This document shows, piece after piece, positions 1-64,000 of a stretch of DNA of 64,000 nt. The stretch lies in NCBI RefSeq assembly GCF_904846605.1, contig NZ_CAJHBI010000009.1, forward strand, positions 44,819 through 108,818, read 5' to 3'. Below the pieces are notes generated by a model that did not search any database, was not told the origin of the DNA, and saw only the letters and a program-made list of their open reading frames with translations. Every line of letters begins with the position of its first letter. Positions within the stretch are counted from its first letter, which is position 1. The DNA is from Psychrobacter sp. 72-O-c (GTDB taxonomy: Bacteria; Pseudomonadota; Gammaproteobacteria; Pseudomonadales; Moraxellaceae). Position numbers and translations under genes: made by a program.

Positions 1-881
1 GTGGCCATAGACAGTAACATCAGTACTGTAGATACCAACATTAGCTTCGTACTGGATTTATCACCCCAACGACTGAATATCACACTGCCAATCAGCCCAG
101 CGCCACCGAATAGTAGCAGCACGAAGGTGACCAAGTTTTCGCTGATTGAGCCGACCTGACGCATGTAGGGTTCGATATAAGAGTAAGCGGCGTAGTGGGC
201 CGTAAAGACCACAAAGCAGAACAAATACAGGCAGACCAATAATGGATTTTTAAGTAATTCTGGTACTTTTTTGACCGACCCATCAAACATACTTGGCAGG
301 GTTGGCAATAGCTTTGCTTGTAGAACAAAAACTACAAAAGCAATCACACCAATGCCACCAAACGTGGTTCGCCAGCCAAACCATTGACCCACCAATCGTC
401 CTATAGGAACACCCAGCACCATCGCCAATGAGGTACCTGTAGCAAGTACACTAAGCGCTAGCGCCTTTTTACCTTCAGGGGCCACCCGCAGTATTATCGC
501 CGCTGTAATTGACCAAAATATCGCATGCGATAAAGCAATCCCGACTCGGCTCATCAGCAGTACTTGAAAACTCCACGCAAAAACGGACAGTACATGGCTG
601 GCAATAAATACCACGAAAACGGCCAGTAGCAACCGTTTGCGCTCCAATTTACCGGTCAATAACATCAGCGGTAACGACATGGCAGCGACGATCCAGGCAT
701 AAAGCGTCAACATCCAACCCGTTTCTGCCGTGGTGATTGAAAAATCTTGGGCAATATCACTCAACAGCGCCACAGGGACGAATTCTGTGGTATTCACCAC
801 GAACGCACTGATGCCCATTAAGATCACTCTAAAATACTGAGTCCGCAGAGAGTCTGTGCCCGCTTCGAGATTGTGTTTCAT
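1..881 (-). CDS. sotB: SotB-type MFS sugar efflux transporter, 3' end outside window
   Basis: Reading the minus strand from the ATG at 881 gives 293 codons without a stop, running off the window edge, so the C-terminal quarter or so is missing. The protein is a string of hydrophobic helices. It carries family-typical stretches such as NTTEFVPVALLSDIA near residue 30, LYAWIVAAMSLPLMLLTGKLE, a helix ending in ISHAIFWSITAA-like sequence, and AHYAAYSYIEPYMRQ. These match my memory of E. coli SotB (YdeA), an inner-membrane proton-driven exporter of arabinose and IPTG. The substrate here is inferred only. The gene is host DNA and runs away from the prophage; the attL repeat lies 170 bp upstream of its start. 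Confidence 0.85.
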   Translation of the reverse strand, partial: MKHNLEAGTDSLRTQYFRVILMGISAFVVNTTEFVPVALLSDIAQDFSITTAETGWMLTLYAWIVAAMSLPLMLLTGKLERKRLLLAVFVVFIASHVLSVFAWSFQVLLMSRVGIALSHAIFWSITAAIILRVAPEGKKALALSVLATGTSLAMVLGVPIGRLVGQWFGWRTTFGGIGVIAFVVFVLQAKLLPTLPSMFDGSVKKVPELLKNPLLVCLYLFCFVVFTAHYAAYSYIEPYMRQVGSISENLVTFVLLLFGGAGLIGSVIFSRWGDKSSTKLMLVSTVLMLLSMA

Positions 882-969
882 AAAATCCAATAAAAGATTA
901 ATAGTAGAAAGGAGAGAGGTAACATGCGAATTAGTATGTTCAGAAGATTTATTTATCAAATAACAGACA

Positions 970-998
970 CAAAAAAACCTGCTTAATAGCAGGTTTAA
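970..998 (-). terminator. Intrinsic terminator, probably the original tRNA-Leu terminator
   Basis: An AACCTGCT/AGCAGGTT stem with a TAAT loop (about 977-996) is followed on the minus strand by seven T residues. It lies outside the prophage, immediately downstream of the attL copy of the tRNA 3' end. Before integration it would have been about 60 bp downstream of the tRNA-Leu gene, so it was probably that gene's terminator. It could now stop prophage lysis-gene transcripts before they enter sotB. Confidence 0.7.
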
Positions 999-1053
999 TT
1001 TGATATGTATTTGAGACAAACGTTTAATTAGATAAACTTAAGTCACTATCGAA

Positions 1054-1084
1054 AAATGGTGGGGCTGGAGAGACTCGAACTCTC
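1054..1084. repeat. attL core: 31-bp copy of the tRNA-Leu 3' end
   Basis: These 31 bases are identical to 40953-40983. They consist of the CCA end, acceptor strand and T-arm of tRNA-Leu (minus strand) plus three flanking bases. The copy here has no 5' half, so it is the leftover host tRNA tail that marks the left end of the prophage. Identity stops abruptly at both edges. Confidence 0.93.
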
Positions 1085-1180
1085 TTTGATGTAAATCAAT
1101 ACAAACCCATCACAATTAAAATAAGTAAAATCAAAACCTTATGATTCTACGTCTCGATTGATTGTGATAGTTTAACATTA

Positions 1181-1203
1181 AACTGCGCCAAAAACTGCGT
1201 CAA
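1181..1203. other. Candidate integrase arm-type site, left
   Basis: The stretch has the form AACTGCG-C-CAAAA-ACTGCGTCAA. A closely similar stretch, AACTGCG-A-CAAAA-TCGCGACAA, lies at 40889-40910, about the same distance inside the opposite att core. Paired similar sites flanking a core are what arm-type integrase sites look like. Assigned by position and similarity only. Confidence 0.4.
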
Positions 1204-1206
1204 TCT

Positions 1207-1752
1207 TTATCCAGTGCACCCAACACCAACATGCTGAGCAATGACATCCGCAATCTCACGTGCGAGTGGCCATTTTTTGGCTTGATAAGTTGCCAGCTCG
1301 GTCGGATTAGAGATAAAGAATAGCTCTAAAATGATCCCACCATTCCGCACATAGCCAAGGCGTGAGTGTTGGCCACTGTTTTCTGGTTTAAAGCCACCAG
1401 CAGAGCCGCGAACTGGGATACCCATCACATCACTAACTGCTTCACAGAGTTTTTGACAGATTGCTTTATCTTTGGGTTGCGCTAGTGCTTCGACGCCGCC
1501 GGCGGTTGGGAGGTGAAAGGCATTACAGTGAAACTCAATAGCGACATTGCCTTTTTTGATCAGCTTGATAGCCTGGCGTAGTGATTGATTGTCACTCCCT
1601 TTACCGTCTGTGATCGCATCGATGCCCAAATCTTTTAAGCAGTAAGCGACGATATTGCGCATATCAGTAGTGATTTCAGCTTCAGTGACGTTGCCGTTGA
1701 CTGCGCCGGGGTCGGTATTGCTGTGGCCTGCTGTGATAGTAACTGTGCTCAT
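1207..1752 (-). CDS. Endolysin: N-acetylmuramoyl-L-alanine amidase (Amidase_3)
   Basis: The 181-residue protein is a single Amidase_3-type zinc hydrolase domain. The expected ligands are visible: H10 in TAGHSNTDPGA, a glutamate at E24 or E26, and H75 in EFHCNA. E143 in ILELFFISN is the likely catalytic glutamate. The enzyme would cut the amide bond between N-acetylmuramic acid and the L-alanine of the stem peptide. There is no signal peptide, so release would depend on a holin, and a holin-like gene lies two genes upstream in the same leftward operon. It is the last gene of the late operon, 120 bp from attL. I see no obvious spanin pair in this cassette. Confidence 0.85.
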   Translation of the reverse strand: MSTVTITAGHSNTDPGAVNGNVTEAEITTDMRNIVAYCLKDLGIDAITDGKGSDNQSLRQAIKLIKKGNVAIEFHCNAFHLPTAGGVEALAQPKDKAICQKLCEAVSDVMGIPVRGSAGGFKPENSGQHSRLGYVRNGGIILELFFISNPTELATYQAKKWPLAREIADVIAQHVGVGCTG

Positions 1753-1774
1753 AGATTTATCCTTTTTCAGACAT

Positions 1775-1798
1775 TAAAAAAGCCTCTGAATAGAGGCT
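1775..1798 (-). terminator. Hairpin with T-run between the 51-aa ORF and the amidase
   Basis: AGCCTCT/AGAGGCT stem with a 4-nt loop, followed on the minus strand by five or six T residues. It sits upstream of the amidase, so if it works as a terminator it must be read through for lysis. Confidence 0.6.
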
Positions 1799-1815
1799 GT
1801 GATTAATGTCGATTG

Positions 1816-1971
1816 TTATTTGTCTGCGAGTCGTAGCGCCCAATGCAGTGCGTTGAGTGCTGCTAAGCCGCGTCGATAATACTTTGGTTCGACATATGGC
1901 TGGATAACCTCGCTGTTCTGTACTGCGATACTAGTTAGGTTCTTTGCTAGTTTGATAAATTTTCTTCTCAT
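1816..1971 (-). CDS. Small phage protein of unknown function (51 aa)
   Basis: A short ORF on the minus strand opens with an ATG at 1971 preceded by a good Shine-Dalgarno (AAGGGA, 7 nt spacing). It encodes 51 residues starting MRRKFIKLAKN and ending ALRLADK, basic at the N-terminus and with no clear transmembrane segment. It lies between the holin-like gene and the endolysin in the lysis module. I do not recognise the family. The case for it being a gene rests on the ribosome binding site and the tight fit between its neighbours. Confidence 0.5.
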   Translation of the reverse strand: MRRKFIKLAKNLTSIAVQNSEVIQPYVEPKYYRRGLAALNALHWALRLADK

Positions 1972-1987
1972 GATTTATTCCCTTTGA

Positions 1988-2380
1988 TTACTTGCCGAAG
2001 ATGGCAAAAGCGGCGTCTTTAACCTCTTTGATGATTGCTGATGCTGGCTTACCTTGCATGAGAGCGACAGCTTGATAGACAATACCTATGGCTAACATGC
2101 CAAACACTGCCCACATGAGCATGATTGCGCCTTGCGTCATTGGGCTATAATCTTGCCACCCATAAATTTCGATGTGTGCTTGACCACCGAATAAACTAAT
2201 CGTTACAGCAATTGTAAACTTAACGATAACTGATATATTGACTTGTATTTTACCGTCCTTGCCGATGTCGCCGCTTAGCATTAAGCCAAAAACAGCGCCG
2301 ATAACAGCAGCAAAGACTTTTGGCAGAAACGCCAGCAGCTTTAATATAATAACGTCAATAAATGGTGTGTTATTTGGCAT
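1988..2380 (-). CDS. Putative holin-like membrane protein
   Basis: The 130-residue protein starts at the ATG at 2380, chosen because AAGGAG lies 4 nt upstream; an ATG seven codons earlier has no such signal. Three hydrophobic stretches are visible: LLAFLPKVFAAVIGAVFGLML, VIVKFTIAVTISLFG and AIMLMWAVFGMLAIGIVYQAVAL. A lysine-containing amphipathic tail follows. The three-helix layout, small size and position next to the endolysin suggest a class I holin that would form inner-membrane lesions and release the amidase. No sequence family is recognised with certainty, so the function is inferred from topology and context. Confidence 0.6.
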   Translation of the reverse strand: MPNNTPFIDVIILKLLAFLPKVFAAVIGAVFGLMLSGDIGKDGKIQVNISVIVKFTIAVTISLFGGQAHIEIYGWQDYSPMTQGAIMLMWAVFGMLAIGIVYQAVALMQGKPASAIIKEVKDAAFAIFGK

Positions 2381-2403
2381 ACATCTCCTTAATTTTGGCA
2401 ATA

Positions 2404-2426
2404 AAAAAGCACCGATTAAGGTGCTG
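2404..2426 (-). terminator. Intercistronic hairpin upstream of the holin-like gene
   Basis: AGCACC/GGTGCT stem with a 6-nt loop, followed by six T residues on the minus strand. One of a series of terminator-like hairpins in the late operon. Confidence 0.55.
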
Positions 2427-2489
2427 TATTAATAATCCACTATTTATATATTACTTATAGTTATACTTATCAGTAATAACCAATTTTTT

Positions 2490-3149
2490 CTAGTATCCCG
2501 TGACGTCTATTATTAAAACGTACAAACCCCATGCTGGAACAATATCACCATTACTATCATTACTGACTTCAACGGCTGCTTCTAATGCGTAAGTATCTCC
2601 TCTTTTTGCTAAAGCTATAGTCATCAAATCAGAGTTTTTATTCCACGCTGGAAATTGGATTGTTAGTGCTGCAACATTCTTCCCAATGTAATTTTTTGAC
2701 CAGCAGGTATTCCTACCGTTTACGGTGGTTAGCTCAGGCCTAATATCAGAGAACTTAACAACGTCCAGTATCTTTAACGCCTTTTGGTTGCTTGTGTAAA
2801 CTAAAGAACCTGATTCCCCGAAAACCTCTAAACCGTAGTTATCAGTAGAATTGGCGGGGATGTTATAGTCAAACCTTATGACTTCGCCTTGGCCTATACC
2901 TACGTGAGCATAAGGCTCGTTATCTACTGGGTCATCTAACCAGTAAAAAGCGCCCCCTTGTTTTGTTAATAACGTATGTCCATCATACGGTCTAGTAGCA
3001 AATACATGCTTATTTGAAAATTGACCGTACTGCCTTCCTGAACCGTTGGGGTTATTGTGGTCAAGTTTATCTCTAAACACAAATAAAGGTGCTTTGTCCA
3101 ATACTTGTTTACTACCGTTGTCATTTACAACCTCAAATCCTGTGCTCAT
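2490..3149 (-). CDS. Phage protein of unknown function, probably tail-tip associated (219 aa)
   Basis: The protein opens MSTGFEVVNDNGSKQVLD. This resembles the N-terminus of its upstream neighbour, MPKGLQVFDENGINVLD, so the two share a small module of the pattern G-[FL]-x-V-x-x-x-NG-x-x-VLD. The rest looks like beta-rich sequence with many aromatic residues and no membrane segment. Its ATG abuts the stop codon of the upstream gene (TAAATG), so the two are co-translated. Placed directly after the host-specificity protein J gene, it may be a tail-tip or fibre accessory protein. Family not recognised. Confidence 0.65.
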   Translation of the reverse strand: MSTGFEVVNDNGSKQVLDKAPLFVFRDKLDHNNPNGSGRQYGQFSNKHVFATRPYDGHTLLTKQGGAFYWLDDPVDNEPYAHVGIGQGEVIRFDYNIPANSTDNYGLEVFGESGSLVYTSNQKALKILDVVKFSDIRPELTTVNGRNTCWSKNYIGKNVAALTIQFPAWNKNSDLMTIALAKRGDTYALEAAVEVSNDSNGDIVPAWGLYVLIIDVTGY

Positions 3150-3422
3150 TTAATATACCCCCACGTATAAACTACGTTTAAAAGATGACCTTGTGTTAGT
3201 TACTGTACACTTATTGCCTGAAAACTCCACCTTAACTTGGCTATCTTCATATCGCATACTAGGACTCGCGATGAAAAAGGGTGTTTCTGTTGCAAATAAA
3301 TCACTATAGAAAACCACAACATTTGGATCATAATCAAACTTGCCAAATATTTTTACTGTACCTGAATTAGTATCTAATACGTTGATACCATTTTCATCGA
3401 AAACCTGTAACCCTTTTGGCAT
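3150..3422 (-). CDS. Small phage protein with a GxxVxxxNGxxVLD N-terminus (90 aa)
   Basis: I place the start at the ATG at 3422 because AAGGAG lies 6 nt upstream and because this aligns the N-terminus with that of the downstream relative. An in-frame ATG at 3488 would add 22 mostly basic residues and overlap the stop of J (ATGGTAA), so translational coupling from J is an alternative. The protein looks beta-rich, with no membrane segment or recognised catalytic motif. It follows J and precedes its likely paralogue, forming a two-gene unit at the tail-tip end of the module. Function unknown. Confidence 0.6.
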   Translation of the reverse strand: MPKGLQVFDENGINVLDTNSGTVKIFGKFDYDPNVVVFYSDLFATETPFFIASPSMRYEDSQVKVEFSGNKCTVTNTRSSFKRSLYVGVY

Positions 3423-3481
3423 ATCTTTCTCCTTACCAAATAACTTTCTAAAAAATCTCTTAATCATACTTAGAAAATTAT

Positions 3482-6400
3482 TTACCATAGTCCTAATCTC
3501 ACTCTTAGTGTGTTGTTATCATCGTAAACACTTAGTAAACTGTCTTGTATCTCAAGTCTTGCGCCTGTTTGAGCTGACTTAAAATGTCCGATTGTGGCTG
3601 ACAATGCGTCTAATGAGCCTATGGTTGCCGTATCGATACTAATAAGACCTATTGACGCTTTTGGTGCGTAAAAGTTACGAGTATAAACTCCAGCTGCCAC
3701 CGTCACACCGTCGATTACTTGCGGTGTGCTTAGTACCATTAAAGGACTTACACCGTCATCGACGCCATTAGCAGGTGCGGATATTGTGAACCTATCGGCT
3801 CGAACATCAAACGCGCTAAAGTTATTCTTTTGAACAACAAGACCATAACCTGCAATTTTACCCCCTGCATCAATCTTGATAGTGTGCTGCGCTTTTACAT
3901 CTGTCTCAGTAGCTACCAGCGAGTCAAGCACTACCTTTTCAGCATTCAACTGTCCAACTTGGTCAGCGATAACGGCTTTCTGCGCTGTTAAGTCAGCCTT
4001 CGCAGCGTTTATATCTGCTATCAGACTGTCGTACTCAGCTTTTAATGCTGTGTCAGGCGTAGAGTTGCGCTTAGCGGTTAAGTCAGCGACCTTGCTTGTG
4101 TAGTCATTGATCTGAGTCGTTAAGGCTGTTGATTGTGCGTTTAGATTAGTGACGTCTTTATCCAAACGAGCTTTAGCAATCTCATTCTTTAACTTCTCAG
4201 CGTTACCTACAGCCGATATAGTTTCGATGGCTGTTTGCTGACCGTCAATAACGCCTTGCATGCTTGAAAAGCTACCTGCAATAGAGCCAAAATCTGTGCT
4301 AAATGCCCCGCTGCCTTCGACTAATGAAGCTAGATTTTCGCCTACTGACGATTGAAGCTCGGTAACTTTAGCGGCCAATCCGGTGCCTGGAGTAGTGATA
4401 GCAAGATCCAAGTCTTGTATTAATGCGATGTTGCCTTGTGTCTCTGCTTTGAGTTGAGTAAAGCTAGTAGCAAAAGCAGCGTCATTGGTGGCTAGCGTCT
4501 CAAGCTCTTGACGTAAAGCGGCATTGCTATCATTAAACTCAGACTGCAAGTTGGTGACACGCTCGTTAGCGGCGTAGTTATCACGCGCCACAGTCTTGGC
4601 ATATGTCCACTGCTGACTACTGCTAGCGTCTACATGGCGAGTTTTGTCTGCATAACGTGGCTTGTAGTCAAGAATAACACCTTGCAACGTTTCGTATTGC
4701 ACGCCAAGCTCGTTATTAATCTCGATTTGCTCATCGAGTATCGTAATGATCTTGTCGCTTGCAATATTAGCTTTATCTAGCGCTTGGTTGGCAGTGTTTT
4801 GAGCGTTATCACTAACGAGTTTGGCGGCATTAACAATAGCAGTGTTAAGATCAGCGCGCTTTAAAAACAGATCATCAAACTTGCCATTAAAAGCAGTTCT
4901 GATAATAACGCTAGTCGTGCTCATATCAGCCAGTTTCGGTGTAATATAACTCACTAAAGCATTATAAGCAGCTGTATAAGCTATAGATGAAACGTCATAC
5001 TTTGTAGCGCGAGCTAGCAGATCGGTATTAACTCGCTGCATCTCGTCGAATATTAATTTGACCTGTTTTTTCTCGACCGCTGTTAGCTTGTTGTCTGCTG
5101 CGATTTCTGTTAAAGATGATAGTGCGGCGGTTGCTGACTGCTGCGCGGCTATCGCTTTATCGTCTGCTGTTTTGGCGTTTGCTTTTGCAGTGTTAGCGGT
5201 ACTTTGTGCAGCTACTGCTTTGTCATCAGCGTCTTTCGCGGCGGCCATTGCTTCGCTAGCGGCTTGAGCGGCATCCGTTGCGGCTTTGTCAGTCACAACT
5301 ACCCATGTATTGCCGTCCCAGCGTTTTGGTGTATTTTTGCCTCCTGTTGTGTCGATCCATAGGTTTTGTGGGAGTTGACGCGCGGCGGAAGGGGTTTGCC
5401 ATTGATAAATAACCTCACCCTTGTTTCCTGCGGCGGTGGCGGCGTTGCTAGCAGCTGTTGCGGCTGCGTCAGCGGCTCTTTGAGCGTCATCGGCTTGTTG
5501 CTTAGTCTCGATGATGTCTTGTATGCGGGTGGCAGTTTCAGCTGATAACTCACGCTCAACTACTTCTATTTTGTCAATTTTTGAGGTTAAGATGCCGTTA
5601 AGACTACCTTCGTTAATTTCTCCCTCAATTAAATCAAGCACTTTATCAGCACTGTTATCAGTCGTAGCAGTAACCCAAGCTGACCACGCGCTTTTGTTGC
5701 CGAGCTTATCGACTAAACGTGCTTTATATGACTGCGATAGACCGCCCTGTAAGCCACTAATGGTGTGCGTATTAGTAGGGTAGCTTGCTTGTGTTAATGC
5801 TGCCACGTTGACATCAGGCGCACTACCAACTTGTATCTCGGTGTAGTCACTATCGCCACTACCTTGACCAAATCCCCATTTCAACTCCATACCAAATAAC
5901 ACACCAGTAGCAGTCAAGCTAACAATAACGGGCGGCACTCCCACTTTGCCTTCGATAGCCGTTAGCATAGATGTGACAGGTTTTGAGATAGCATCAAACG
6001 CGCTAACTGCTCTGACGCGCGCTACGTAATTACCGCTATAAACTCCGTCAATTTCTACTGATATATTGCCTGTGCGTGGTACTGTAACCCAGTCGCCATC
6101 GTCTTTGCGCCATTCCACATCATAAGCAACCGCCTCTTTTACTTGTGCCCACGTTATGATTAGCGTGGTAACGGTTAAGCCTTGAGCGACACGATGACGA
6201 CTATCAAGCGCGACCGTTTCCGGTGCTGCGATAATATAAGGGTTGTTGGTAGGTACGACTGGACGCTGCTCAATAATTGTGCCGTTGTCAATTTGCGCGT
6301 ACATGCTAGGGTCATATTGCATTGCAGTGTAATTGTACTGAGTAGCATCTTCGTTTTGCGTGACCGACATAACGATAAATGGCATTGTTGGCATCTCAGC

Positions 6401-8095
6401 CGTATTGACCGCCCAGACGTTTTGACTAGCGACTGGATCAAAAGCAAGTGCGACAGTAATAGCGCGACCATTGATAGCGGTAATCACACGCTCTTGCGCT
6501 TTGCCGGACTCAAGATTAACAATGAGTTTATCGCCAACGGTAGCAGGAACATTGTCACGGTCAACGGTAATTACTTTACGATTGGCACTGACAGACGATA
6601 TGCGGCCACCATTATTGGCACCAGTAAACATCATATCCGCAATGTCTAAGCGGCTGCCAACAACAGGTAGCGAGCCATCTAAACCCATTGCAAAACTAAC
6701 GGTTTGAGTGCGGTTAATCTCAGCGAGTAAAGCAGCTAAACCCATGCGATAGGCTTGCCCTTCGCTTGTGCAGCCGACAGCCGATAAGTCGAGTAGGTTA
6801 ATCCCAAATTCGGCAATGGCTTGCTCATTGCGTACCATCACATATTCAGTTTCATAAGCATTGGCAGGGTTTGACCATGCCACCTTTGCAATCGTATGTC
6901 TATCGCTTGCGGCGCTGCCTGTTTTGACGAACGCGCCATTGATAACGTTGGCACGAGTAATCACATACTCAGCATCACGAGCCGTATCAGCATCGACTAC
7001 GATTTGTGAGCCATTCCAAAAGCTCATGCCTCTAAATATACCTGCGACATGCTGCAAGACTTGATAAGCATCCTCAGTTTTTTGCAAATATAGATTGCAG
7101 GTAAAGCGCGGCTCAGTACCGCCTTTTCCATCATTTACTGGTTCATCACAAACTCTTGCGATATGCTCAAGCGCCCACTTATTAATCATAAACGGCTGTA
7201 TTTTATCGCCTAAGCCATAACGCTTATTGGTAATTAAGTCGTAGTAATGCCAAGCCGGATTGGTGGTATAACCTTGCTTAAATGTACCGTCCCAAATACC
7301 AGTGCTAGTACGAGTTGCAGTGTCATAGTTGCTAGGCACTTGCACATAAACGCCCTGCATATCAACCGATAGCTTAGGGATATTACTAAACGTCTTAGCG
7401 TCAAACGATAAATAGAGTAATGCGCTGCAAGGATAGCGTAATTTTGCGTCAATAATCTCAGCAATGCTATCAACCTGCATGCCGTTAAATAACAGCTCAT
7501 TGTCACCGTCAGCCGTAATTTTACGCACACGAATTTGCCAATTATTTTGAGCGTCTGGTAATTTAACATTGTAAGTCTTTTGGTAGCGACCACTGGTTTT
7601 AGCAGTCAATGACGTATTAAGCATCGTTACATAGCCGTTGCCGTCTGTCTGTACATCTATCGCATAAGCGACAGTAGTGCCGACTACATCGCCTTTATCG
7701 GTGACGTTTTTGAGCAGTGGAAATGAGATGTTGACGTTGATGCTAGATAGCTGGGTATTGGTAATGCTGCGAATATAAGGCGTATCGCTAGAGAGTTGGA
7801 CGTTAATGCCAACCTCGTTGCTTGCGCTCGGCATACCTGCGATATGAGTTTGGTCAACTGTGCCGTGGCGAATCTCCCACTCGACATTCTCAAAGTTTGG
7901 ATTGCCGCTATCATCAACTAAAGGCGTACCCTCAAGCATGATACTAGCTGCGCCATTCGCTAGACCTTTGACTTCACCAGCTGATAATAGATATAGTGCT
8001 TTTAGGCGGCTAATTGACGCAATAGTGTCGTCAGCGATAGACGGACGGCTAGGCTGTTTTTGACCTGCTTTTCGGCCTTCGATAACTACTGACAT
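3482..8095 (-). CDS. J: Tail tip attachment / host specificity protein J
   Basis: At 1537 residues this is the largest prophage protein, with the layout of lambda gpJ. An N-terminal tail-protein domain includes LSAGEVKGLANGAASIMLEGTPL near residue 35 and the segment around YDLITNKRYGLGDKI. A fibronectin-III-like domain follows at about 620-710. A long alanine-rich helical section at about 850-1010 and 1130-1370 is likely coiled coil. A beta-rich C-terminus ends in LRVRLGLW. J proteins form the central tip fibre and contact the receptor. It follows gpI with a one-base overlap (TAATG). Only ordinary coding sequence is seen at its C-terminus; no second copy of the DGR repeat is present, so retroelement variation acts on another protein. 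Confidence 0.9.
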   Translation of the reverse strand: MSVVIEGRKAGQKQPSRPSIADDTIASISRLKALYLLSAGEVKGLANGAASIMLEGTPLVDDSGNPNFENVEWEIRHGTVDQTHIAGMPSASNEVGINVQLSSDTPYIRSITNTQLSSINVNISFPLLKNVTDKGDVVGTTVAYAIDVQTDGNGYVTMLNTSLTAKTSGRYQKTYNVKLPDAQNNWQIRVRKITADGDNELLFNGMQVDSIAEIIDAKLRYPCSALLYLSFDAKTFSNIPKLSVDMQGVYVQVPSNYDTATRTSTGIWDGTFKQGYTTNPAWHYYDLITNKRYGLGDKIQPFMINKWALEHIARVCDEPVNDGKGGTEPRFTCNLYLQKTEDAYQVLQHVAGIFRGMSFWNGSQIVVDADTARDAEYVITRANVINGAFVKTGSAASDRHTIAKVAWSNPANAYETEYVMVRNEQAIAEFGINLLDLSAVGCTSEGQAYRMGLAALLAEINRTQTVSFAMGLDGSLPVVGSRLDIADMMFTGANNGGRISSVSANRKVITVDRDNVPATVGDKLIVNLESGKAQERVITAINGRAITVALAFDPVASQNVWAVNTAEMPTMPFIVMSVTQNEDATQYNYTAMQYDPSMYAQIDNGTIIEQRPVVPTNNPYIIAAPETVALDSRHRVAQGLTVTTLIITWAQVKEAVAYDVEWRKDDGDWVTVPRTGNISVEIDGVYSGNYVARVRAVSAFDAISKPVTSMLTAIEGKVGVPPVIVSLTATGVLFGMELKWGFGQGSGDSDYTEIQVGSAPDVNVAALTQASYPTNTHTISGLQGGLSQSYKARLVDKLGNKSAWSAWVTATTDNSADKVLDLIEGEINEGSLNGILTSKIDKIEVVERELSAETATRIQDIIETKQQADDAQRAADAAATAASNAATAAGNKGEVIYQWQTPSAARQLPQNLWIDTTGGKNTPKRWDGNTWVVVTDKAATDAAQAASEAMAAAKDADDKAVAAQSTANTAKANAKTADDKAIAAQQSATAALSSLTEIAADNKLTAVEKKQVKLIFDEMQRVNTDLLARATKYDVSSIAYTAAYNALVSYITPKLADMSTTSVIIRTAFNGKFDDLFLKRADLNTAIVNAAKLVSDNAQNTANQALDKANIASDKIITILDEQIEINNELGVQYETLQGVILDYKPRYADKTRHVDASSSQQWTYAKTVARDNYAANERVTNLQSEFNDSNAALRQELETLATNDAAFATSFTQLKAETQGNIALIQDLDLAITTPGTGLAAKVTELQSSVGENLASLVEGSGAFSTDFGSIAGSFSSMQGVIDGQQTAIETISAVGNAEKLKNEIAKARLDKDVTNLNAQSTALTTQINDYTSKVADLTAKRNSTPDTALKAEYDSLIADINAAKADLTAQKAVIADQVGQLNAEKVVLDSLVATETDVKAQHTIKIDAGGKIAGYGLVVQKNNFSAFDVRADRFTISAPANGVDDGVSPLMVLSTPQVIDGVTVAAGVYTRNFYAPKASIGLISIDTATIGSLDALSATIGHFKSAQTGARLEIQDSLLSVYDDNNTLRVRLGLW

Positions 8096-8658
8096 TATGT
8101 ATCCTCATTGACTATCTGTAAGCTGATAATGTGACCGCCGATATGACGACGACCTAATAGCAAGGGCTGCACGTTACCTTGAGCGGTTGTCGTGACTGCG
8201 CCACCAAAAGCGTAACTCGCTTTGTTGCCCGACTCATCTTGTTGCTCAATGTTAGGGGTCGGCATAAGCAGGGTTGCAGCACCGCCGATCATCAAACCAA
8301 CACCTGGAGCTATCAGTCCTTGTGCGCCTGGCACAAAAATACCAACGCCTACCAATACAGCGCCCGCAATAACTTGCAGCCAACCACCAGCATCACCACC
8401 CGCACCGACAATTTCGGGCACAATGCGGATCACTTGAGCGCCTGTATTATGCTCGATCTGACTGTCAGCAATATTATCGTCGTCATTAAATACCGCAAAA
8501 AATAACCCGTCTTTATGCGCGTTTGCCATAAATTGCTTAAAGCCTTTAATTTGATAGCTCAATGCCTCACAAGCTTCGCGTGGGCTAGCAACGTCTAGCT
8601 CAAAAGACTTGCCAAACATTTCAGCGAGTACGCCACTCAATTCAATACGTCTTAGCAT
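8095..8658 (-). CDS. I: Lambda gpI-like tail assembly protein
   Basis: The 187-residue protein opens MLRRIELSGVLAEMFG and has the ubiquitin-like N-terminal half typical of gpI. A glycine-rich hydrophobic stretch follows at about 95-135 (WLQVIAGAVLVGVGIFVPGAQ), then the LLLGRRHIGG motif near the C-terminus. gpI acts in assembling the tail tip together with K, L and J. The gene order L-K-I-J here is the lambda order. Its stop overlaps the J start by one base, which implies translational coupling. Confidence 0.85.
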   Translation of the reverse strand: MLRRIELSGVLAEMFGKSFELDVASPREACEALSYQIKGFKQFMANAHKDGLFFAVFNDDDNIADSQIEHNTGAQVIRIVPEIVGAGGDAGGWLQVIAGAVLVGVGIFVPGAQGLIAPGVGLMIGGAATLLMPTPNIEQQDESGNKASYAFGGAVTTTAQGNVQPLLLGRRHIGGHIISLQIVNEDT

Positions 8659-8671
8659 TTATGACCTCGCA

Positions 8672-8696
8672 TAAAAAACCCCACAATTAAGTGGGC
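8672..8696 (-). terminator. Intercistronic hairpin between gpK and gpI genes
   Basis: CCCAC/GTGGG stem with an AATTAA loop, followed by six T residues on the minus strand. Confidence 0.5.
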
Positions 8697-8714
8697 GGTG
8701 GGTTGTTTTTATTG

Positions 8715-9464
8715 TTACATCAGTGATTTATGGCGCACAATAATAGCTTTGCGCTCTTGCCAAATATTGCCATATATCTCGCGTCTTGACCTTCGCAAGT
8801 ATGGATGATGCAACACTAAGTGATTGTTAATCACACGCTCTGATTGCTCACTGGTTAAGCTGCTATCATCGCCGAGGTAGATAAGCGCATGATTGACATG
8901 GTGTGTCGGCTGAACACGGCACAAAATAACATCATGTCGCTGCAAACTACCGACTTGTACAAAGCCTTGAGATTCAAAGTTAGCGACATATAAATCATCA
9001 CTGTCGGCTGACTCCCACCATAAATCTGTCCTCTCAAAGTTGTCAATATCAATGCCAAGCTCACGGCTGTAGTAGTCACGGACTATACTAAAGCAATCTA
9101 AAACACCGTGAATGTACTCACGATTAATTAGCGGCGCTTGATAGCCTTTATCTTTATGGACTTTAATGTCAGTCTCAGGATAGGCCACGATAACCCACGG
9201 TAGATTATGTTTGCTCATTTGCAGCTTGTCGAATGTCGAGGGATTTGATGAGCCGTCTGGGTGACTATGGACGATAGCTTCTATCTTACCTAGTTTCTCA
9301 GCGCGGACTAAATCACGCGGATCAATCTTAAACTCGCTATCGTTATCCGCTATGTTACGACACTCAACATACTCACGATTGACTAAAAAGCCGCAACACT
9401 CACGCGGATAGCAAGCGGCGGCATGATTAAGCATCGCTTCTTTGGTTGCTTTTAAAATATACAT
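8715..9464 (-). CDS. K: gpK-like tail protein: JAMM peptidase plus NlpC/P60 domain
   Basis: Two enzymatic domains are visible in 249 residues. The N-terminal MPN/JAMM domain has E22, then HSHPDG (H66, H68) and D79, the metal-binding pattern of JAMM proteases. The C-terminal NlpC/P60 domain has a candidate nucleophile C124 in GVLDCFSIVRDYY and a catalytic histidine, probably H192, in HVNHALIYLG. Lambda gpK has the same fusion and is thought to help tail tip assembly or cell-wall penetration. It lies between gpL and gpI in lambda order. Confidence 0.88.
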   Translation of the reverse strand: MYILKATKEAMLNHAAACYPRECCGFLVNREYVECRNIADNDSEFKIDPRDLVRAEKLGKIEAIVHSHPDGSSNPSTFDKLQMSKHNLPWVIVAYPETDIKVHKDKGYQAPLINREYIHGVLDCFSIVRDYYSRELGIDIDNFERTDLWWESADSDDLYVANFESQGFVQVGSLQRHDVILCRVQPTHHVNHALIYLGDDSSLTSEQSERVINNHLVLHHPYLRRSRREIYGNIWQERKAIIVRHKSLM

Positions 9465-9473
9465 AGTAGCGCC

Positions 9474-10268
9474 TTAGTTAAGATTAGAGGCCGGATAGCC
9501 GCCAAACCCTAAAGGTTCGTTTTCGCCAAATCGCTTTTTGCAGTCTGACAGTCTACCGCCGCACCGATCAAACGCAGGGTTATCAGTTCGCTCACCGTCT
9601 TTGGTGAACATAGCTGTACCGGTATAGCCACAATACTCGCTACGATACTGACCTCGTACTGCCCATGTGCAATAAGACGTGATATTGATAGTCGGTATTT
9701 TGATGCGTTGAGCCGCTAACGGGCTTGCTAATTCAAAGGTTACGGTATCAAACTGTTCTTCTGTTTTTTGCTCAATCGTCCAGTATTCGCTAGTAAACTC
9801 ATTAGGATTAGCGGTTGGATTGCCTTCGGTGAAGTTTGCGGCGTCGAGATATTTAGCAAGTAAGCGCGTGACTTTTAAGGTCGCCCCGGCAAAGTCTTTG
9901 TATAGAGCGCACATAATAGTTACAGCGCCCACAGTGCCATCAATCTCGTTTGCTATAACTAGGGTGGGTGATGACGGACGACCATCACCGCGCACTTCTA
10001 ATCCGTCAGATTGTATCGCTACTGGTGTATAAGACTGACCCTGCCAGATAATATCGCGTCTTATTGTCTCGCCTTTACCTGTATTTGTTACATGATATTG
10101 ACTGTCAGCAAACTCATCTTTGCTAGCGAATTTAAACAAGTATTCCCATTCCTCATAAGATTGATGGCCGTGCCATCGAAGTAAGCTGCCGCCTAGTTTA
10201 GTTGCGTCCAACTCATAAAGCGTAACAAGACCCGTAACGCTAAGTTTTTGTAAGTCTGAGCTAAGCAT
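9474..10268 (-). CDS. L: Lambda gpL-like minor tail protein with four C-terminal cysteines
   Basis: The 264-residue protein has the gpL layout: an N-terminal beta domain (LVTLYELDAT, GLEVRGDGRPSSPTLVIAN) and a C-terminal cysteine domain. The four cysteines are in SYCTWAVRGQYRSEYCGYTG and DRCGGRLSDCKKRF, consistent with the iron-sulphur site known in lambda gpL. It is a structural part of the tail tip. In lambda it directly follows gene M. Here the M-like gene is almost 3.7 kb further upstream, and the DGR cassette plus one unknown gene sit in between. Confidence 0.85.
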   Translation of the reverse strand: MLSSDLQKLSVTGLVTLYELDATKLGGSLLRWHGHQSYEEWEYLFKFASKDEFADSQYHVTNTGKGETIRRDIIWQGQSYTPVAIQSDGLEVRGDGRPSSPTLVIANEIDGTVGAVTIMCALYKDFAGATLKVTRLLAKYLDAANFTEGNPTANPNEFTSEYWTIEQKTEEQFDTVTFELASPLAAQRIKIPTINITSYCTWAVRGQYRSEYCGYTGTAMFTKDGERTDNPAFDRCGGRLSDCKKRFGENEPLGFGGYPASNLN

Positions 10269-10283
10269 TGTCGCTCCTAAATT

Positions 10284-10940
10284 TTAAAGTAGTAGTGCTT
10301 GAGCCCACATCGCGTCTAGCTGCTCATTAGTTAAACCAAGCATCGCGCCCATATAAGCCACGCTTTCACTTGTACGCTCAAAGATAGTCGCTTCGTTGTA
10401 CTCAATTTCAATACGAGCTTTTAATGCCCCATCCTCTATGCCCGATATAGCTGTCTCAATGGCACTGAGTAAGTCATTTTTCATCAAGACCAGCTTAAAC
10501 TGCCTGCGAGTTAGCGCCCGTAAATGCTTACTTGTGTCAGTAGCTAAGCCGAGGGCTGATTTTTGCTCGCGTCCCCATTGTCTACAATCTTCTACATAAT
10601 CAGCATAAACGCTAAATGTCTCTGACGATGAGTTGCGTATCTCTTTTAGTTCGTCCGACAAGCTATAACGCTCTGCAATCTTTGCTTTGACTCTATTGTT
10701 GATGAGCTGTACGTGCGTAGAGTTAGTTTTGATTAGCTCAAGAAAGTGATCAGTCATTACGACCGTCTCTATAGTGCTCACAATCTCATTTGGCTGGCTC
10801 TCTGGCAGCTCCAAGCCGTCAGGAACGCTAACATACGTCACCCCAGCGATTGTACATAACTCCGTTGCCGACTCTGGGATCTCTAACTGTTTTGTGATGT
10901 TTCTTGTGATAAATTTTTGGTAGCTCACAATATAAGCCAT
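10284..10940 (-). CDS. Phage protein of unknown function after the DGR (218 aa)
   Basis: The start at the ATG at 10940 (MAYIVSYQKF) has GGAG 10 nt upstream; an in-frame ATG six codons earlier has no such signal. The last 113 bp of the reverse transcriptase gene overlap its start in another frame. The protein has a short beta N-terminus and then a long, mostly helical region ending MLGLTNEQLDAMWAQALLL. That shape recalls small phage tail or fibre-associated proteins, but I do not recognise the family. Being sandwiched between the reverse transcriptase and gpL, it may have been brought in with the DGR or be part of the displaced tail module. Confidence 0.65.
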   Translation of the reverse strand: MAYIVSYQKFITRNITKQLEIPESATELCTIAGVTYVSVPDGLELPESQPNEIVSTIETVVMTDHFLELIKTNSTHVQLINNRVKAKIAERYSLSDELKEIRNSSSETFSVYADYVEDCRQWGREQKSALGLATDTSKHLRALTRRQFKLVLMKNDLLSAIETAISGIEDGALKARIEIEYNEATIFERTSESVAYMGAMLGLTNEQLDAMWAQALLL

Positions 10941-11895
10941 AGTTTTCTTGCTCCGCATAAGTTAGTAGGTGTTGCAGTGATCGCGTTTTTGATGCATGTG
11001 CTAGATGTGAGATAAAAGAGTCGAGCTTGTTTTTTCTGACTGCCTTTCTTGATTTGTACAAACTGTATTTTCTAATGAACCTGCCTGATCGCCACGTCCT
11101 ATACCCGCAGAAGTTAACGCCCTTTCTCGTATTAGCGATGGTTGATCGTGACAGTGTGAGCTTCAACTCTTCATTAACAAACTTTGTGAGCTTAACCCTG
11201 TAATCCAACGCCTCATCCCTAGTCAATCCAAACAATAGGAAGTCATCAACGTACCTGCAATAACCTGCGGCTGGCTTAAGCACGCGAGTAGCATAGTGAT
11301 CTACTGGGTTCATGTAGATGAGCGCGAACATCTGCGATAGTAAGTTGCCAATCGGTATTCCTGTTGGCTCTGGATAGTCAGCAAACAGCATCATCAAGTC
11401 GACCATCTTTTTATCTTTAATCTTCTTCTCTAATAACTGCCTCAATACTGGCCTATCAATACTATAAAAGAACTTTTTGATATCAAGCTGCAATGTATAA
11501 GTATCTGGTCCCGCTCTTCTTAATGCGTTTTGTGCGTAGTCAGCAGCAGCGTGTGTGCCCAAGCCGACTCGACAAGCAAATGACTGATCAATAAATGTCT
11601 TTTCAAATATCGGCATGAGTGCGTTATATATCGCATACTGAACGACGCAATCTCTAAATGCCGGTGCATAAATGTCCCTGATTTTGGGTTCATAAACGAT
11701 AAACTTAAAATAGGGCCGTGGTTTGTAAGTACCAGCTTCTAACTCTTCTTGTAGCGATGCTAGTTCTCGGCCTAAGCTTTTCTCAAATTGAAAGCAACCT
11801 CTTCTACCGCCTTTGCTTTTCTTGGCACCCAAAAAGCCTTGCCATAGATTCTCTAATGAAACAACTGAGCTATATAAATCACCCACTCTCTTCAT
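10828..11895 (-). CDS. DGR reverse transcriptase
   Basis: The 355-residue protein has the DGR reverse transcriptase signature. Conserved blocks are KIRDIYAPAFRDCVVQYAI at 71-89, first catalytic aspartate D138 in QLDIKKFFYSID, motif 4 GIPIGNLLSQ at 179-188 (the SQ ending is typical of DGR enzymes), YVDD at 215-218 and KGVNFCGY at 259-265. It would copy the template repeat RNA while misincorporating opposite adenines, producing cDNA that replaces the variable repeat. I chose the ATG at 11895 because AAGGA lies 5 nt upstream. The frame stays open further upstream through the template repeat, but that extension is probably not protein. The gene end overlaps the next gene by 113 bp. Confidence 0.93.
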   Translation of the reverse strand: MKRVGDLYSSVVSLENLWQGFLGAKKSKGGRRGCFQFEKSLGRELASLQEELEAGTYKPRPYFKFIVYEPKIRDIYAPAFRDCVVQYAIYNALMPIFEKTFIDQSFACRVGLGTHAAADYAQNALRRAGPDTYTLQLDIKKFFYSIDRPVLRQLLEKKIKDKKMVDLMMLFADYPEPTGIPIGNLLSQMFALIYMNPVDHYATRVLKPAAGYCRYVDDFLLFGLTRDEALDYRVKLTKFVNEELKLTLSRSTIANTRKGVNFCGYRTWRSGRFIRKYSLYKSRKAVRKNKLDSFISHLAHASKTRSLQHLLTYAEQENYGLYCELPKIYHKKHHKTVRDPRVGNGVMYNRWGDVC

Positions 11896-12029
11896 AAACA
11901 TCCTTAAAAGAACGCGCCTGACTTTCGGTTGCCCTACTAGAAATGCGCGCTTACTCCGATTTCGCGTAACGCAGGAAAACGTCTCCCTTGGCACCAGACG
12001 ACAACTTGTCGCTTGAGGTGATGCCGAGT

Positions 12030-12140
12030 CCGCCCGGACGCCGATGTTGTTGTTGCTATTCGTCCGAGAATTGTTGCTATTGACGATCCAGACGCCAGCG
12101 TTCGTACTGTTGTTCCAGTTGCCGCCCACCAGCGCACATA
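12030..12140 (-). repeat. DGR template repeat (TR)
   Basis: The 111 bp align without gaps to 12600-12710. There are 14 mismatches; 12 fall on adenines of the TR coding strand. On this strand the repeat contains many AAC and AAT codons (read in the target frame: GGNWNNSTNAGVWIVNSNN and on), which lets adenine mutagenesis change most residues while avoiding stop codons. It lies in the gap between the Avd-like gene and the reverse transcriptase, the usual place. A TR RNA spanning about 11896-12172 is expected to be both template and primer. Confidence 0.95.
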
Positions 12141-12172
12141 TTAAGACGCCTCCCTTTTTTGAACCTTGCTTG

Positions 12173-12553
12173 CTACATAACTGACTTTATCCAGCCACCG
12201 ATAATCTTACCGATCTCATCAATATTCACTGATATAGATAAATACCTTTTAGCGTTTAGCTTTTGCACTGATATCTTCTCAGTTTTTGGATGGCCGAAGT
12301 AGGACAGCTCAAACGCCAGTCTTACCTGCATCCTTAGTTGCTCATGCTTAATATCTAAGTTAGTGAGCGTTGTCTTTTTGTGATATCTCTTTTGCGCTTC
12401 GACGATGTAATCATACATCTCATAAGCAGTGGTCCTTATTCTTAACGCCAAGCCGTGCTTCTCGTGACTTGGGAAGTGATTTAGATATATATTCAATAGC
12501 TGCATCGTTTGTATAAACTTCCTATCTAAATTTGACTCGCTATCTACTGCCAT
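12173..12553 (-). CDS. avd: Avd-like DGR accessory protein (four-helix bundle)
   Basis: The 126-residue protein is predicted all-helical and basic, matching the accessory variability determinant family in size, charge and position between target gene and TR. Features include LDRKFIQTMQLLNIYLNHFP, a central helix with EMYDYIVEAQKRYHKK, a short FELSYFGHP segment and a last helix ending IGKIIGGWIKSVM. In Bordetella phage the Avd pentamer binds the reverse transcriptase and TR RNA and is needed for homing. No strong Shine-Dalgarno is close to the ATG at 12553; translation may be coupled to the target gene, whose stop is 30 bp upstream. Confidence 0.85.
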   Translation of the reverse strand: MAVDSESNLDRKFIQTMQLLNIYLNHFPSHEKHGLALRIRTTAYEMYDYIVEAQKRYHKKTTLTNLDIKHEQLRMQVRLAFELSYFGHPKTEKISVQKLNAKRYLSISVNIDEIGKIIGGWIKSVM

Positions 12554-12582
12554 AATTTATTAATCCCCTCGCTATCGCTCAG

Positions 12583-13980
12583 TCAAACAAAATACAAGGC
12601 CGCCCGGACGCCGCGGCTGTTGTTGCTATTCGACCGAGAATTGAGGCCAGTGACGATCCAGATGCCAGCGATCGTACTGCTGCTCCAGGTGCCGCCCACC
12701 AGCGCACACAGGTCCTCAACTCGATTGTCATAGAATCGATCATTACCGAATGCATTAGTGCCATCTGAGCCGCCGAGCATAGGTATGCCTGCGCAAGATG
12801 CTGCCCATGCCAAGCCGCTGTTGGCGCTTGAGAATACCTGTTTAGTTGTAGAGCCAATAGCAAAGTTCCGACTTTCGCCCGTTAACTCCCCATAACTTGC
12901 GCCCAGAGAGTCATAACTCGCTGTCATTGCTGCGGTGCCCCACGCATCAGTAGCGAGTGTAGCACCGCTTGTGAGCGCTGCGGCCTTGGTGGTGGTTTTT
13001 AAGGTATAGAAATTGCCATCGGTTTGCGTGAGTCCCAGAGCGACTTCGTACATATTGCCGTTCAGATCCGCAACTCCGCTTGCTTGGCCGTTGTGCGTGG
13101 TTTTTGCAAACGGCTGACCTGACCCTGTTTTTCCAGCTGATGAATATCCCGTTTCTTCGTAGACTACGCTTGTGTCGTTAACGTCACGTAGCGCGTTATT
13201 GTTACATCCTTTGGGGAAGTTGTTGACGCCGCTAGCATCGTACCAAGCGCAGGCTGCTGAGCTAGTTGAAGCTTGGGCATGGGCCATGCTAAGTAATGAC
13301 AGTGCGCGCTGAATAAAGATGGTAGTCGGAAAGAAGTTTGCCCCGCGGGTTTTAACAGCGTCAATAGATCCCGCTAGGTTGTTGCCCGCTGACCCAGTTA
13401 GGCCGCTGAAGGGTGCGTTAGAACCACTTGATGATAATGGAATACCGTTTTTTACTGAGCTAGCAGTACCGTCATTATTGCTACACTGGAATTTATCAAC
13501 AAAGAAGCCGTCTTGCAGTCTTCCGTCGTCATAGAAAGCGCGATGGACTGCGTAGCCCTCTAGCTTGGCAGCTGCTACGGATGCGAAGTAATCTTTTGGT
13601 TTAACATCGCAAGCATTGACGCCATATTTGGCATAGTTTGGGCTACTGCCATTGCCCCATCGGTAGTAAAACATGGGTACATAGCACATTACTGATCCGT
13701 CACTGTACCTGTAATTCCCATAATTCTCATGGCCACGAATATTGGTGCCGACCATTGGGTACATACCCGGAGGCAGGGCGTCTGTCACGCCCGTGCCAAA
13801 TCCTAGTTCGCCTGCCACGCCGATATCAGTAAGTTCGGGTGATAGGTTGTCAGATATGCGTTTTAACTCTCCATCAATATCGATGAAGTTGTCGCGGGTT
13901 TTGAGCCACATGGTGTGCTCATCATCCCCTGTCTTGTCTTCTGGTACACCATTACCGGGGTCGGGTAGTCTTAGCGACAT
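12583..13980 (-). CDS. DGR target: tail-associated variable protein with C-type-lectin/FGE-like fold
   Basis: The 465-residue protein ends in the variable repeat (residues 424-460) followed by five invariant residues, ALYFV. The C-terminal 200 or so residues have marks of the FGE/C-type-lectin fold of DGR targets: VADLNGNMYEVALG, LGGSDGTNAFGNDRFYDNR and GG-x-W-x5-AG-x-W. An N-terminal module (residues 1 to about 130, with LPPGMYPMVGTNIRG and CYVPMFYYRWG) probably attaches it to the tail. Ten codons differ from the template through adenine changes: 431, 433, 434, 437, 444, 445, 446, 450, 455 and 456. The likely role is a receptor-binding protein whose ligand surface is diversified. It is read with the tail genes, 12 bp after gpM. 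Confidence 0.92.
   Translation of the reverse strand: MSLRLPDPGNGVPEDKTGDDEHTMWLKTRDNFIDIDGELKRISDNLSPELTDIGVAGELGFGTGVTDALPPGMYPMVGTNIRGHENYGNYRYSDGSVMCYVPMFYYRWGNGSSPNYAKYGVNACDVKPKDYFASVAAAKLEGYAVHRAFYDDGRLQDGFFVDKFQCSNNDGTASSVKNGIPLSSSGSNAPFSGLTGSAGNNLAGSIDAVKTRGANFFPTTIFIQRALSLLSMAHAQASTSSAACAWYDASGVNNFPKGCNNNALRDVNDTSVVYEETGYSSAGKTGSGQPFAKTTHNGQASGVADLNGNMYEVALGLTQTDGNFYTLKTTTKAAALTSGATLATDAWGTAAMTASYDSLGASYGELTGESRNFAIGSTTKQVFSSANSGLAWAASCAGIPMLGGSDGTNAFGNDRFYDNRVEDLCALVGGTWSSSTIAGIWIVTGLNSRSNSNNSRGVRAALYFV
12600..12710 (-). repeat. DGR variable repeat (VR) with 3' homing end
   Basis: This is the 3' end of the target gene. The last 13 bp on the coding strand (12600-12612) match the TR exactly and are GC-rich, as expected for the initiation of mutagenic homing site. 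Substitutions relative to TR are A to C, G or T at twelve positions, plus one G to A (12663) and one T to G (12614) not explained by adenine mutagenesis. Identity ends sharply at both borders. Confidence 0.95.
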
Positions 13981-13992
13981 GGGTTTGCTCCT

Positions 13993-14334
13993 TTAAACGC
14001 TCATAAATTGCTCAAAATTGAGCGTGATTTGCCAAAAGTTACCTTGCCGCTGCGGCGTAGATGCTCCAGCGCAAGTGTATTGTTTAGTATTTCCGTGCGG
14101 GTCAGTCCATAAGAAGGGTTTGACGCCTGCGTGATCATCAAGAAACGCTTCGATGGGCTTGATGACCGTTTCCAAGTCGCCGGTCTTAGTGCCTGACCAG
14201 TTCTTAATTTTGTTATTAATACCCGTTGATGTGTGCTGCGCGTAGCCGTCGCCTAACTGGGTTTTATTGACGCGGTACTGAGTATCAGCAGCTGCGCCCA
14301 TATCCATTTGCCAACGGAAAGTCTTGATTGTCAT
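13993..14334 (-). CDS. M: Lambda gpM-like minor tail protein
   Basis: From the ATG at 14334 the protein is 113 residues (MTIKTFRWQMDMG...), ending NFWQITLNFEQFMSV. FRW near the start, DGYAQHTSTGINN and the sentence-like FLWTDPHGNTKQYTCAG are typical of the gpM/DUF-type tail-tip proteins that link the tail tube end to the tip. An in-frame ATG at 14358 lies inside a terminator-like hairpin and is unlikely. The gene follows the tape measure gene. Instead of gpL, the next gene downstream is the DGR target. Confidence 0.82.
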   Translation of the reverse strand: MTIKTFRWQMDMGAAADTQYRVNKTQLGDGYAQHTSTGINNKIKNWSGTKTGDLETVIKPIEAFLDDHAGVKPFLWTDPHGNTKQYTCAGASTPQRQGNFWQITLNFEQFMSV

Positions 14335-14346
14335 ATGAGTGCTCAC

Positions 14347-14375
14347 TAAAAAGCCCACTGCGATAGTGGGCTTTT
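14347..14375 (-). terminator. Hairpin between tape measure and gpM genes
   Basis: AAGCCCACT/AGTGGGCTT stem with a short CGCGAT-type loop and T-runs on both sides (14350-14373). On the minus strand it is followed by five T residues. Confidence 0.6.
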
Positions 14376-14399
14376 GATTGATGGGTGATGTTGAAGCAA

Positions 14400-17300
14400 C
14401 TAACGTCGCGCATATTTTTTATCTAGCATGCCATTTGGCCGTGTCATCTTGATGATCTCACTACTAATGACCGCCGCAAGACCTTTCCCAATTTGCTTGC
14501 CGTAAGCATCGTTTGACTCAACGGATGACTTGCCGTCCATTGTCACTTGGACACTGACGTTGATATTAGGGGTGTTGTTGCTTGAACGATCATAAGTACC
14601 GTTGTGCATGGCTTCCAGTTCGGGGCGGTACTTGCGGGTGGTTGGGGCGTTGGCGACGAACTCTTCTTTATGCACCAATCCGGCAACATCTGATGTACCC
14701 CCATTGCCAGTATAACCGCCTGACTTAAAGCCTTTTGGGTTTATCGCTTGGATAGCAGCAGGGATGATACCAGTTTCCAATGTAGCAATAGCGACCGCTG
14801 GTATATTAGCGGGGAAGGGTGCTGATGCCCATGCTTTAGCGATAGTAGCAAAACTAGCCGATTGAGCGCTCGCAAAATCATAGGCCTTTTGCACCAAGAA
14901 CATCGCTTTGTAGCCCTTGCTTGTCTCGCCCAGTGCCATGCCGAGCATAGCAGTAATTGAGCCAACTGTTTGCGCTTGCTTTTGCATCTCTAAATCTTTG
15001 ATGCTTTGATTAAAGCCCTCGGTCAGCGTCAATCTAGCTTGTTCAGCTTGTGCTGTCTTATCAGTATGCATTTGCTCAAACCGATCAACGATAGCCATCT
15101 TATTGGTATAAGCGAGCGTTAGTTTCTCAGCTTCCGTCTGTGGGCCATTGACCTCTAAACCGCCAAAGGCATCAGCGGCGCTTGTTTGATCGGTTTGAAA
15201 CTGCGTAGCGCGGTCTTTAATTTCAGCACTTATTTTGGCGCGATCCTGAACTTCACGCTTCATCTGCTCAAACTTTTCAACCTCAGCGCGATAACCTTGA
15301 ATCATGCTGTCAGCGATGCCGGCATACTTGCCTTGTGCGACATCAAAGTCAAACTCAGCAAGTGGGTCGCCCTTGGTGCCGAATAGCGCAATGTCTTTTT
15401 TAAGCTCGTCCCACTGGTTGACAAATCCATCATAGATTCGTTTGGCCATATCAGCAGCAGCTTGTACGGCTTTTGGGGTGGTTTTGATGATGCCGACGGC
15501 CATGCCTTGCGCAGTTTGCTCCCCAACTGTTTTCATAACACGAGATGGCGAACGAATGTTAAGAACGCTCTTAGCCTTAGCAACTGCATTTGATGCCATG
15601 TTACCGATAGCGCTCACGACACTGCTTGCACCGTTTTTAATACCGTTAATTAAGCCATCTACAATCTGCTTACCGATGGTTAGCATCTTGCTGGGTAGTG
15701 CCTTTAGTGTTGTCGATATACTGTTGCCAATATTAACAAAAGCTGTCCTAGTCCTGGATACTGCGTTATCCCAAGATGCTTGCATTGAATTGACTGCTGA
15801 TTTAACAGCATTGCTTATCTTGTCAAATTCAGCTTTTAAACCTGCACTGATAGCTGCCCAGTTTTTAACAACGAGATAACCGCCTGCTGCGATTAAAGCA
15901 ATGGCAGCTACTACCGCAAGTATAGGACTAGTCAATACCGCTAGTGCTGCGTTAAATGTCCAAGTAGCGGCTGCTGCTATACCTGCTGCCACTGACCAAC
16001 CAGCAGTTGCTACAGTCATTACGCCTGCTTGTACAGCGGCTAGTGCTGCTTGTATTTTTAACAGTATCAAAGGCGCGTTAGCCGCAATCAAAGCAACCGA
16101 AAGCGCAGTGACTGACACCCCAAGCGCAATAAATGCGGGCTGATTATCATTAACGACCTGTTTAATCTCATCCCAGTTTTGATAGACAAGAACGCCAGCC
16201 GCAAGTAATATGCCTAAACCTAAGATCGTTAAACCCATTGGGCTAGCCAACGCGGTGTGCGCAATCTTTAATCCATCGATTGCTGTCTTTGCTGCGCTCA
16301 CACCATCAGCAAATAGTTTCAAGCTGACGATAGCGCCCAAAAGAGCCCCGCCAACCAGTGTGACTTGCTGAATCAATTCAGGATTAGCAGACGCCCATGT
16401 TCCGATGGTTGCGGCCATAGGTGTCATGTTTAGTAGCAATTCATTTAATGCCGGTATAAAGGCATCACCAACACTAGCAGCCACACCATCTATATTATTT
16501 TTAAGCAAGACCATTTTATTGGCAGTTGTTGCGCTGATTTTCTTAAACTCAATATCCATTGAGCCAAAGTAATCTTTGGTTGTGTTGACCGTTTCCCCTA
16601 GCATTGCCCAGTTATTTTCTAGTACGCCCACACTACCTGCGAGCAGGGTTATATCATCCCCGAACTCTTTACCAATAATAAGTGCGTTTGTACCGATGCG
16701 CTTAGATTGGTCTAGCTGATTGATAGCCTCAAGATAAGTAGTAATTGCTTGCTTACCATCGGTTGCGACTAATTTACTAAAGTCGTCAATATTCAAGCCT
16801 AGTTGCTCAAACCCGATAAGCTGTGACTTAGTGGCATTGTCTAGCGTAGAAAATGACGTTAGTAATGAGTTGACTGCAGTAGAGGCAACCTCGGCAGGTT
16901 TACCCATAGCAATCAATGCACCTGTTAATCCTAGCGTTGCGTCCTCTGATAAGCCAAAGACTTTAGCGACACCGCCGACACGTTGTAATGAGTCGATGAG
17001 CTGTGCAGCGGTGGCAGGAGTGTTGTTTGATAGCGTATTAATCGCATCGCCAAGCCTATCAATATTTGCAATCGGTATCTGAAACACATTAGCGATTTTT
17101 GCCATACTGTCAGCAACTTGCTGCGCTGGTTGGTCAAAAGCCACACCCATCTTTGCCATGACTTCGGTAAAGTGAACCAGATCTTTTTCTGCAATACCTA
17201 GCTGTCCACCTGTGGCGGTTACGGCTGCCAGTTCCTCAAACGTTTGAGGAATCTGTGTGCTTAATGCTTGCAGCTCTTTACGCATATTTGCCAAGCCATT

Positions 17301-17546
17301 GCTTGATGTAAACTCTACGGTCTTATCAATCTCAGCCATTGAAGTCTCAAATGACATGGCGGTCTTTATTGATAATGCACCCATACCAGCAAGCGCCACA
17401 CCAACACCCAGCGCCATCTTGGCAGCGTTGGTGCTGATATCGCTGAACGCTGACTTGCTATTTTTACGCGCTTTACGTAGCTCGTTATTATAGTTGGCTG
17501 TGTTCGCCTCCATGATTACCTGAATTCTACTCAGCACCGAAGCCAT
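14400..17546 (-). CDS. H: Tail tape measure protein
   Basis: A 1048-residue protein with the TP901-type tape measure core at about 60-390 (SFETSMAEIDKTVEFT, then TGGQLGIAEKDLVHFTEVMAKMGVAF and LTGALIAMGKPAEVA). Hydrophobic segments follow at about 400-560, including ILGLGILLAAGVLVYQNW, and the C-terminus is helical. It sets tail length, and by the rule of about 1.5 angstrom per residue it would suggest a tail near 150 nm, typical of a siphovirus. It follows the G/GT chaperone genes as in lambda. Confidence 0.92.
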   Translation of the reverse strand: MASVLSRIQVIMEANTANYNNELRKARKNSKSAFSDISTNAAKMALGVGVALAGMGALSIKTAMSFETSMAEIDKTVEFTSSNGLANMRKELQALSTQIPQTFEELAAVTATGGQLGIAEKDLVHFTEVMAKMGVAFDQPAQQVADSMAKIANVFQIPIANIDRLGDAINTLSNNTPATAAQLIDSLQRVGGVAKVFGLSEDATLGLTGALIAMGKPAEVASTAVNSLLTSFSTLDNATKSQLIGFEQLGLNIDDFSKLVATDGKQAITTYLEAINQLDQSKRIGTNALIIGKEFGDDITLLAGSVGVLENNWAMLGETVNTTKDYFGSMDIEFKKISATTANKMVLLKNNIDGVAASVGDAFIPALNELLLNMTPMAATIGTWASANPELIQQVTLVGGALLGAIVSLKLFADGVSAAKTAIDGLKIAHTALASPMGLTILGLGILLAAGVLVYQNWDEIKQVVNDNQPAFIALGVSVTALSVALIAANAPLILLKIQAALAAVQAGVMTVATAGWSVAAGIAAAATWTFNAALAVLTSPILAVVAAIALIAAGGYLVVKNWAAISAGLKAEFDKISNAVKSAVNSMQASWDNAVSRTRTAFVNIGNSISTTLKALPSKMLTIGKQIVDGLINGIKNGASSVVSAIGNMASNAVAKAKSVLNIRSPSRVMKTVGEQTAQGMAVGIIKTTPKAVQAAADMAKRIYDGFVNQWDELKKDIALFGTKGDPLAEFDFDVAQGKYAGIADSMIQGYRAEVEKFEQMKREVQDRAKISAEIKDRATQFQTDQTSAADAFGGLEVNGPQTEAEKLTLAYTNKMAIVDRFEQMHTDKTAQAEQARLTLTEGFNQSIKDLEMQKQAQTVGSITAMLGMALGETSKGYKAMFLVQKAYDFASAQSASFATIAKAWASAPFPANIPAVAIATLETGIIPAAIQAINPKGFKSGGYTGNGGTSDVAGLVHKEEFVANAPTTRKYRPELEAMHNGTYDRSSNNTPNINVSVQVTMDGKSSVESNDAYGKQIGKGLAAVISSEIIKMTRPNGMLDKKYARR

Positions 17547-17555
17547 GACATCCTC

Positions 17556-17927
17556 CTATGGTTTATTTGCAGTTTTTTGCGCATTGACTTTCGATGCAAA
17601 GAAGTCTCTTAGCTCGGCGACTTGGTTGCGTGCCTTAGCCCTAGCGACGTTTAGTCTTTCTTGTTCTTTTTGCTCAGGCGTCAGCAGGCTATAGTCGTAT
17701 AGCATGAAGTCGTCCAAGCTTCTCTTTTCTTTCCCTGCATAGTTTTGCCTACGCAGAGAAGCAAACTGCATATCTAAGAATTTCCCACCGAACGGCTCTA
17801 CGTATAGATAAAAGGCCTGCCACTCAGTCAGCTCACGGGCGCTCATGTTGTTGTCGATCCATTCGACTGTTTTACATAAGTGTGCGGCAAGCCTGAATTT
17901 AAATATCCGTAGAGGGTGGGCTATTAG
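17556..17927 (-). CDS. T: Tail chaperone T-domain, reached by -1 frameshift from G
   Basis: The frame stays open from the slippery site at 17927-17933 to the stop at 17556 and has no ATG near its start. Read from 17927 it gives LIAHPLRIFKFRLAAHL, then KTVEWIDNNMSARELTEWQ and FYLYVEPFGG. SARELTEW and EPFGG are the hallmarks of the gpT/GT C-terminal domain that recruits the tape measure and tail tube subunits. The internal ATG at 17846 could give a 96-residue product but would cut off a conserved-looking stretch. Expression as a G-T fusion is therefore far more likely. Confidence 0.85.
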   Translation of the reverse strand, partial: LIAHPLRIFKFRLAAHLCKTVEWIDNNMSARELTEWQAFYLYVEPFGGKFLDMQFASLRRQNYAGKEKRSLDDFMLYDYSLLTPEQKEQERLNVARAKARNQVAELRDFFASKVNAQKTANKP

Positions 17928-18277
17928 TTTTTTGCGGCGTCTTCTTTACCTTCAGGTTGTAGTGCGTTTAGTTTGCTTGAGAAGTCATACACCTTGGACA
18001 CAATAGCGGCTGGGAAGCTTTTGACCAGCTCGATATCGTCATCATTGAATTCTAGTACGCCATCGGCATCACAGACTGAGTAGACAAAGATAGTGGCTCG
18101 CACACCCTTGGTCTCTACCTCTTTCTGCATCAGGTGTTCCAGCCCCTCACGCTCGGCAGCAGTCATTTCCTTGATAAATACTTCACCCAGCTCGGGAATA
18201 TCCAGTGGCTTGACGGTGGTCTTTAACTTGATAAAGTCCGCTTTGCTTAGTACTTTTTTAGAGGCTTTCTGGGTCAT
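17924..18277 (-). CDS. G: Tail assembly chaperone G
   Basis: The 117-residue protein ends EGKEDAAKN, with the last three codons GCA AAA AAC directly before TAA. It has the size, helical content and position (between major tail protein and tape measure) of lambda gpG, including the phrase EMTAAERE...HLMQK. Most ribosomes would stop here, making G. A minority would slip back one base and make GT. Confidence 0.85.
   Translation of the reverse strand: MTQKASKKVLSKADFIKLKTTVKPLDIPELGEVFIKEMTAAEREGLEHLMQKEVETKGVRATIFVYSVCDADGVLEFNDDDIELVKSFPAAIVSKVYDFSSKLNALQPEGKEDAAKN
17927..17933 (-). promoter_or_regulatory. Programmed -1 frameshift site AAAAAAC
   Basis: The heptamer A AAA AAC is in register with the G reading frame (GCA AAA AAC TAA) and is followed at once by the stop codon. 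It fits the X XXY YYZ rule. The -1 frame downstream encodes the T domain without interruption. Confidence 0.9.
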
Positions 18278-18375
18278 TTCATTGCTCGCTTATTATTTAT
18301 AAACAAAGAAAAAGCGTAGAGCTGTTTAGTGCTTTACGCCTTTCGCTTAGGGGTTTTGGTGGTTGATTTTACTTA

Positions 18376-18810
18376 CTAAGGGGTTTGGGTGATCTCAGAG
18401 CTAATGACCAGCACGCCCTCAACTTTGAGCATGTCTTTTTGTTCTGCCATGAGAGTGAACTCTTTAATCATACCGTCGAACACATAGCCTTCGCTGGCGG
18501 CGGCAGGATCAATAAATTCAATCTTATTTTTAATGACCGTAGAGTTGTTGTAGGCCGCTTTTAATTCCATGTGTTGCGGATCGGTCGGGACGTAATACAA
18601 AGTAAATGGAATCTCTGATGTTTCTCTAAAGTTAGGCACTGCATTGACAGTAGAGATTGCATCGGTGGGCGTGACATCGACGACGAGCTTAGTCAGCTTG
18701 GGCATTTCCATTTCATTCAAAAACTCTACTTGATTAAAAGTAGGGATATCATCAGTTGCGATACTCCAGGTAAACTGTACATTCACTAAGTTATCAGCTG
18801 AAATAGCCAT
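18376..18810 (-). CDS. V: Major tail (tube) protein
   Basis: From the ATG at 18810 (MAISADNLVNVQFTW) the protein has 144 residues; a GAGAG Shine-Dalgarno lies 8 nt upstream, whereas the earlier GTG and ATG are too close to it. The sequence is beta-rich, with IPFTLYYVPTDPQHMELKAAYNN and a C-terminal FTLMAEQKDMLKVEGVLVIS strand pair typical of phage tail tube subunits. Its place between the tail completion gene and G supports this. It would be one of the most abundant virion proteins. Confidence 0.75.
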   Translation of the reverse strand: MAISADNLVNVQFTWSIATDDIPTFNQVEFLNEMEMPKLTKLVVDVTPTDAISTVNAVPNFRETSEIPFTLYYVPTDPQHMELKAAYNNSTVIKNKIEFIDPAAASEGYVFDGMIKEFTLMAEQKDMLKVEGVLVISSEITQTP

Positions 18811-18850
18811 AATCATCACTCTCTCTTATTGGTGGTCGGTGTGGGGTTGT

Positions 18851-19201
18851 TTAATTGGTTTGCCAGATATGGCACTCGATGCTTTGTCTGTATAACCCAG
18901 CATCCTCATCATGGAGGTATTTACGGCTATCGTAGTAAAACGGCTTTACCGTGTCTTTCAGGATTTTGATCATCTGATTGGTGATGTCTTCACAGCTGTC
19001 ATAGTCATTGTGATAAACATCCAGCTGCATATAAGCCAATTCGCGGCCTGTGTAGCCTGCTATCACGTTGGTAGCATTGGCATTCATTACGGTATAGACC
19101 AGATAAGGCGTCCCTTTTTCGCCTTCAGGTCTGACTAGCGGCCAGACGTTGCTATTAAATAAAACGCTGAGGGTGCTATAAATTGTTTCACTGGCTTTCA
19201 T
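18851..19201 (-). CDS. Tail completion protein (DUF3168/gpU-like)
   Basis: A 116-residue protein beginning MKASETIYSTLSVLFNSNVWPLV, with TPYLVYTVMNA and QLDVYHNDYDSCEDITNQMIKIL. This is the pattern of the DUF3168 tail terminator family, which caps the tail tube and mediates head joining. It is followed by the major tail protein and preceded by the HK97 gp10-like gene, the usual order. Confidence 0.78.
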   Translation of the reverse strand: MKASETIYSTLSVLFNSNVWPLVRPEGEKGTPYLVYTVMNANATNVIAGYTGRELAYMQLDVYHNDYDSCEDITNQMIKILKDTVKPFYYDSRKYLHDEDAGLYRQSIECHIWQTN

Positions 19202-19214
19202 GGGTTATTCCTTT

Positions 19215-19601
19215 TTAGCCAATCATTAATTTATCGATTTCGATTTTCCATTTTTCTTTAAACTTGCCGACGCCTTCCTCGTACTTGCTATCTGCTGCTG
19301 GTCGCAGAAATGGCGTGGCGGACATCTGACTAGTGCCGTTCTCTATGAAGTACCAGTAATACGCTTTGCCCGCGACATAGATGCCAACAGCCGGTTTTTG
19401 TGTATACCTCAGTTGCTTTGACCGGATATTCTTTTTAAGTAGCCCCGTTCTCTCTGGAGCCTTAGCTTTAGCTTCTTTTTTGATAGGTTGGATGCCAGCA
19501 TTAAGTGCTTTCATCATGACCTTACGCTTGGAGGTGTCTATAAGCCTGTCAAACTGTTTGTCCAGCTCATCAAGCCCCTCTATTCGGAACTCTGCACTCA
19601 T
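19215..19601 (-). CDS. HK97 gp10-like neck/tail protein
   Basis: The 128-residue protein contains IEGLDELDKQFDRL at the N-terminus, a KAPERTGLLKKNI motif and YYWYFIENGTSQMSATPFLRPA. These are the recognised features of the HK97-gp10 family of neck proteins joining head and tail. Normally it directly follows the head-tail adaptor gene. Here a block of about 2.3 kb with an antirepressor, two ribbon-helix-helix genes and a secreted protein lies between the two. Confidence 0.85.
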   Translation of the reverse strand: MSAEFRIEGLDELDKQFDRLIDTSKRKVMMKALNAGIQPIKKEAKAKAPERTGLLKKNIRSKQLRYTQKPAVGIYVAGKAYYWYFIENGTSQMSATPFLRPAADSKYEEGVGKFKEKWKIEIDKLMIG

Positions 19602-19625
19602 GATGATTCCTTACTTTGGATAATA

Positions 19626-19652
19626 AAAACCCCATCGGATGACGGGGCTTTT
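19626..19652 (-). terminator. Terminator-like hairpin before the gp10-like gene
   Basis: An AGCCCCGTCATC arm pairs with GATGGGG (one bulge) and is followed by five T residues on the minus strand. It would stop transcripts from the antirepressor operon before they enter the tail genes. Confidence 0.55.
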
Positions 19653-19668
19653 TATTACTGATATAAAT

Positions 19669-19911
19669 TTATTTAGGTAAGAACTGTACCAAGTCGTAGG
19701 CGCTGTCTAAATGCGCCATTAGTGCGGCAAGCTCACTGGGTAACTTTCTATCGTTCTCATACTTATCCATCATCAGCTCAAGCACCGCTTTGGCAGAGTT
19801 AATGTGACTACAAGTAGCGGTCATGGCATCATCATTACTATGCGGCTGTGAGGTGTAATAAGGATGCGTACTAGGCACATGATTATTAATCGTTATATTA
19901 TTAACGCTCAT
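19669..19911 (-). CDS. Small protein of unknown function after the antirepressor (80 aa)
   Basis: The ATG at 19911 overlaps the end of the antirepressor gene by 4 bp (ATGA-type coupling). The N-terminal half is rich in Asn, His, Ser and Thr (MSVNNITINNHVPS...). The C-terminal half looks helical (SAKAVLELMMDKYEN and LPSELAALMAHLDSAYDLVQFL). No family recognised. As the last gene of the arc-like/ant-like operon it may assist or modulate the antirepressor. Confidence 0.55.
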   Translation of the reverse strand: MSVNNITINNHVPSTHPYYTSQPHSNDDAMTATCSHINSAKAVLELMMDKYENDRKLPSELAALMAHLDSAYDLVQFLPK

Positions 19912-20801
19912 AACGGCTCTCCATTATTACCGACCATGACCACATTTGACCAAGCGTGCTTCTCTACCATTTTTTTGGAGACAGAAAAGCTTAATGCGGT
20001 CAACTGTTGCAAGTCAAAATCATCACACTCATTAATGAATTGGGCTAGTGATGTGGTTGAGGAGATAAATTCATGATCGGCTAATGGGCGAGTCCACAAA
20101 TGGCCATAGCTGTCGAGTTGTGATACCAAGCGTTCGTTATTACGGTAATGATAGTCCTGCTCGATTTCTTGTGTATGTTTAGAATTATGAGTCGTCTCAG
20201 CGAGCTGGGGATACCTCATTCGCTGAATGTATTCTGTCGCCTCACCAACTTGGCTAACTGTCAAATCACCCACTCTATCAATATTGAAACGATGATGAAT
20301 AAGACTAAACACATCATTATAGCCAATACCAAGTTTGTATTGAGTGATTCGCGCCGCTTTGACCAACCCATTCCGATCTTTTACGCTTGAGGGTAGATCC
20401 TCATTAGCACGAGGATTGATAGCAGCGCCAGTATGCCAATAGTCGTGCAATGCGCTATAGCATTCTTTTTTATACATAACCAAGGCAGGTTTAACTTCAG
20501 GTTTGATGCGCTTGGTATCAACACCAAATAACCAGCCGTTTAGCATCCCGATGGGCAAACAAAGCATTTGCTGTGAACCACCCTTTGAAGGTGCGTGTAT
20601 CATACACGCACCTTCTGAAAGCACTTCATCGCGCTCGATCCGCTGATGTTGACCGCGCCAATGCAAACCAATATTTTCACATATTGGTTTAACAGCGGTA
20701 TATTGAATACCATCTTTTTCAATCGTTAACAGTGGTTGACCGTTAAAGTCGATAGTTTTTAAGTTATTGCCTCTACTAGGGTCATTTGCTATAATAGTCA
20801 T
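19908..20801 (-). CDS. ant: P22 Ant-type antirepressor
   Basis: The N-terminal about 110 residues match the P22_AR_N domain: FNGQPLLTIEKDGIQYTAVKPICENIGLHWRGQ, then a CLPIGMLNGWLFG segment and ALVMYKKECYSALHDYW. This domain lets P22 antirepressor bind and inactivate c2-type phage repressors. The middle of the protein (about 150-215) looks helical. The gene follows an Arc-like repressor gene, as ant follows arc in P22. It probably triggers induction of this or a related prophage when derepressed. It is transcribed with the late genes' orientation but seems to have its own promoter. Confidence 0.85.
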   Translation of the reverse strand: MTIIANDPSRGNNLKTIDFNGQPLLTIEKDGIQYTAVKPICENIGLHWRGQHQRIERDEVLSEGACMIHAPSKGGSQQMLCLPIGMLNGWLFGVDTKRIKPEVKPALVMYKKECYSALHDYWHTGAAINPRANEDLPSSVKDRNGLVKAARITQYKLGIGYNDVFSLIHHRFNIDRVGDLTVSQVGEATEYIQRMRYPQLAETTHNSKHTQEIEQDYHYRNNERLVSQLDSYGHLWTRPLADHEFISSTTSLAQFINECDDFDLQQLTALSFSVSKKMVEKHAWSNVVMVGNNGEPL

Positions 20802-20819
20802 GTTTAGTTCCTTTACGAA

Positions 20820-21038
20820 TTAAATTTTAGTAGAAGCAGACGGTTCATCTTGGCGGGTGATGTCTGCTTTTTTTGTGCCTGATTGATTTTCAATGCGTTC
20901 ACGAGCTTGTTCCAAGTGCATATTTATCTCATCCATCATGGTTCGATAGTTGCTTGACGCTCTATCTTTTAACCATTGATGCATATCTTTAGATAACCGT
21001 AGTCTATAATCTATTGGACGAGTACGATTTATACCCAT
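20820..21038 (-). CDS. Arc-like ribbon-helix-helix repressor (72 aa)
   Basis: From the ATG at 21038 (MGINRTRPIDYRLRLSKDMH) with GAGG about 6 nt upstream, the protein is 72 residues. An RHH pattern is visible: a short strand (DYRLRLS), helix one (KDMHQWLKDRASSN) and helix two (TMMDEINMHLEQARERI), as in Arc. It is the first gene of the leftward operon with the antirepressor, so it would be an autorepressor limiting antirepressor synthesis. The likely operators are the two palindromes upstream of it. Confidence 0.75.
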   Translation of the reverse strand: MGINRTRPIDYRLRLSKDMHQWLKDRASSNYRTMMDEINMHLEQARERIENQSGTKKADITRQDEPSASTKI

Positions 21039-21075
21039 TTGACACCTCATTTAGTATTATTAATAATATTTAATC

Positions 21076-21094
21076 ATGCCTATAGTAGAGGCAT
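21076..21094. promoter_or_regulatory. Operator-like palindrome 1 of the antirepressor region
   Basis: ATGCCTATAGTAGAGGCAT is an imperfect 19-bp palindrome with one mismatched pair. The core GCCTATAGTAGAG is repeated exactly 30 bp further on, about three helical turns, so proteins bound at both sites would be on the same face of the DNA. Confidence 0.65.
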
Positions 21095-21100
21095 AAATAG

Positions 21101-21129
21101 ATAGTACGCCTATAGTAGAGTCGTGTCAA
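21101..21129 (-). promoter_or_regulatory. Promoter of the arc-like/ant-like operon with operator 2 in the spacer
   Basis: On the minus strand a perfect TTGACA (21124-21129) is followed after 17 bp by TACTAT (21101-21106). The spacer is almost entirely filled by the second palindrome (21108-21122). A repressor bound there would block polymerase. From memory, the P22 Arc operator occupies the same place in P-ant and also contains CTCTACTAT, which is present here on the minus strand. Confidence 0.65.
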
Positions 21130-21148
21130 TAATTATTTTGGAATTATT

Positions 21149-21466
21149 ATGAGTGCAAATAAACATCCTGATTTTAGAGTTCGAATCCCTGAAGAGTTAA
21201 AGGAAAAAATCCGTGTTTCTGCTGATAAGCATAACCGCTCTATGGGATCTGATATTGTTGCCAGAGTGGAGCAAACCTTTAATCAAGAAGATAGCGCCAC
21301 ACCCAGCACCAGCAACGTACTTATTATCACTGCGATGTACCAGACCTTACGAGAGGAAGGCTATACCCATGATAAAGCCGAGCAAGTGATTACTGACTCT
21401 GTTAAAAAATTATTAGATATGGATTTCATTAAAAAGAATTATAACAATGCGGTTGCTGATGATTAA
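21149..21466 (+). CDS. Divergent Arc/Mnt-like ribbon-helix-helix protein (105 aa)
   Basis: The N-terminal 50 residues form an RHH domain: DFRVRIPEELKEKI (strand and start of helix one) and NRSMGSDIVARVEQTF (helix two). The C-terminal half (residues 55-105) looks helical and may be a tetramerisation region like that of Mnt. It is transcribed away from the arc-like and antirepressor genes across the shared operator region, the arrangement of mnt in P22. It likely keeps the antirepressor silent in the lysogen. A bidirectional terminator follows its stop. Confidence 0.75.
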   Translation: MSANKHPDFRVRIPEELKEKIRVSADKHNRSMGSDIVARVEQTFNQEDSATPSTSNVLIITAMYQTLREEGYTHDKAEQVITDSVKKLLDMDFIKKNYNNAVADD

Positions 21467-21489
21467 CTATTTGGCAGATGATTGATAAT

Positions 21490-21519
21490 AAAAAACCCAC
21501 CGATTGGTGGGCTTTTTAT
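21490..21519. terminator. Bidirectional terminator between convergent genes
   Basis: CCCACC/GGTGGG stem with a GATT loop (21496-21511), A-run before and T-run after. It separates the + strand RHH gene from the convergent secreted-protein gene and works on paper in both directions. Confidence 0.8.
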
Positions 21520-21545
21520 TGTTAAAGTGCGAGCCGGTTTAGTTA

Positions 21546-21845
21546 TTACTTAGCGCGTTTTAAGCAATCAAGATAGTATTTAGCGCCAAACTCGCGAGTA
21601 GCATCAGCTTGATGTTCAGGCGTCTGGTATGAAGGCTTAGAAAAAGCGTCGCGTACCATTGCTTGTTGCATCTTATCTTCGCCTGCCACTTTCATAAGAT
21701 TGACAACATCGACACCTACTAATCGTGACTCCATGATGATCTCAGCCAACCCTTTAACATCAACGCAGAACTCAGCTTTATCCGCTGCAAGCGATGGGGT
21801 GGTTATTCCTAGTGATAATGCTAAACCTAATAAAACCTTTTTCAT
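21546..21845 (-). CDS. Small secreted protein of unknown function (99 aa)
   Basis: The protein starts MKKVLLGLALSLGITTPSLAAD, a clear Sec signal peptide with likely cleavage after SLA. The mature part of about 80 residues has two cysteines, in EFCVDV and YLDCLKRAK, that could form a disulphide in the periplasm. Phage structural operons rarely contain secreted proteins, so this is probably a lysogenic-conversion gene (moron) carried along with the immunity cassette. Superinfection exclusion is one possibility, but nothing in the sequence proves it. Confidence 0.7.
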   Translation of the reverse strand: MKKVLLGLALSLGITTPSLAADKAEFCVDVKGLAEIIMESRLVGVDVVNLMKVAGEDKMQQAMVRDAFSKPSYQTPEHQADATREFGAKYYLDCLKRAK

Positions 21846-21967
21846 AATAAATCCGTTTTAATCAGTTAAAAACACAGTCAAGTATATTACGAGTAACAAC
21901 ATTAATCCACCAAAACAATATAGAAACCTTTTAGATATAACTAGCAACTATGATGAGTAATTGACAG

Positions 21968-22291
21968 TTATACGGTTTTTAGCATGAGTGTCATATGCTC
22001 ACGGCCACTTTTGGCATCTGGCAAGGGATCGCCGTCTATCTCATAGCGCTGACCATTATGCTCTATTTGCATAGTGCTATTAATATCATTCCGATAGCGG
22101 ATGACACACCGCGCGCGGGTCTCACTATCAGCCGCTTGCGCTGACAATATATCTTTGACTAATAACGGCTCAAAGGATGCCCAGAGCGTGACCACTGGCG
22201 ATGAAGGTAAAGGTAATACCGCGCCCGATGGAGATCGGGTTGACTCTGATTTATATACCGTCACTCGATGACGTAATTTATTAGCTTTCAC
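21968..22291 (-). CDS. Head-tail adaptor protein
   Basis: A 107-residue protein opening MKANKLRHRVTVYKSESTRSPSG with WASFEPL, then ETRARCVIRYRNDI and MQIEHNGQRYEIDGDP. This is the standard pattern of the phage head-tail joining (SPP1 gp16-like) family. It sits 10 bp after the connector gene and would form the ring between connector and tail. Confidence 0.87.
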   Translation of the reverse strand: MKANKLRHRVTVYKSESTRSPSGAVLPLPSSPVVTLWASFEPLLVKDILSAQAADSETRARCVIRYRNDINSTMQIEHNGQRYEIDGDPLPDAKSGREHMTLMLKTV

Positions 22292-22300
22292 AGCAGCTCC

Positions 22301-22591
22301 TTATATTACGGTCGGCTTACGGTACGAATACAGCAAGCTGACAACCGGTGCGGGTAGATAGTTGCCATTGATGGGCGTGTCTTTATCAGCGTTCCGGTTG
22401 TCATCAAAGTAACCGATGAGCATCAGCGTAGCGACCTTGATATCGTCAGTCCCTTCGACGGGTATATCTTCAGTGATATAACGCCCGATGGCTGACTCAG
22501 CGGCTTTGATATACATAGTCAATGTCGTATCGTTAGCATCATTGTCATAGCGCAGATGATGTTTTACTTCCTCAAGCGTCACCCAAACCAT
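22301..22591 (-). CDS. Head-tail connector protein (HK97 gp6-like)
   Basis: Start chosen at the ATG at 22591 (MVWVTLEEVKHHLRYDND), which has AAGGAG 6 nt upstream; earlier in-frame ATGs lie inside the portal gene. The 96-residue product has VTLEEVKHHLR, LTMYIKAAESAIGRYI and ATLMLIGYFDDNR, typical of the gp6 DNA packaging connector family. The start overlaps the 3' end of the portal gene by 20 bp. Confidence 0.85.
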   Translation of the reverse strand: MVWVTLEEVKHHLRYDNDANDTTLTMYIKAAESAIGRYITEDIPVEGTDDIKVATLMLIGYFDDNRNADKDTPINGNYLPAPVVSLLYSYRKPTVI

Positions 22592-23864
22592 CGTTGTCTC
22601 CTTGTCCTGTGTCGTTTTTGCTGTCTTTAGCAAAAGGATTGTCGCTAGCGTCACGCTTAGCGATGGCTGCTAGGCTAAAGTTCTGCTGCTGGATCATCGG
22701 GCTCTCACCACCGGATACGGCTGACTTTCTAAGCTTAGCGCGAGCCTCATTAGGACTAAATATAGATCCACCAACGGCTTTGACTAGATAATCCATTTGA
22801 CTGCTGGCATCCATTCTTAAGAGTCCATCAAGATTAAACTCGACTTCAACCCCATCTTCTAAGGCCAGATGCTCATTAAGTAAGTTTTCAATACTCTCGA
22901 TATGATGTTGTAAGCAGTCGCTATAGTAGATGTCGTTATAGTCGCTTACCTTGCCAGATGGCGGTGTGCCAAGCCCGATTTTAAAGGCAGGGACTCTAAA
23001 TGCCGTACAGACGATTTCACCTGACATTTTTAGCTGCTCCACCAGCTGCGCATCATGAGCAGGTACTGACATCGCGGTATAAGTCATGCCGTCGCCTAAT
23101 ACTGCTGTGCCGCCACGCGCCGCGCCTGAATAGTTCTTTTTCCAGTTGTCTTTTAGCTCTTTTGCAGTTTCGGAATTTATAGTGCCTGGTGCAGTCAATA
23201 GGCCAGATGGTCGGGATTCGTTAGCAAAGAACGCTTGAGCATTTCGTTGGATGCTAATACCCTGGCTTGCCGCTAACGCACAAGCGACAATCGGTGATAG
23301 CCCAACAAGCGGATGATAAAAGCAATTAAAACGATCGTGAATAATCTCAGACGCGGGAATCACGACATCGTCAGCTAAGTTGAATAGTCGATCGCGGCGT
23401 ACTTGATAAAATACTTCGCCATTAGGATCGACCAGTGGCTTAGTGCGTTCAGGATTAAGTATAAGATGCTGCCATACTTCGCCGTAGATATTACGTACTT
23501 TCCAGACGTAAGTGTTACCACTAGTGCTTTTGCTGGTGGCCCATGCTTCAAAAAACTGTTGGGCGTTTTGGTAATGATTGGGTTTGTCCAATAGCTTTTT
23601 GACACGACTGTTGATAGGTTGCATAACGCCATCGACTTCGGTCAGTGTCGTTAGCTTGAGCTTGCCAATATCACAAGTGATCAAAGACACACAAGCAAAC
23701 ACCGCATGATGCCGCATCTGATCGTTTTTGCTAACTTCGATTTCTTCATTACGCTGCCATGCACCAGTAAATGGCTCATGTAGCGTGTGCCAAACATCGC
23801 CGCCATTGACTGGTTGGGCGGTGTTTGCTGATTTTTGTCCGGTCATCCAATCAAACATGCCCAT
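22572..23864 (-). CDS. HK97-family portal protein
   Basis: At 430 residues with FACVSLITCDIGKLKLTTL, FFEAWATSKSTSGNTYVWK, VGLSPIVACALAASQGISIQ and FRVPAFKIGLG, this is a typical HK97-type portal. The portal is the dodecameric channel at one capsid vertex through which DNA is packaged. It ends in a Gly/Asp/Asn-rich tail. Followed closely by the connector genes, preceded by a small gene and the capsid gene. Confidence 0.92.
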   Translation of the reverse strand: MGMFDWMTGQKSANTAQPVNGGDVWHTLHEPFTGAWQRNEEIEVSKNDQMRHHAVFACVSLITCDIGKLKLTTLTEVDGVMQPINSRVKKLLDKPNHYQNAQQFFEAWATSKSTSGNTYVWKVRNIYGEVWQHLILNPERTKPLVDPNGEVFYQVRRDRLFNLADDVVIPASEIIHDRFNCFYHPLVGLSPIVACALAASQGISIQRNAQAFFANESRPSGLLTAPGTINSETAKELKDNWKKNYSGAARGGTAVLGDGMTYTAMSVPAHDAQLVEQLKMSGEIVCTAFRVPAFKIGLGTPPSGKVSDYNDIYYSDCLQHHIESIENLLNEHLALEDGVEVEFNLDGLLRMDASSQMDYLVKAVGGSIFSPNEARAKLRKSAVSGGESPMIQQQNFSLAAIAKRDASDNPFAKDSKNDTGQGDNDGLGDA

Positions 23865-23869
23865 AATAT

Positions 23870-24049
23870 TTACTCGTCTTCAGTTTTAGTCGCTGCTTTG
23901 GGCTTAGATTTGCTTCTAGCCTTTGGCTCGGTTGGCTCATAAGCTTTGGCAAAGCCAGATTTGATAAGGACATTGGCCTCAAAGCCAGTAACGTTATCAA
24001 TCATGCCTTTTGGCCCATTGGGCGCGTTTTTGATATATTCAATTTGCAT
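23870..24049 (-). CDS. Small phage protein of unknown function between capsid and portal genes (59 aa)
   Basis: From the ATG at 24049 (MQIEYIKNAPNGPKG) with AGG 6 nt upstream. The N-terminal half has a short domain with GPKGMIDNVTGFEANVLIKSGFAKAY; the C-terminal 20 residues are Lys, Ser, Ala and Thr-rich. It resembles the small head-module proteins often found beside portals, but no function is known to me. Confidence 0.65.
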   Translation of the reverse strand: MQIEYIKNAPNGPKGMIDNVTGFEANVLIKSGFAKAYEPTEPKARSKSKPKAATKTEDE

Positions 24050-24116
24050 GGTTAACCTCATATTTTTTAGGAGTAGATGCTGAAACTGAAGGAAAGGCAG
24101 TGCCAATACCTACTCG

Positions 24117-24146
24117 TAAAAAATCCCAACGCGGTGGCTGGGATTT
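24117..24146 (-). terminator. Hairpin after the capsid gene
   Basis: AATCCCA/TGGGATT stem (24122-24145) followed by T residues on the minus strand. It may reduce downstream transcription relative to the capsid gene. Confidence 0.6.
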
Positions 24147-24177
24147 TGGTCAGTCTCAAACTATGTAGGTATGGCTT

Positions 24178-25542
24178 TTATGCGATTACGTTAGTGTAAT
24201 TGATGTAAGCGGCGGCAGTTACGCGGCGTTTCGCCCAAGTGATATGACGTTCCGCACGAATAGCCGTCATGTTTTGCTGCCATAGATTTACTAGCACTTG
24301 CTCAGCGTCGGTGCCCATATTAATAGTTGCTTGATCACTAAATGCAATCTCAACCGCGCCATCATCTGCCAAGTACAGCTCAGATGGTTTGATAAGGGCG
24401 ATGACATCAGTGGCAGTTTCAGACTCAATGACTGGTAAGCCTTTGAGGGTTTTTTCACCAAAGGGTGCGTCCATACCGCGATAGTAAGGATTGCCCAGAG
24501 CATCAGTTAGCTCGCTCATATCACTGGCGCGGGTCTCGCTCATTACATAATAAGCGCCTTTTAATGACAAGCCATTACTAATAAATGACGCGCGTAGAGA
24601 TGCAAGATCGGCTTTATACTCAGTGACGGTTGTGCCAGTATGGTCGATTTTGGTAGCACCGTTGAGCACACCGGCAGGCCGCTTGGTGGTTTGTGCGGCA
24701 GTATCAATAAACGTGTTATCAATAAGGGCGGCACACGCCTCAATCATATCGTCACGCAGCATCTGGTCGGTGCCTGGTGAGGATAGTTTAAGCAAGTCAT
24801 CAGTACGGACCACGATACCAGCCAATTTATGATGCTTGATTTCGACAGTATTAAACGTTGGATTGGTCGCAGGCTTTGCTTCACCTTCACCAACCCAAGC
24901 AGCGATGCCGCCAGTCGCCATGCCTGGGATAGTTGCATTAAAGGGTGCGGCTCGCATCTGTGATGATAACTTGTCAACAATGGTCTCAGCGCGTAGCATC
25001 TCGATAAACTCATTTGCGAGCTGATTTTCTACAATCAAAGCGCTTGAGTTTGATGTATCTAGCACGGTGGCGGCTTTTTCAAGAGCTTGGATAACGCGGG
25101 GGTCCATGCCTTGTGATTTGGCAATATCAATCGGGCTCACATAGTTGCCCTGTTTTTGTTGCAATACAGCCAGTGCCTTAGCTTTTGTTAACTGCGCAAA
25201 GCCGATACCTTTTTTGGCGTGGTTAGGTTTAACGCTAGTATGCACGTTCTTAGCGCTTTCGACAGGGTCGGCCGCACCTTTGGCAGACTCAGCAGCTTCT
25301 TCTTCACTTTCGCCAGCGGCAGGTGTGGCTGTTTTTTCAGCGGCTTCAATATCAGCTATAATATCGGTAACACGCTTGAGGTTCTTTTCAAGCTTTCCGA
25401 TGTCGATATCGAGCGCTTCAATTTCCGCTTCTTCAGCATCGCTGCTGGTGCGACCAGCTGACTTTTCGACGACAGCTACTCGGCTGCCTTTTTTCGACTT
25501 AATAGTCGCAAGGAGTTGCGCACGTTGTTGGGCCCAATTCAT
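24178..25542 (-). CDS. Major capsid protein, HK97 fold, with N-terminal scaffolding-like domain
   Basis: The protein has 454 residues. The first about 130 are charged and helical (coiled coil with LDIDIGKLEKNLKRVTDIIADIE, then an Ala/Glu linker), like the delta domain removed by the protease. The rest is the HK97-type shell domain, with GGIAAWVGEGEAKPATNPTFNTVEI, KLAGIVVRTDDLLKLS and YYRGMDAPFGEKTLKGLPV. The likely cleavage site lies in the region 120-150. Prohead protease is encoded 3 bp upstream. Confidence 0.92.
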   Translation of the reverse strand: MNWAQQRAQLLATIKSKKGSRVAVVEKSAGRTSSDAEEAEIEALDIDIGKLEKNLKRVTDIIADIEAAEKTATPAAGESEEEAAESAKGAADPVESAKNVHTSVKPNHAKKGIGFAQLTKAKALAVLQQKQGNYVSPIDIAKSQGMDPRVIQALEKAATVLDTSNSSALIVENQLANEFIEMLRAETIVDKLSSQMRAAPFNATIPGMATGGIAAWVGEGEAKPATNPTFNTVEIKHHKLAGIVVRTDDLLKLSSPGTDQMLRDDMIEACAALIDNTFIDTAAQTTKRPAGVLNGATKIDHTGTTVTEYKADLASLRASFISNGLSLKGAYYVMSETRASDMSELTDALGNPYYRGMDAPFGEKTLKGLPVIESETATDVIALIKPSELYLADDGAVEIAFSDQATINMGTDAEQVLVNLWQQNMTAIRAERHITWAKRRVTAAAYINYTNVIA

Positions 25543-25545
25543 AGG

Positions 25546-26196
25546 TTACTCTCCGGTTTGTAGTGATATGCTGCCCAGATTTGGGTCAACTAGGGTGATG
25601 ATTTGAGGGTTTGGAGCTGGCGGCTCGTTAGATTCGACAGGTTGAGTGTTAGTTGTTTCAGGTGCTGGTGCATCGGCAACTGTTTTTATAGGGGTTGGTG
25701 TTGGGTTTTTGGCATTGGTAAATGCCTTGCTGATTTGCGAGACGTCAGTAATAATTGCATCTATATTTGCACCGACGGTTACGGCTGATAGCTCGTACCA
25801 CTCCCATTTTAGAATGTGCAAGCCAAGCCCATCAGGTGTGTATTGATACTCAAGAATTCTAAAACCAATAGACAGGCCTTTGACAAGTTTTGATTTTAAT
25901 GACTGCCAGGCTTCGTCGAGTCGATCTTTTAATTTACCCGCTTCTTTTATGACGAGAACTTCCATCTCAACGCTAATTTTATCGTCAATAACTTCGGCTT
26001 TAGTAACATCACCAATGGGTTGGCAATGATCGTGTTGCCACATAAAGGGCATAGGTAAAGCAAACTCAGCACCTGCCATTTCCATAATATCGCCGTCACG
26101 GTCTTGCTTTGGGGTTGATGCGATACCTTTAATGATGCGTTTTTCATCTGTCTCTTCAAAACTTTTTACAACAAGTGTCCCGTAGACTTTGCTCAT
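25546..26196 (-). CDS. HK97-family prohead protease
   Basis: A 216-residue serine protease of the U35/S78 family: GIASTPKQDRDGDIM, a histidine in WQHDHCQPIG (H55 or H57), S109 in GLSIGF and E135 in ELSAVTVGAN. It would cleave the capsid N-terminal domain and itself during prohead maturation. The C-terminal 50 residues are Pro/Thr-rich and probably disordered. Confidence 0.9.
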   Translation of the reverse strand: MSKVYGTLVVKSFEETDEKRIIKGIASTPKQDRDGDIMEMAGAEFALPMPFMWQHDHCQPIGDVTKAEVIDDKISVEMEVLVIKEAGKLKDRLDEAWQSLKSKLVKGLSIGFRILEYQYTPDGLGLHILKWEWYELSAVTVGANIDAIITDVSQISKAFTNAKNPTPTPIKTVADAPAPETTNTQPVESNEPPAPNPQIITLVDPNLGSISLQTGE

Positions 26197-26227
26197 AGTT
26201 GTTCTCAGTTATTAATTTTTGGGCAAA

Positions 26228-26252
26228 ATAAAACCGCCTAGTTGGCGGTGTG
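26228..26252 (-). terminator. Hairpin between the 74-aa gene and the protease gene
   Basis: ACCGCC/GGCGGT stem (26233-26249) with a five-base loop, followed by TTTTATTTT on the minus strand. Confidence 0.55.
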
Positions 26253-26253
26253 T

Positions 26254-26478
26254 TTATTTTTTTGGTTTCTTAAGCGGTGGCGGATGATGCAAGGGCTTTG
26301 GTGGTGGTGGACGGTTGCGTTTTTCAAAAGCTTCAAGCTCGTATCGCATTACTTCAAGACTCTTTCTATCTTCATTGTTCATTGGAGCTGTGATGATGCG
26401 ATGAACAATCGCGCCTAGAACTAAACCCACAATAAAAATAATCATAAAAACAGCGTTATCGGTTAGATAGATGCACAT
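26254..26478 (-). CDS. Small membrane protein, proline-rich tail (74 aa)
   Basis: From the ATG at 26478 (MCIYLTDNAVFMIIFIVGLVLG) with GAGG 8 nt upstream. One transmembrane helix (about 9-29) is followed by a charged segment and a C-terminus of repeated prolines and lysines. It lies between terminase and protease. No family recognised; an N-in single-pass protein with a basic cytoplasmic tail might bind DNA or polymerise at the membrane, but that is speculation. Confidence 0.55.
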   Translation of the reverse strand: MCIYLTDNAVFMIIFIVGLVLGAIVHRIITAPMNNEDRKSLEVMRYELEAFEKRNRPPPPKPLHHPPPLKKPKK

Positions 26479-26488
26479 AGTTAAATCC

Positions 26489-28207
26489 TCAAACAAAAAA
26501 CATAGTAGGTGCACCAGTCTTGGGTGGTTCTGGGTTGAGGCTCATAAGCGCGACAGCGTTGAGCATGCCAATGACTGGGTCAATCTTAGCAGTGCCAGAC
26601 TCAGCCTTACTAATCATCGTGCCACTACCTCTGACCACAGTGCGGGCATTACCCACTGACCAAGTCATTAGCGGTTGACTAGCATGTATCAGTTGCTTTT
26701 TTGCGATCTTGATTTCTGATGTTTTGATATAGCCTGACATTTTGAAACCTTGACTGACACCAATAATCTTATCACTAGGTATCTCTACCGCATCAAGCTC
26801 TTCTATTAGTGTGCCAATGCCGAGTGGGTCAAGTCCTATTTGGTCAAGCTTGCCGCTATCCTCTACTTGTTTGCACAGCTGCGCAACTTGCTCTGTCTCA
26901 TCGCCAATATTCTCAACGATGATTAGGTCGCCATCTTTGGCGAACCCTTCTAGTGTTGGTGCGATAGACTTGCGGCGCTCAAGGGCTATCTTATGGCACC
27001 AAGCGCGGGTCCAAACCCACCACGGTTTTATTTGGACTGTTTTTTTTGTGATGCTGTCTTCATACTCTCTTAGCACGATAGGCAAACGACCAACAGCAGC
27101 AAACCCTAGTAAGTCATCAAGACCACCGCCATCGATGCCGATAGTGATAACCTCTGATGCCTCAATCAGCTCTTCTAACGTAAAGGGTAGAGGAGCTGCT
27201 GCCGCTTCCCAAAACTCCACAGCAGCCCATCGGTTGGCTCTCATTGAGATACCGATTTGGACATTGAGGTGCTTGGCAGTAAAATCTTGTAATTCTTCTT
27301 TGCCTTCGTCCTGAGCTTTTTTAAACTCCCGGGCCAAGAATTTATTGCTGACTGATGCGCCAAGGTTGGGGTTGGTCATATACCAGTTTTCAGGGTCGAG
27401 ATATAACTCATCATCAATGTATTTTTGTGGGAACTCATAGAGCAAACCTAAGAACTGCGGATCAACTGTTTTGCCATCGCGTACAGCGCGGGCATAATCT
27501 AGTTTTTGTTTAAAGATGCCAGCGGGCTGCTCATCGGGCATGGTGCTGAGATAAACCACAAACCCTTCTGGGCGCGATGCCAGTCCGCCAGTCGCTTCAC
27601 GCAACATTGATGCCGCATTGGCGCGTTTGCCAAATAGCCAAAGCTCATCGATGAGTACGTAGCTAAACTTACTGCCGCCAAGCGTATCTGATTCAGCCGC
27701 ATAAACCTTTAATGTTGAGTTAGTTCCCAAATGGGTAATCGTGCGAGTATGATCGGACACACTAAAAATTGCGGAGAGTTCAGGGTCCGCAGCAATCATA
27801 TCGCTTGCTGGGCCATAACTAGCGTTAGCGACCTCTTTAGTAGGCGCAATAATTGCTAAGCTTGCACTAAAGCGCTCATTAAGCACTAGCGCTATCATCA
27901 TGATGCCAGCAGCAAGCGTGGACTTGGTGTTTTTCTTGCTGATAAGCAAAAAAAACTCAGTGATTAACCGTTCTTGACTCTCAGTATCGTAAGCACCAAA
28001 GATAGCAGCAATGAATTCGCGTGCCCATTCACGAGTTACTTCACCCGCCGTTGGCCTGCCGATGATATCCACCAGTATTAGACTGTCAAATATTTTAAGC
28101 GCAATATCAGCCACGTCTTGATTAAGTGGCTTGCATGGCATTAGAGACTCACCGGCGACTATGCGCTTCTCCCAATCGGGTAAGGCTGTCGACCAGGTGT
28201 CTATCAT
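26489..28207 (-). CDS. terL: Terminase large subunit
   Basis: The 572-residue protein has the HK97-type terminase layout. The ATPase has a Walker A-like SKKNTKST at 90-97 and Walker B VLIDE at 184-188. Motif-like text YLSTMPDEQPAGIF follows. The nuclease half has ITIGIDGGGLDDLLG around 345 and QIGLDPLGIGTLIEELD. It pumps DNA into the prohead and cuts it. It is preceded by the small subunit, which ends 10 bp upstream. Confidence 0.92.
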   Translation of the reverse strand: MIDTWSTALPDWEKRIVAGESLMPCKPLNQDVADIALKIFDSLILVDIIGRPTAGEVTREWAREFIAAIFGAYDTESQERLITEFFLLISKKNTKSTLAAGIMMIALVLNERFSASLAIIAPTKEVANASYGPASDMIAADPELSAIFSVSDHTRTITHLGTNSTLKVYAAESDTLGGSKFSYVLIDELWLFGKRANAASMLREATGGLASRPEGFVVYLSTMPDEQPAGIFKQKLDYARAVRDGKTVDPQFLGLLYEFPQKYIDDELYLDPENWYMTNPNLGASVSNKFLAREFKKAQDEGKEELQDFTAKHLNVQIGISMRANRWAAVEFWEAAAAPLPFTLEELIEASEVITIGIDGGGLDDLLGFAAVGRLPIVLREYEDSITKKTVQIKPWWVWTRAWCHKIALERRKSIAPTLEGFAKDGDLIIVENIGDETEQVAQLCKQVEDSGKLDQIGLDPLGIGTLIEELDAVEIPSDKIIGVSQGFKMSGYIKTSEIKIAKKQLIHASQPLMTWSVGNARTVVRGSGTMISKAESGTAKIDPVIGMLNAVALMSLNPEPPKTGAPTMFFV

Positions 28208-28216
28208 GGCAGTCTC

Positions 28217-28678
28217 TTATTGAGTAGTTCTAGACGTAGGCAGGTCGAGCTGGTTGCTTAGCGTTCTAAAGTGGCCTGAGTTAGCTGCTGCCTTCGCGTC
28301 AAGCTTGCCTTGGATTTTTTTACCCACTGGCGCAGGTTTTGGTTCTTCGTATTGGATGGCAATGGCAGCACAACTAATCCGTGTCTTCATTGGTTGCTTG
28401 CGATCTTTATACACGGTCTCAAAGAAATGCAAAGCATTGACTAACTCAACTACTTCGGCAGTTTCGCCTTCAGGACTTTCGCCCGACTCTAAGAGATTGA
28501 TAGCTCTTAACTCAGTGATGCGATTTTGAACCGCTTCATTGTCGTTTAGGTTTTTTAGCGACCGTTCTGCGTTCGCTTGATTCTTAGCTTTATATCCAGC
28601 GTCTGCCATTGCGTCTAAGTCATCAAGACCTTCAGCGACATTTTGACAATACGCCTCTTGTCTTTTAGTTAGAGACAT
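28217..28678 (-). CDS. terS: Terminase small subunit
   Basis: From the ATG at 28678 (MSLTKRQEAYCQNVAEG) with AAGG 8 nt upstream, 153 residues. LTKRQEAYCQN followed by AMADAGYKAKNQANAERSLKNLNDNEAVQNRI is the familiar helix-turn-helix-type N-terminus of P27/HK97-like small terminases that bind the packaging site. The candidate cos region is directly upstream. Confidence 0.85.
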   Translation of the reverse strand: MSLTKRQEAYCQNVAEGLDDLDAMADAGYKAKNQANAERSLKNLNDNEAVQNRITELRAINLLESGESPEGETAEVVELVNALHFFETVYKDRKQPMKTRISCAAIAIQYEEPKPAPVGKKIQGKLDAKAAANSGHFRTLSNQLDLPTSRTTQ

Positions 28679-28696
28679 AATGAGAACCTTTCTCAA

Positions 28697-28829
28697 TTAA
28701 ATACATTTGGAAAATTGGAAAAATAAATTTGATTTAGGATTTTTTTTGCGCGTGGGAGGGGGAGTGGTGTCCGCTGGGTTTGCCCAGAAATAAAAATGAC
28801 TCCCCCCTCCCTTTTTTCTCAAAATAATC
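28697..28829. other. Noncoding gap with nested G/C-rich inverted repeats: candidate cos
   Basis: The gap between HNH and small terminase genes contains GGGAGGGGGAGT at 28754-28765 and its near-complement ACTCCCCCCTCCC at 28799-28811. Inside is a second hairpin, CTGGG-TTTG-CCCAG (28774-28787). In HK97-like phages with an HNH protein next to the terminase, the cohesive-end site lies at this place. The + strand T-run after the repeat also resembles a terminator, but no + strand gene uses it. Confidence 0.45.
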
Positions 28830-29132
28830 TTAAATTTCTTGAGATTCCGCATGTGTTTTCGGCTTATGACAAGTGGTGCAAATGGTTTGTAAGTTGTCAT
28901 CATCGTCAGTGCCACCTTTGGCAACGTTAACAATATGGTCCAACTCAAGGTCACCGCCGACACGACCACAAACTTGGCAGGTGAACTTATCGCGGGTGAA
29001 TATCTGCTCACGCTTGCGCCGCCAAGGTCGACCGCCGCGTCCATGTCCCCATCTTGATTTTGGTTGGTGAGTAGTGCGGGCAGCTTTAGTTCTAATGATA
29101 CCGAGGCGTGGGCGTAGGGTTTTGAGTGCCAT
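28830..29132 (-). CDS. HNH endonuclease
   Basis: The 100-residue protein carries CQVCG, then LELDHIVNVAKGGTDDDDNLQTICTTCHKPK, the complete HNH motif with two zinc-binding CxxC pairs. Phages with this gene beside the terminase (HK97 gp74) need it for cos cleavage and packaging. It would work with TerS/TerL, encoded just downstream. Confidence 0.9.
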   Translation of the reverse strand: MALKTLRPRLGIIRTKAARTTHQPKSRWGHGRGGRPWRRKREQIFTRDKFTCQVCGRVGGDLELDHIVNVAKGGTDDDDNLQTICTTCHKPKTHAESQEI

Positions 29133-29148
29133 GCTTTGTTACCTCCAA

Positions 29149-29176
29149 TAAAAAGCCCACGCGTTAACGTGGGTAG
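29149..29176 (-). terminator. Strong hairpin upstream of the HNH gene
   Basis: CCCACG/CGTGGG stem with a CGTTAA loop (29156-29173), followed on the minus strand by CTTTTTATT. One of two adjacent hairpins between the early and late regions. Confidence 0.7.
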
Positions 29177-29182
29177 GAAAAG

Positions 29183-29211
29183 AGAAAGCCCATATCGGGG
29201 GATATGGGCTT
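29183..29211 (-). terminator. Perfect 11-bp stem at the early/late junction
   Basis: AAGCCCATATC pairs perfectly with GATATGGGCTT around a GGGG loop (29186-29211); downstream on the minus strand is TTTCTCTTTTC. Together with the hairpin at 29149 it would stop early transcripts before the late operon unless an antiterminator acts. Confidence 0.65.
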
Positions 29212-29286
29212 AGATGGTAATGTTTGGTTAGTGTTTGGGCATAGGCTTCGATTAGGTTTAAATCATAGGCCAAACTGTTCCATTAT

Positions 29287-29688
29287 TCAAGTAGCCTCTG
29301 AATAGCCGACCAGTTGTAATTGTATCTTAGCCCTTGCTGATGCTGCGTTCTGACTCATATTATTTAGTATAAAATCGATATGATCGGACATCTGATTGCG
29401 TGACCATGTGGCTTTGGGGATGTTAGCAAAGGCGGCACGTTCGTTACCACTCCAAGCATAGCCAGTGGATTCATTAATCGGGTACTGACATTCGACCAAT
29501 GCGGTGCAAACAATCTTATCGATATACTTTCTTGGTACTTCTTTTGAGAGTAGTGCGGTATAGCTAGATGCCAAGCGTGATTGGATAGACGTATCAAAGC
29601 CATCGTTCAGATAATGATAGCAATCCGATTGTAGCTCGTTTAGGTTGGCATAGGCTTCGGCTGCTGCTCTTAAGTATTCTTGTCTCAT
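29287..29688 (-). CDS. Phage protein of unknown function at the early/late boundary (133 aa)
   Basis: A mostly helical, soluble 133-residue protein starting MRQEYLRAAAEAYANLNELQSDCYHYL and ending IQLQLVGYSEAT. It contains a central YPINESTGYAWSGNERAAF segment. No zinc or nucleotide motif is visible. Its place, last in the early operon and directly before two strong terminators and the late genes, is where lambdoid phages keep a Q-type late regulator. This is suggestive only; the sequence is not recognisably Q. Confidence 0.55.
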   Translation of the reverse strand: MRQEYLRAAAEAYANLNELQSDCYHYLNDGFDTSIQSRLASSYTALLSKEVPRKYIDKIVCTALVECQYPINESTGYAWSGNERAAFANIPKATWSRNQMSDHIDFILNNMSQNAASARAKIQLQLVGYSEAT

Positions 29689-29724
29689 GATAAATATCCC
29701 CCGTTATTTATAGCAAATATAGAG

Positions 29725-30035
29725 TGATGTGCATAGTTAGGTCAAGTGTGCAGGGTATGGTTTTAAACTATGCACATCTGAAACCCTTACTACTAATAGC
29801 TTTAAAGAGACATGTTCATAGTGTGCATAGTGTGCATAGTTATATCTACGCATGAGAATAAAAATAATTATAGGATTAGGGTGTTATATTATTTAATTAA
29901 TTATTTACCCGCGCGCACACGTAAAAAACCATGCACACTATGCACATGGTTACGGTAAGCCTTATGGGTTATGGTCTAGCGACGTGCATGGTTGGTATTT
30001 GAACTGTGCACATGGGGTGCACACTATGCACATGG
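29725..30035. repeat. Iteron cluster with AT-rich stretch: candidate prophage replication origin
   Basis: The decamer TGTGCATAGT or its complement occurs six times exactly: + at 29728, 29822 and 29831; - at 29767, 29937 and 30023. One-mismatch copies are at 29813 (+) and 30003 (-). Three copies at 29813-29840 form a 9-bp tandem array. Between the outer clusters, 29857-29910 is almost pure A/T. Iterons plus an AT-rich unwinding region, directly behind the primase and helicase genes, is the layout of a phage origin. No protein-coding frame is convincing here. Confidence 0.6.
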
Positions 30036-30039
30036 TTTG

Positions 30040-31740
30040 TTATTTTGGGTCGAGTTTGACACCGATTGCGCCTTTCATGCGCTGAATTTGTTGTCCAAGC
30101 CATACTTGTTGATTGGCTGAGCCATTCGTTGGATAGTCTGAAGGCATCCTAATCGCGATTACGGTCGATTGAATGGGTCTAATGCCTCCGGGCAGTTGGT
30201 ATCTTAACCGCTCCTTGTGCTCGCGTCTACCAATATATGTCATTAGTTTGGTCTTAGTGGTACCACGTTCGCCATTCTTGCGGCTCCAGTATTGATAATA
30301 GTCATAGAGGTCGTCAGTCAAGCAGCTGCAATAAGGTATTCCGGTGTCGCCTTTTACCCAATCATCGTAGAATACTTCCCAGTTGGGTTGGCTTAGGCGT
30401 ATCAATTGGCGTTTGCTGCCCGTCATTAACGCTGGGGAGTGGGCTGTTTGGCCTTTTAAATCCATTTTCATTAGCAATGTATAGAATGCACGTATCATTT
30501 CATCATTGCTGTCGTCTAGTGCTTTCGCGACTTCATTTAACAAGGGTTCGGGAATCTTTTTGGTGGGGTAACAAACAACATGGCGACGGTCGTTCTGTTC
30601 TAGAGATAATGGCATCATATTGTTTGATAAGAATATTGCATTAACATAGTTGTCTTGCTGCCAACCACTCATAAACTTTTGATTGATATAGATTGTATTA
30701 CCGGTGATTAACTGTTTAACCATGCCCATCTGGGAGTATCTATCGCTACCGCTGAATATCTCTTCAAATAGCGCATAGAGCTTACCAGCAACCCAATCGT
30801 TATACTGAGACTCAAGCTGCCCTTGACCCAATGTCACGCCATAATCACCGTAGATACGGCTCATGATGCGGTCAAAGAATAGCGACTTACCAGCGCCTTG
30901 TATCTCACCATGAAATATCAATGCGGTGTCGAGCTTAGTGCCGGGATGCTGTAATGGGATAGCGAGCCATCTGATTACCCAGTCGAATACAGTTTGGTCG
31001 TACTCGCATAAGTGAAGCAATAAGTCAGTGATCGGCTTGCACATTAACTGAGCGTCATCGTAAGTGGTTTCGATAGGCTTGAGCGGTAGTCCGTCAAAAG
31101 TATTGACAGCGATATCTTTTGGATGTTTAGGTTCTTTGCGGCGCGTTGGGTCAAACCAGATGTTCTCAGCCTTTACCATAATGCGCTGTTCGGACTTGAG
31201 CCATATCTCGTACTCATTAGGACGCGCCAGTTTAATCGTGTCTACTGGCAGCCGTGTGCGCTCAGCATCGTCCCATACTTCTTTAGTGCCATAAATCAAA
31301 AAGTACCGGTCAAACATCGATTGCGCTTCGACAGCCATGAGCTCATCACGGTCTTTGCTGACTTCAGCTTTGCTAATCTTGGCGTGCTTACCTTGCCACC
31401 AGCGATCAGCTAACTTCTTATTGCCAATCTCATTTGCAAACTGGGTCTTGGTATATTCAATCTTTTGCTCAGTGTCATAGACTTTATTGGTTACTTTGCC
31501 AATATCAGTAATTTGCGCATAACGCTTGAGCATGTGATATAAGCGCATGTCCTGTTCGATATTTGCGGGTATGATGCCGTCTGTCTCGATAGGAGCAGTG
31601 ATAGGGTTAAGCGCATCGTTTGCTGCGTCAGTGATGATAGTTTGATGCTCTAGTGCATATTTAATCTGACGTGATACTTCATTAAGTCCAGCAGCGGCAG
31701 CAAGGTCGTTAAAATCAGTTAGTTGTTTATCGGGGATCAT
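30040..31740 (-). CDS. Phage replicative helicase, SF3/D5-type (DUF5906-like)
   Basis: The 566-residue protein has the P-loop GEIQGAGKS at 278-286 and a Walker B-like LYALFEEIFSG near 325. A sensor-like NAIFLSNNMMPLSLEQNDRRHVV follows near 375. These are the features of phage/plasmid SF3 helicases that load on origins. The C-terminal 100 residues, with DDWVKGDTGIPYCSCLTDDLYDYYQYW, look like the winged-helix domain usually seen after D5 helicases. The gene follows the primase and is followed by the iteron region, so it likely drives prophage DNA replication. Confidence 0.83.
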   Translation of the reverse strand: MIPDKQLTDFNDLAAAAGLNEVSRQIKYALEHQTIITDAANDALNPITAPIETDGIIPANIEQDMRLYHMLKRYAQITDIGKVTNKVYDTEQKIEYTKTQFANEIGNKKLADRWWQGKHAKISKAEVSKDRDELMAVEAQSMFDRYFLIYGTKEVWDDAERTRLPVDTIKLARPNEYEIWLKSEQRIMVKAENIWFDPTRRKEPKHPKDIAVNTFDGLPLKPIETTYDDAQLMCKPITDLLLHLCEYDQTVFDWVIRWLAIPLQHPGTKLDTALIFHGEIQGAGKSLFFDRIMSRIYGDYGVTLGQGQLESQYNDWVAGKLYALFEEIFSGSDRYSQMGMVKQLITGNTIYINQKFMSGWQQDNYVNAIFLSNNMMPLSLEQNDRRHVVCYPTKKIPEPLLNEVAKALDDSNDEMIRAFYTLLMKMDLKGQTAHSPALMTGSKRQLIRLSQPNWEVFYDDWVKGDTGIPYCSCLTDDLYDYYQYWSRKNGERGTTKTKLMTYIGRREHKERLRYQLPGGIRPIQSTVIAIRMPSDYPTNGSANQQVWLGQQIQRMKGAIGVKLDPK

Positions 31741-32129
31741 TTAGTAACCCCGTCTTTATTATTTATATCTTCCAATTTTTGTTCAAGCTCTTTCTTAAAC
31801 TCATAGAGCGCAACAGGAACATTAATGCGATTTTCAGCAATAGGTATTGCAAGTTCTATGATGCTCAAAACCAATTCTAATTTACTTCCGTTCATGCGGA
31901 TAACCGTATAATCTTTTGCGGTTTCATCTACGGTTTTTTGCAAGGCACATACCAATTCAGGTATTTCCGAATAAGGAACTACAATACTTTCTCTAGCTTC
32001 GTCCAATTCGCCATAGGGCATCTCTTGGATTTTATGTATGCCAATATAGACGCCTTGACCGCATTTATGCATATCGAGCTTTTCGGTTCTATGATGGCTC
32101 GTTTCTATATGCTGATATATTGTTTTCAT
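31737..32129 (-). CDS. Unknown protein between primase and helicase genes (130 aa)
   Basis: Start and stop overlap its neighbours by 4 bp on both sides (ATGA-type), so all three are translated as a unit. The protein is acidic to neutral and has no motif I recognise. The N-terminus is His-rich (ETSHHRTEKLDMHKCGQGVYIGI) and the rest is alternating strand and helix (SKLELVLSIIELAI, VALYEFKKELEQKLEDI). A role in replication is inferred only from the operon. Confidence 0.6.
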   Translation of the reverse strand: MKTIYQHIETSHHRTEKLDMHKCGQGVYIGIHKIQEMPYGELDEARESIVVPYSEIPELVCALQKTVDETAKDYTVIRMNGSKLELVLSIIELAIPIAENRINVPVALYEFKKELEQKLEDINNKDGVTK

Positions 32130-33181
32130 GCTGCATCCTTACTATCCAGTAAATCAAAGTTTGGGGTGATAACTTCACCACCAATGCTGCTGGCTGCGAG
32201 TCTAGCATCACGAATACCCGCGTTATACTCGACCAGTGGCTTGGGTTCTTTGCCTTTCTCGATATCTATATCGCGTAGCTTGATAGCTGTGGCGCTATCG
32301 TCATCAGCGCAGATGATAATGCGATGACCAGGATATTGGGCGCGGATAGACTGGGCGACTGGCAGTAAGTTACCGGCATTAAAAGCAACTACTACGGGTA
32401 AGCTATAACCCATTGCATCAAACACACTCGCACCGGTCGCATAGCCTTCGCATATCAGCACAATGCCACCAGCAAACATAGCGTCTGTGCCGATGCTATA
32501 GTACGCACCGCTCACCAAACCACCTTTCAAAAACAGCTTTTCTTCATCAAGTGCGCTTGGTTCTTTTTCAAATTGGTTGTCTTGTCCGTCAGGCGCGAGT
32601 AGTTGAAGGTTGACCAGTGTTGTTTGTTGAGTTTCACTGTTGTAGTAATGCATTGGTATAACTAAGTTTTCGTGCTTATCTTGGCGTAGGCCAATGGCTG
32701 AAACGTTTTTGCGTAGTAGGTAAGGGTGATCGTCGGCAGCTGGTTTTGAATTATTCCAAATACTTTGAGCCCGACTGGCAGCATCAATACGAGCCTGGCG
32801 CTTAGCGGTTTTCTCAATCGCCTCGCGCTTGACCTGTTCGGCTTGCCATTGGGTGCGCTGCTCATCAGTCACTTCACTGGTTGCATCTAGTCCAATAGCG
32901 CCGGCTATCAAAGCATTGGTGTCATACACGTCTAAGTTGGTGTATTGCTTAACTAGCAAGAAGCCGTTACCAGCACCGCACTGTGAGCATATCCAAGTAC
33001 CTTCGCCGCGCTTGTCATCACAGCGGAATCGATCATTGCCACCGCACATCGGACAGGCTTGATGTTGATGAGCAGCATTGCTAAAAGTAATGCCAGCAGC
33101 GGGGAAAATGGTCGAGACATAATTGCCGACAGCCCCAGCGCGGATTGCTTCAAAGTCTAGTGGGGTACGTTTATCTGACAT
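32126..33181 (-). CDS. Zinc-ribbon/Toprim primase
   Basis: A 351-residue primase-type protein. The zinc ribbon is C43-x2-C46 and C65-x2-C68 in CPMCGGNDRFRCDD and WICSQCG. The C-terminal Toprim domain has IVLICEGYATGASVFDAMG near 235 with the catalytic glutamate, and IIICADDDSA near 285 with the metal-binding aspartates. It would make primers for phage replication together with the helicase in the same operon. It overlaps the next upstream gene by 11 bp. Confidence 0.9.
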   Translation of the reverse strand: MSDKRTPLDFEAIRAGAVGNYVSTIFPAAGITFSNAAHQHQACPMCGGNDRFRCDDKRGEGTWICSQCGAGNGFLLVKQYTNLDVYDTNALIAGAIGLDATSEVTDEQRTQWQAEQVKREAIEKTAKRQARIDAASRAQSIWNNSKPAADDHPYLLRKNVSAIGLRQDKHENLVIPMHYYNSETQQTTLVNLQLLAPDGQDNQFEKEPSALDEEKLFLKGGLVSGAYYSIGTDAMFAGGIVLICEGYATGASVFDAMGYSLPVVVAFNAGNLLPVAQSIRAQYPGHRIIICADDDSATAIKLRDIDIEKGKEPKPLVEYNAGIRDARLAASSIGGEVITPNFDLLDSKDAA

Positions 33182-33671
33182 TATTCTTCTCCATATTTAT
33201 CCGGGCATTTTCTAATATCGTTTGGATATGACGTAGTAGGGCCTGACCGTCTTTTTGCATTCTCGCGTATTCGTCAGCCTCAATAATCTTGTCTGCATAA
33301 GCATCCAATGCGGTGGTATTAAGATTTGCAAACTTTTGACCTAATAGCGCGATATCAACTATCTCATCACATTGATTGTTAGAGTCAGGCAACAAAAACC
33401 ATCCGGCGTTGCCATGAGCGCAGCAGATAGCATCCATAATCGCGGGCGACTGAGTGTGCTCAAGCACTAGCTCAATGGTCTCTGGCGCTAGTGTGTGGCA
33501 TGAGCGATTGGGATTCGTTTGCAATGCGAGCGTGTTGTAATTAACGCCATAAATTTCGGCTATCTTGCCTAGTGTCCCGCGTTCTTTTTTGCATGCCTGG
33601 TAGACCGCTTGGTCAAGTGATAAGACGCAGCGTTCGGCGCGTTCTGCTGCTGTAAATAGTGATGTCGACAT
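33171..33671 (-). CDS. CII-like phage regulatory protein
   Basis: The 166-residue protein opens with a helix containing LDQAVYQACKKERGTLGKIAEIYGVNYNTLALQTNPNRSCHTLAPETIELVLEHT. This helix-turn-helix-like pattern is that of the Phage_CII (DUF1019) family found second in P2- and 186-like early operons. It is followed by MDAICCAHGNAGWFLLP, also family-typical, and a helical C-terminus. It lies immediately after cro and before the primase. It likely acts in the lysis-lysogeny choice, but the target promoter is not identified here. Confidence 0.72.
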   Translation of the reverse strand: MSTSLFTAAERAERCVLSLDQAVYQACKKERGTLGKIAEIYGVNYNTLALQTNPNRSCHTLAPETIELVLEHTQSPAIMDAICCAHGNAGWFLLPDSNNQCDEIVDIALLGQKFANLNTTALDAYADKIIEADEYARMQKDGQALLRHIQTILENARINMEKNNVR

Positions 33672-33712
33672 ATTGCCCCCGTTATTGTCGTTCTGTTATT
33701 AGTCGCGATTGG

Positions 33713-33961
33713 TTATGCTAGGTCTTGTTGATTACTAGCATCGTTAGCGGGTTCGGGAAATACATCAGGACGTAGCTCGTGACATGGCACACCCGTTACT
33801 TGCGATACTTTCACTACGTACTTAGTACTACATTTGCCATCACGGTTTAGCATTGAAGATATTTGGGAGGCATTTTTCAACCCTAGTAGCTTTGCAAGAT
33901 TTGTCTGTGAGCCAGCATTATTGATTGCTTTTTCTAATGCTTGCTTTGGTGAGATAGTCAT
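33713..33961 (-). CDS. Cro/YdaS-like HTH regulator (82 aa)
   Basis: A small helix-turn-helix protein: PKQALEKAINNAGSQTNLAKLLGLKNASQISSMLNR carries the HTH, with AKLLG and the recognition helix ASQISSML. It is divergent from the CI-like gene and is the first gene of the early operon, the place of cro. It would compete with CI for the shared GCAATTGC operators. Confidence 0.75.
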   Translation of the reverse strand: MTISPKQALEKAINNAGSQTNLAKLLGLKNASQISSMLNRDGKCSTKYVVKVSQVTGVPCHELRPDVFPEPANDASNQQDLA

Positions 33962-33991
33962 TATTTAACTCCAATTGCGTTTGATTGCCCT

Positions 33992-34020
33992 AATATAATG
34001 CAATTGCTTTAAATATGCAA
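33992..34020 (-). promoter_or_regulatory. Early promoter PR for cro
   Basis: On the minus strand TTGCAT (34015-34020) and TATATT (33992-33997) are separated by 17 bp. The GCAATTGC palindrome at 34000-34007 is in the spacer and GCAAATGC at 34017-34024 overlaps the -35, so repressor binding would block it. Confidence 0.65.
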
Positions 34021-34082
34021 ATGCAAAATGGATTATCTTATAAAAGCATTTGCTTTTAATATGACCTATGTAAGGCAATTGC
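34000..34082. promoter_or_regulatory. Operator cluster between cro and cI (four GCAATTGC-like sites)
   Basis: Sites: GCAATTGC 34000-34007, GCAAATGC 34017-34024, GCATTTGC 34046-34053 and GCAATTGC 34075-34082. The last three are spaced 29 bp apart. The same palindrome occurs twice at the promoter after cI. They are the likely binding sites of the CI-like and Cro-like proteins. Confidence 0.7.
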
Positions 34083-34116
34083 CTGCATTCTAATAATCAA
34101 ATTAAGAAGGTGAGTT

Positions 34117-34830
34117 ATGGCATTCGGTCATAGAGTGCGCGATGAGCGTATTGAAAAAGGTCTAACTCAACAGCAATTAGCGGACGCTATTGGCGTCAAT
34201 CAGCCTGTTATTGGGAGTATTGAGTCGCGTGACAGTGAAACGTCTAAACATGCGTCTAAGATAGCCGCAGAGCTGTCAGTAAATTTAGATTGGTTGCTCA
34301 CAGGCAAAGGCAGTAAAGGCACGCTAAAGGTAGCTAGTAACAAGGCCACGTATGATTCTGGTCTGTCTCTGTGGGATGATGACACGGTAATGTCTGATGA
34401 CGATGTAGAGCTGCCTTTCTATAGTAAGGTCCAGATTGCGGCGGGGAATGGCATGGCAAATGATGATCTAAAGTCTTATCGTAACTTGAGATTTAGTAAG
34501 CGATCTCTTAGAGATGCAAATGTAAACTCTAAAGATGCAATTGTCGTAAAGGTAACGGGCGATAGCATGGAACGTCTGATTTTAGACGGCGCAACCATTG
34601 CGGTAGACACTAGCAAGGCTGGACTGCCTATAAAAGACAATAGGATTTACGCGCTGGAGACTGATGGGGATTTGCGCTGTAAGTATATCCAACGCGTGCC
34701 GGGCGGTAAAATTAAGCTGATAAGCGAAAACACTATGTATGCTGATGAGGTATATGATATGGCAGAATTTTCAAAGCTTTATCGTATCGTCGGTTGGGTG
34801 TTTTGGTGGTCAACACTGGCTAAATGGTAA
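34117..34830 (+). CDS. CI-like repressor (HTH + S24 peptidase)
   Basis: The 237-residue protein begins with an XRE HTH domain (VRDERIEKGLTQQQLADAIGVNQ, recognition helix about 28-36). It ends with a LexA/S24 self-cleavage domain. S150 in GDSMERL and K189 in LRCKYIQR are the expected catalytic pair. A109-G110 in IAAGNGM is a likely cleavage bond. RecA-activated cleavage would induce the prophage. It is divergent from cro, with shared operators. The presence of all key residues suggests that induction by DNA damage is intact. Confidence 0.9.
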   Translation: MAFGHRVRDERIEKGLTQQQLADAIGVNQPVIGSIESRDSETSKHASKIAAELSVNLDWLLTGKGSKGTLKVASNKATYDSGLSLWDDDTVMSDDDVELPFYSKVQIAAGNGMANDDLKSYRNLRFSKRSLRDANVNSKDAIVVKVTGDSMERLILDGATIAVDTSKAGLPIKDNRIYALETDGDLRCKYIQRVPGGKIKLISENTMYADEVYDMAEFSKLYRIVGWVFWWSTLAKW

Positions 34831-34859
34831 TTATTTAACTAAAAATATAAATAAATATC

Positions 34860-34897
34860 GCAATTGCATTGACAAGTGTTAATGCAATTGCTTTAAT
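34860..34897 (+). promoter_or_regulatory. Strong rightward promoter with two repressor palindromes
   Basis: A perfect TTGACA (34869-34874) and TTTAAT (34892-34897) are 17 bp apart. GCAATTGC sits just upstream of the -35 (34860-34867) and again at the spacer end (34884-34891). The operator copies are identical to those near cro, so CI probably silences the 34930-39489 operon in the lysogen. Confidence 0.75.
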
Positions 34898-34929
34898 ATA
34901 CCCGTAATCAACAAAACGGGTATATCGTC

Positions 34930-35166
34930 ATGTCACATTCTAATCGTCCAGACATTCTCCAATCCCCACGCGTTCAAGCGCAACTTGATCGTATCAGAAA
35001 GACCCTAGCGTGGCGTAATAGACAGCTCCACGCAACCGAGCAGCAACTCACTCATTCCGAGCAACAACTCAAAATCACAGTCCGTGGCTACCGCCAAGTG
35101 CTGGGTCTTGTCGTGCTCGCATTGATTGTTCTCATCGCTATTTTGGTGATGGGAGGTTTCGCATGA
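34930..35166 (+). CDS. Single-pass membrane protein with coiled coil (78 aa)
   Basis: The first 55 residues are helical and polar (RNRQLHATEQQLTHSEQQLK repeats suggest a coiled coil). They are followed by one transmembrane helix (GLVVLALIVLIAILVMGG). It is the first gene after the repressed promoter and overlaps the next gene by 4 bp. Function unknown; the shape (cytoplasmic coiled coil plus C-terminal anchor) recalls phage inner-membrane accessory proteins. Confidence 0.6.
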   Translation: MSHSNRPDILQSPRVQAQLDRIRKTLAWRNRQLHATEQQLTHSEQQLKITVRGYRQVLGLVVLALIVLIAILVMGGFA

Positions 35167-36029
35167 GCAAGTCAAAACCTATACCAAAATTAATCAGTCG
35201 CTTTGAAATCGGGTTTGATGATGAAACCAAAGCTGAAATCAGTGCACTAAAAAGTAAAATTGATGAATTAACCCGTGGTCTGTCAGCAAAAGATGGCAGT
35301 CACGGCGAGCGCTTACTTGCTGCTATGCAAGCTGAAGCAGCTAATGACACGCCTAAGCCTGCGCTTGAGCAGATGGGGCAGTGGGTGTTTGAAGGCGAGC
35401 CTGAGTATATTGAATCAGCTGGTGTTGATAAAGAAGGTCATGCGTATTGCTGCGCTGGCGATAAAACAGAGATTTCTGCGGCGATGGTTGACGGGATTTT
35501 TAAAGGCACTAGGAGTTATTGGAAGTGCATAGCAGGCGATTTTGACGGCTCTGATTGGCGTAATTCTGCTATCAACCGCGAAACCGTCAACGATGTCGAG
35601 TATCTAAGCGACACGCCTGAAGATGATGATACTGCGCTTGAATCTCCTATATTTAGCGATGAAGAGCTTGCTGAAGTATTCCCACAAATCACCCAAGCTG
35701 ATATGCAGCTTATCTTTATAAAAAACCTAGCAACCACTCTTATCCAGCGTATGCACAGCATGGACCGCTTTAGTGAAGATGACTGTCACATTGGTGGTAA
35801 CAAGCTGATGGTTTGGGATATTTTGATTTACGAACCTCTAAATACTTACTCGATTTTAATACGACGCAATAAAAAACATAAAGTTGCGGACTTATTAATT
35901 TTTAACAACACCGGTCCAGTCGTAGATACAGAATGGCATACTCTAAGCGAAGCATTTGCAACGTTACGCACCATAACTGAAGCCGAACTGCCAGCATTTC
36001 TGGCGGCATTGGAGGCTTGCTATGCGTAA
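35163..36029 (+). CDS. Phage protein of unknown function (288 aa)
   Basis: A soluble acidic protein. A helical, charged N-terminus of about 60 residues with DETKAEISALKSKIDELTRGL is followed by a region containing EGHAYCCAGDKTEISAAMVDG and a beta-rich C-terminus. No family recognised. It is coupled to both neighbours by short overlaps in an early rightward operon under CI control. Confidence 0.6.
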   Translation: MSKSKPIPKLISRFEIGFDDETKAEISALKSKIDELTRGLSAKDGSHGERLLAAMQAEAANDTPKPALEQMGQWVFEGEPEYIESAGVDKEGHAYCCAGDKTEISAAMVDGIFKGTRSYWKCIAGDFDGSDWRNSAINRETVNDVEYLSDTPEDDDTALESPIFSDEELAEVFPQITQADMQLIFIKNLATTLIQRMHSMDRFSEDDCHIGGNKLMVWDILIYEPLNTYSILIRRNKKHKVADLLIFNNTGPVVDTEWHTLSEAFATLRTITEAELPAFLAALEACYA

Positions 36030-36387
36030 TATTCATGCCTTTAGCGTCAGCGCTCAACTTCAACTTATCAAATCCAAGTCCCAACTAAGTAACAGCGTCA
36101 GTGCTCAAGCACTGGCGGCTGCTAGTGCTGCGTGGGCTCATTATCAAAGCCGATATGACCATATGCGTACTAATAACATGCTGGTCGCTATCCGCAGAAA
36201 TATCGCATTAATCATCGCCCAAGTCATCGGTCGAGTGTGTCGTATCAATCCGCTGATGTGGGCTGAGCTGCACAAACTTGACGCGGTATTAAAGTACGCG
36301 CTCGATCACGGTATCAACTTAGAGCCCAATCCATTCCCAATCGCTGCCAATGACGATACCAACTTAGATGAGGTGAGCAATGCGTGA
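36022..36387 (+). CDS. Phage protein of unknown function (121 aa)
   Basis: A mainly helical, slightly basic protein overlapping the previous gene by 8 bp and the next by 8 bp. It has a hydrophobic patch (ALIIAQVIGRVCRINPLMW) too short and polar for a sure membrane helix. No motif recognised. Confidence 0.55.
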   Translation: MRNIHAFSVSAQLQLIKSKSQLSNSVSAQALAAASAAWAHYQSRYDHMRTNNMLVAIRRNIALIIAQVIGRVCRINPLMWAELHKLDAVLKYALDHGINLEPNPFPIAANDDTNLDEVSNA

Positions 36388-36889
36388 TTCTAAAAAACCG
36401 TTGATGATCAATATATGCGGTGCGCCCCGCATCGGTGTGACTACTGCCTGTGAGCGCGTACAGCGTTGCTTGAATGCGCAAGGCGTCATCACAGACGTGC
36501 TCACGCTCGAGCGCGGTATTGATGTCGTGAATTTTGAGGATGATTTCGTGCTTGGCAACTATATGCACCTCGACGTCATCTTGTTTGATAAGCATCGCAA
36601 TACCGAGTCGGCTATCAAGCGCCGTTTGATTCAGCCCTTGTGGTTTGACGACGGTGTCCTCCCTCATATCAGCGTACTGATGAGCTGTACGCTAGAAGTG
36701 TATCAGCGCCACACGAGAAATCGCGGGTCAAAGCGTCAGATGGCAGCGCAACACGAAGCGTATCTGTCAGCGGGTAAAGAACACTACGGCACTCGCAATC
36801 ATCATGCTGTCGATATAGATGGTAAAAATGGCCAGCTGTATGCGGCGGGTACGATTAAGAGCTTGATATTTAAGGAGCTGGGGCGATGA
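36380..36889 (+). CDS. P-loop-like protein with degenerate Walker A (169 aa)
   Basis: The N-terminus PLMINICGAPRIGVTTACERVQRCL is strand, loop and helix with the spacing of a kinase P-loop (G-x4-G-[K]-T), but valine replaces the lysine. A likely Walker B, MHLDVILFDK, follows at about 62-71. A basic helical lid (HTRNRGSKRQMAAQHEAYL) is at about 115. It resembles the adenylate/thymidylate kinase fold with a changed nucleotide site, so it may bind but not hydrolyse ATP. Operon position suggests an early phage function. Confidence 0.55.
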   Translation: MRDSKKPLMINICGAPRIGVTTACERVQRCLNAQGVITDVLTLERGIDVVNFEDDFVLGNYMHLDVILFDKHRNTESAIKRRLIQPLWFDDGVLPHISVLMSCTLEVYQRHTRNRGSKRQMAAQHEAYLSAGKEHYGTRNHHAVDIDGKNGQLYAAGTIKSLIFKELGR

Positions 36890-37128
36890 GAGTCTCATTT
36901 GAATTAACCAGTAATCAAGATATTCAGAAAATAGTCGCAGAACGTATCCAACTTATTGAATTTAATTTTCTAATGGAAATAAAAAGCTTTTCTATAAAGC
37001 AGATGAACAGCAGCGATTTTGGCTGTGATTTTGAGTCGTTAAGTTCAGAGGAGGTTAAACAGGCTTTATCTGGTTGGGAGTGCGAGCAAAGCTTTGAAGT
37101 TCGGCTAGAATTCAAAGGAGGTAGATGA
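36886..37128 (+). CDS. Small phage protein of unknown function (80 aa)
   Basis: Start overlaps the previous stop (ATGA). It has a beta/alpha mix, with FELTSNQDIQKIVAERIQLIEFNF at the N-terminus and FEVRLEFKGGR at the C-terminus. No motif recognised. Coupling to its neighbours is the main support. Confidence 0.5.
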   Translation: MRVSFELTSNQDIQKIVAERIQLIEFNFLMEIKSFSIKQMNSSDFGCDFESLSSEEVKQALSGWECEQSFEVRLEFKGGR

Positions 37129-37130
37129 AG

Positions 37131-37328
37131 ATGCGTAAAACACTATCACTTAGCCCTCGCACGCATCTGTTTATCAAAGATAGTGCGCTCTTTATCAAGT
37201 TACAACGTCCGCACAACTTAAACCCGGATAAGGCTGACTTTTATATTATTAAAAAATTCAGTATTAGCCGACTAAAAGAAATCCGCGATTGGGCGGATGA
37301 AATAATAAACGAGAGTGAGATTAAGTAA
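37131..37328 (+). CDS. Small basic phage protein (65 aa)
   Basis: I take the second ATG at 37131 as start: GGAGGT lies 8-9 nt upstream; the ATG at 37125 is only 2 nt from it. The protein is basic with a strand-loop N-terminus (MRKTLSLSPRTHLFIKDSALFIKL) and a helical C-terminus. Its stop overlaps the next start by 1 bp. Function unknown. Confidence 0.5.
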   Translation: MRKTLSLSPRTHLFIKDSALFIKLQRPHNLNPDKADFYIIKKFSISRLKEIRDWADEIINESEIK

Positions 37329-37546
37329 TGGCCAAACAAATTAAAAGAGTTAAGTTTGCAAGCAATGGCTACGGCTTGAGCTGGTTGGAAGTAGACACGC
37401 GGTGCTGGGAAATCGTTGATGCTTGCGGTGCCGGTCGGCATTTAATCGGTCGGGCATGTCGCCTGGCTGACCGTGGGATGAAAATAGAATATCGCGATGG
37501 CTCAAGCTATACGCGTATTAACGCTAATGTTGAGATGATGGGGTAA
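37328..37546 (+). CDS. Small phage protein of unknown function (72 aa)
   Basis: Beta-rich small protein (IKRVKFASNGYGLSWLEVD, then GMKIEYRDGSSYTRINANVEMMG). Three cysteines (RCWEIVDACGAG and ACRL) might bind metal, but no standard zinc pattern is visible. Operon position only; function unknown. Confidence 0.5.
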   Translation: MAKQIKRVKFASNGYGLSWLEVDTRCWEIVDACGAGRHLIGRACRLADRGMKIEYRDGSSYTRINANVEMMG

Positions 37547-37616
37547 CACCTGAAAGCCAATCTCTATTATTAAATTAATTTTAAACTGCCCAAAAGGGCA
37601 AAACTGGAGCAAGACT

Positions 37617-37970
37617 ATGAGTAATTTAAAACCAACTGATACCACTAAATTTCTAGGTGATTTGACTGGTGGTGCTTTTATAGACCAAATCGGACATGCG
37701 CTAAGTGATGTTGCTGATGCGGTAGTTGCGACTGGCAAAAAAGGTCAAGTCAAAATTACACTGGATATCGAGCAGATGGGTGACAAGGAATCTTTGCAAG
37801 TTGGTATCAAACATAAGCTTGAATATAACGCGCCTGAGAAGTTTGGTAGCCGTAAAGAAGATTATGCTCGTAAGACCCCGATGTATGTAAACGGTGGTGG
37901 AGAGGTGAGTCTATTTGCGAATCATACAGCTGGGCTGTTTGACCAAACCAACCAAGAAACAGACGTCTAA
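37617..37970 (+). CDS. Phage protein of unknown function (117 aa), next to a DUF2303 gene
   Basis: The 117-residue protein has a Gly/Ala-containing helical start (TDTTKFLGDLTGGAFIDQIGHALSDVADAVVATGKKG), then VKITLDIEQMGDKESLQVGI and a C-terminal beta segment. The next gene is a YfdQ-like DUF2303 gene; in E. coli prophage CPS-53, yfdP precedes yfdQ, and this gene occupies that place. Homology to YfdP not claimed. Confidence 0.6.
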   Translation: MSNLKPTDTTKFLGDLTGGAFIDQIGHALSDVADAVVATGKKGQVKITLDIEQMGDKESLQVGIKHKLEYNAPEKFGSRKEDYARKTPMYVNGGGEVSLFANHTAGLFDQTNQETDV

Positions 37971-38051
37971 CCAAAGTCATTTTAACCATAAGTGGGTGCG
38001 TCAACACCCACTTATCACTATCAAACAAACTCACCCTATTAGGATTGTATC

Positions 38052-38888
38052 ATGGAAAATTATCAAGATTATAAAACCGAATCAGCAGTTGCAGCTGATC
38101 TAGCTTTAGAAGCAAATACTTTAAAGTTTACACACATTGCTGACCGAACCATTCTTGTCGCACCAAACGCTAAAACTCTAGATGTGGAGCAATTTGAAGC
38201 GGGTCGCAGCCGTAAGCGTGGTTGTTTCACTACTCAGGATATCGATAGTTTTGTTGGTTATATTGAGAACGTTGAGCAACCAGAACATATCAAAATCTTT
38301 ATTGATAAAGACCACATGAGCGCCCTTGCTATTTTAAATTTTGGGGCTGATGGGTTTGAACAAGGTCACTTAGACGACAAGGCTGCGCTGCTAGCTCAAA
38401 AAACAGTCACTTTTAGCAAGCTTTTATCGATGCACAATCAAGGTCGTTGCAATCAAAAAGTATTTGCTGAGTTTCTTGAAGACTGGGGCCATCAAGTCAT
38501 TGCTAAAGATAAAGATGGTAATGAGATCGAGAATGCCAAAGCCATTAATGCCATTCGTAATATGCAAATAAGCGAAAATGCACAGACAGATAGCAGCGTT
38601 GGTGATTATCGTGAGAGTCGGTCGCGTCTTGAGTCAGTTGAAGCTAAGAGCATCGATGGCGCTTTGCCTTCTTACCTCGAAGTTACAGACAATTGCTATA
38701 GCGGATTTGCAGATCGTACTTTAAAGCTAAGAATGGGTATTAGTAACGTTGATGGATCGCCTGTCTTTAAGTTAGAGATTATCGGTCTTCAACTTATAGA
38801 AGATGAATCAGCTAAAGAGTTTGTCGAAATTCTCTTAAATGAGCGATTAGGCGATATTCCAATTGCTATTGGGTCTTTCAAAGGCTAA
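38052..38888 (+). CDS. DUF2303 family protein (YfdQ-like)
   Basis: The 278-residue protein has the DUF2303 pattern: RSRKRGCFTTQDIDSFVGYIE, IFIDKDHMSALAILNFGADGFEQGHLDDKAALLAQKTVTFSKLL, then FLEDWGHQVI. The family is widespread in early operons of temperate phages and has no firmly known role. Its place between CI-controlled genes and the integrase module is typical. A weak terminator follows. Confidence 0.7.
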   Translation: MENYQDYKTESAVAADLALEANTLKFTHIADRTILVAPNAKTLDVEQFEAGRSRKRGCFTTQDIDSFVGYIENVEQPEHIKIFIDKDHMSALAILNFGADGFEQGHLDDKAALLAQKTVTFSKLLSMHNQGRCNQKVFAEFLEDWGHQVIAKDKDGNEIENAKAINAIRNMQISENAQTDSSVGDYRESRSRLESVEAKSIDGALPSYLEVTDNCYSGFADRTLKLRMGISNVDGSPVFKLEIIGLQLIEDESAKEFVEILLNERLGDIPIAIGSFKG

Positions 38889-38901
38889 TTGCTTACTTTT
38901 A

Positions 38902-38940
38902 CCAAAAGCCCTGCCTTTATTATTTAGGTAGGGTTTTTAT
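38902..38940 (+). terminator. Terminator after the DUF2303 gene
   Basis: CCCTGCC/GGTAGGG stem (one mismatch) with an 11-nt A/T loop, followed by TTTTTAT on the + strand. Confidence 0.6.
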
Positions 38941-38952
38941 AAGGATTTTAAT

Positions 38953-39153
38953 ATGGCAGACGAAGCGGATCGCGCAAACGACATAGCAGAATTATCACTT
39001 GCTAATATTTTAAATAACTCACCTAAATTTATAACTTTATCCTTGGCTGAGTGCAAAGAGTGCGGTGAAGATATCCCCCTTAAGCGCCAAGCGCTTGGTG
39101 CAGTAAGCCGATGCGTTGACTGTCAGAATGAGTTTGAGAAAAGGGGACGGTGA
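38953..39153 (+). CDS. TraR/DksA-type zinc-finger protein (66 aa)
   Basis: A compact protein with CKECGEDIPLKRQALGAVSRCVDCQ, i.e. C-x2-C and C-x2-C about 17 residues apart, the C4 zinc finger of TraR/DksA family proteins. These bind the RNA polymerase secondary channel and alter transcription. The N-terminal helix is short, as in TraR. Confidence 0.8.
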   Translation: MADEADRANDIAELSLANILNNSPKFITLSLAECKECGEDIPLKRQALGAVSRCVDCQNEFEKRGR

Positions 39154-39268
39154 TGCTAACCAATAATGAGCAACTTTTAGCAATCACGGGCTCGGCGCGA
39201 CGATACTTGCTGAGCTGGTTGTCGCAGTGATTTGGCTGATATCGATTGAGTTAAGCAAGGGAGAGTAA
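39153..39268 (+). pseudogene. Possible frameshifted small membrane-protein gene
   Basis: An ATG at 39153, with GGGG and close coupling to the previous stop, opens a frame that ends after 25 codons (39230). The overlapping frame from about 39175 reads NHGLGATILAELVVAVIWLISIELSKGE and ends at 39268, right before the next gene. The second stretch is a credible transmembrane helix. A one-base shift in CAACTTTTAGC would join the two into a protein of about 38 residues. Could also be chance. Confidence 0.3.
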
Positions 39269-39270
39269 TT

Positions 39271-39489
39271 GTGATTAAATTGGAATATAAGATTGTCTCT
39301 GAGACCGCTGCGCCAAACGGGAAGTCTACTATAGATATAAAATGCCCGTTCTGTAAAACAATAACAACAGCTTACCTTCGATCTATGGCGGGGTGTGGTA
39401 AAGGGTGTAACGGTTGTACAGCGAGGCATGAATATAGAGGCAGGTATTCTCGTAAAGAGAATGATGGCATAAGATCGGAACAGGAGTAA
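39271..39489 (+). CDS. Small zinc-ribbon-like protein (72 aa)
   Basis: GTG start. IDIKCPFCKTITTAYLRSMAGCGKGCNGCTARHEYRGRY contains C-x2-C and C-x3-C-x2-C, suggesting a zinc ribbon. The Arg/Lys-rich tail could bind nucleic acid. No family recognised. It is the last gene before the excisionase-like gene. Confidence 0.55.
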   Translation: MIKLEYKIVSETAAPNGKSTIDIKCPFCKTITTAYLRSMAGCGKGCNGCTARHEYRGRYSRKENDGIRSEQE

Positions 39490-39494
39490 CTAAA

Positions 39495-39833
39495 GTGGAA
39501 GTCATTGAGATTATTGAATCAAACGTACCTTTGGACTGGGTAACGCAGCCACAATTTGGTAAACTAATTGGCTTACCACAGGCTCGACTTTACCAGGCAA
39601 AAGACAACTGGCCTGAAGGTCTGGTTTGGCAAAAGATTAATAACAAGATTTACTTTAGTCTACGGGGGTGGAATGAGTGGATGAGTCAGCAGGGTACCCA
39701 AAAGGCGTCCGAGTACGAGGCGACAGCGTTGAAATTAATATCCCAATCGGCGGTGAGCGGTGCTCCTTCACCTTGCCGTACACGGCGACACCAAAAAATA
39801 TTGCCCAAGCGGGAAAGTTACGAGCTAGTTTGA
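39495..39833 (+). CDS. xis: Excisionase-like protein
   Basis: The first about 66 residues match phage excisionases: LDWVTQPQFGKLIGLPQARLYQAKDNWPEGLVWQKINNKIYFSLRGWNEWMSQQ is a small winged-helix domain that would bend att DNA and steer the integrase to excision. The last 46 residues overlap the integrase start in another frame by 157 bp and look less conserved. It lies immediately upstream of the integrase, in lambda order. Confidence 0.7.
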   Translation: MEVIEIIESNVPLDWVTQPQFGKLIGLPQARLYQAKDNWPEGLVWQKINNKIYFSLRGWNEWMSQQGTQKASEYEATALKLISQSAVSGAPSPCRTRRHQKILPKRESYELV

Positions 39834-40813
39834 TGGCCCGTAGAAAGTGGGAGAATCTGACGGTAACAGATGTTGAATTGGCTTGTAATATTACCGATGA
39901 AACAACAGCAGATAACAGACCACTTTTCGCAGACTATGCTCAGCTTTATCTTGATAGCTTAGATAGCGGCAATACAGGCACTAGGCGTAAATATAAAGGC
40001 ATCCTCAAAAATAAGTGGATGCCTTTTTTTGCATCTATGTTTCTAGCTGATATAACACCGGCAATGGTGCGCACCGCGCTCGCACAGAATGACTTTAGCA
40101 GCGCTAAAACTGCTAATGACGCACTCACGCCACTGCGCGGGGTGTTTGATTTAGCCTTTATTGATGAGGTTATTGAAGAGTTGCCCACTAAACGTATACG
40201 TAACAAGAAAACTCAAAAGGATGAGCCAGATCCTTTTTTGCCTGATGAGCGTTTGGCCATACTTGATTATATGCAAAGCCATTGGACGGATGATAAAGAA
40301 ATTTGGTATTTATACTTTGTCTGGCAGTTTTGGACTGGTTGTCGCCCTGGTGAAACTTTGGCCATTGATTGGGCCGACATAGATATCAGCAATCGATTGG
40401 CCAAAATAAGCAAGACGTTGAGCAGTGGTATGGTTCAGTTATCAACTAAGACTAACGAGATCCGCAATATCCATCTAAATGATAAAGTTTTGGCAGTGTT
40501 GGGTAGACTCAAGCAGCTCACTGGTCACCAATCGCGACTGTTTATCAGCTTACATACTGATGAGCCATGGACACGACCCGATAAATTATCCGAAAAGTTT
40601 CAGGAAGTACTGCTAGTGGTCAGCATAAGAGCACGCCCCGCTTATAATTGTCGCCATACTTACGCGACTACGATGCTTAATAGTATGATTGATGTTTCTG
40701 CAGCGGCGTATCAAATGGGCCATGATATTATTACGTTCACTAAAATCTATGCGAAATGGATAAATACCGAACGTATGCAAGCTGAGATGATGAAGCTGGA
40801 TTATGGCGACTAA
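39677..40813 (+). CDS. int: Tyrosine integrase with DUF3596 arm-binding domain
   Basis: The 378-residue protein (GTG start) has an N-terminal DUF3596 arm-binding domain (KGVRVRGDSVEINIPIGGERC). A central SAM-like core-binding domain is at about 80-170. The catalytic domain has R223 in WTGCRPGE, K258, R326 in YNCRHTYAT (Y323 in place of the usual histidine, common in this subfamily), H349 in MGHD and Y358 as nucleophile in FTKIYAKW. It would insert the phage into the tRNA-Leu 3' end 140 bp downstream. The large overlap with xis is unusual. Confidence 0.92.
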   Translation: MDESAGYPKGVRVRGDSVEINIPIGGERCSFTLPYTATPKNIAQAGKLRASLMARRKWENLTVTDVELACNITDETTADNRPLFADYAQLYLDSLDSGNTGTRRKYKGILKNKWMPFFASMFLADITPAMVRTALAQNDFSSAKTANDALTPLRGVFDLAFIDEVIEELPTKRIRNKKTQKDEPDPFLPDERLAILDYMQSHWTDDKEIWYLYFVWQFWTGCRPGETLAIDWADIDISNRLAKISKTLSSGMVQLSTKTNEIRNIHLNDKVLAVLGRLKQLTGHQSRLFISLHTDEPWTRPDKLSEKFQEVLLVVSIRARPAYNCRHTYATTMLNSMIDVSAAAYQMGHDIITFTKIYAKWINTERMQAEMMKLDYGD

Positions 40814-40852
40814 GTTGGTACCCTTATCAATGAAGCTACCAAATTTTAGACA

Positions 40853-40887
40853 CAAAAAAAGCCCCGCTTGAAAGCGGGGCTTTTATA
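40853..40887. terminator. Bidirectional terminator between integrase and tRNA-Leu
   Basis: GCCCCGCTT/AAGCGGGGC with a two-base loop (40861-40880), T-run on both strands. It ends the integrase transcript and also serves the tRNA-Leu gene, whose own terminator was moved 40 kb away by integration. Confidence 0.9.
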
Positions 40888-40888
40888 T

Positions 40889-40910
40889 AACTGCGACAAA
40901 ATCGCGACAA
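40889..40910. other. Candidate integrase arm-type site, right
   Basis: AACTGCG-A-CAAAA-TCGCGACAA resembles 1181-1203 on the other side of the att core. The GCGACAA half is repeated twice within it. Confidence 0.4.
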
Positions 40911-40952
40911 TTATTAATTAGGTTTGAGACTTACTATATAAATCAACTACTT

Positions 40953-40983
40953 AAATGGTGGGGCTGGAGAGACTCGAACTCTC
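40953..40983. repeat. attR core: 31-bp repeat within tRNA-Leu
   Basis: Identical to 1054-1084. It covers the 3' CCA end, acceptor strand and T-arm of the intact tRNA, so the phage carries a tRNA tail that restores the gene. Confidence 0.93.
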
Positions 40984-41040
40984 ACACCTTGCGGCGCTAG
41001 AACCTAAATCTAGTGCGTCTACCAATTCCGCCACAGCCCC
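40956..41040 (-). tRNA. tRNA-Leu (anticodon UAG)
   Basis: Eighty-five nucleotides including the encoded CCA. Acceptor GGGGCTG pairs with CAGCCCC, discriminator A. Anticodon arm CTAGA-TTTAGGT-TCTAG gives anticodon TAG (reads CUA and other CUN codons). A long variable arm (GCGCCGCAAGGTGT type) is as expected for class II leucine tRNA. T-arm GAGAG-TTCGAGT-CTCTC. This is the integration site of the prophage. Confidence 0.96.
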
Positions 41041-41127
41041 ATTGTCGTTACTCTATCATCATTAATGTTTAAATTCAAACATCATTCAAATAGCTAACTG
41101 ATTCGGTAGTGCGTCTCAGTGGTTGGC

Positions 41128-41155
41128 ATTATATAGAGTTTGAATGGTTTGGCAA
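41128..41155 (-). promoter_or_regulatory. Promoter of tRNA-Leu
   Basis: On the minus strand TTGCCA (41150-41155), 16-bp spacer, perfect TATAAT (41128-41133), then a GC-containing discriminator. It lies about 88 bp upstream of the mature 5' end. Confidence 0.65.
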
Positions 41156-41237
41156 GCCCTTTACACAATTATTTTTGAATTATTCGCATTTTTTTGTACT
41201 TGATTTTATAAATATTTGATATTGCTAATTTTTTATA

Positions 41238-43088
41238 TCAGTCTTTTTGCGTGTTTGGTTGCTCTTCTGCCTGACTTCCTGATATAGAAACATTCAATTG
41301 CTGAAGCTTACGAGTCAGCGTATTGCGGCCCCAACCTAATAGATTGGCCGCGGCTATTTTTTTACCATCACTGTGATTGAGAGCGGCGATTAGTAATACG
41401 CGCTCAAACTCAGGCGCTGCTGTTTGCAAAATATCTACTTCGCCTTTTTTTAGCGAATGCTCAGCCCAATCTGCCAATGCTTGCTGCCAGCTTGGGTTAG
41501 CAGATGGATAGGGCAGCGAAGCTGTCGGTTGTGAATGCATCGTGCTATTTGCTCCTGCAATCTGCGGAATAGCTTGTGACGTGGCTTGAGTGTTATTTTG
41601 ACCATCAGATTGTTGCGTAAAGCTTTGATGATTATGGACGTTGGTATTTAGGGGTATATCGACATCAGCTAGCAACTCTGGTGGTAGATCCTCAGTTAAT
41701 ACGGTGTCTCCAGTTGCCATGACCGTCAGCCATAGACAAACGTTTTCAAGTTGGCGGACATTACCGCGCCAGTCAAAGGCTTGCATAATTTGTAGGGCAT
41801 TAGGATGTAGTTGTTTGGGAGCAGTGTTCATTTGCTCACCTGCACGCTGCATAAAGTGGGTAGTTAGTTCTGCAATATCTTCACGACGTGCCCTTAGTGG
41901 CGGTAGGGGTAGACGAATAACATTAAGGCGATAAAATAAATCTTCACGAAACCTGCCTTGCTGTACGAGATGCTCTAAGTTTTGATGCGTGGCCGCAATA
42001 ATGCGCACATCGACTTTGACCGGCTGCTGACCGCCAACACGATAAAACTCGCCATTAGCCAAGACTCGGAGTAATCGTGTCTGCGTGCTAAAGGGCATGT
42101 CACCAATTTCGTCTAAAAATAACGTACCGCCATTTGCCTGCTCAAATCGACCTTGTCTTTGCGTGGTTGCGCCCGTGAATGCGCCTTTTTCATGGCCAAA
42201 TAGCTCAGATTCAATCAAATCATGTGGAATGGCTGCCATATTAAGCGCAATGAAGGGTTGCTGTTTACGCGGTGAATGTTGATGTAAGGCGCTGGCAACC
42301 AGCTCTTTGCCCGTACCTGACTCTCCGGTAATTAGAACCGTAATCGGTGAGTGAGCCAAGCGTCCAACCGCGCGAAAGACGGTTTGCATGGCTTGTGACT
42401 GGCCAATAATGCCGCTGGGATTACTATTGGCATTGCTATTAGTTTGAATGTTGGAGCTGCTAGCTGGCTTGTTATTAGAGTTAGGTTTGCTTTCTTTTTT
42501 TGCGCTAGTTTTTGTTTTAGAATCAAGTGTTACATCGGTATTAGTGTCAGTTTTAGTTGTTTTATCAGGTGTATTACCAGCGGGCTGATCATTAGTAGTT
42601 GGCGGCTTATTGATAGTGCTAGAGTTAATCGCTTTATAGATAGTTGCAACCGCATCATCTAAGTCAAAGGGCTTGGGCAAGTAGTCAAAAGCGCCGGTTT
42701 GATAGCTATTAATCGCAGAGGTCAGATCTGAATGAGCCGTCATAATAACGATGGGCAGATCAGGAAACTGCTTGTGTACCCAGTCACTAAACGATAAGCC
42801 ATCCATTAACGGCATGCGGATATCGGTTAAGATGACATCGGGTAGCTGGGAGGTGGGTTCGCGCTGTTGCAAGATATCGTTAAGACGGGTCCACGCTGCT
42901 TGTGCTTGCGTGAAGCTAATGACCTCCAGACCAGCATCCACAAAAGTATCAGCTAATACCAAGCGTAGTGCTGCGTCGTCATCGATGAGCCATAAGGTTG
43001 AAGGATTTTCCCGAAGCGTATTATCGCTAATCGCTGTGGATAATTGGTGATTATTTCCAGAAGTAGGGTTAATGCTGTGGTCAGTCAT
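41238..43088 (-). CDS. ntrC: Nitrogen regulation response regulator NtrC (long linker variant)
   Basis: Receiver domain (about 30-150) with D89 as phosphate acceptor in ILTDIRMP, T117 and K139. Sigma-54 AAA domain with Walker A GESGTGKE (255-262) and the sigma-54 loop GAFTGA (302-307). C-terminal Fis-like HTH (AAANLLGWGRNTLTRKLQQL). At 616 residues it is far longer than E. coli NtrC (469). A linker rich in Thr, Asn, Lys and Ser (about 157-225) and another Gln/Asn/Ser-rich insertion before the HTH (about 490-545) account for the difference. Cotranscribed with ntrB upstream. Confidence 0.92.
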   Translation of the reverse strand: MTDHSINPTSGNNHQLSTAISDNTLRENPSTLWLIDDDAALRLVLADTFVDAGLEVISFTQAQAAWTRLNDILQQREPTSQLPDVILTDIRMPLMDGLSFSDWVHKQFPDLPIVIMTAHSDLTSAINSYQTGAFDYLPKPFDLDDAVATIYKAINSSTINKPPTTNDQPAGNTPDKTTKTDTNTDVTLDSKTKTSAKKESKPNSNNKPASSSNIQTNSNANSNPSGIIGQSQAMQTVFRAVGRLAHSPITVLITGESGTGKELVASALHQHSPRKQQPFIALNMAAIPHDLIESELFGHEKGAFTGATTQRQGRFEQANGGTLFLDEIGDMPFSTQTRLLRVLANGEFYRVGGQQPVKVDVRIIAATHQNLEHLVQQGRFREDLFYRLNVIRLPLPPLRARREDIAELTTHFMQRAGEQMNTAPKQLHPNALQIMQAFDWRGNVRQLENVCLWLTVMATGDTVLTEDLPPELLADVDIPLNTNVHNHQSFTQQSDGQNNTQATSQAIPQIAGANSTMHSQPTASLPYPSANPSWQQALADWAEHSLKKGEVDILQTAAPEFERVLLIAALNHSDGKKIAAANLLGWGRNTLTRKLQQLNVSISGSQAEEQPNTQKD

Positions 43089-43139
43089 ATCTAAGCCTTA
43101 ATGAGCTGTTATGTCGGAGCTATTATTTAAAAGCCGCAT

Positions 43140-44495
43140 TTAAGTGGTAGGTGCTGGCTGGCTAAACGGTAAATATACTGTAAAGTGCGTTTGCCCGCGG
43201 ACTGAGCTGACGTCAATCATACCATGATGTCGGTTGATAATATCTTGCACGATAGCCAGTCCTAAACCTGTTCCTGACGCACGGCTAGTCACCATAGGAA
43301 AAAATATCTGTCCGATAAGCAGTGGGTCGATACCGCTACCATTATCAGTTAAGGTAATTTTTAACGCTTTTTTGTGCTGCTGACTACCAATAGTATGCTG
43401 AAAGACAACCCGGGTCTGAATGTGTAATTGCGCTTGATAGTCGGGGTCTATCTCTGAGTGAGTGGTTTGTAAATCATTAGATTCTAACAATTCATGTTGC
43501 TGAGGCGTTTGCTCAAATTCAGTCATAGACTCACAAGCATTGTTGATTAGGTTTAAGAATACTTGAATCAATTGATCTTCATCAGCACACAGCTCTGGCA
43601 AGGACAAGTCATAGTCGCGCTCTAACGCAACTTTTGGGTACTGGCTGAGCACCAGTGTCAAGACGTGCTCAATAGGCTCATGAATATTCATCATTTGCCA
43701 TTTTGGTAATTGATTGGAGCCAAGCAATTGGCCGATAAGTTGGGTCAAGCGATCCGTTTCTGAGATGATAATATCGGTATAAGTGCGTAGTTTTTTTACG
43801 GTTGCTTGAAAATTTTGATCCGTATTTGAGCTGGCCATAACAGTAGAGTTTGTAGGCATAGCAAGGTCACCAAACTTGACAAACTGGCGTTGTAACAGTT
43901 GTGCGGCCCCGCGAATGCCAGCCAGCGGATTTTTAATCTCATGAGCGACAGAGCGGAGCATGTGACGGGCAACGCTGTGTTGTTGTTGCCGTTGCTCCTC
44001 CCCTGAGATACGACTTTGGCGGTCTTTACCCCACATCTCGACGATAAAATAAGCCTGCTGCTGGTAGATGACGGGGGTCACACTATAGTCAATGGACAGC
44101 ATTGCACCACCGTTCAGCTGCGGATTTATCATGTGGTCATGGTCGATAAAAGGCTGCTGATATTGCTTTGCTTGATTAAAGCGTTCGGTTAAAGTGCACG
44201 TTTTATCTCCACTAGCTATTCTATCTTTAGCGGTTTTCTCATTGACATGGCCGTCATTCAGACTGTCGCTATCTATAACATTATTGCTTTTTAGCGGTAA
44301 TTCTTCAGGTGCGAGCAGTGCCAATATAGACTGATTTAATAGTCGTGCACGGCTGATCGCCAATAACTGTTCAGCTTGGGCATTCAACCATATGATGGAC
44401 AGATCATCATTGACTAATAAGATAGCAGTAAATAAATGTTGTGACATAAAGGCTAAGTCAGGAGTCGATTTAAAGGTTGTGGGATCAGCTGTCAT
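43140..44495 (-). CDS. ntrB: Nitrogen regulation sensor kinase NtrB
   Basis: The 451-residue histidine kinase has an N-terminal PAS domain (residues 20-150, with an insertion of about 40 residues). H185 lies in VAHEIKNPLAGIRGAAQLLQ, the NtrB H-box. The ATPase domain includes NLINNACESM, DNGSGID and GTGLGLAIVQDII. In E. coli it phosphorylates or dephosphorylates NtrC according to PII (glutamine) state. It lacks transmembrane segments, as usual. The ntrC start lies 51 bp beyond its stop. Confidence 0.92.
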   Translation of the reverse strand: MTADPTTFKSTPDLAFMSQHLFTAILLVNDDLSIIWLNAQAEQLLAISRARLLNQSILALLAPEELPLKSNNVIDSDSLNDGHVNEKTAKDRIASGDKTCTLTERFNQAKQYQQPFIDHDHMINPQLNGGAMLSIDYSVTPVIYQQQAYFIVEMWGKDRQSRISGEEQRQQQHSVARHMLRSVAHEIKNPLAGIRGAAQLLQRQFVKFGDLAMPTNSTVMASSNTDQNFQATVKKLRTYTDIIISETDRLTQLIGQLLGSNQLPKWQMMNIHEPIEHVLTLVLSQYPKVALERDYDLSLPELCADEDQLIQVFLNLINNACESMTEFEQTPQQHELLESNDLQTTHSEIDPDYQAQLHIQTRVVFQHTIGSQQHKKALKITLTDNGSGIDPLLIGQIFFPMVTSRASGTGLGLAIVQDIINRHHGMIDVSSVRGQTHFTVYLPFSQPAPTT

Positions 44496-44630
44496 TGTAA
44501 ACGCCTCGTTGATGAGTAGATGCAGCGTAATATTTAACCATAAATCAACACACTAGCGCGGCAAAACTGGTGATTCTCACAAAAAAAACGTACAATGCGC
44601 TGAGCCAATTTATCTCTAGCAAGGTCAGCC

Positions 44631-46214
44631 ATGCCCAAAACTTCTACCCAACCAGTCAATACCAACATAGCAACAGCGCTTTCAGCTTCAACAACGCCAA
44701 AAGACACGGCTACTATGTTTAATCCTGCCCAAAGCCAAATTCAGAGCCCACCAGACAGTGCTCAGCCCCAACATTCTAAAGCCAGCCATCATAAGGCCAA
44801 TCACAATCAAAACCGTAGCATCGCACAAAGTAGCGATGCAACTACTAGCGCGACAGCTTCTAGTCCGGCAACGGCTGCGCCAAAGATTGGTTTTGTGTCG
44901 CTTGGTTGCCCTAAGGCGTTGGTCGATAGTGAGCGCATTATCACAGAGCTGACTCGTGATGGTTATCAAGTGGCTAGTGATTACTCAGGTGCTGATTTAG
45001 TCGTGGTCAATACTTGCGGTTTCATTGAATCCGCCGTACAAGAGTCGCTAGATGCCATCGGTGAGGCCATTAGTAAGAATGGCAAAGTTATCGTCACTGG
45101 TTGCTTGGGTAAAGAGGCGGATAAAATACGCCAAATGCATCCGGCAGTATTGGCAGTCACTGGCGCACATGCCTACGACGAGGTCATTAGAGCCGTCGCA
45201 TTGCATGTACCGAAGCCTGACCGTAGTACCGATAAAGATTATAATCCTAAGATAGATTTGATTAATGAGGCGGGAATTAAATTAACGCCCAGTCATTATG
45301 CTTATTTAAAGATTTCAGAAGGCTGTAATCATCTCTGTACTTTTTGTATTATTCCAAGTATGCGTGGGAAATTAGTCTCACGCCCGATTGATAGTGTGAT
45401 GAACGAAGCAATGGCGCTTAAGAACGCTGGGGTCAAAGAGCTGCTGATTATCTCGCAAGATACTTCTGCCTATGGGCTGGATATCAAGTATAAGACCAGC
45501 TTTTGGAATGGTATGCCGCTCAAGTCTAAATTTTATGACTTATGCCAAGCGCTAAATCAATTAGGCATATGGGTGCGTTTACATTACGTTTATCCGTATC
45601 CACATGTGGATAAAGTAGTTGAACTTATGGGCGAAAAGAAGCTTTTGCCTTACCTCGATATTCCATTTCAACATGCCAGCCATAGCGTCCTAAAAGCGAT
45701 GAAACGCCCAGCTCATAGCGAAAATACCTTAGCGCGTATTCACGCTTGGCGCGCGATTTGTCCTGATATTGTCATTCGCTCAACGTTTATAGTCGGCTTC
45801 CCGGGCGAAACCGAAGAAGATTTCCAATGTTTGCTTGATTGGTTAGTTGAGGCTCGCCTTGATCGAGTGGGCGCTTTTACTTATTCAGACGTAGAAGGCG
45901 CAGTTGCCAATGACTTGCCCAATCCAGTGCCTGAAGAAATTAAACAAGAACGTTATGAGCGTTTCATGGCCTTACAGCAACAGATATCCGCGCAGAAGCT
46001 GCAAGAGAAAATTGGTAAGACCTTAACGGTATTGGTCGATGAGATTGATAGCGAAGAGAATATCGCTATTTGTCGCAGCTATGCGGATGCGCCAGAAATT
46101 GACGGCCACGTCTATGTGGATGATATTAATCCTGCGGTACAAGTGGGACAATTTTTAACGGTTACTATTGACGATGCTAGCGAATACGACTTATTTGCCA
46201 GTTACAGCCATTGA
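44631..46214 (+). CDS. rimO: Ribosomal protein S12 methylthiotransferase RimO
   Basis: The core begins at about residue 84. The N-terminal UPF0004 domain has C93, C129 and C158 for one iron-sulphur cluster. The radical SAM domain has C232-x3-C236-x2-C239 (GCNHLCTFC) for the other. A C-terminal TRAM domain is present. RimO adds a methylthio group to an aspartate of ribosomal protein S12. The first about 83 residues are Ser/Thr/Gln/Ala-rich, low complexity and absent from E. coli RimO; a later start is possible (for example the ATG at 44715). A terminator follows. Confidence 0.93.
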
Positions 46215-46257
46215 AGAAGTATATCCATTAGAGAAACGGATTCGCAATTCAATGTAA

Positions 46258-46283
46258 AGATTGCCCAATAGTGGGCAGTTTTT
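46258..46283 (+). terminator. Terminator after rimO
   Basis: TGCCCA/TGGGCA stem with a short ATAG-type loop, then GTTTTTG on the + strand. Confidence 0.75.
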
Positions 46284-46408
46284 GCTACAATTAGCGCAAT
46301 TTAACCTGTTTAGCAAATCTTGGTCTATAGGCTAACTCTATTTGTGTTTTAACGATTTCTATTTGTATATTAACGACCATTATAATTCAATGATAACAAG
46401 GTGACCCC

Positions 46409-47134
46409 ATGTCTGATAAAAATCCCCGTTACTCTCGTATATTGCTTAAACTCTCAGGCGAAGCCTTAGCTGGCGGTAAAGATATGGGCATTGATACTGA
46501 AGTACTAGACAAGATGAGCTTGTCTATCGCGCACCTGCGGGGTCTTGGGGTGCAAGTCGGCATCGTGGTCGGTGGTGGTAACTTATATCGCGGCGCGCAG
46601 CTACAAAAAGAAGGCCTAGTTGGCCGTGTTACCGGTGATCAAATGGGAATGCTAGCGACCGTAATGAACGGTCTGGCAATGCGTGATGCGCTTGAGCGCC
46701 GTAATATCAAAACGCGCTTGATGTCAGCCTTGCCCATTGGCGAAGTGACCGAAAGCTATAGTAGCCGTAACGCTATTCGCTATCTTAAAAATGGCGAAGT
46801 TTGTATCTTTGTTGCCGGTACCGGTAATCCGTTCTTTACTACTGATACCGCCGCTTGTCTGCGCGGCATTGAAATTGAAGCGGGTTTGATTCTTAAAGCG
46901 ACTAAAGTCGATGGCGTCTATGATAAAGACCCAAGCTTGCATGCTGATGCGGTCAAATATGATGGCCTGACCTTTGACGAAGTGCTTGAGCAAAAACTGG
47001 GTGTGATGGATTTGACTGCCATTGCCTTATGCCGCGAGCACAATGTGCCGTTACAAGTCTTCGATATGACCAAGCCCAATGCATTGTTAAATGTCATTAT
47101 GGGTGAAAACGAAGGCACACGCGTTTATCATTGA
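46409..47134 (+). CDS. pyrH: UMP kinase
   Basis: A 241-residue UMP kinase of the amino-acid kinase fold: [13 protein letters not shown] at the N-terminus binds ATP, then [30 protein letters not shown], and [27 protein letters not shown]. It phosphorylates UMP to UDP in pyrimidine synthesis. Next gene is frr, 89 bp downstream, as in most proteobacteria. rpsB and tsf are not directly upstream, where they often are. Confidence 0.97.
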
Positions 47135-47223
47135 TGCCACGCTATAATTTTTGATAAAAAATCAACCTCCATTAACACCGAACAGTAATGAATATTATCG
47201 GGAACGATAAATAAGGACACGTA

Positions 47224-47778
47224 ATGATTAAAGAGATTAAGCAAGACGGCGAAGCGCGTATGCAAAAAACGTTAGAAGCGCTTGAAAGTACCTTTAGTAA
47301 AGTCCGTACGGGACGCGCGCATCCAGGCATGCTATCGGGCGTGATGGTTAGTTACTATGGTTCAGACACACCGCTCAACCAAGTCGCTAGCGTCAACGTT
47401 GAAGACTCACGCACGCTATTAGTACAGCCATTCGACCGCACTATGGTACAAGCGATAGATAAAGCCATTCGTGAAGCAGATTTGGGTCTGAACCCCATGA
47501 CTGCCGACGTTATCCGTGTACCGATGCCAGCCTTAACAGAAGAAACCCGCCGCGATATGCAAAAGCTAGCACGTGGTGAGGCCGAAAACAGCCGGGTTTC
47601 TATCCGTAATATACGCCGAGATATGATGAACGATATCAAGGACTTAGCCAAAGAAAAAGAAATTTCAGAAGACGATGAACATCGCGCTAGTGATGATATT
47701 CAAAAAATTACGGATAAGTTTATCGAAACCATCGATAGCCGTCTGAGTAAAAAAGAAACTGATTTGATGGCAGTATAA
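47224..47778 (+). CDS. frr: Ribosome recycling factor
   Basis: The 184-residue protein begins [20 protein letters not shown] and has [25 protein letters not shown] and the helical hairpin with [17 protein letters not shown], all of ribosome recycling factor. It splits post-termination ribosomes together with EF-G. A weak imperfect hairpin follows the stop (about 47814-47843). Confidence 0.97.
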
Positions 47779-48035
47779 GCAGTCACTTTATTTCTGTCAT
47801 AATTTTAAGCGGATGGCCAGTAGTGTGATGCTATTGGCTGTTTGTCGTTGAGACATTTAGATTGGATAACTAAATGCAAGGGTCGTTACCTCCCGTAATA
47901 CCATATGTTTATGATAAGTTTGTGAAATTTAGAATATGGGCTTTTTAAAAGTCAAAACGCACGTTATTATAAAAAATATGACTTCCTAAGTCGTTAGCAC
48001 TAATAAATTTACCTCAATAATAAGCAGTATAGTCC

Positions 48036-48788
48036 ATGTCAATTTCCGCTCCTTTGGCTCCTGTCCTTGTTCCTCGCCATATTGCTATCATTATGGACGG
48101 TAATAACCGTTATGGTAAAGCCAATGATTTAGGTAAAGGCGAAGGCCATGTTGCCGGCAAAGATGCTTTGGATCCTATCGTCGAGTATTGTCTTGATGCT
48201 GGGATTGAAGTGCTGACTGTGTTTGCCTTTTCAAGTGAAAACTGGCAACGTCCACCGAGTGAGGTGGCGTTACTCATGCATTTATTAGCCTTGACTATTA
48301 ACCAGCAAATGCCGCGTATGCAGAAGTACCGTATTCGGCTGCGTTTTGTTGGTGACCGCAGCCAACTTACTGCTGATTTGCAAGAGTTGATGGCCGATGC
48401 CGAAGCCAAAACGGCTCATTTTGATGCGATGTCATTGGTGATTGCCATCAGCTATGGTGGTCAGTGGGATATTGCTCATGCCGCTCAACAACTTGCGCAG
48501 CAAGTACAAGATGGGCAATTACGTGCAAAGGATATCGATAAAAATATGCTGGGGCAGTATGTACAATTAGCAGACGAGCCAGCGGTAGATATGTTAATAC
48601 GTACTGGCGGCGAATACCGCCTTTCCAACTTTTTATTGTGGCAATCTGCATATGCTGAGCTTTTCTTTACTCAAACGCTATGGCCAAACTTCGAAACAGC
48701 AGAGCTTAAAGCGATGGTAGCAGAGTTTGGCCAACGTCAACGCCGCTTTGGCAAGACCAGTGAGCAGATAGAGACACAGACTTCATAA
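48036..48788 (+). CDS. uppS: Undecaprenyl diphosphate synthase
   Basis: The 250-residue protein has the cis-prenyltransferase signature: catalytic aspartate D21 in IIMDGNNRYGK (the usual GNGRW is GNNRY here), then FAFSSENWQRP, and RTGGEYRLSNFLLWQSAYAELFF. It makes the C55 lipid carrier for peptidoglycan and other envelope polymers. The next gene is cdsA. Confidence 0.95.
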   Translation: MSISAPLAPVLVPRHIAIIMDGNNRYGKANDLGKGEGHVAGKDALDPIVEYCLDAGIEVLTVFAFSSENWQRPPSEVALLMHLLALTINQQMPRMQKYRIRLRFVGDRSQLTADLQELMADAEAKTAHFDAMSLVIAISYGGQWDIAHAAQQLAQQVQDGQLRAKDIDKNMLGQYVQLADEPAVDMLIRTGGEYRLSNFLLWQSAYAELFFTQTLWPNFETAELKAMVAEFGQRQRRFGKTSEQIETQTS

Positions 48789-48964
48789 TCATTAAATTGA
48801 TAATAATTAGAACAATAGTCATTAAATTAACAAGCATCGAAACAATATTTGATTTAAATAAGCCGAACTAAGTAGGGTTAACTGGTATCAATGAGCTGCT
48901 AGCAATTAACTGTTATAATGCATTTTTGACCAGATTTTTCTCATTATTATAAGGCTCGATAAGT

Positions 48965-49774
48965 ATGTGGCAACGGATTAAAACGGCAGTCATCTTAATT
49001 ATTATCGTTGGTATTGCACTGTTTGCGAGCCAAACACCTATTCTTTTTGCGCCCTTGTTGGTAATTAGCGTTATCATTGCTGCCCATGAATGGACAAAAC
49101 TGATGCCAAAATGGCGTCTGCCGGCACGTTTTGTGGTATTAGTGCTGGCGGTAACCCTAGTTTCACTGATGTTTGAAGTGACTTGGGTGTTTTGGTGGGC
49201 GGCGTCATTGGTAATATGGCTAATGGCCCTGTCTTGGGTCGGTAAATTCCCAACACATACCAATTGGTATGGTAAGCAACTGGCACTGATGGGAGTGGTT
49301 ATCCTAACTGCATCCATCACTGCGATGTTTTATTTGTGGCAACTGTCGCCATGGTGGCTACTGTATGTATTCTTGCTAGTCTGGTGTGCTGATAGCGGCG
49401 CCTACTTCGTTGGACGCAAGCTCGGTCGTCGCAAAATGGCACCGAACGTCTCGCCTAATAAAAGTATGGAAGGACTGGCGGGCGGACTTGTTACAGGTTT
49501 GCTGGTGGTTATCGCCATTAGTGTCTTTAAGCTGCAACTGACTGGTGTGGCTCTAGTTGCTTTTGTCATTTTATCAGCGCTGACGATTTTGGTATCGGTA
49601 CTTGGGGACTTATTCGAGTCGATGCTTAAGCGTCGCGCTGGGGTCAAAGATTCAGGCACTTTTCTACCGGGACATGGCGGAATACTTGATCGTATTGATT
49701 CACTGTTGTCTGCGACTCCGATATTTGCACTTGGCTTTTGGGGTCTACAACAGTTGGGTTTATTGGTCGTCTAA
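48965..49774 (+). CDS. cdsA: Phosphatidate cytidylyltransferase
   Basis: An inner-membrane enzyme of 269 residues with about seven transmembrane segments and the CDP-diglyceride synthetase pattern: CADSGAYFVGRKLGRRKMAPNVSPNKSMEG in the middle, GDLFESMLKRRAGVKDSG and LPGHGGILDRIDS near the C-terminus. It makes CDP-diacylglycerol for phospholipids. Confidence 0.95.
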   Translation: MWQRIKTAVILIIIVGIALFASQTPILFAPLLVISVIIAAHEWTKLMPKWRLPARFVVLVLAVTLVSLMFEVTWVFWWAASLVIWLMALSWVGKFPTHTNWYGKQLALMGVVILTASITAMFYLWQLSPWWLLYVFLLVWCADSGAYFVGRKLGRRKMAPNVSPNKSMEGLAGGLVTGLLVVIAISVFKLQLTGVALVAFVILSALTILVSVLGDLFESMLKRRAGVKDSGTFLPGHGGILDRIDSLLSATPIFALGFWGLQQLGLLVV

Positions 49775-49927
49775 ACTCAAACACTTCTCAGCTTTCAAAA
49801 CGCTTTAGTTTTTTGAAAGTAGCCTAGTTTTTTTATCCTTGCTTATACGCTGTTTATCATAGGTATGCTTTTTATTATTTATTCTCTTCATTTTTTGACG
49901 ATATCTTTCATAAAATTATAGGCACGA

Positions 49928-51136
49928 ATGATTATGACGCAACGCATCGCTGTACTAGGCGCAACCGGCTCTATTGGCGATAGCACGTTGGCAATTTTGG
50001 CGGCGCAACCTCATAACTACGAGGTTTACGCTTTATCAGGCTATCAGCGTTTAGATAAGTTGTTTGCACTCTGTCGGCAGTTTATGCCCCAGCGTGTTTG
50101 CGTCCCGATGACCGCCGTCGATGATTTTGCGAAACGGCTCAGTGATGCAAGTCTGCGTATCGATGTAGTAGGCGGAGCGGCAGGCCTAATAGATATTGCC
50201 ACCGACTCGCAAACAGATACTGTGGTTGCGGCTATTGTCGGCGCGGCAGGCTTGTCGTCCACTTTAGCGGCAGCACGTGCCGGTAAGCGTATCTTGCTTG
50301 CCAATAAAGAGGCGCTGGTCATGGCAGGACAAGTGATGATTGAGGCCGTAAAGACCCATCATGCCACTTTGCTACCGATTGACTCTGAGCACAACGCTAT
50401 TTTTCAGTGTTTGCCAGCCTCTATTCAACAGGATAATACTCAGATTCATGACCAGAGCCACGGGGTGCGCAAATTATGGTTGACCGCTTCTGGTGGGCCA
50501 TTTTTGAATCAATCTTTTACTCACATGCAACAAGCAGGGGTAGCCGAAGCGATTAAGCATCCGAACTGGTCAATGGGGCAAAAGATATCCGTTGATTCTG
50601 CAACTATGATGAATAAAGGCTTAGAGCTAATAGAAGCCTGTCATTTATTCGATCTGCCAGAAGATAAGATAAATGTGGTTATTCATCCACAAAGTATCAT
50701 CCACTCAATGGTAGAATATAGCGATGGCAGCTTCTTAGCGCAGCTTGGCAGCCCAGATATGAAAACCCCAATTGCCCATGCGCTAAGCTATCCTGAGCGT
50801 ATCGAGAGTGGCTCACAACCGTTAGACTTATATGCGCTCAGTCATCTAGAATTTATTAAGCCGGATTTGCATAAATTCGCCTGTTTGCGTCTTGCGCGTC
50901 AAGCGATGCAAGAAGGAGCGCAGGCGACTATCGTGCTCAATGCAGCCAATGAAATGGCAGTAGCAGCCTTTTTAGCCGGACAAGTCCGTTTAACGGATAT
51001 TGCTGATATTAATGAGCAAGCGCTGAGTGAAGTACCAGTAGCAAAGTTGAGCACGGCTGCAGATATTGAAGATATTTTAGCCATTGATGCGACAGCCCGA
51101 CGTTACACCGATGCTATTATTGCAAAAATGGCGTAA
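49928..51136 (+). CDS. dxr: 1-deoxy-D-xylulose 5-phosphate reductoisomerase
   Basis: The 402-residue protein has the NADPH-binding N-terminus (RIAVLGATGSIGDSTLAIL) and the substrate and metal site (ILLANKEALVMAGQ, LPIDSEHNAIFQCL, SVDSATMMNKGLELIEA, INVVIHPQSIIHSMVEYSDGS). It makes 2-C-methyl-D-erythritol 4-phosphate in the MEP isoprenoid pathway, linking to uppS two genes upstream. AGG lies 5 nt before the ATG. An in-frame second ATG at 49934 is an alternative start. Confidence 0.96.
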   Translation: MIMTQRIAVLGATGSIGDSTLAILAAQPHNYEVYALSGYQRLDKLFALCRQFMPQRVCVPMTAVDDFAKRLSDASLRIDVVGGAAGLIDIATDSQTDTVVAAIVGAAGLSSTLAAARAGKRILLANKEALVMAGQVMIEAVKTHHATLLPIDSEHNAIFQCLPASIQQDNTQIHDQSHGVRKLWLTASGGPFLNQSFTHMQQAGVAEAIKHPNWSMGQKISVDSATMMNKGLELIEACHLFDLPEDKINVVIHPQSIIHSMVEYSDGSFLAQLGSPDMKTPIAHALSYPERIESGSQPLDLYALSHLEFIKPDLHKFACLRLARQAMQEGAQATIVLNAANEMAVAAFLAGQVRLTDIADINEQALSEVPVAKLSTAADIEDILAIDATARRYTDAIIAKMA

Positions 51137-51169
51137 CCCAATTGAGAGCAATTTAAACGAGAAACAGTG

Positions 51170-52546
51170 ATGACGTTCTTATTAACGCTACTAGCGGCAA
51201 TTTTTGTTTTAGGTCCACTGATTGCTTTACATGAGTGGGGTCACTATATCGTGGCGCGGCTGTGTGGTGTTAAAGTGCTGACCTATTCTATCGGTTTTGG
51301 CCCCAAGCTTACCGGCTGGACCAGTAAGCGTAGCGGTATAGACTATCGTATTTCAATGCTGCCGCTTGGTGGTTACGTCAAGATGCTCGATGAGCGTGAA
51401 GGGGAAGTTGCAAAGGATGAACAGCACTTGGCCTTTAATCGCCAGCATCCACTGAAGAAAATAGCGATCGTTGCTGCCGGTCCTATTATGAACTTTATTA
51501 TCGCTATTGGGCTATTTTGGGTATTGTTTATGACCCCATCTGAGCAGCTGGCGACTAACATTGGACAGGTATTACCAGATACACCAGCAGCGATGGCACA
51601 GCTACCGGTTGGTGACAAGGTGGTCGCCATTGACAGTCATGAAGTACAGACTTGGGAAGAGATTAACTACCGCCTCGCTGGACGCATGGGCGAGACAGAA
51701 AGTGTCAGTGTCACTTTGCAGTCGCCTTCAGCCTCTGTTGAAAATCTAAAAACTTATCAAGCGACCGTTACTAGCTTTATGCAAGGGGATGCGCAAGGTA
51801 AGGATCCCATAAGTAGCTTTGGTATGTTGCCGTGGCAGCCACAAATTGCCCCTGTTATTGGTGGTTTGTCAGCCGATGGCGCTGCTATCCTTCAGGGGCT
51901 ACAAGTCGGCGATCGTATCACGGCTATCAATGATACCCCAGTGACCGATTGGATTAGCGCCACCCGAATCATTCGGGACAGCCCCGAGGTTTTGTTAAAC
52001 TTTACTGTGTTGAGAGACGATAAACCGGTACAGTTACAAATTATGCCGCAAGGTAAAAAAGACAATCTGGGTAACGACTATGGGCAAATTGGTGCTATGG
52101 TTGCACAAACCGAAATCAACATTCCGGATGCGTATAGAACCACGGTAGTTTATGGTCCTGGTGAAGCCTTGATCAAGTCGTTTGAAAAGACTGAACAACT
52201 TGCCGTGATGACGGTAAGCTCGATGGGCAAAATGCTTTCAGGAACGATAGGTCTTGATAACTTATCTGGGCCCATTACTATTGCTAAAGTTGCCAAACAG
52301 AGTTTTGATATTAGCTGGGAGATGGTATTATCTACTGCCGCCTTGATCAGCTTGAGCCTTGCGGTACTAAATCTTCTGCCTATTCCGATATTAGATGGCG
52401 GTCATATTGTCTATTATCTGATTGAGCTTATTCGCGGTAAGCCATTATCCGAAGGTATACAAATAGCAGGTTTAAATATCGGTTTACTCTTGCTGGCAGG
52501 TTTCATGGTGTTAGCGATTGGTAATGATATCAGTCGGCTGTTTTGA
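51170..52546 (+). CDS. rseP: Site-2 protease RseP
   Basis: From the ATG at 51170 (a GTG just before it is also possible), 458 residues. Zinc protease motif HEWGH (H21, E22, H25) in the first transmembrane helix; a second zinc ligand in the C-terminal PIPILDGGHIVYY. Two PDZ domains lie between the membrane segments (about 115-200 and 210-290). RseP cuts anti-sigma factor RseA in the envelope stress response and clears signal peptides. Cotranscribed with dxr and upstream of bamA. Confidence 0.95.
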   Translation: MTFLLTLLAAIFVLGPLIALHEWGHYIVARLCGVKVLTYSIGFGPKLTGWTSKRSGIDYRISMLPLGGYVKMLDEREGEVAKDEQHLAFNRQHPLKKIAIVAAGPIMNFIIAIGLFWVLFMTPSEQLATNIGQVLPDTPAAMAQLPVGDKVVAIDSHEVQTWEEINYRLAGRMGETESVSVTLQSPSASVENLKTYQATVTSFMQGDAQGKDPISSFGMLPWQPQIAPVIGGLSADGAAILQGLQVGDRITAINDTPVTDWISATRIIRDSPEVLLNFTVLRDDKPVQLQIMPQGKKDNLGNDYGQIGAMVAQTEINIPDAYRTTVVYGPGEALIKSFEKTEQLAVMTVSSMGKMLSGTIGLDNLSGPITIAKVAKQSFDISWEMVLSTAALISLSLAVLNLLPIPILDGGHIVYYLIELIRGKPLSEGIQIAGLNIGLLLLAGFMVLAIGNDISRLF

Positions 52547-52809
52547 TTGCACGATACCTATTTATAAGAGTAAGATGTGATGCACTAACGTCTACAAGGT
52601 GCTAGCGTTCTGGTTATGCAGGTAATACGTTGGCATGGCTACAGTGTGGCTACTATACTAATAGTAATTTTTAGTTTATTTTATGATACGTTTTATATAA
52701 AGTGTTCTGAGTCTCCCATGACTGAGTCAAAGATTTCTCAATAATTGGGCTAGACAACCAGTACTTTTTACCTTAACTTAAGCAAGTTTTTTATTGACGG
52801 ATAGTGTTT

Positions 52810-55233
52810 ATGCGTACGCCTTTATTTATGAGCGCGGCTGGGTTGCCATTAGTGGTAGCGATGATGAGTGTGTCGGCACAGGCCGCAGACTTTGTGGTAA
52901 CCGATATTGGCTTTACTGGTCTGCAACGTCTAACCGCGGATAGTCTCTATCCGGTCTTGCCCGTTTCGGTAGGTGATACGGTTACTGATAGTAGTCTGGC
53001 GGCCAGTATTAAAGCACTGTATGCCACCGACAATTTTGCCAATATTCAAAGCCGTGTTGAAGGCAATCAGCTGCGCTTTGAGGTCGTTGAACGTCCGATT
53101 ATTGCCGAAGTAAACTTTGATGGTAATAAACTCATCCCTAAAGAAGGGCTTGAGGAAGGGTTAAAAAACGCCGGTTTATCAGTTGGGGCTGTGCTTAAGC
53201 AGTCGACGTTACAAGGTGTGGCCAATGAGCTACAGCAGCAATATATCAGCCAAGGCTATTACAACAGTAATATCGAAGTTGACCAAACAGTGCTTGATGG
53301 TAACCGTGTCAAATTAGACGTGCGCTTCATTGAAGGTAAGCCAGCAAAAGTCGTCGATATTAATATTATTGGTAACAAGCATTTTAGCGACTCGCAGATT
53401 AAAGATGTTTTTGCCGTAAAAGAATCGTCATGGACTCGTCTGTTATCTAAGTCTGATCGTTATGCCAAAGAAAAGCTGGCCGCCAGTTTAGAGAACCTAA
53501 AGGCGCTGTATCAAAATGATGGTTATGTGCGTTTTAACGTTGATAACGCTGTACTCAATATCAGTGAAGATAAGCGCAGTGTCTTTATTGAAATCAGTCT
53601 AAATGAAGGCGAGCAATATCAATTTGGTGAAGTCAATTTCTTAGGTCAGCCAACATTTGATATTAATGAGCTAACAGAGCTGGTCACTTTTGCGCCAAAT
53701 GAGCAGTATTCGCAAGCTAAGCTTGATGCCTCGACTGCGGAGCTCAAAAGCCTTTATGGTAACGAAGGCTATTATTTAGCTCAAGTTCGCCCAGTACCAC
53801 GCATTAACGATGATACTAAAGTGGTTAATGTTGATTACTATATTGATCCTGCGCGACCTATCTATGTGCGCCGCATTAACTTTAATGGTAACTTACGTAC
53901 CCAAGACGAAGTGCTACGCCGTGAGATGCGTCAATTAGAAGGCGCGCTTGCTTCTAGTGAGAAGATCCAATTGTCACGCACACGTTTGATGCGCACAGGG
54001 TTTTTTAAAGGCGTTAACGTAGATGTCAAGCCCGTACCCAACCAGCCCGATCAAGTCGATATCAACTATACCGTTGAAGAGCAACCTTCTGGTAGCTCAA
54101 CCATCGCTGCGGGTTATTCACAAAGTGGCGGTGTTACTTTTCAGTTAGACCTTACCCAAAACAACTTTATGGGGACTGGCAACCGAGTCAAAGCGGCGTT
54201 ATCACGTTCAGAGACTCGCGACTCTTATAGCTTAGGTTATACGGATCCGTACTTTACTGAAAATGGGGTCTCGCAAGGGGTTAGCGCCTACTATCGTGAA
54301 ACCAAATATGATGATAGAAACGTCAGTAACTATGTGACTGATTCCTACGGTGGTACGCTGAATTACAGCTATCCGGTCGATGAAACCAAACGCGTTAGTG
54401 CCGGTCTTAATATTGACCAGACCTCGGTGCGTGGTGGTAGTCGACTTGGAGTTTCCAACGTTCAGCAGATTATCGATGATGGCGGTTCGTTTGAAAAGTT
54501 TAATGATGATGAAGGAAATCCTTTAGGTCGTACCGGCTTTAAAAACGATTATAATACCTATAACCTACTATTTGGCTGGGATTATAGTACCTTAGACCGT
54601 CCCGTATTCCCAACCAAAGGTATGAGTCATGCTGTCGATGCGACCATTGGTCTTGGTGATACCAGTTATCAGAAGCTTATATATAGTGGCAACCTGTATT
54701 ATCCTATCTACAAAGATTGGGTTGCACGGGGCTATGGCAAGCTTGGCTATGGTAATGACTTGCCCTTCTATGAAAACTTTTACGCTGGTGGTTATGGTTC
54801 GGTAAGAGGGTATGAGTCTTCTACGCTTGGCCCTAAATCGCAAAGTTATAATGATGCTATTGATAATACGGTAAGATATCAAGATGAAGAAGTGGGTGGT
54901 AACGCGCTAGTTAGCTTTGGTACGGAATTGATTTTACCCATGCCATTTAAAGGGGATTGGGCCGATCAAGTGCGTCCGGTACTGTTCGCTGAAGGCGGCC
55001 AAGTATTTGATACCACGGATAAGGAAGATCGTACCTTTATTGATCCAGCAAGTGGTGACGATACCGATGTACCGTTGCTCACGCAAGATAATAATTTACG
55101 CTTTAGTGCCGGAGCCGGTATTACTTGGTATACACCTATTGGCCCGATATCACTAAGCTATGCGGTACCGATTGGTGACAAAGAAGGCGATGAGACTGAG
55201 AAAGTTCAGTTCCAAATTGGTAGTACTTTCTAA
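52810..55233 (+). CDS. bamA: Outer-membrane assembly factor BamA
   Basis: The protein has 807 residues from the ATG at 52810. Signal peptide of about 27 residues ending SVSAQAAD; five POTRA domains up to about 420 (for example VSQGYYNS-like and VRFIEGKPAKVVDINIIGNKHF); C-terminal beta barrel with VRGYES (the conserved VRGF/Y-type motif), ending QIGSTF. It inserts beta-barrel proteins in the outer membrane. skp usually follows bamA in this group, but here lpxD starts 124 bp downstream. Confidence 0.96.
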   Translation: MRTPLFMSAAGLPLVVAMMSVSAQAADFVVTDIGFTGLQRLTADSLYPVLPVSVGDTVTDSSLAASIKALYATDNFANIQSRVEGNQLRFEVVERPIIAEVNFDGNKLIPKEGLEEGLKNAGLSVGAVLKQSTLQGVANELQQQYISQGYYNSNIEVDQTVLDGNRVKLDVRFIEGKPAKVVDINIIGNKHFSDSQIKDVFAVKESSWTRLLSKSDRYAKEKLAASLENLKALYQNDGYVRFNVDNAVLNISEDKRSVFIEISLNEGEQYQFGEVNFLGQPTFDINELTELVTFAPNEQYSQAKLDASTAELKSLYGNEGYYLAQVRPVPRINDDTKVVNVDYYIDPARPIYVRRINFNGNLRTQDEVLRREMRQLEGALASSEKIQLSRTRLMRTGFFKGVNVDVKPVPNQPDQVDINYTVEEQPSGSSTIAAGYSQSGGVTFQLDLTQNNFMGTGNRVKAALSRSETRDSYSLGYTDPYFTENGVSQGVSAYYRETKYDDRNVSNYVTDSYGGTLNYSYPVDETKRVSAGLNIDQTSVRGGSRLGVSNVQQIIDDGGSFEKFNDDEGNPLGRTGFKNDYNTYNLLFGWDYSTLDRPVFPTKGMSHAVDATIGLGDTSYQKLIYSGNLYYPIYKDWVARGYGKLGYGNDLPFYENFYAGGYGSVRGYESSTLGPKSQSYNDAIDNTVRYQDEEVGGNALVSFGTELILPMPFKGDWADQVRPVLFAEGGQVFDTTDKEDRTFIDPASGDDTDVPLLTQDNNLRFSAGAGITWYTPIGPISLSYAVPIGDKEGDETEKVQFQIGSTF

Positions 55234-55357
55234 GTCAGCTTGATAGTTTAGTATTACTCCATACCTGTTACTTCATACCGGTTATTTTAACTGGCTGCTA
55301 AGCTGATATTTTAGCTTGGTGCTAGTGTTATTTATATTAATCATATTAATTTTAACT

Positions 55358-56374
55358 ATGATAACGATTGAGCAACTTATATCCCAAATTGAGCAGCGCC
55401 AGCCAGTATTGAATAAAGCTGAGCTTAGCACTGCACAGTTGTGTGTCAGATTAAGTGGTGTTGGTAGCTTAAACGATGCCAATGATACAGAGCTGAGTTT
55501 TTTAGCCGACCCTCATTATATATCGAGTCTGGCTAACAGTCAGGCTGGGGCCGTACTGGTCACTGAACAATATCGCGCGCAAGTACCAACAGCATCTTTG
55601 GCATTGGTGGTGGCAACGCCTTATTTGGCATATGCTAGTGGCAGTCAGCTATTTGCACGAAGCTCATTTGCCAGCGGTATTCATCCTAGCGCAGTGATTG
55701 CTGATAGTGCGGTGATTGGTGATGATGTCAATATCGGGCCTTTTTGTGTGATTGGTGAGCAGGTACAAATTGGCGCACGGAGCGCTTTAAATTCTCATGT
55801 AGTTATTGAAGCGCATACCAATATCGGTACTGACTGCGTCTTTGAGTCACAAGTAGTAATAGGGCATGATTGCATCATAGGTAGTCATGTTCGGCTGCAT
55901 GCCGGAGTGAGCATAGGTAGTGAAGGCTTTGGCTTTGCACCAACGCAGAATCCTAGTGTTCATGGCTGGGAGCGTATTGCTCAGCTTGGCCGTGTAATCA
56001 TTGGTGATTATGTACGTATTGGTAGCAATACCTGCGTTGATCGCGGAGCCATTGAAGATACTGTAATTGGCAATCATGTTATTATCGATAACTTGGTACA
56101 AGTGGCGCATAACGTACGTATCGGTGATGGCACTGCTATCGCTGCCAACACGGGTATCGCTGGTAGTACGACTATTGGTAAGCGTTGTATTATAGGCGGG
56201 GCTGTCGGTATTACTGGTCATATTGAGATTACAGACGATGTTACTTTATCTGGTATGACGATGGTGACTAAATCGATTAAAACTGCCGGTTCCTACTCTT
56301 CAGGTACGGCAGCGATGCCAACGGCTAACTGGCGCCGCGCTGCTGTACGCTTTCGTCAACTTGGACGGAACTAG
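55358..56374 (+). CDS. lpxD: UDP-3-O-acylglucosamine N-acyltransferase
   Basis: Start taken as the ATG at 55358 (MITIEQLISQIEQRQ); the 14 residues that precede it in frame are a hydrophobic run without family support. N-terminal uridine-binding domain to about 100, then left-handed parallel beta helix hexapeptides (VIGDDVNIGPFCVIGEQ and many more). Acyltransferase of the lipid A pathway, using the product of LpxC. Followed by fabZ and lpxA. Confidence 0.95.
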   Translation: MITIEQLISQIEQRQPVLNKAELSTAQLCVRLSGVGSLNDANDTELSFLADPHYISSLANSQAGAVLVTEQYRAQVPTASLALVVATPYLAYASGSQLFARSSFASGIHPSAVIADSAVIGDDVNIGPFCVIGEQVQIGARSALNSHVVIEAHTNIGTDCVFESQVVIGHDCIIGSHVRLHAGVSIGSEGFGFAPTQNPSVHGWERIAQLGRVIIGDYVRIGSNTCVDRGAIEDTVIGNHVIIDNLVQVAHNVRIGDGTAIAANTGIAGSTTIGKRCIIGGAVGITGHIEITDDVTLSGMTMVTKSIKTAGSYSSGTAAMPTANWRRAAVRFRQLGRN

Positions 56375-56550
56375 CTTTGTCATAATTGGCCTTATTACGA
56401 TTAACCCTGTCATAATTAATGTCGTGGTAAGCGAATAAAAAGTGCAAAAAACAAAAGGTACATTTATAACAACATAACCTATTGGTATCAAAAACAAGCA
56501 ACAGTAGCCTATAAACCAACAGCCTATAAAAATAGCAAGGAAGCTCCGTT

Positions 56551-57060
56551 ATGAGCAGCATAGATATCGATACCCTAACTGATGAAGACTTCAAATCCTT
56601 GTCTGAGCAAGGTCTGACGTTACCGTTAACCTATGATACGCTCAAACACTATTTGCCGCATCGCTACCCTTTTATGTTGGTAGATAAAATCACGGCATGT
56701 AAGCCTGGCGAATGTATTACTGGTATCAAGAACGTTACCATCAACGAAGAGTTTTTTAATGGACACTTCCCTGATGAGCCGATTATGCCAGGGGTGTTGA
56801 TGGTAGAGTCAATGGCACAAGTCTCAGGCGTACTGGGCTTTATTAGCGCGGGATTAACCGCAGAAGACGGTTACTTGTATTTATTCGCAGGTGTTGATAA
56901 GGTTCGCTTCAAACGGCGCGTGATTCCTGGTGACCAGCTGATTATTCGTGCAAAAACAGTCATGCAAAGGCATGGTATTTATAAATTTGATTGTACCGTG
57001 CATGTCGAAGATGAGCTTGCTGCCAGTGCGCAAGTGATGATTGCTCGCCAAGAGCAATAA
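56551..57060 (+). CDS. fabZ: 3-hydroxyacyl-ACP dehydratase FabZ
   Basis: The 169-residue hot-dog-fold protein has LPHRYPFMLVDKI (catalytic histidine) and FFNGHFPDEPIMPGVLMVESMAQVSG (catalytic glutamate). It dehydrates beta-hydroxyacyl-ACP in fatty acid elongation and competes with LpxA for the lipid A precursor, so clustering with lpxD and lpxA is functional. The N-terminal 22 residues are an extra acidic extension. Confidence 0.96.
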   Translation: MSSIDIDTLTDEDFKSLSEQGLTLPLTYDTLKHYLPHRYPFMLVDKITACKPGECITGIKNVTINEEFFNGHFPDEPIMPGVLMVESMAQVSGVLGFISAGLTAEDGYLYLFAGVDKVRFKRRVIPGDQLIIRAKTVMQRHGIYKFDCTVHVEDELAASAQVMIARQEQ

Positions 57061-57296
57061 GCTTCTTATAACTGCTGGTAATGAATAACATAGTTTTTAT
57101 CGTAATAACTGTATTACAATAACTGGTGATAAAAACTAGAGCTAATGATTACTTAATATAAGAAAATAATTGATATAAAAAATCATGTTATTCACATAAT
57201 TAGTTATTAGATTCACATCGTTAGTTGTTAGAACACTTAATCATAAGTATTTTGTTTTACCATTTACTCGCATTAAATGATACAAAGGCCCGCATT

Positions 57297-58076
57297 ATGA
57301 GTCAGATCCATCCCACAGCACTCATCTCACCATCCGCCACGATTGACGACACCGCAACTATCGGACCTTATTGTATTGTCGGTGATGAGGTGACAATTGG
57401 CGCACATACCATTTTGCATCGGCATGTGGTAGTAACCAAGCTAACTCGTATTGGTAAACACAATCAGTTTTATCAGTTTGCTAGTATCGGTGAAGATTCG
57501 CAAGATTTGAAATATGCTGGCGAGCGTACCTGGCTTGAGATAGGTGACCATAATACTGTCCGCGAGGCTTGTAGCTTGCATCGCGGAACGGCGCAGGATA
57601 AAGGACTGACCAAGATTGGTAGTCATAACCTGCTGATGGTAAATACCCATATCGCTCATGATTGCTTGATTGGTGATCACAATGTATTGGCTAATAATGT
57701 GGGTATTGCAGGACATGTCACTATTGGCGATCATACGATTATAGGGGGTAATTCAGGTATTCATCAGTTTTGCCGAGTTGATGATTACAGTTTAGTAGGT
57801 GGGGCCAGTTTGATTTTAAAAGATGTGGCTGCGTTTACTATGGTATCGGGAAATCCAGCAGGTGCGCACGGTCTTAATGTAGAAGGGATGCGCCGCAAAG
57901 GATGGTCTCAACCGACCATTGATATGCTACGCCAAGCGTATCGCGTCATTTTTAGATCGGGCCTGACGACCGTCCAAGCGCTTAGTGTTTTAAAAGAAGA
58001 GCTATTACCGAAAGAGCCTAAAATTCAGCTGCTAATTGACTCTCTCGAGCAGAGTAAACGTGGTGTGGTCCGCTAA
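57297..58076 (+). CDS. lpxA: UDP-N-acetylglucosamine acyltransferase
   Basis: Start at the ATG at 57297 (MSQIHPTALISPSATI), 259 residues. Left-handed beta helix with hexapeptide repeats, HDCLIGDHNVLANNVGIAGHVTIGDHTIIGGNSGIHQFCRV around the active site histidine, and the C-terminal helical domain (GMRRKGWSQPTIDMLRQAYRVIF). First step of lipid A synthesis. lpxB does not follow. Confidence 0.96.
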   Translation: MSQIHPTALISPSATIDDTATIGPYCIVGDEVTIGAHTILHRHVVVTKLTRIGKHNQFYQFASIGEDSQDLKYAGERTWLEIGDHNTVREACSLHRGTAQDKGLTKIGSHNLLMVNTHIAHDCLIGDHNVLANNVGIAGHVTIGDHTIIGGNSGIHQFCRVDDYSLVGGASLILKDVAAFTMVSGNPAGAHGLNVEGMRRKGWSQPTIDMLRQAYRVIFRSGLTTVQALSVLKEELLPKEPKIQLLIDSLEQSKRGVVR

Positions 58077-58125
58077 AAACTACTACTACTTTTCTTATGA
58101 TATAAGAAAGCATGTATTGCCTTAT

Positions 58126-58155
58126 TAAACCATAACTAATAGTTATGGTTTTTTG
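58126..58155 (+). terminator. Terminator after lpxA
   Basis: AACCATAACT/AGTTATGGTT perfect stem with an AAT loop (58128-58150) and TTTTTTG on the + strand. Confidence 0.85.
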
Positions 58156-58345
58156 TCTTTATGACCACTTGACTTTTTAGGTTGCTTAGCAGAAACTAAT
58201 TGTCTAGAAAATTGTAAACAATTCTTTCTTAATGTTGCTGGGTGTGTCACATTGCACATTGATATATATTTTAAACAATTAAATACTATTTATAATCATA
58301 AGCTACCGGTATCAGAAACGGTAAGAAAAGTACAGGGAAGGCAAA

Positions 58346-59698
58346 ATGGCTAACAATAAACAAGAACATGCGCAGTGGAGCTCAAGCTTTGGCTTCGTGC
58401 TTGCAGCAGTAGGGTCAGCAGTTGGTTTAGGGAATATCTGGAAGTTTCCTTATATGGTCGGGGAAAGTGGTGGTTCAGCTTTTGTTATCGCTTACTTATT
58501 CTGTATTGCATTGGTTGGTTTTCCAGTACTGGTTGCCGAATGGTTAATTGGTCGACGTGGGCAAAAAAATCCTGTCAATAGTTTTACAGATGTGGCGGCA
58601 AGCGAAGGTAAGTCACGCAGCTGGGGTATTATTGGTGCTACCGGTATTTTGGGTGGCTTCTTAATCCTATCCTTCTATAGTGTCATCGGTGGCTGGGCGC
58701 TTAATTATATTACCAAAATCGGTACTGGTAGCTTTGTCGGACAAGATAGTGATACGGTTGGCGCCACCTTTGATGCCATGCTGGCTTCAGCCGGTACGTT
58801 AACTATTTGGCACACAGTGTTTATGGCAATAACTGCGCTGATTGTCGGTGTCGGTGTAACCCGAGGTATTGAAACCACGGCTAAAGTTTTAATGCCATTA
58901 CTAGGTATTATTTTATTCGTTATCGTCGGTTATAACGTGGTAAATGGCGGCTTTGGTGAGGCAGTTAATTATCTATTTGCTCCTGATTTGAGTAAATTAA
59001 CGGGCGATGTTATGTTAGCGGCATTAGGCCATGCCTTCTTTACGCTCTCTATTGGTATGGGTATTATGGTTGCTTACGGCTCTTATTTAGGCCGTGAAGT
59101 AAACCTACTCAAAACAGCGCGCACGGTGGTGATTTTAGATACAGTTATTGCTCTAGCCGCTGGTTTGGCTATTTTCCCAATTATCTTTAATAATGGTCTT
59201 GATCCCGCTGCAGGTCCTGGGCTTATCTTTGTCAGCTTACCAATTGCCTTTGGTAGCATGACTGCTGGTACGATCATCGGTACCTTGTTCTTCTTATTAA
59301 TTACTTTTGCAGCATTGACGTCATCGATATCCTTACTTGAACCAACTGTTGAGTTCTTAGAAGAGCGGACACCAATGAGTCGTACCGTATCAACCATTGT
59401 TGCTAGTACTGTCATTTGGCTATTAGGTATCGCAGCACTATTATCATTTAATCTATGGTCTGACTTTACTATCATGGGTAACGGTATATTTGATGCGCTA
59501 GATAAAATTACTAGTAAGTTCTTATTGCCATTGACAGGTCTTGCGGGGATTATCTTCTTTGCTTGGAAAATGGATCAACGCACTATTCAACAAGAGCTTG
59601 GCTTATCTAATGGGGCTTGGAAGATATGGCAAGTTGTCGCTAAGTTTGTCGCGCCAATCGCTATTATCGTAGTGTTTGTTACTACGTTACTAGGCTAA
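58346..59698 (+). CDS. Sodium-dependent transporter of the NSS (SNF) family
   Basis: A 450-residue membrane protein with about 11 segments. The first helix region, FVLAAVGSAVGLGNIWKFPYMVGESGGSAFVIAYL, is the sodium and substrate site signature of neurotransmitter:sodium symporters (LeuT family). The substrate is probably an amino acid, but is not determinable. GAAGGC Shine-Dalgarno-like purines lie before the ATG. Confidence 0.9.
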   Translation: MANNKQEHAQWSSSFGFVLAAVGSAVGLGNIWKFPYMVGESGGSAFVIAYLFCIALVGFPVLVAEWLIGRRGQKNPVNSFTDVAASEGKSRSWGIIGATGILGGFLILSFYSVIGGWALNYITKIGTGSFVGQDSDTVGATFDAMLASAGTLTIWHTVFMAITALIVGVGVTRGIETTAKVLMPLLGIILFVIVGYNVVNGGFGEAVNYLFAPDLSKLTGDVMLAALGHAFFTLSIGMGIMVAYGSYLGREVNLLKTARTVVILDTVIALAAGLAIFPIIFNNGLDPAAGPGLIFVSLPIAFGSMTAGTIIGTLFFLLITFAALTSSISLLEPTVEFLEERTPMSRTVSTIVASTVIWLLGIAALLSFNLWSDFTIMGNGIFDALDKITSKFLLPLTGLAGIIFFAWKMDQRTIQQELGLSNGAWKIWQVVAKFVAPIAIIVVFVTTLLG

Positions 59699-59767
59699 AA
59701 TAGCTAAGATTAGTCCAAACTGCTCAAAGAATTAAATACAAAAAATTGGCGTTGACGATTACGCGTA

Positions 59768-59806
59768 ATAAAAAAGGGCTTAAGATAATCTTAAGCCCTT
59801 TTTGCG
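59768..59806. terminator. Bidirectional terminator between transporter and tgt
   Basis: AAAAAGGGCTTAAG/CTTAAGCCCTTTTT perfect stem (59771-59803) around ATAAT. Confidence 0.9.
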
Positions 59807-59900
59807 TTTTGAAGGTTATAAAAGCAATTACTATTCTTTAGTGCTAAAAGCTAGTCTTAAAATAAGTAATCATTAGCATAAATTAATCAGAGTAAAGCAA

Positions 59901-61085
<1,185 letters not shown>

Positions 61086-61331
61086 CTAATTATAGCACTG
61101 CTAGGTATTTTTTTGGACATGGATATTAGTAAGGTAGCCCATATCAATAAAGTCTGACTTCATTCACTTTTTTATCCTATACTTAAAAGACACAGACAAG
61201 CCAGTTGGTTGATTGGTAAAGTAAGAAGTTGACTGCCTTGTAAGTAAAGTATGATTTAATTAAGATATTAATTAACTAAAGTGGTCATTAAATAAAGTAC
61301 TAAAATCGCCATTCGAATGGAGAGACAGGTT

Positions 61332-61997
61332 ATGAAGACCGCTATTTATCCACTACTTGGCAGTTTATTGTTGATATCAGGAGCTGCCATGGCAACCGAA
61401 GAACCTAACTATACGATTTTGGCGCAAACCGAAGACTTTGAACTGCGGCGCTATGATCCACAAATTGTCGCGCAAACATGGGTAACAGGTGACCAAGATG
61501 CCGCCAGTCGGCAAGGGTTTAAAACCTTAGCCGCTTATATTTTTGGTGACAATACAGCAGTAAATGGTAGTAGTAGTAAAATAAGTATGACCGCACCCGT
61601 GATGATGCAGCCACAAGGTGCTGATGATGGTCCTGCTAGCAATAAAGACAGCGAGTCACAAAAAATTGCGATGACCGCGCCCGTGAGTATGCAACAAACC
61701 AATGGTAAGTGGCGGGTAAAATTTGTCATGCCAAGTCGTTATACCATGCAAACGCTGCCCAAACCAAACAACCCAGACATCACGATTACAGAGCTGCCGG
61801 TTAAAACTTATGGTGTCATTAAGTTCTCGGGGTTGGCTGGCACTAAAAAAGTTGCAGAAAAGACAAAAACGCTGCGCTCATGGATGCAAAATCAAAAATT
61901 AACTGTAACCGGTTCCCCTGAGCTGGCACGTTATAATCCGCCGTGGACGTTACCGTTTATGCGTCGCAATGAGATTATGATTCCCTATCAGAAATAG
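61332..61997 (+). CDS. SOUL-family haem-binding protein, secreted
   Basis: From the ATG at 61332, 221 residues, with signal peptide MKTAIYPLLGSLLLISGAAMA. The SOUL pattern is clear: YTILAQTEDFELRRYDPQIVAQT, ISMTAPVMMQPQ and again IAMTAPVSMQQ, MPSRYTMQTLPKPN. The family binds haem or related tetrapyrroles; the role in bacteria is uncertain. A start 15 bp upstream is possible in frame but has weaker support than the GGAG-preceded ATG used. Confidence 0.85.
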   Translation: MKTAIYPLLGSLLLISGAAMATEEPNYTILAQTEDFELRRYDPQIVAQTWVTGDQDAASRQGFKTLAAYIFGDNTAVNGSSSKISMTAPVMMQPQGADDGPASNKDSESQKIAMTAPVSMQQTNGKWRVKFVMPSRYTMQTLPKPNNPDITITELPVKTYGVIKFSGLAGTKKVAEKTKTLRSWMQNQKLTVTGSPELARYNPPWTLPFMRRNEIMIPYQK

Positions 61998-62071
61998 TAA
62001 TGCTTTAGGTTCTTCAAGCTTGGTTTTTTAATAAATACATTGTACTAAATCATAGCAGTAAAATTAACCCA

Positions 62072-62104
62072 CAAAAAAAAGACAGCTTAAGCTGTCTTTT
62101 TTAT
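62072..62104. terminator. Bidirectional terminator between SOUL gene and asd
   Basis: AAAAGACAGC/GCTGTCTTTT stem around TTAA (62077-62100) with A and T runs on both sides. Confidence 0.9.
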
Positions 62105-62147
62105 CTTATTGCCAATGACTACTAATACACTTCTATTAAAAATCCGC

Positions 62148-63281
62148 TTAGATTTTTTGCTCGCGGATAATGTTTAGCATCCGGCGTAATGGTTCAGCAG
62201 CGCCCCATAACAGCTGATCACCAACCGTAAACGCACCTAAGTATTCACCACCCATATTTAGCTTACGCAAGCGACCGATTGCTACGGTCAATGTACCAGT
62301 GACTGCCACTGGCGTTAAGCGGTTCACGGTCGCTTCTTTATCATCTTCGACCACATCTAACCATTGGTTATCGCTGTTTTTCAGTGCCGCTTCAATTTCT
62401 TCTAATGGAATGTCTTTTTTGAGCTTAATGGTTAAGCCTTGCGCGTGACAGCGCATCGCACCGACGCGTACACACATACCATCAATTGCAATCTTGTCTG
62501 CTTCTGAATTGCCAAGGATTTTGTTGGTTTCAACGCCGCCTTTCCATTCTTCGCGTGACTGTTTGTTTTCCAGTTGCGAGTCAATATATGGGATTAAGCT
62601 ACCAGCTAATGGCACACCAAAATACTGCTTAGGAAAATCCTCTGAGCGTTGAGTCTGCGCAATCTTTTTATCAATCTCTAAAATTGCACTGGCAGGATCA
62701 GCCAACTCATCTTTTACCGCATCATGTAGCACGCCCATACCGTTGATTAGCTCGCGCATGTTGTTCGCGCCTGAACCACTGGCTGCTTGATAGGTCATGG
62801 CGCTGACCCATTCTATCCAACCTTTATTGAACAGCTCACCGATAGCCATTAGCATTAGCGACACAGTACAGTTGCCACCGATAAAGTCTTTTTTGCCATT
62901 AGCAAGCGCGCTATCGATGACTTTACGATTGACAGGATCGAGGATAATAATACTTTCGTCTTCCATTCGCAGCGTGCTCGCTGCATCAATCCAATACCCA
63001 TTCCAGCCGCTATCACGTAATGGCTGATGTACTTTTTGGGTATAATCACCACCTTGGCAAGTAATGATTACATCACAATCAGCTAACGCTTTAATATCAT
63101 GAGCGTCTTTTAGTGGGCTTGCGTTAATACCATCAAAACTTGGCGCATCGCCACCTGCATTACTGGTTGAAAAAAACAGGGGTGTTATACCGTCGAAGTC
63201 GTTTTCTTCGCGCATACGTTGTACCAGTACCGATCCTACCATTCCGCGCCAGCCTACTAAGCCTACCGTTAAGTTACTCAT
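62148..63281 (-). CDS. asd: Aspartate-semialdehyde dehydrogenase
   Basis: The 377-residue enzyme has the NADPH site [17 protein letters not shown], nucleophile C138 in GGNCTVSLM, and [16 protein letters not shown] and [17 protein letters not shown] with the catalytic histidine. It makes aspartate semialdehyde for lysine, threonine, methionine and diaminopimelate. Length and sequence fit the gammaproteobacterial (E. coli-like) subgroup. Confidence 0.97.
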
Positions 63282-63300
63282 TAAACCTCATCCTATTTGC

Positions 63301-63678
63301 AGTAATTTATTGCTTTGCCAACCAATAACAATGCCGTGAATGGCTATAAAAAGCAAGGCGTTTTGCTCAATTTTATCTGTTTTTCAAACACTATTAACTA
63401 TAGCCACTATAACTTTAGGTTATTAACCAAGAGGTTGTTGATCTAGATGAAATAAGTAACGCTGATTTTAAATACGTTCGCTATGATTGTAATTTTTTGA
63501 TTATAGCTTATGATAACTAAAGGCTAGCAGTAGGCGATTGATGTGTGAAATGCTAAAGTAAGCATTGGCTATCAAAGCAAAGCAAACATAATTTCATCAT
63601 GACACTTACAATTTTATCATCACACTTGCGATCGGCTATTGGTTTGGCCATCAACTTAATAATAGGTTTATAGACCCT
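63301..63678. other. Intergenic stretch without a recognisable gene
   Basis: About 380 bp upstream of asd and before the small membrane-protein gene. It is A/T-rich and would contain the asd promoter. I find no convincing frame, RNA gene or strong hairpin. Confidence 0.5.
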
Positions 63679-63876
63679 ATGGATTTCTCCCTACTATATT
63701 ATGGCGTACAGCTGCTGGCAGGGCTAATAGCTTTCATAACCTTCTGGGGTTGGCTGCCACTGGATAACTGGTGGGTACGTAGCGTTGATTTCCCGCGTAT
63801 ACAAATTCTAGTACTCGGTATTATTGCCTGGCTTAGTATGCTGATATTTTGGTCGCAGTGGCAGATGGGACAGTGA
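63679..63876 (+). CDS. Small two-helix membrane protein of unknown function (65 aa)
   Basis: The ORF encodes two hydrophobic segments (LLYYGVQLLAGLIAFITFWGWLPL and IQILVLGIIAWLSMLIFW) with aromatic Trp at the borders, typical of a small inner-membrane hairpin. The Shine-Dalgarno is weak (AGG 11 nt before the ATG). The stop is followed within 45 bp by the transposase end. Function unknown. Confidence 0.45.
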   Translation: MDFSLLYYGVQLLAGLIAFITFWGWLPLDNWWVRSVDFPRIQILVLGIIAWLSMLIFWSQWQMGQ

Positions 63877-63919
63877 CCCCTGCTGTCAATCCCGTACACA
63901 TAAACTTGGGAGATTATAA

Positions 63920-64000
63920 TTACGCAGCGTGACGATAAAAGTCAAACCACATCTGTCTTGGCGATTTATAGCCCAAGCCCTTTTGAATTCTAGTCTGGTT
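63920..64000 (-). mobile_element. 3' end of a transposase gene (insertion sequence at window edge)
   Basis: On the minus strand the frame reads ...TRIQKGLGYKSPRQMWFDFYRHAA then TAA (63920-63922), the style of IS3-type transposase C-termini (R-x-Q-x-x-LGYKSP). The rest of the element lies beyond the window. One element end must fall between 63877 and 63919; I cannot locate its inverted repeat without the other end. Confidence 0.65.

Follow-up and report, generated by a model that had tools for sequence, protein, structure and literature searches.

Diversity-generating retroelements (DGRs) occur in nature as targeted hypermutators, and the means by which they distinguish target from template are understood only in part. 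Among described systems, the DGR of BPP-1, a podovirus, has mtd, bbp7/avd, a template repeat (TR) and brt in that order. The locus reported here shares with it the order of parts, a homologous reverse transcriptase (RT; 35.5% identity), adenine-directed differences between TR and variable repeat (VR), a GRNA-loop hairpin after VR and a C-type-lectin-like target. The phage here differs in having a lambda-like tail module, and its hairpin stem carries tandem G.A pairs in contrast to the 8-bp Watson-Crick stem of BPP-1; bbp4 of BPP-1 does not match the gene downstream of the RT.

We analysed a stretch of 64,000 nucleotides (the window) from Psychrobacter sp. 72-O-c. With a probability of roughly nine in ten, we conclude that a prophage in it carries a complete DGR of the BPP-1 kind, in which reverse transcription, error-prone at adenines, likely copies TR, and the copies would be inserted at the 3' end of a gene predicted to encode a tail-tip receptor-binding protein. 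Systems of this kind are already known; what is unusual is the predicted stem of the target-side hairpin, which is common to most of the relatives examined. Our search of the open-access literature found no paper treating DGRs and Psychrobacter together.

Parts of the element and the surrounding prophage

A first-pass annotation had named all four parts of a DGR, and these were confirmed at the positions and in the order that it gave (target, Avd, TR, RT), all on the minus strand, with the RT reading frame ending at 10828. Its assignment to a Moraxellaceae siphoprophage is likewise supported: the phage belongs to Psychrobacter, has a siphophage tail module, and the RT, the Avd, the TR/VR pair, the fold of the target and the prophage setting each pass as DGR parts when tested. 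The features are as follows.

1054-40983, unstranded: Psychrobacter prophage, 39.9 kb, with a 31-bp core at either end
1054-1084 and 40953-40983: the 31-bp core copies, the second inside tRNA-Leu
9474-10268, minus: minor tail protein L-like gene, downstream neighbour of the DGR (PF05100, E 3.1e-56)
10284-10940, minus: 218-aa gene with a 113-nt overlap with the RT end; probable start, from homologues
10828-11895, minus: reverse transcriptase, about 355 aa, with YVDD and IGNLLSQ (PDB 8ub7, E 4.6e-50); probable start
11912-11951, minus: second covarying spacer hairpin, before the RT (helix 5; both-side changes in 8 of 9 pairs, 92.8% of cells paired)
11973-11985, minus: spacer arm of the long-range RNA helix, pairing with 12143-12155
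11998-12012, minus: covarying spacer hairpin directly after TR (helix 3; changes on both sides in 4 of 6 pairs)
12027-12140, minus: TR, from repeat search and alignment
12143-12155, minus: pre-TR arm of the long-range RNA helix closing around TR, pairing with 11973-11985 (13 pairs, 100% of cells paired)
12173-12553, minus: Avd, 126 aa (PF22296, E 6.7e-19; phrog_3206, E 3.1e-21)
12567-12582, minus: GRNA-loop hairpin CTGAGC-GATA-GCGAGG with tandem G.A step, just past the target stop codon; putative function
12583-13980, minus: DGR target gene, 465 aa, C-type-lectin-like by predicted model, PDB matches and homologues
12597-12710, minus: VR, the 3' end of the target gene, with a GC-rich IMH-like edge, from repeat search and alignment
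13993-14358, minus: minor tail protein M-like gene, upstream neighbour of the DGR (PF05939, E 2.3e-28)

The prophage is apparently complete and dormant in its Psychrobacter host, with gene matches to integrase, repressor, primase, terminase, portal, capsid, tape measure and endolysin. The DGR lies on the minus strand between the M-like and L-like tail genes, within a lambda-like module in which tape measure, M-, L-, K- and I-like genes stand in order; a 1537-aa gene, read as an open reading frame (ORF) alone, is named J-like by its position. The RT, Avd and target ORFs are open and intact. Avd is of the BPP-1 type, although its NCBIfam Avd score (77.6 bits) falls just below the cut-off of 80; it matched no PDB sequence at E 1. 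The listed RT ORF has a GTG start and 433 aa and extends back into TR, but the start is most likely the ATG at 11895, because AAGGA stands 5 nt upstream and the ORFs of several relatives begin at the same residue. Around TR, the RNA covaries in eight relatives, as a structured RNA does. The minus-strand orientation, a second DGR prophage, the hairpin, a fixed edge base and the downstream partner-like gene are observations beyond the first-pass annotation.

The predicted target-side hairpin

Target hairpins of phage DGRs have been described as a 4-nt GRNA loop, 4-34 bp after VR, on a GC-rich Watson-Crick stem of 7-10 bp (PMC3240598). The predicted hairpin in the window agrees in loop and distance (GATA, 14 nt after VR) but has no such stem: counted from the loop, two Watson-Crick pairs are followed by G.A and A.G, then T.G and C-G. 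This form, two pairs and a tandem G.A step, occurs at 32 of 48 related loci, these being the distinct loci for which 90 nt before Avd were retained, and in 17 of the 32 the next pair outward is a mismatch. By nearest-neighbour energy the window hairpin is weak (-0.8 kcal/mol, with the two inner pairs alone predicted), other G.A types range from 0.0 to -3.1, and a Watson-Crick relative reaches -7.4. The tandem G.A step in the usual stem of this clade likely stands in for Watson-Crick pairs.

On the RT tree the tandem G.A form and Watson-Crick stems have interchanged at least 8 times, a count that comes from a quick tree with 10 of 45 inner branches open, five labelled rows without a state, and the states of Bise and BPP-1 set by hand. 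We put at even odds the proposal that most DGRs of a large phage clade, that of the window included, mark their target by a new hairpin class (GRNA loop, two base pairs, tandem sheared G.A step) and not by the GC-rich stem of BPP-1, and that, given these repeated swaps, homing reads hairpin shape and loop, not stem stability. The recognition rule is directly testable, since most relatives examined keep the known loop while the stem reported as needed in BPP-1 is absent. For BPP-1 itself the hairpin has been probed with T7 endonuclease I in supercoiled plasmid (PMC3240598), and a reconstituted system has been described (PMC12875486).

The same motif might instead be an mRNA signal controlling Avd translation. 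In G.A-type loci it lies 7-36 nt upstream of the Avd start, its 3' arm touches the likely ribosome-binding site, and the predicted stability of the DNA hairpin is low. However, the loop fits the published DNA consensus, GRNA (PMC3240598), and is mostly not GNRA (GATA, GGTA, GGCA), and in BPP-1 too the hairpin is on the VR side; a role in translation is doubtful, and a homing hairpin remains our preferred reading.

The overlapping downstream gene

The 218-aa gene that overlaps the RT is likely a partner or assembly factor of the target, and its role likely lies in folding or attaching the target protein, not in mutating it. That it might be a new DGR enzyme, or an Avd-like accessory factor needed for mutagenesis, is suggested by the 68 viral loci that encode its N-terminal domain: a DGR RT stands directly upstream in 52 of them, and in 51 of these 52 the domain begins within the end of the RT. 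The 68 loci were collected as homologues of the downstream gene, other loci through RT or genome searches, and they do not form a random sample of DGRs. Genes of this type nonetheless also follow target-like genes with no RT nearby: where RT is lacking, a target-like gene stands upstream at 8 of 16 loci, within 140 nt in 7 of the 8. Moreover, a search around the DGRs of C12, Bise, L011, L009 and BPP-1 found no homologue at E 1, and we consider an enzymatic or accessory role unlikely.

Between the window prophage and a P2-like prophage of the same genome, only the 2.8-kb DGR module is shared. This sharing, together with the overlapping partner-like gene, suggests a receptor-binder and its mutator moving as a unit between unlike phages.

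Probable diversification, the target protein and known relatives

An unbiased repeat search paired 12027-12138 with 12597-12708 at 88%. The first-pass count over 111 gapless bp (TR 12030-12140, VR 12600-12710) is exact: of 14 mismatches, TR adenines account for 12 (4 change to C, 5 to G and 3 to T), and positions 12093 (G to A) and 12044 (T to G) supply the remaining two. A difference at 12139 falls on the outer border of the repeat. Across all 114 bp of the repeat, 13 of 15 mismatches fall at TR adenines, which make up 31 of the 114 bases (binomial P 2.6e-6). A search for relatives with TR/VR differences at random positions, which by the earlier account would speak against a DGR, found none: of 692 core mismatches in 47 distinct TR/VR pairs, 653 are at TR adenines. 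The extension score behind both figures penalised template-adenine mismatches less than others and may lengthen the repeat slightly, unlike the initial search. This survey began with 60 loci that had an Avd match: a pair was obtained from 54 (47 distinct) and none from 6.

Template adenine 12029 reads GACT in TR against GCCT in VR, with A to C there in 44 of the 47 related pairs. This is a near-fixed edge mark, qualifying as the IMH/IMH* repeat-edge difference of a DGR, and being near-fixed in relatives it is not to be counted as mutagenesis. With the edge residue 461 left out, TR and VR differ in ten residues templated by adenine, in keeping with the earlier estimate of about ten diversified residues; the mutable set comprises 29 adenines in 18 codons, from which no stop codon is reachable. 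As a mechanism we propose that the structured spacer would recruit RT and Avd, which would copy TR RNA with errors at adenines; that homing to VR may be directed by the GC-rich repeat edge together with the nearby GRNA-loop DNA hairpin; that the transferred tract would end before the GACT/GCCT edge base; and that the receptor binding of the phage would thereby be varied.

The earlier remark that the system looks active holds at the level of lineage and sequence. A dormant relic, which once diversified the target and no longer works in this prophage, would accord with the sister element, whose two C12 copies are identical throughout, VR included, and thus show no turnover, and with the two non-adenine TR/VR differences that have accrued. 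Against this, the three genes are intact, the RNA helices are conserved, and the differences between close natural relatives lie mainly in adenine codons: in each pairwise comparison of the three closest natural targets, 12-14 of the 19 adenine codons are changed, as against 14-22 of 428 codons outside VR. We judge loss of function to be quite improbable.

The predicted model of the target, of low confidence in parts of VR, matches a solved DGR variable protein, consistent with a C-type-lectin-like fold carrying a 3' VR; identity to the Thermus aquaticus variable protein TaqVP (PDB 5vf4) is 17% across aligned residues. The target matched no Pfam family, and its two PHROG matches are both of no known function, which leaves room for a different protein of the virion or a secreted one; the position of the gene, the model and synteny point instead to the tail-associated protein first proposed, and the alternative seems very improbable. 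An RT from a group II intron or other retroelement, beside a chance duplication, can be dismissed: the NCBIfam group II RT/maturase match (115.8 bits) is far under its cut-off of 300, the best solved relative of the RT, PDB 8ub7, is the BPP-1 RT (identical to brt across 328 residues), and the adenine bias, present in relatives too, already contradicts this reading. The RT, which is of the DGR type, also matches the PHROG RT family at E 3.9e-92.

Pseudomonas phage Bise carries the closest RT in the phage collection (52% identical) and an adenine-directed TR/VR pair, but has a contractile-tail gene set, a Watson-Crick hairpin and no detected partner-like gene downstream. Psychrobacter phage Psymv2 shares the tail module (M 82% and K 72% identical) but has in the place of the DGR a single gene, orf41, between M and L, which matches none of the seven window proteins compared. 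The DGRs of Psychrobacter faecalis DSM 14664 and of the same-genus G005 have RTs 81-82% identical, a G.A hairpin, and genes in the same order, the downstream one among them; they differ from the window in their VR sequences and in the N-terminus of the target.

Cassette, prophage and adenine-directed variation

The cassette lies on the minus strand in the order target gene with variable repeat (VR), accessory protein gene (Avd), template repeat (TR) and reverse transcriptase (RT) and, judged from sequence, is a complete and probably working diversity-generating retroelement (DGR), a known kind of system. The features are:

1054-1084 and 40953-40983, copies of the 31-bp core bounding the prophage, the second inside tRNA-Leu
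13980-12583, minus strand, target gene, whose 3' end holds the VR
12553-12173, minus strand, Avd
12140-12027, minus strand, TR
about 11895-10828, minus strand, RT
10940-10284, downstream gene of 218 aa, starting inside the RT gene

The prophage, whose host is Psychrobacter, has gene matches to integrase, repressor, primase, terminase, portal, capsid, tape measure and endolysin, and M-like and L-like tail genes flank the cassette. The coordinates and mismatch counts of the first-pass annotation were borne out, with 14 mismatches over 111 bp, 12 of them at TR adenines; over the full 114-bp repeat, which contains 31 adenines, 13 of 15 mismatches fall on adenines (binomial P 2.6e-6). That annotation had held that TR/VR differences at random positions in relatives would speak against a DGR. 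TR/VR pairs were obtained from 54 of the 60 loci with an Avd match, and in the 47 distinct pairs TR adenines account for 653 of 692 core mismatches, in favour of a DGR.

Target homologues at E 0.001 or below numbered 2120 among 7998 candidates scored. In the 14 closest targets, codons with an adenine at TR codon positions 1-2 carry a mean of 5.4 residue types, against 1.6 at other VR codons and 1.7 outside the VR. The three closest targets give three pairs, with 13, 14 and 12 differences among these 19 adenine codons, 2, 3 and 1 among the 18 remaining VR codons, and 22, 21 and 14 among the 428 codons beyond the VR. At target residue 445 (TR codon 12076-12078) the window template encodes Ser and the other 13 of the 14 targets have Cys, so that a mutable site is added; at residue 427 the window template lacks an adenine, though relatives vary there. 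Over about residues 57-316 of the target, proteins in 15 Campylobacter phage records (H54-H68 of the homologue list, e.g. CP220 and CP21) show 29-31% identity, and the VR part of the target has no match in them.

The repeat edge is GAC in TR and GCC in VR in 44 of the 47 pairs (the script returned 45 edge differences, one of them A-to-G). One of the two pairs that the script classed as other, from the related locus L005, shows the GAC/GCC difference too, past the point where it was cut. Since this edge is nearly constant, the adenine at 12029 marks template against target and did not arise by mutagenesis. In nanoarchaeal DGRs a comparable difference between IMH and IMH* has been described (PMC4372165).

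The predicted hairpin after the target gene

Phage DGR hairpins, as described in PMC3240598, have a GRNA loop on a GC-rich stem of 7-10 bp and stand 4-34 bp after the VR. The window hairpin, CTGAGC-GATA-GCGAGG (12582-12567), matches that account in loop and distance and differs in its stem. Of 48 distinct loci with 90 nt of sequence upstream of Avd, 32 combine a GRNA loop with two inner pairs and a tandem G.A step, a Watson-Crick stem is present in 11, and five score as neither. Dinucleotide-shuffled sequences yield on average 0.025 of the first type and 0.75 of the second. One of the five, the Pseudomonas phage Bise, carries a Watson-Crick hairpin 16 nt 3' of its VR. A scan of both strands of 68 viral loci (1.14 Mb) gave 45 instances of the G.A motif, of which 31 stand no more than 120 nt 5' of Avd. 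Among the 32 G.A-type hairpins, inner pairs change with pairing kept (G-C to A-T in three, G-C to G.T in one, C-G to T-A in one), and at least 8 switches of hairpin type fall on an RT tree of 56 rows. The motif is best read as a homing hairpin in which a G.A step, its pairs perhaps sheared, stands in place of base pairs. Against this count the next pair outward, which is mismatched in 17 of the 32 (T.T most commonly), Watson-Crick in 12 and T.G in three, and the predicted energies, 0.0 to -3.1 kcal/mol for the folded G.A types and -7.4 for a Watson-Crick relative. We did not find such a variant described in the open-access literature, searched largely at listing level. In L088, L092 and L095 a G.A-type hairpin near position 735 lies about 3.6 kb 5' of Avd, possibly marking a second target gene, and a mostly Watson-Crick one lies beside Avd.

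Eight loci have a target-like gene without RT. Six of these show neither a G.A-type hairpin after the target nor an Avd match beside it, and represent at most five independent cases because L070 and L071 have a stretch in common; in L087 there is an Avd-like match about 6 kb from the target, but a weak one (E 0.003). The other two, L104 and L043, have the hairpin with an Avd remnant directly 3' of it, of 31 residues in L104 (E 3.4e-9) and of only 16 in L043 (E 0.12, weak). Target-like gene, G.A hairpin and Avd remnant stand together at L104:5784-5923 and L043:5876-6121, where no RT was found; these loci are apparently decayed DGRs. Given the unpaired outer position in 17 of 32 and the weak L043 remnant, we lowered to about one half the probability that most DGRs of this phage clade mark their target with a G.A hairpin class, homing then reading hairpin shape and loop and not the stability of the stem.

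The downstream gene

The N-terminal domain of the 218-aa gene has no match in Pfam, PHROG or NCBIfam. It is encoded in the 68 viral loci, 52 of which have a DGR RT upstream, and in 51 of the 52 the beginning of the domain and the end of the RT share 41-140 nt. In the remaining 16, a target-like gene lies upstream in eight (within 140 nt in seven) and other genes in two, and six are truncated no more than about 410 nt upstream of the domain match. A homologue search at E 1 of the sequence retrieved around the DGRs of L011, L009, Bise, the Bordetella phage BPP-1 and a second prophage (contig C12) of the same genome detected none. On the simplest account the gene encodes a target partner or assembly factor, the Avd-TR-RT block lying between the target gene and this one; a partner-like gene of this kind was not found described in open-access papers, again searched largely at listing level.

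Related phages and the RNA around TR

The C12 phage is contractile-tailed, with tail sheath, baseplate and tail fibre genes, has its attachment site in tRNA-Ser and would be P2-like. Its RT is 80% identical to that of the window; apart from a TR/VR cross-match, the two prophages share only 2,825 bp (72%, at E 1e-5), which begin around residue 100 of the target and stop close to the end of the RT. The C12 phage sequence (G000:C12:13633-83248; L015, L012, L013, L014, L016) consists of two identical units of 34,795 bp and runs to the end of the contig; this would be a tandem prophage or else a circle that was excised and captured in assembly. Within the genus, an RT match at E 0.001 was obtained in 11 of 105 genomes, and an RT at least 80% identical in only three: the window's own, G005 and G014. 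Psychrobacter faecalis DSM 14664 carries a related DGR.

The Psychrobacter phage Psymv2, which has the same tail module, differs in carrying at the corresponding site a single gene without a match among the seven window proteins compared. That gene, orf41 (L034:12141-13004), is unrelated to the DGR occupying the M-L junction in the window, and exchange therefore seems to occur at this junction.

The segment directly 5' of TR pairs with the spacer in eight loci, and further hairpins form within the spacer. Across 35 pairs drawn from the predicted structure, pairing holds in 97.8% of cells and 16 pairs vary at both bases, although the prediction was made on the very alignment used for testing, which favours the structure. 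Neither value was reached in any of 500 shuffles, the number of pair types was reached in one of 500, and slid registers gave 40-55% paired. A structured spacer recruits RT-Avd in BPP-1, according to PMC12875486, and the RNA structure of the window type fits that arrangement.
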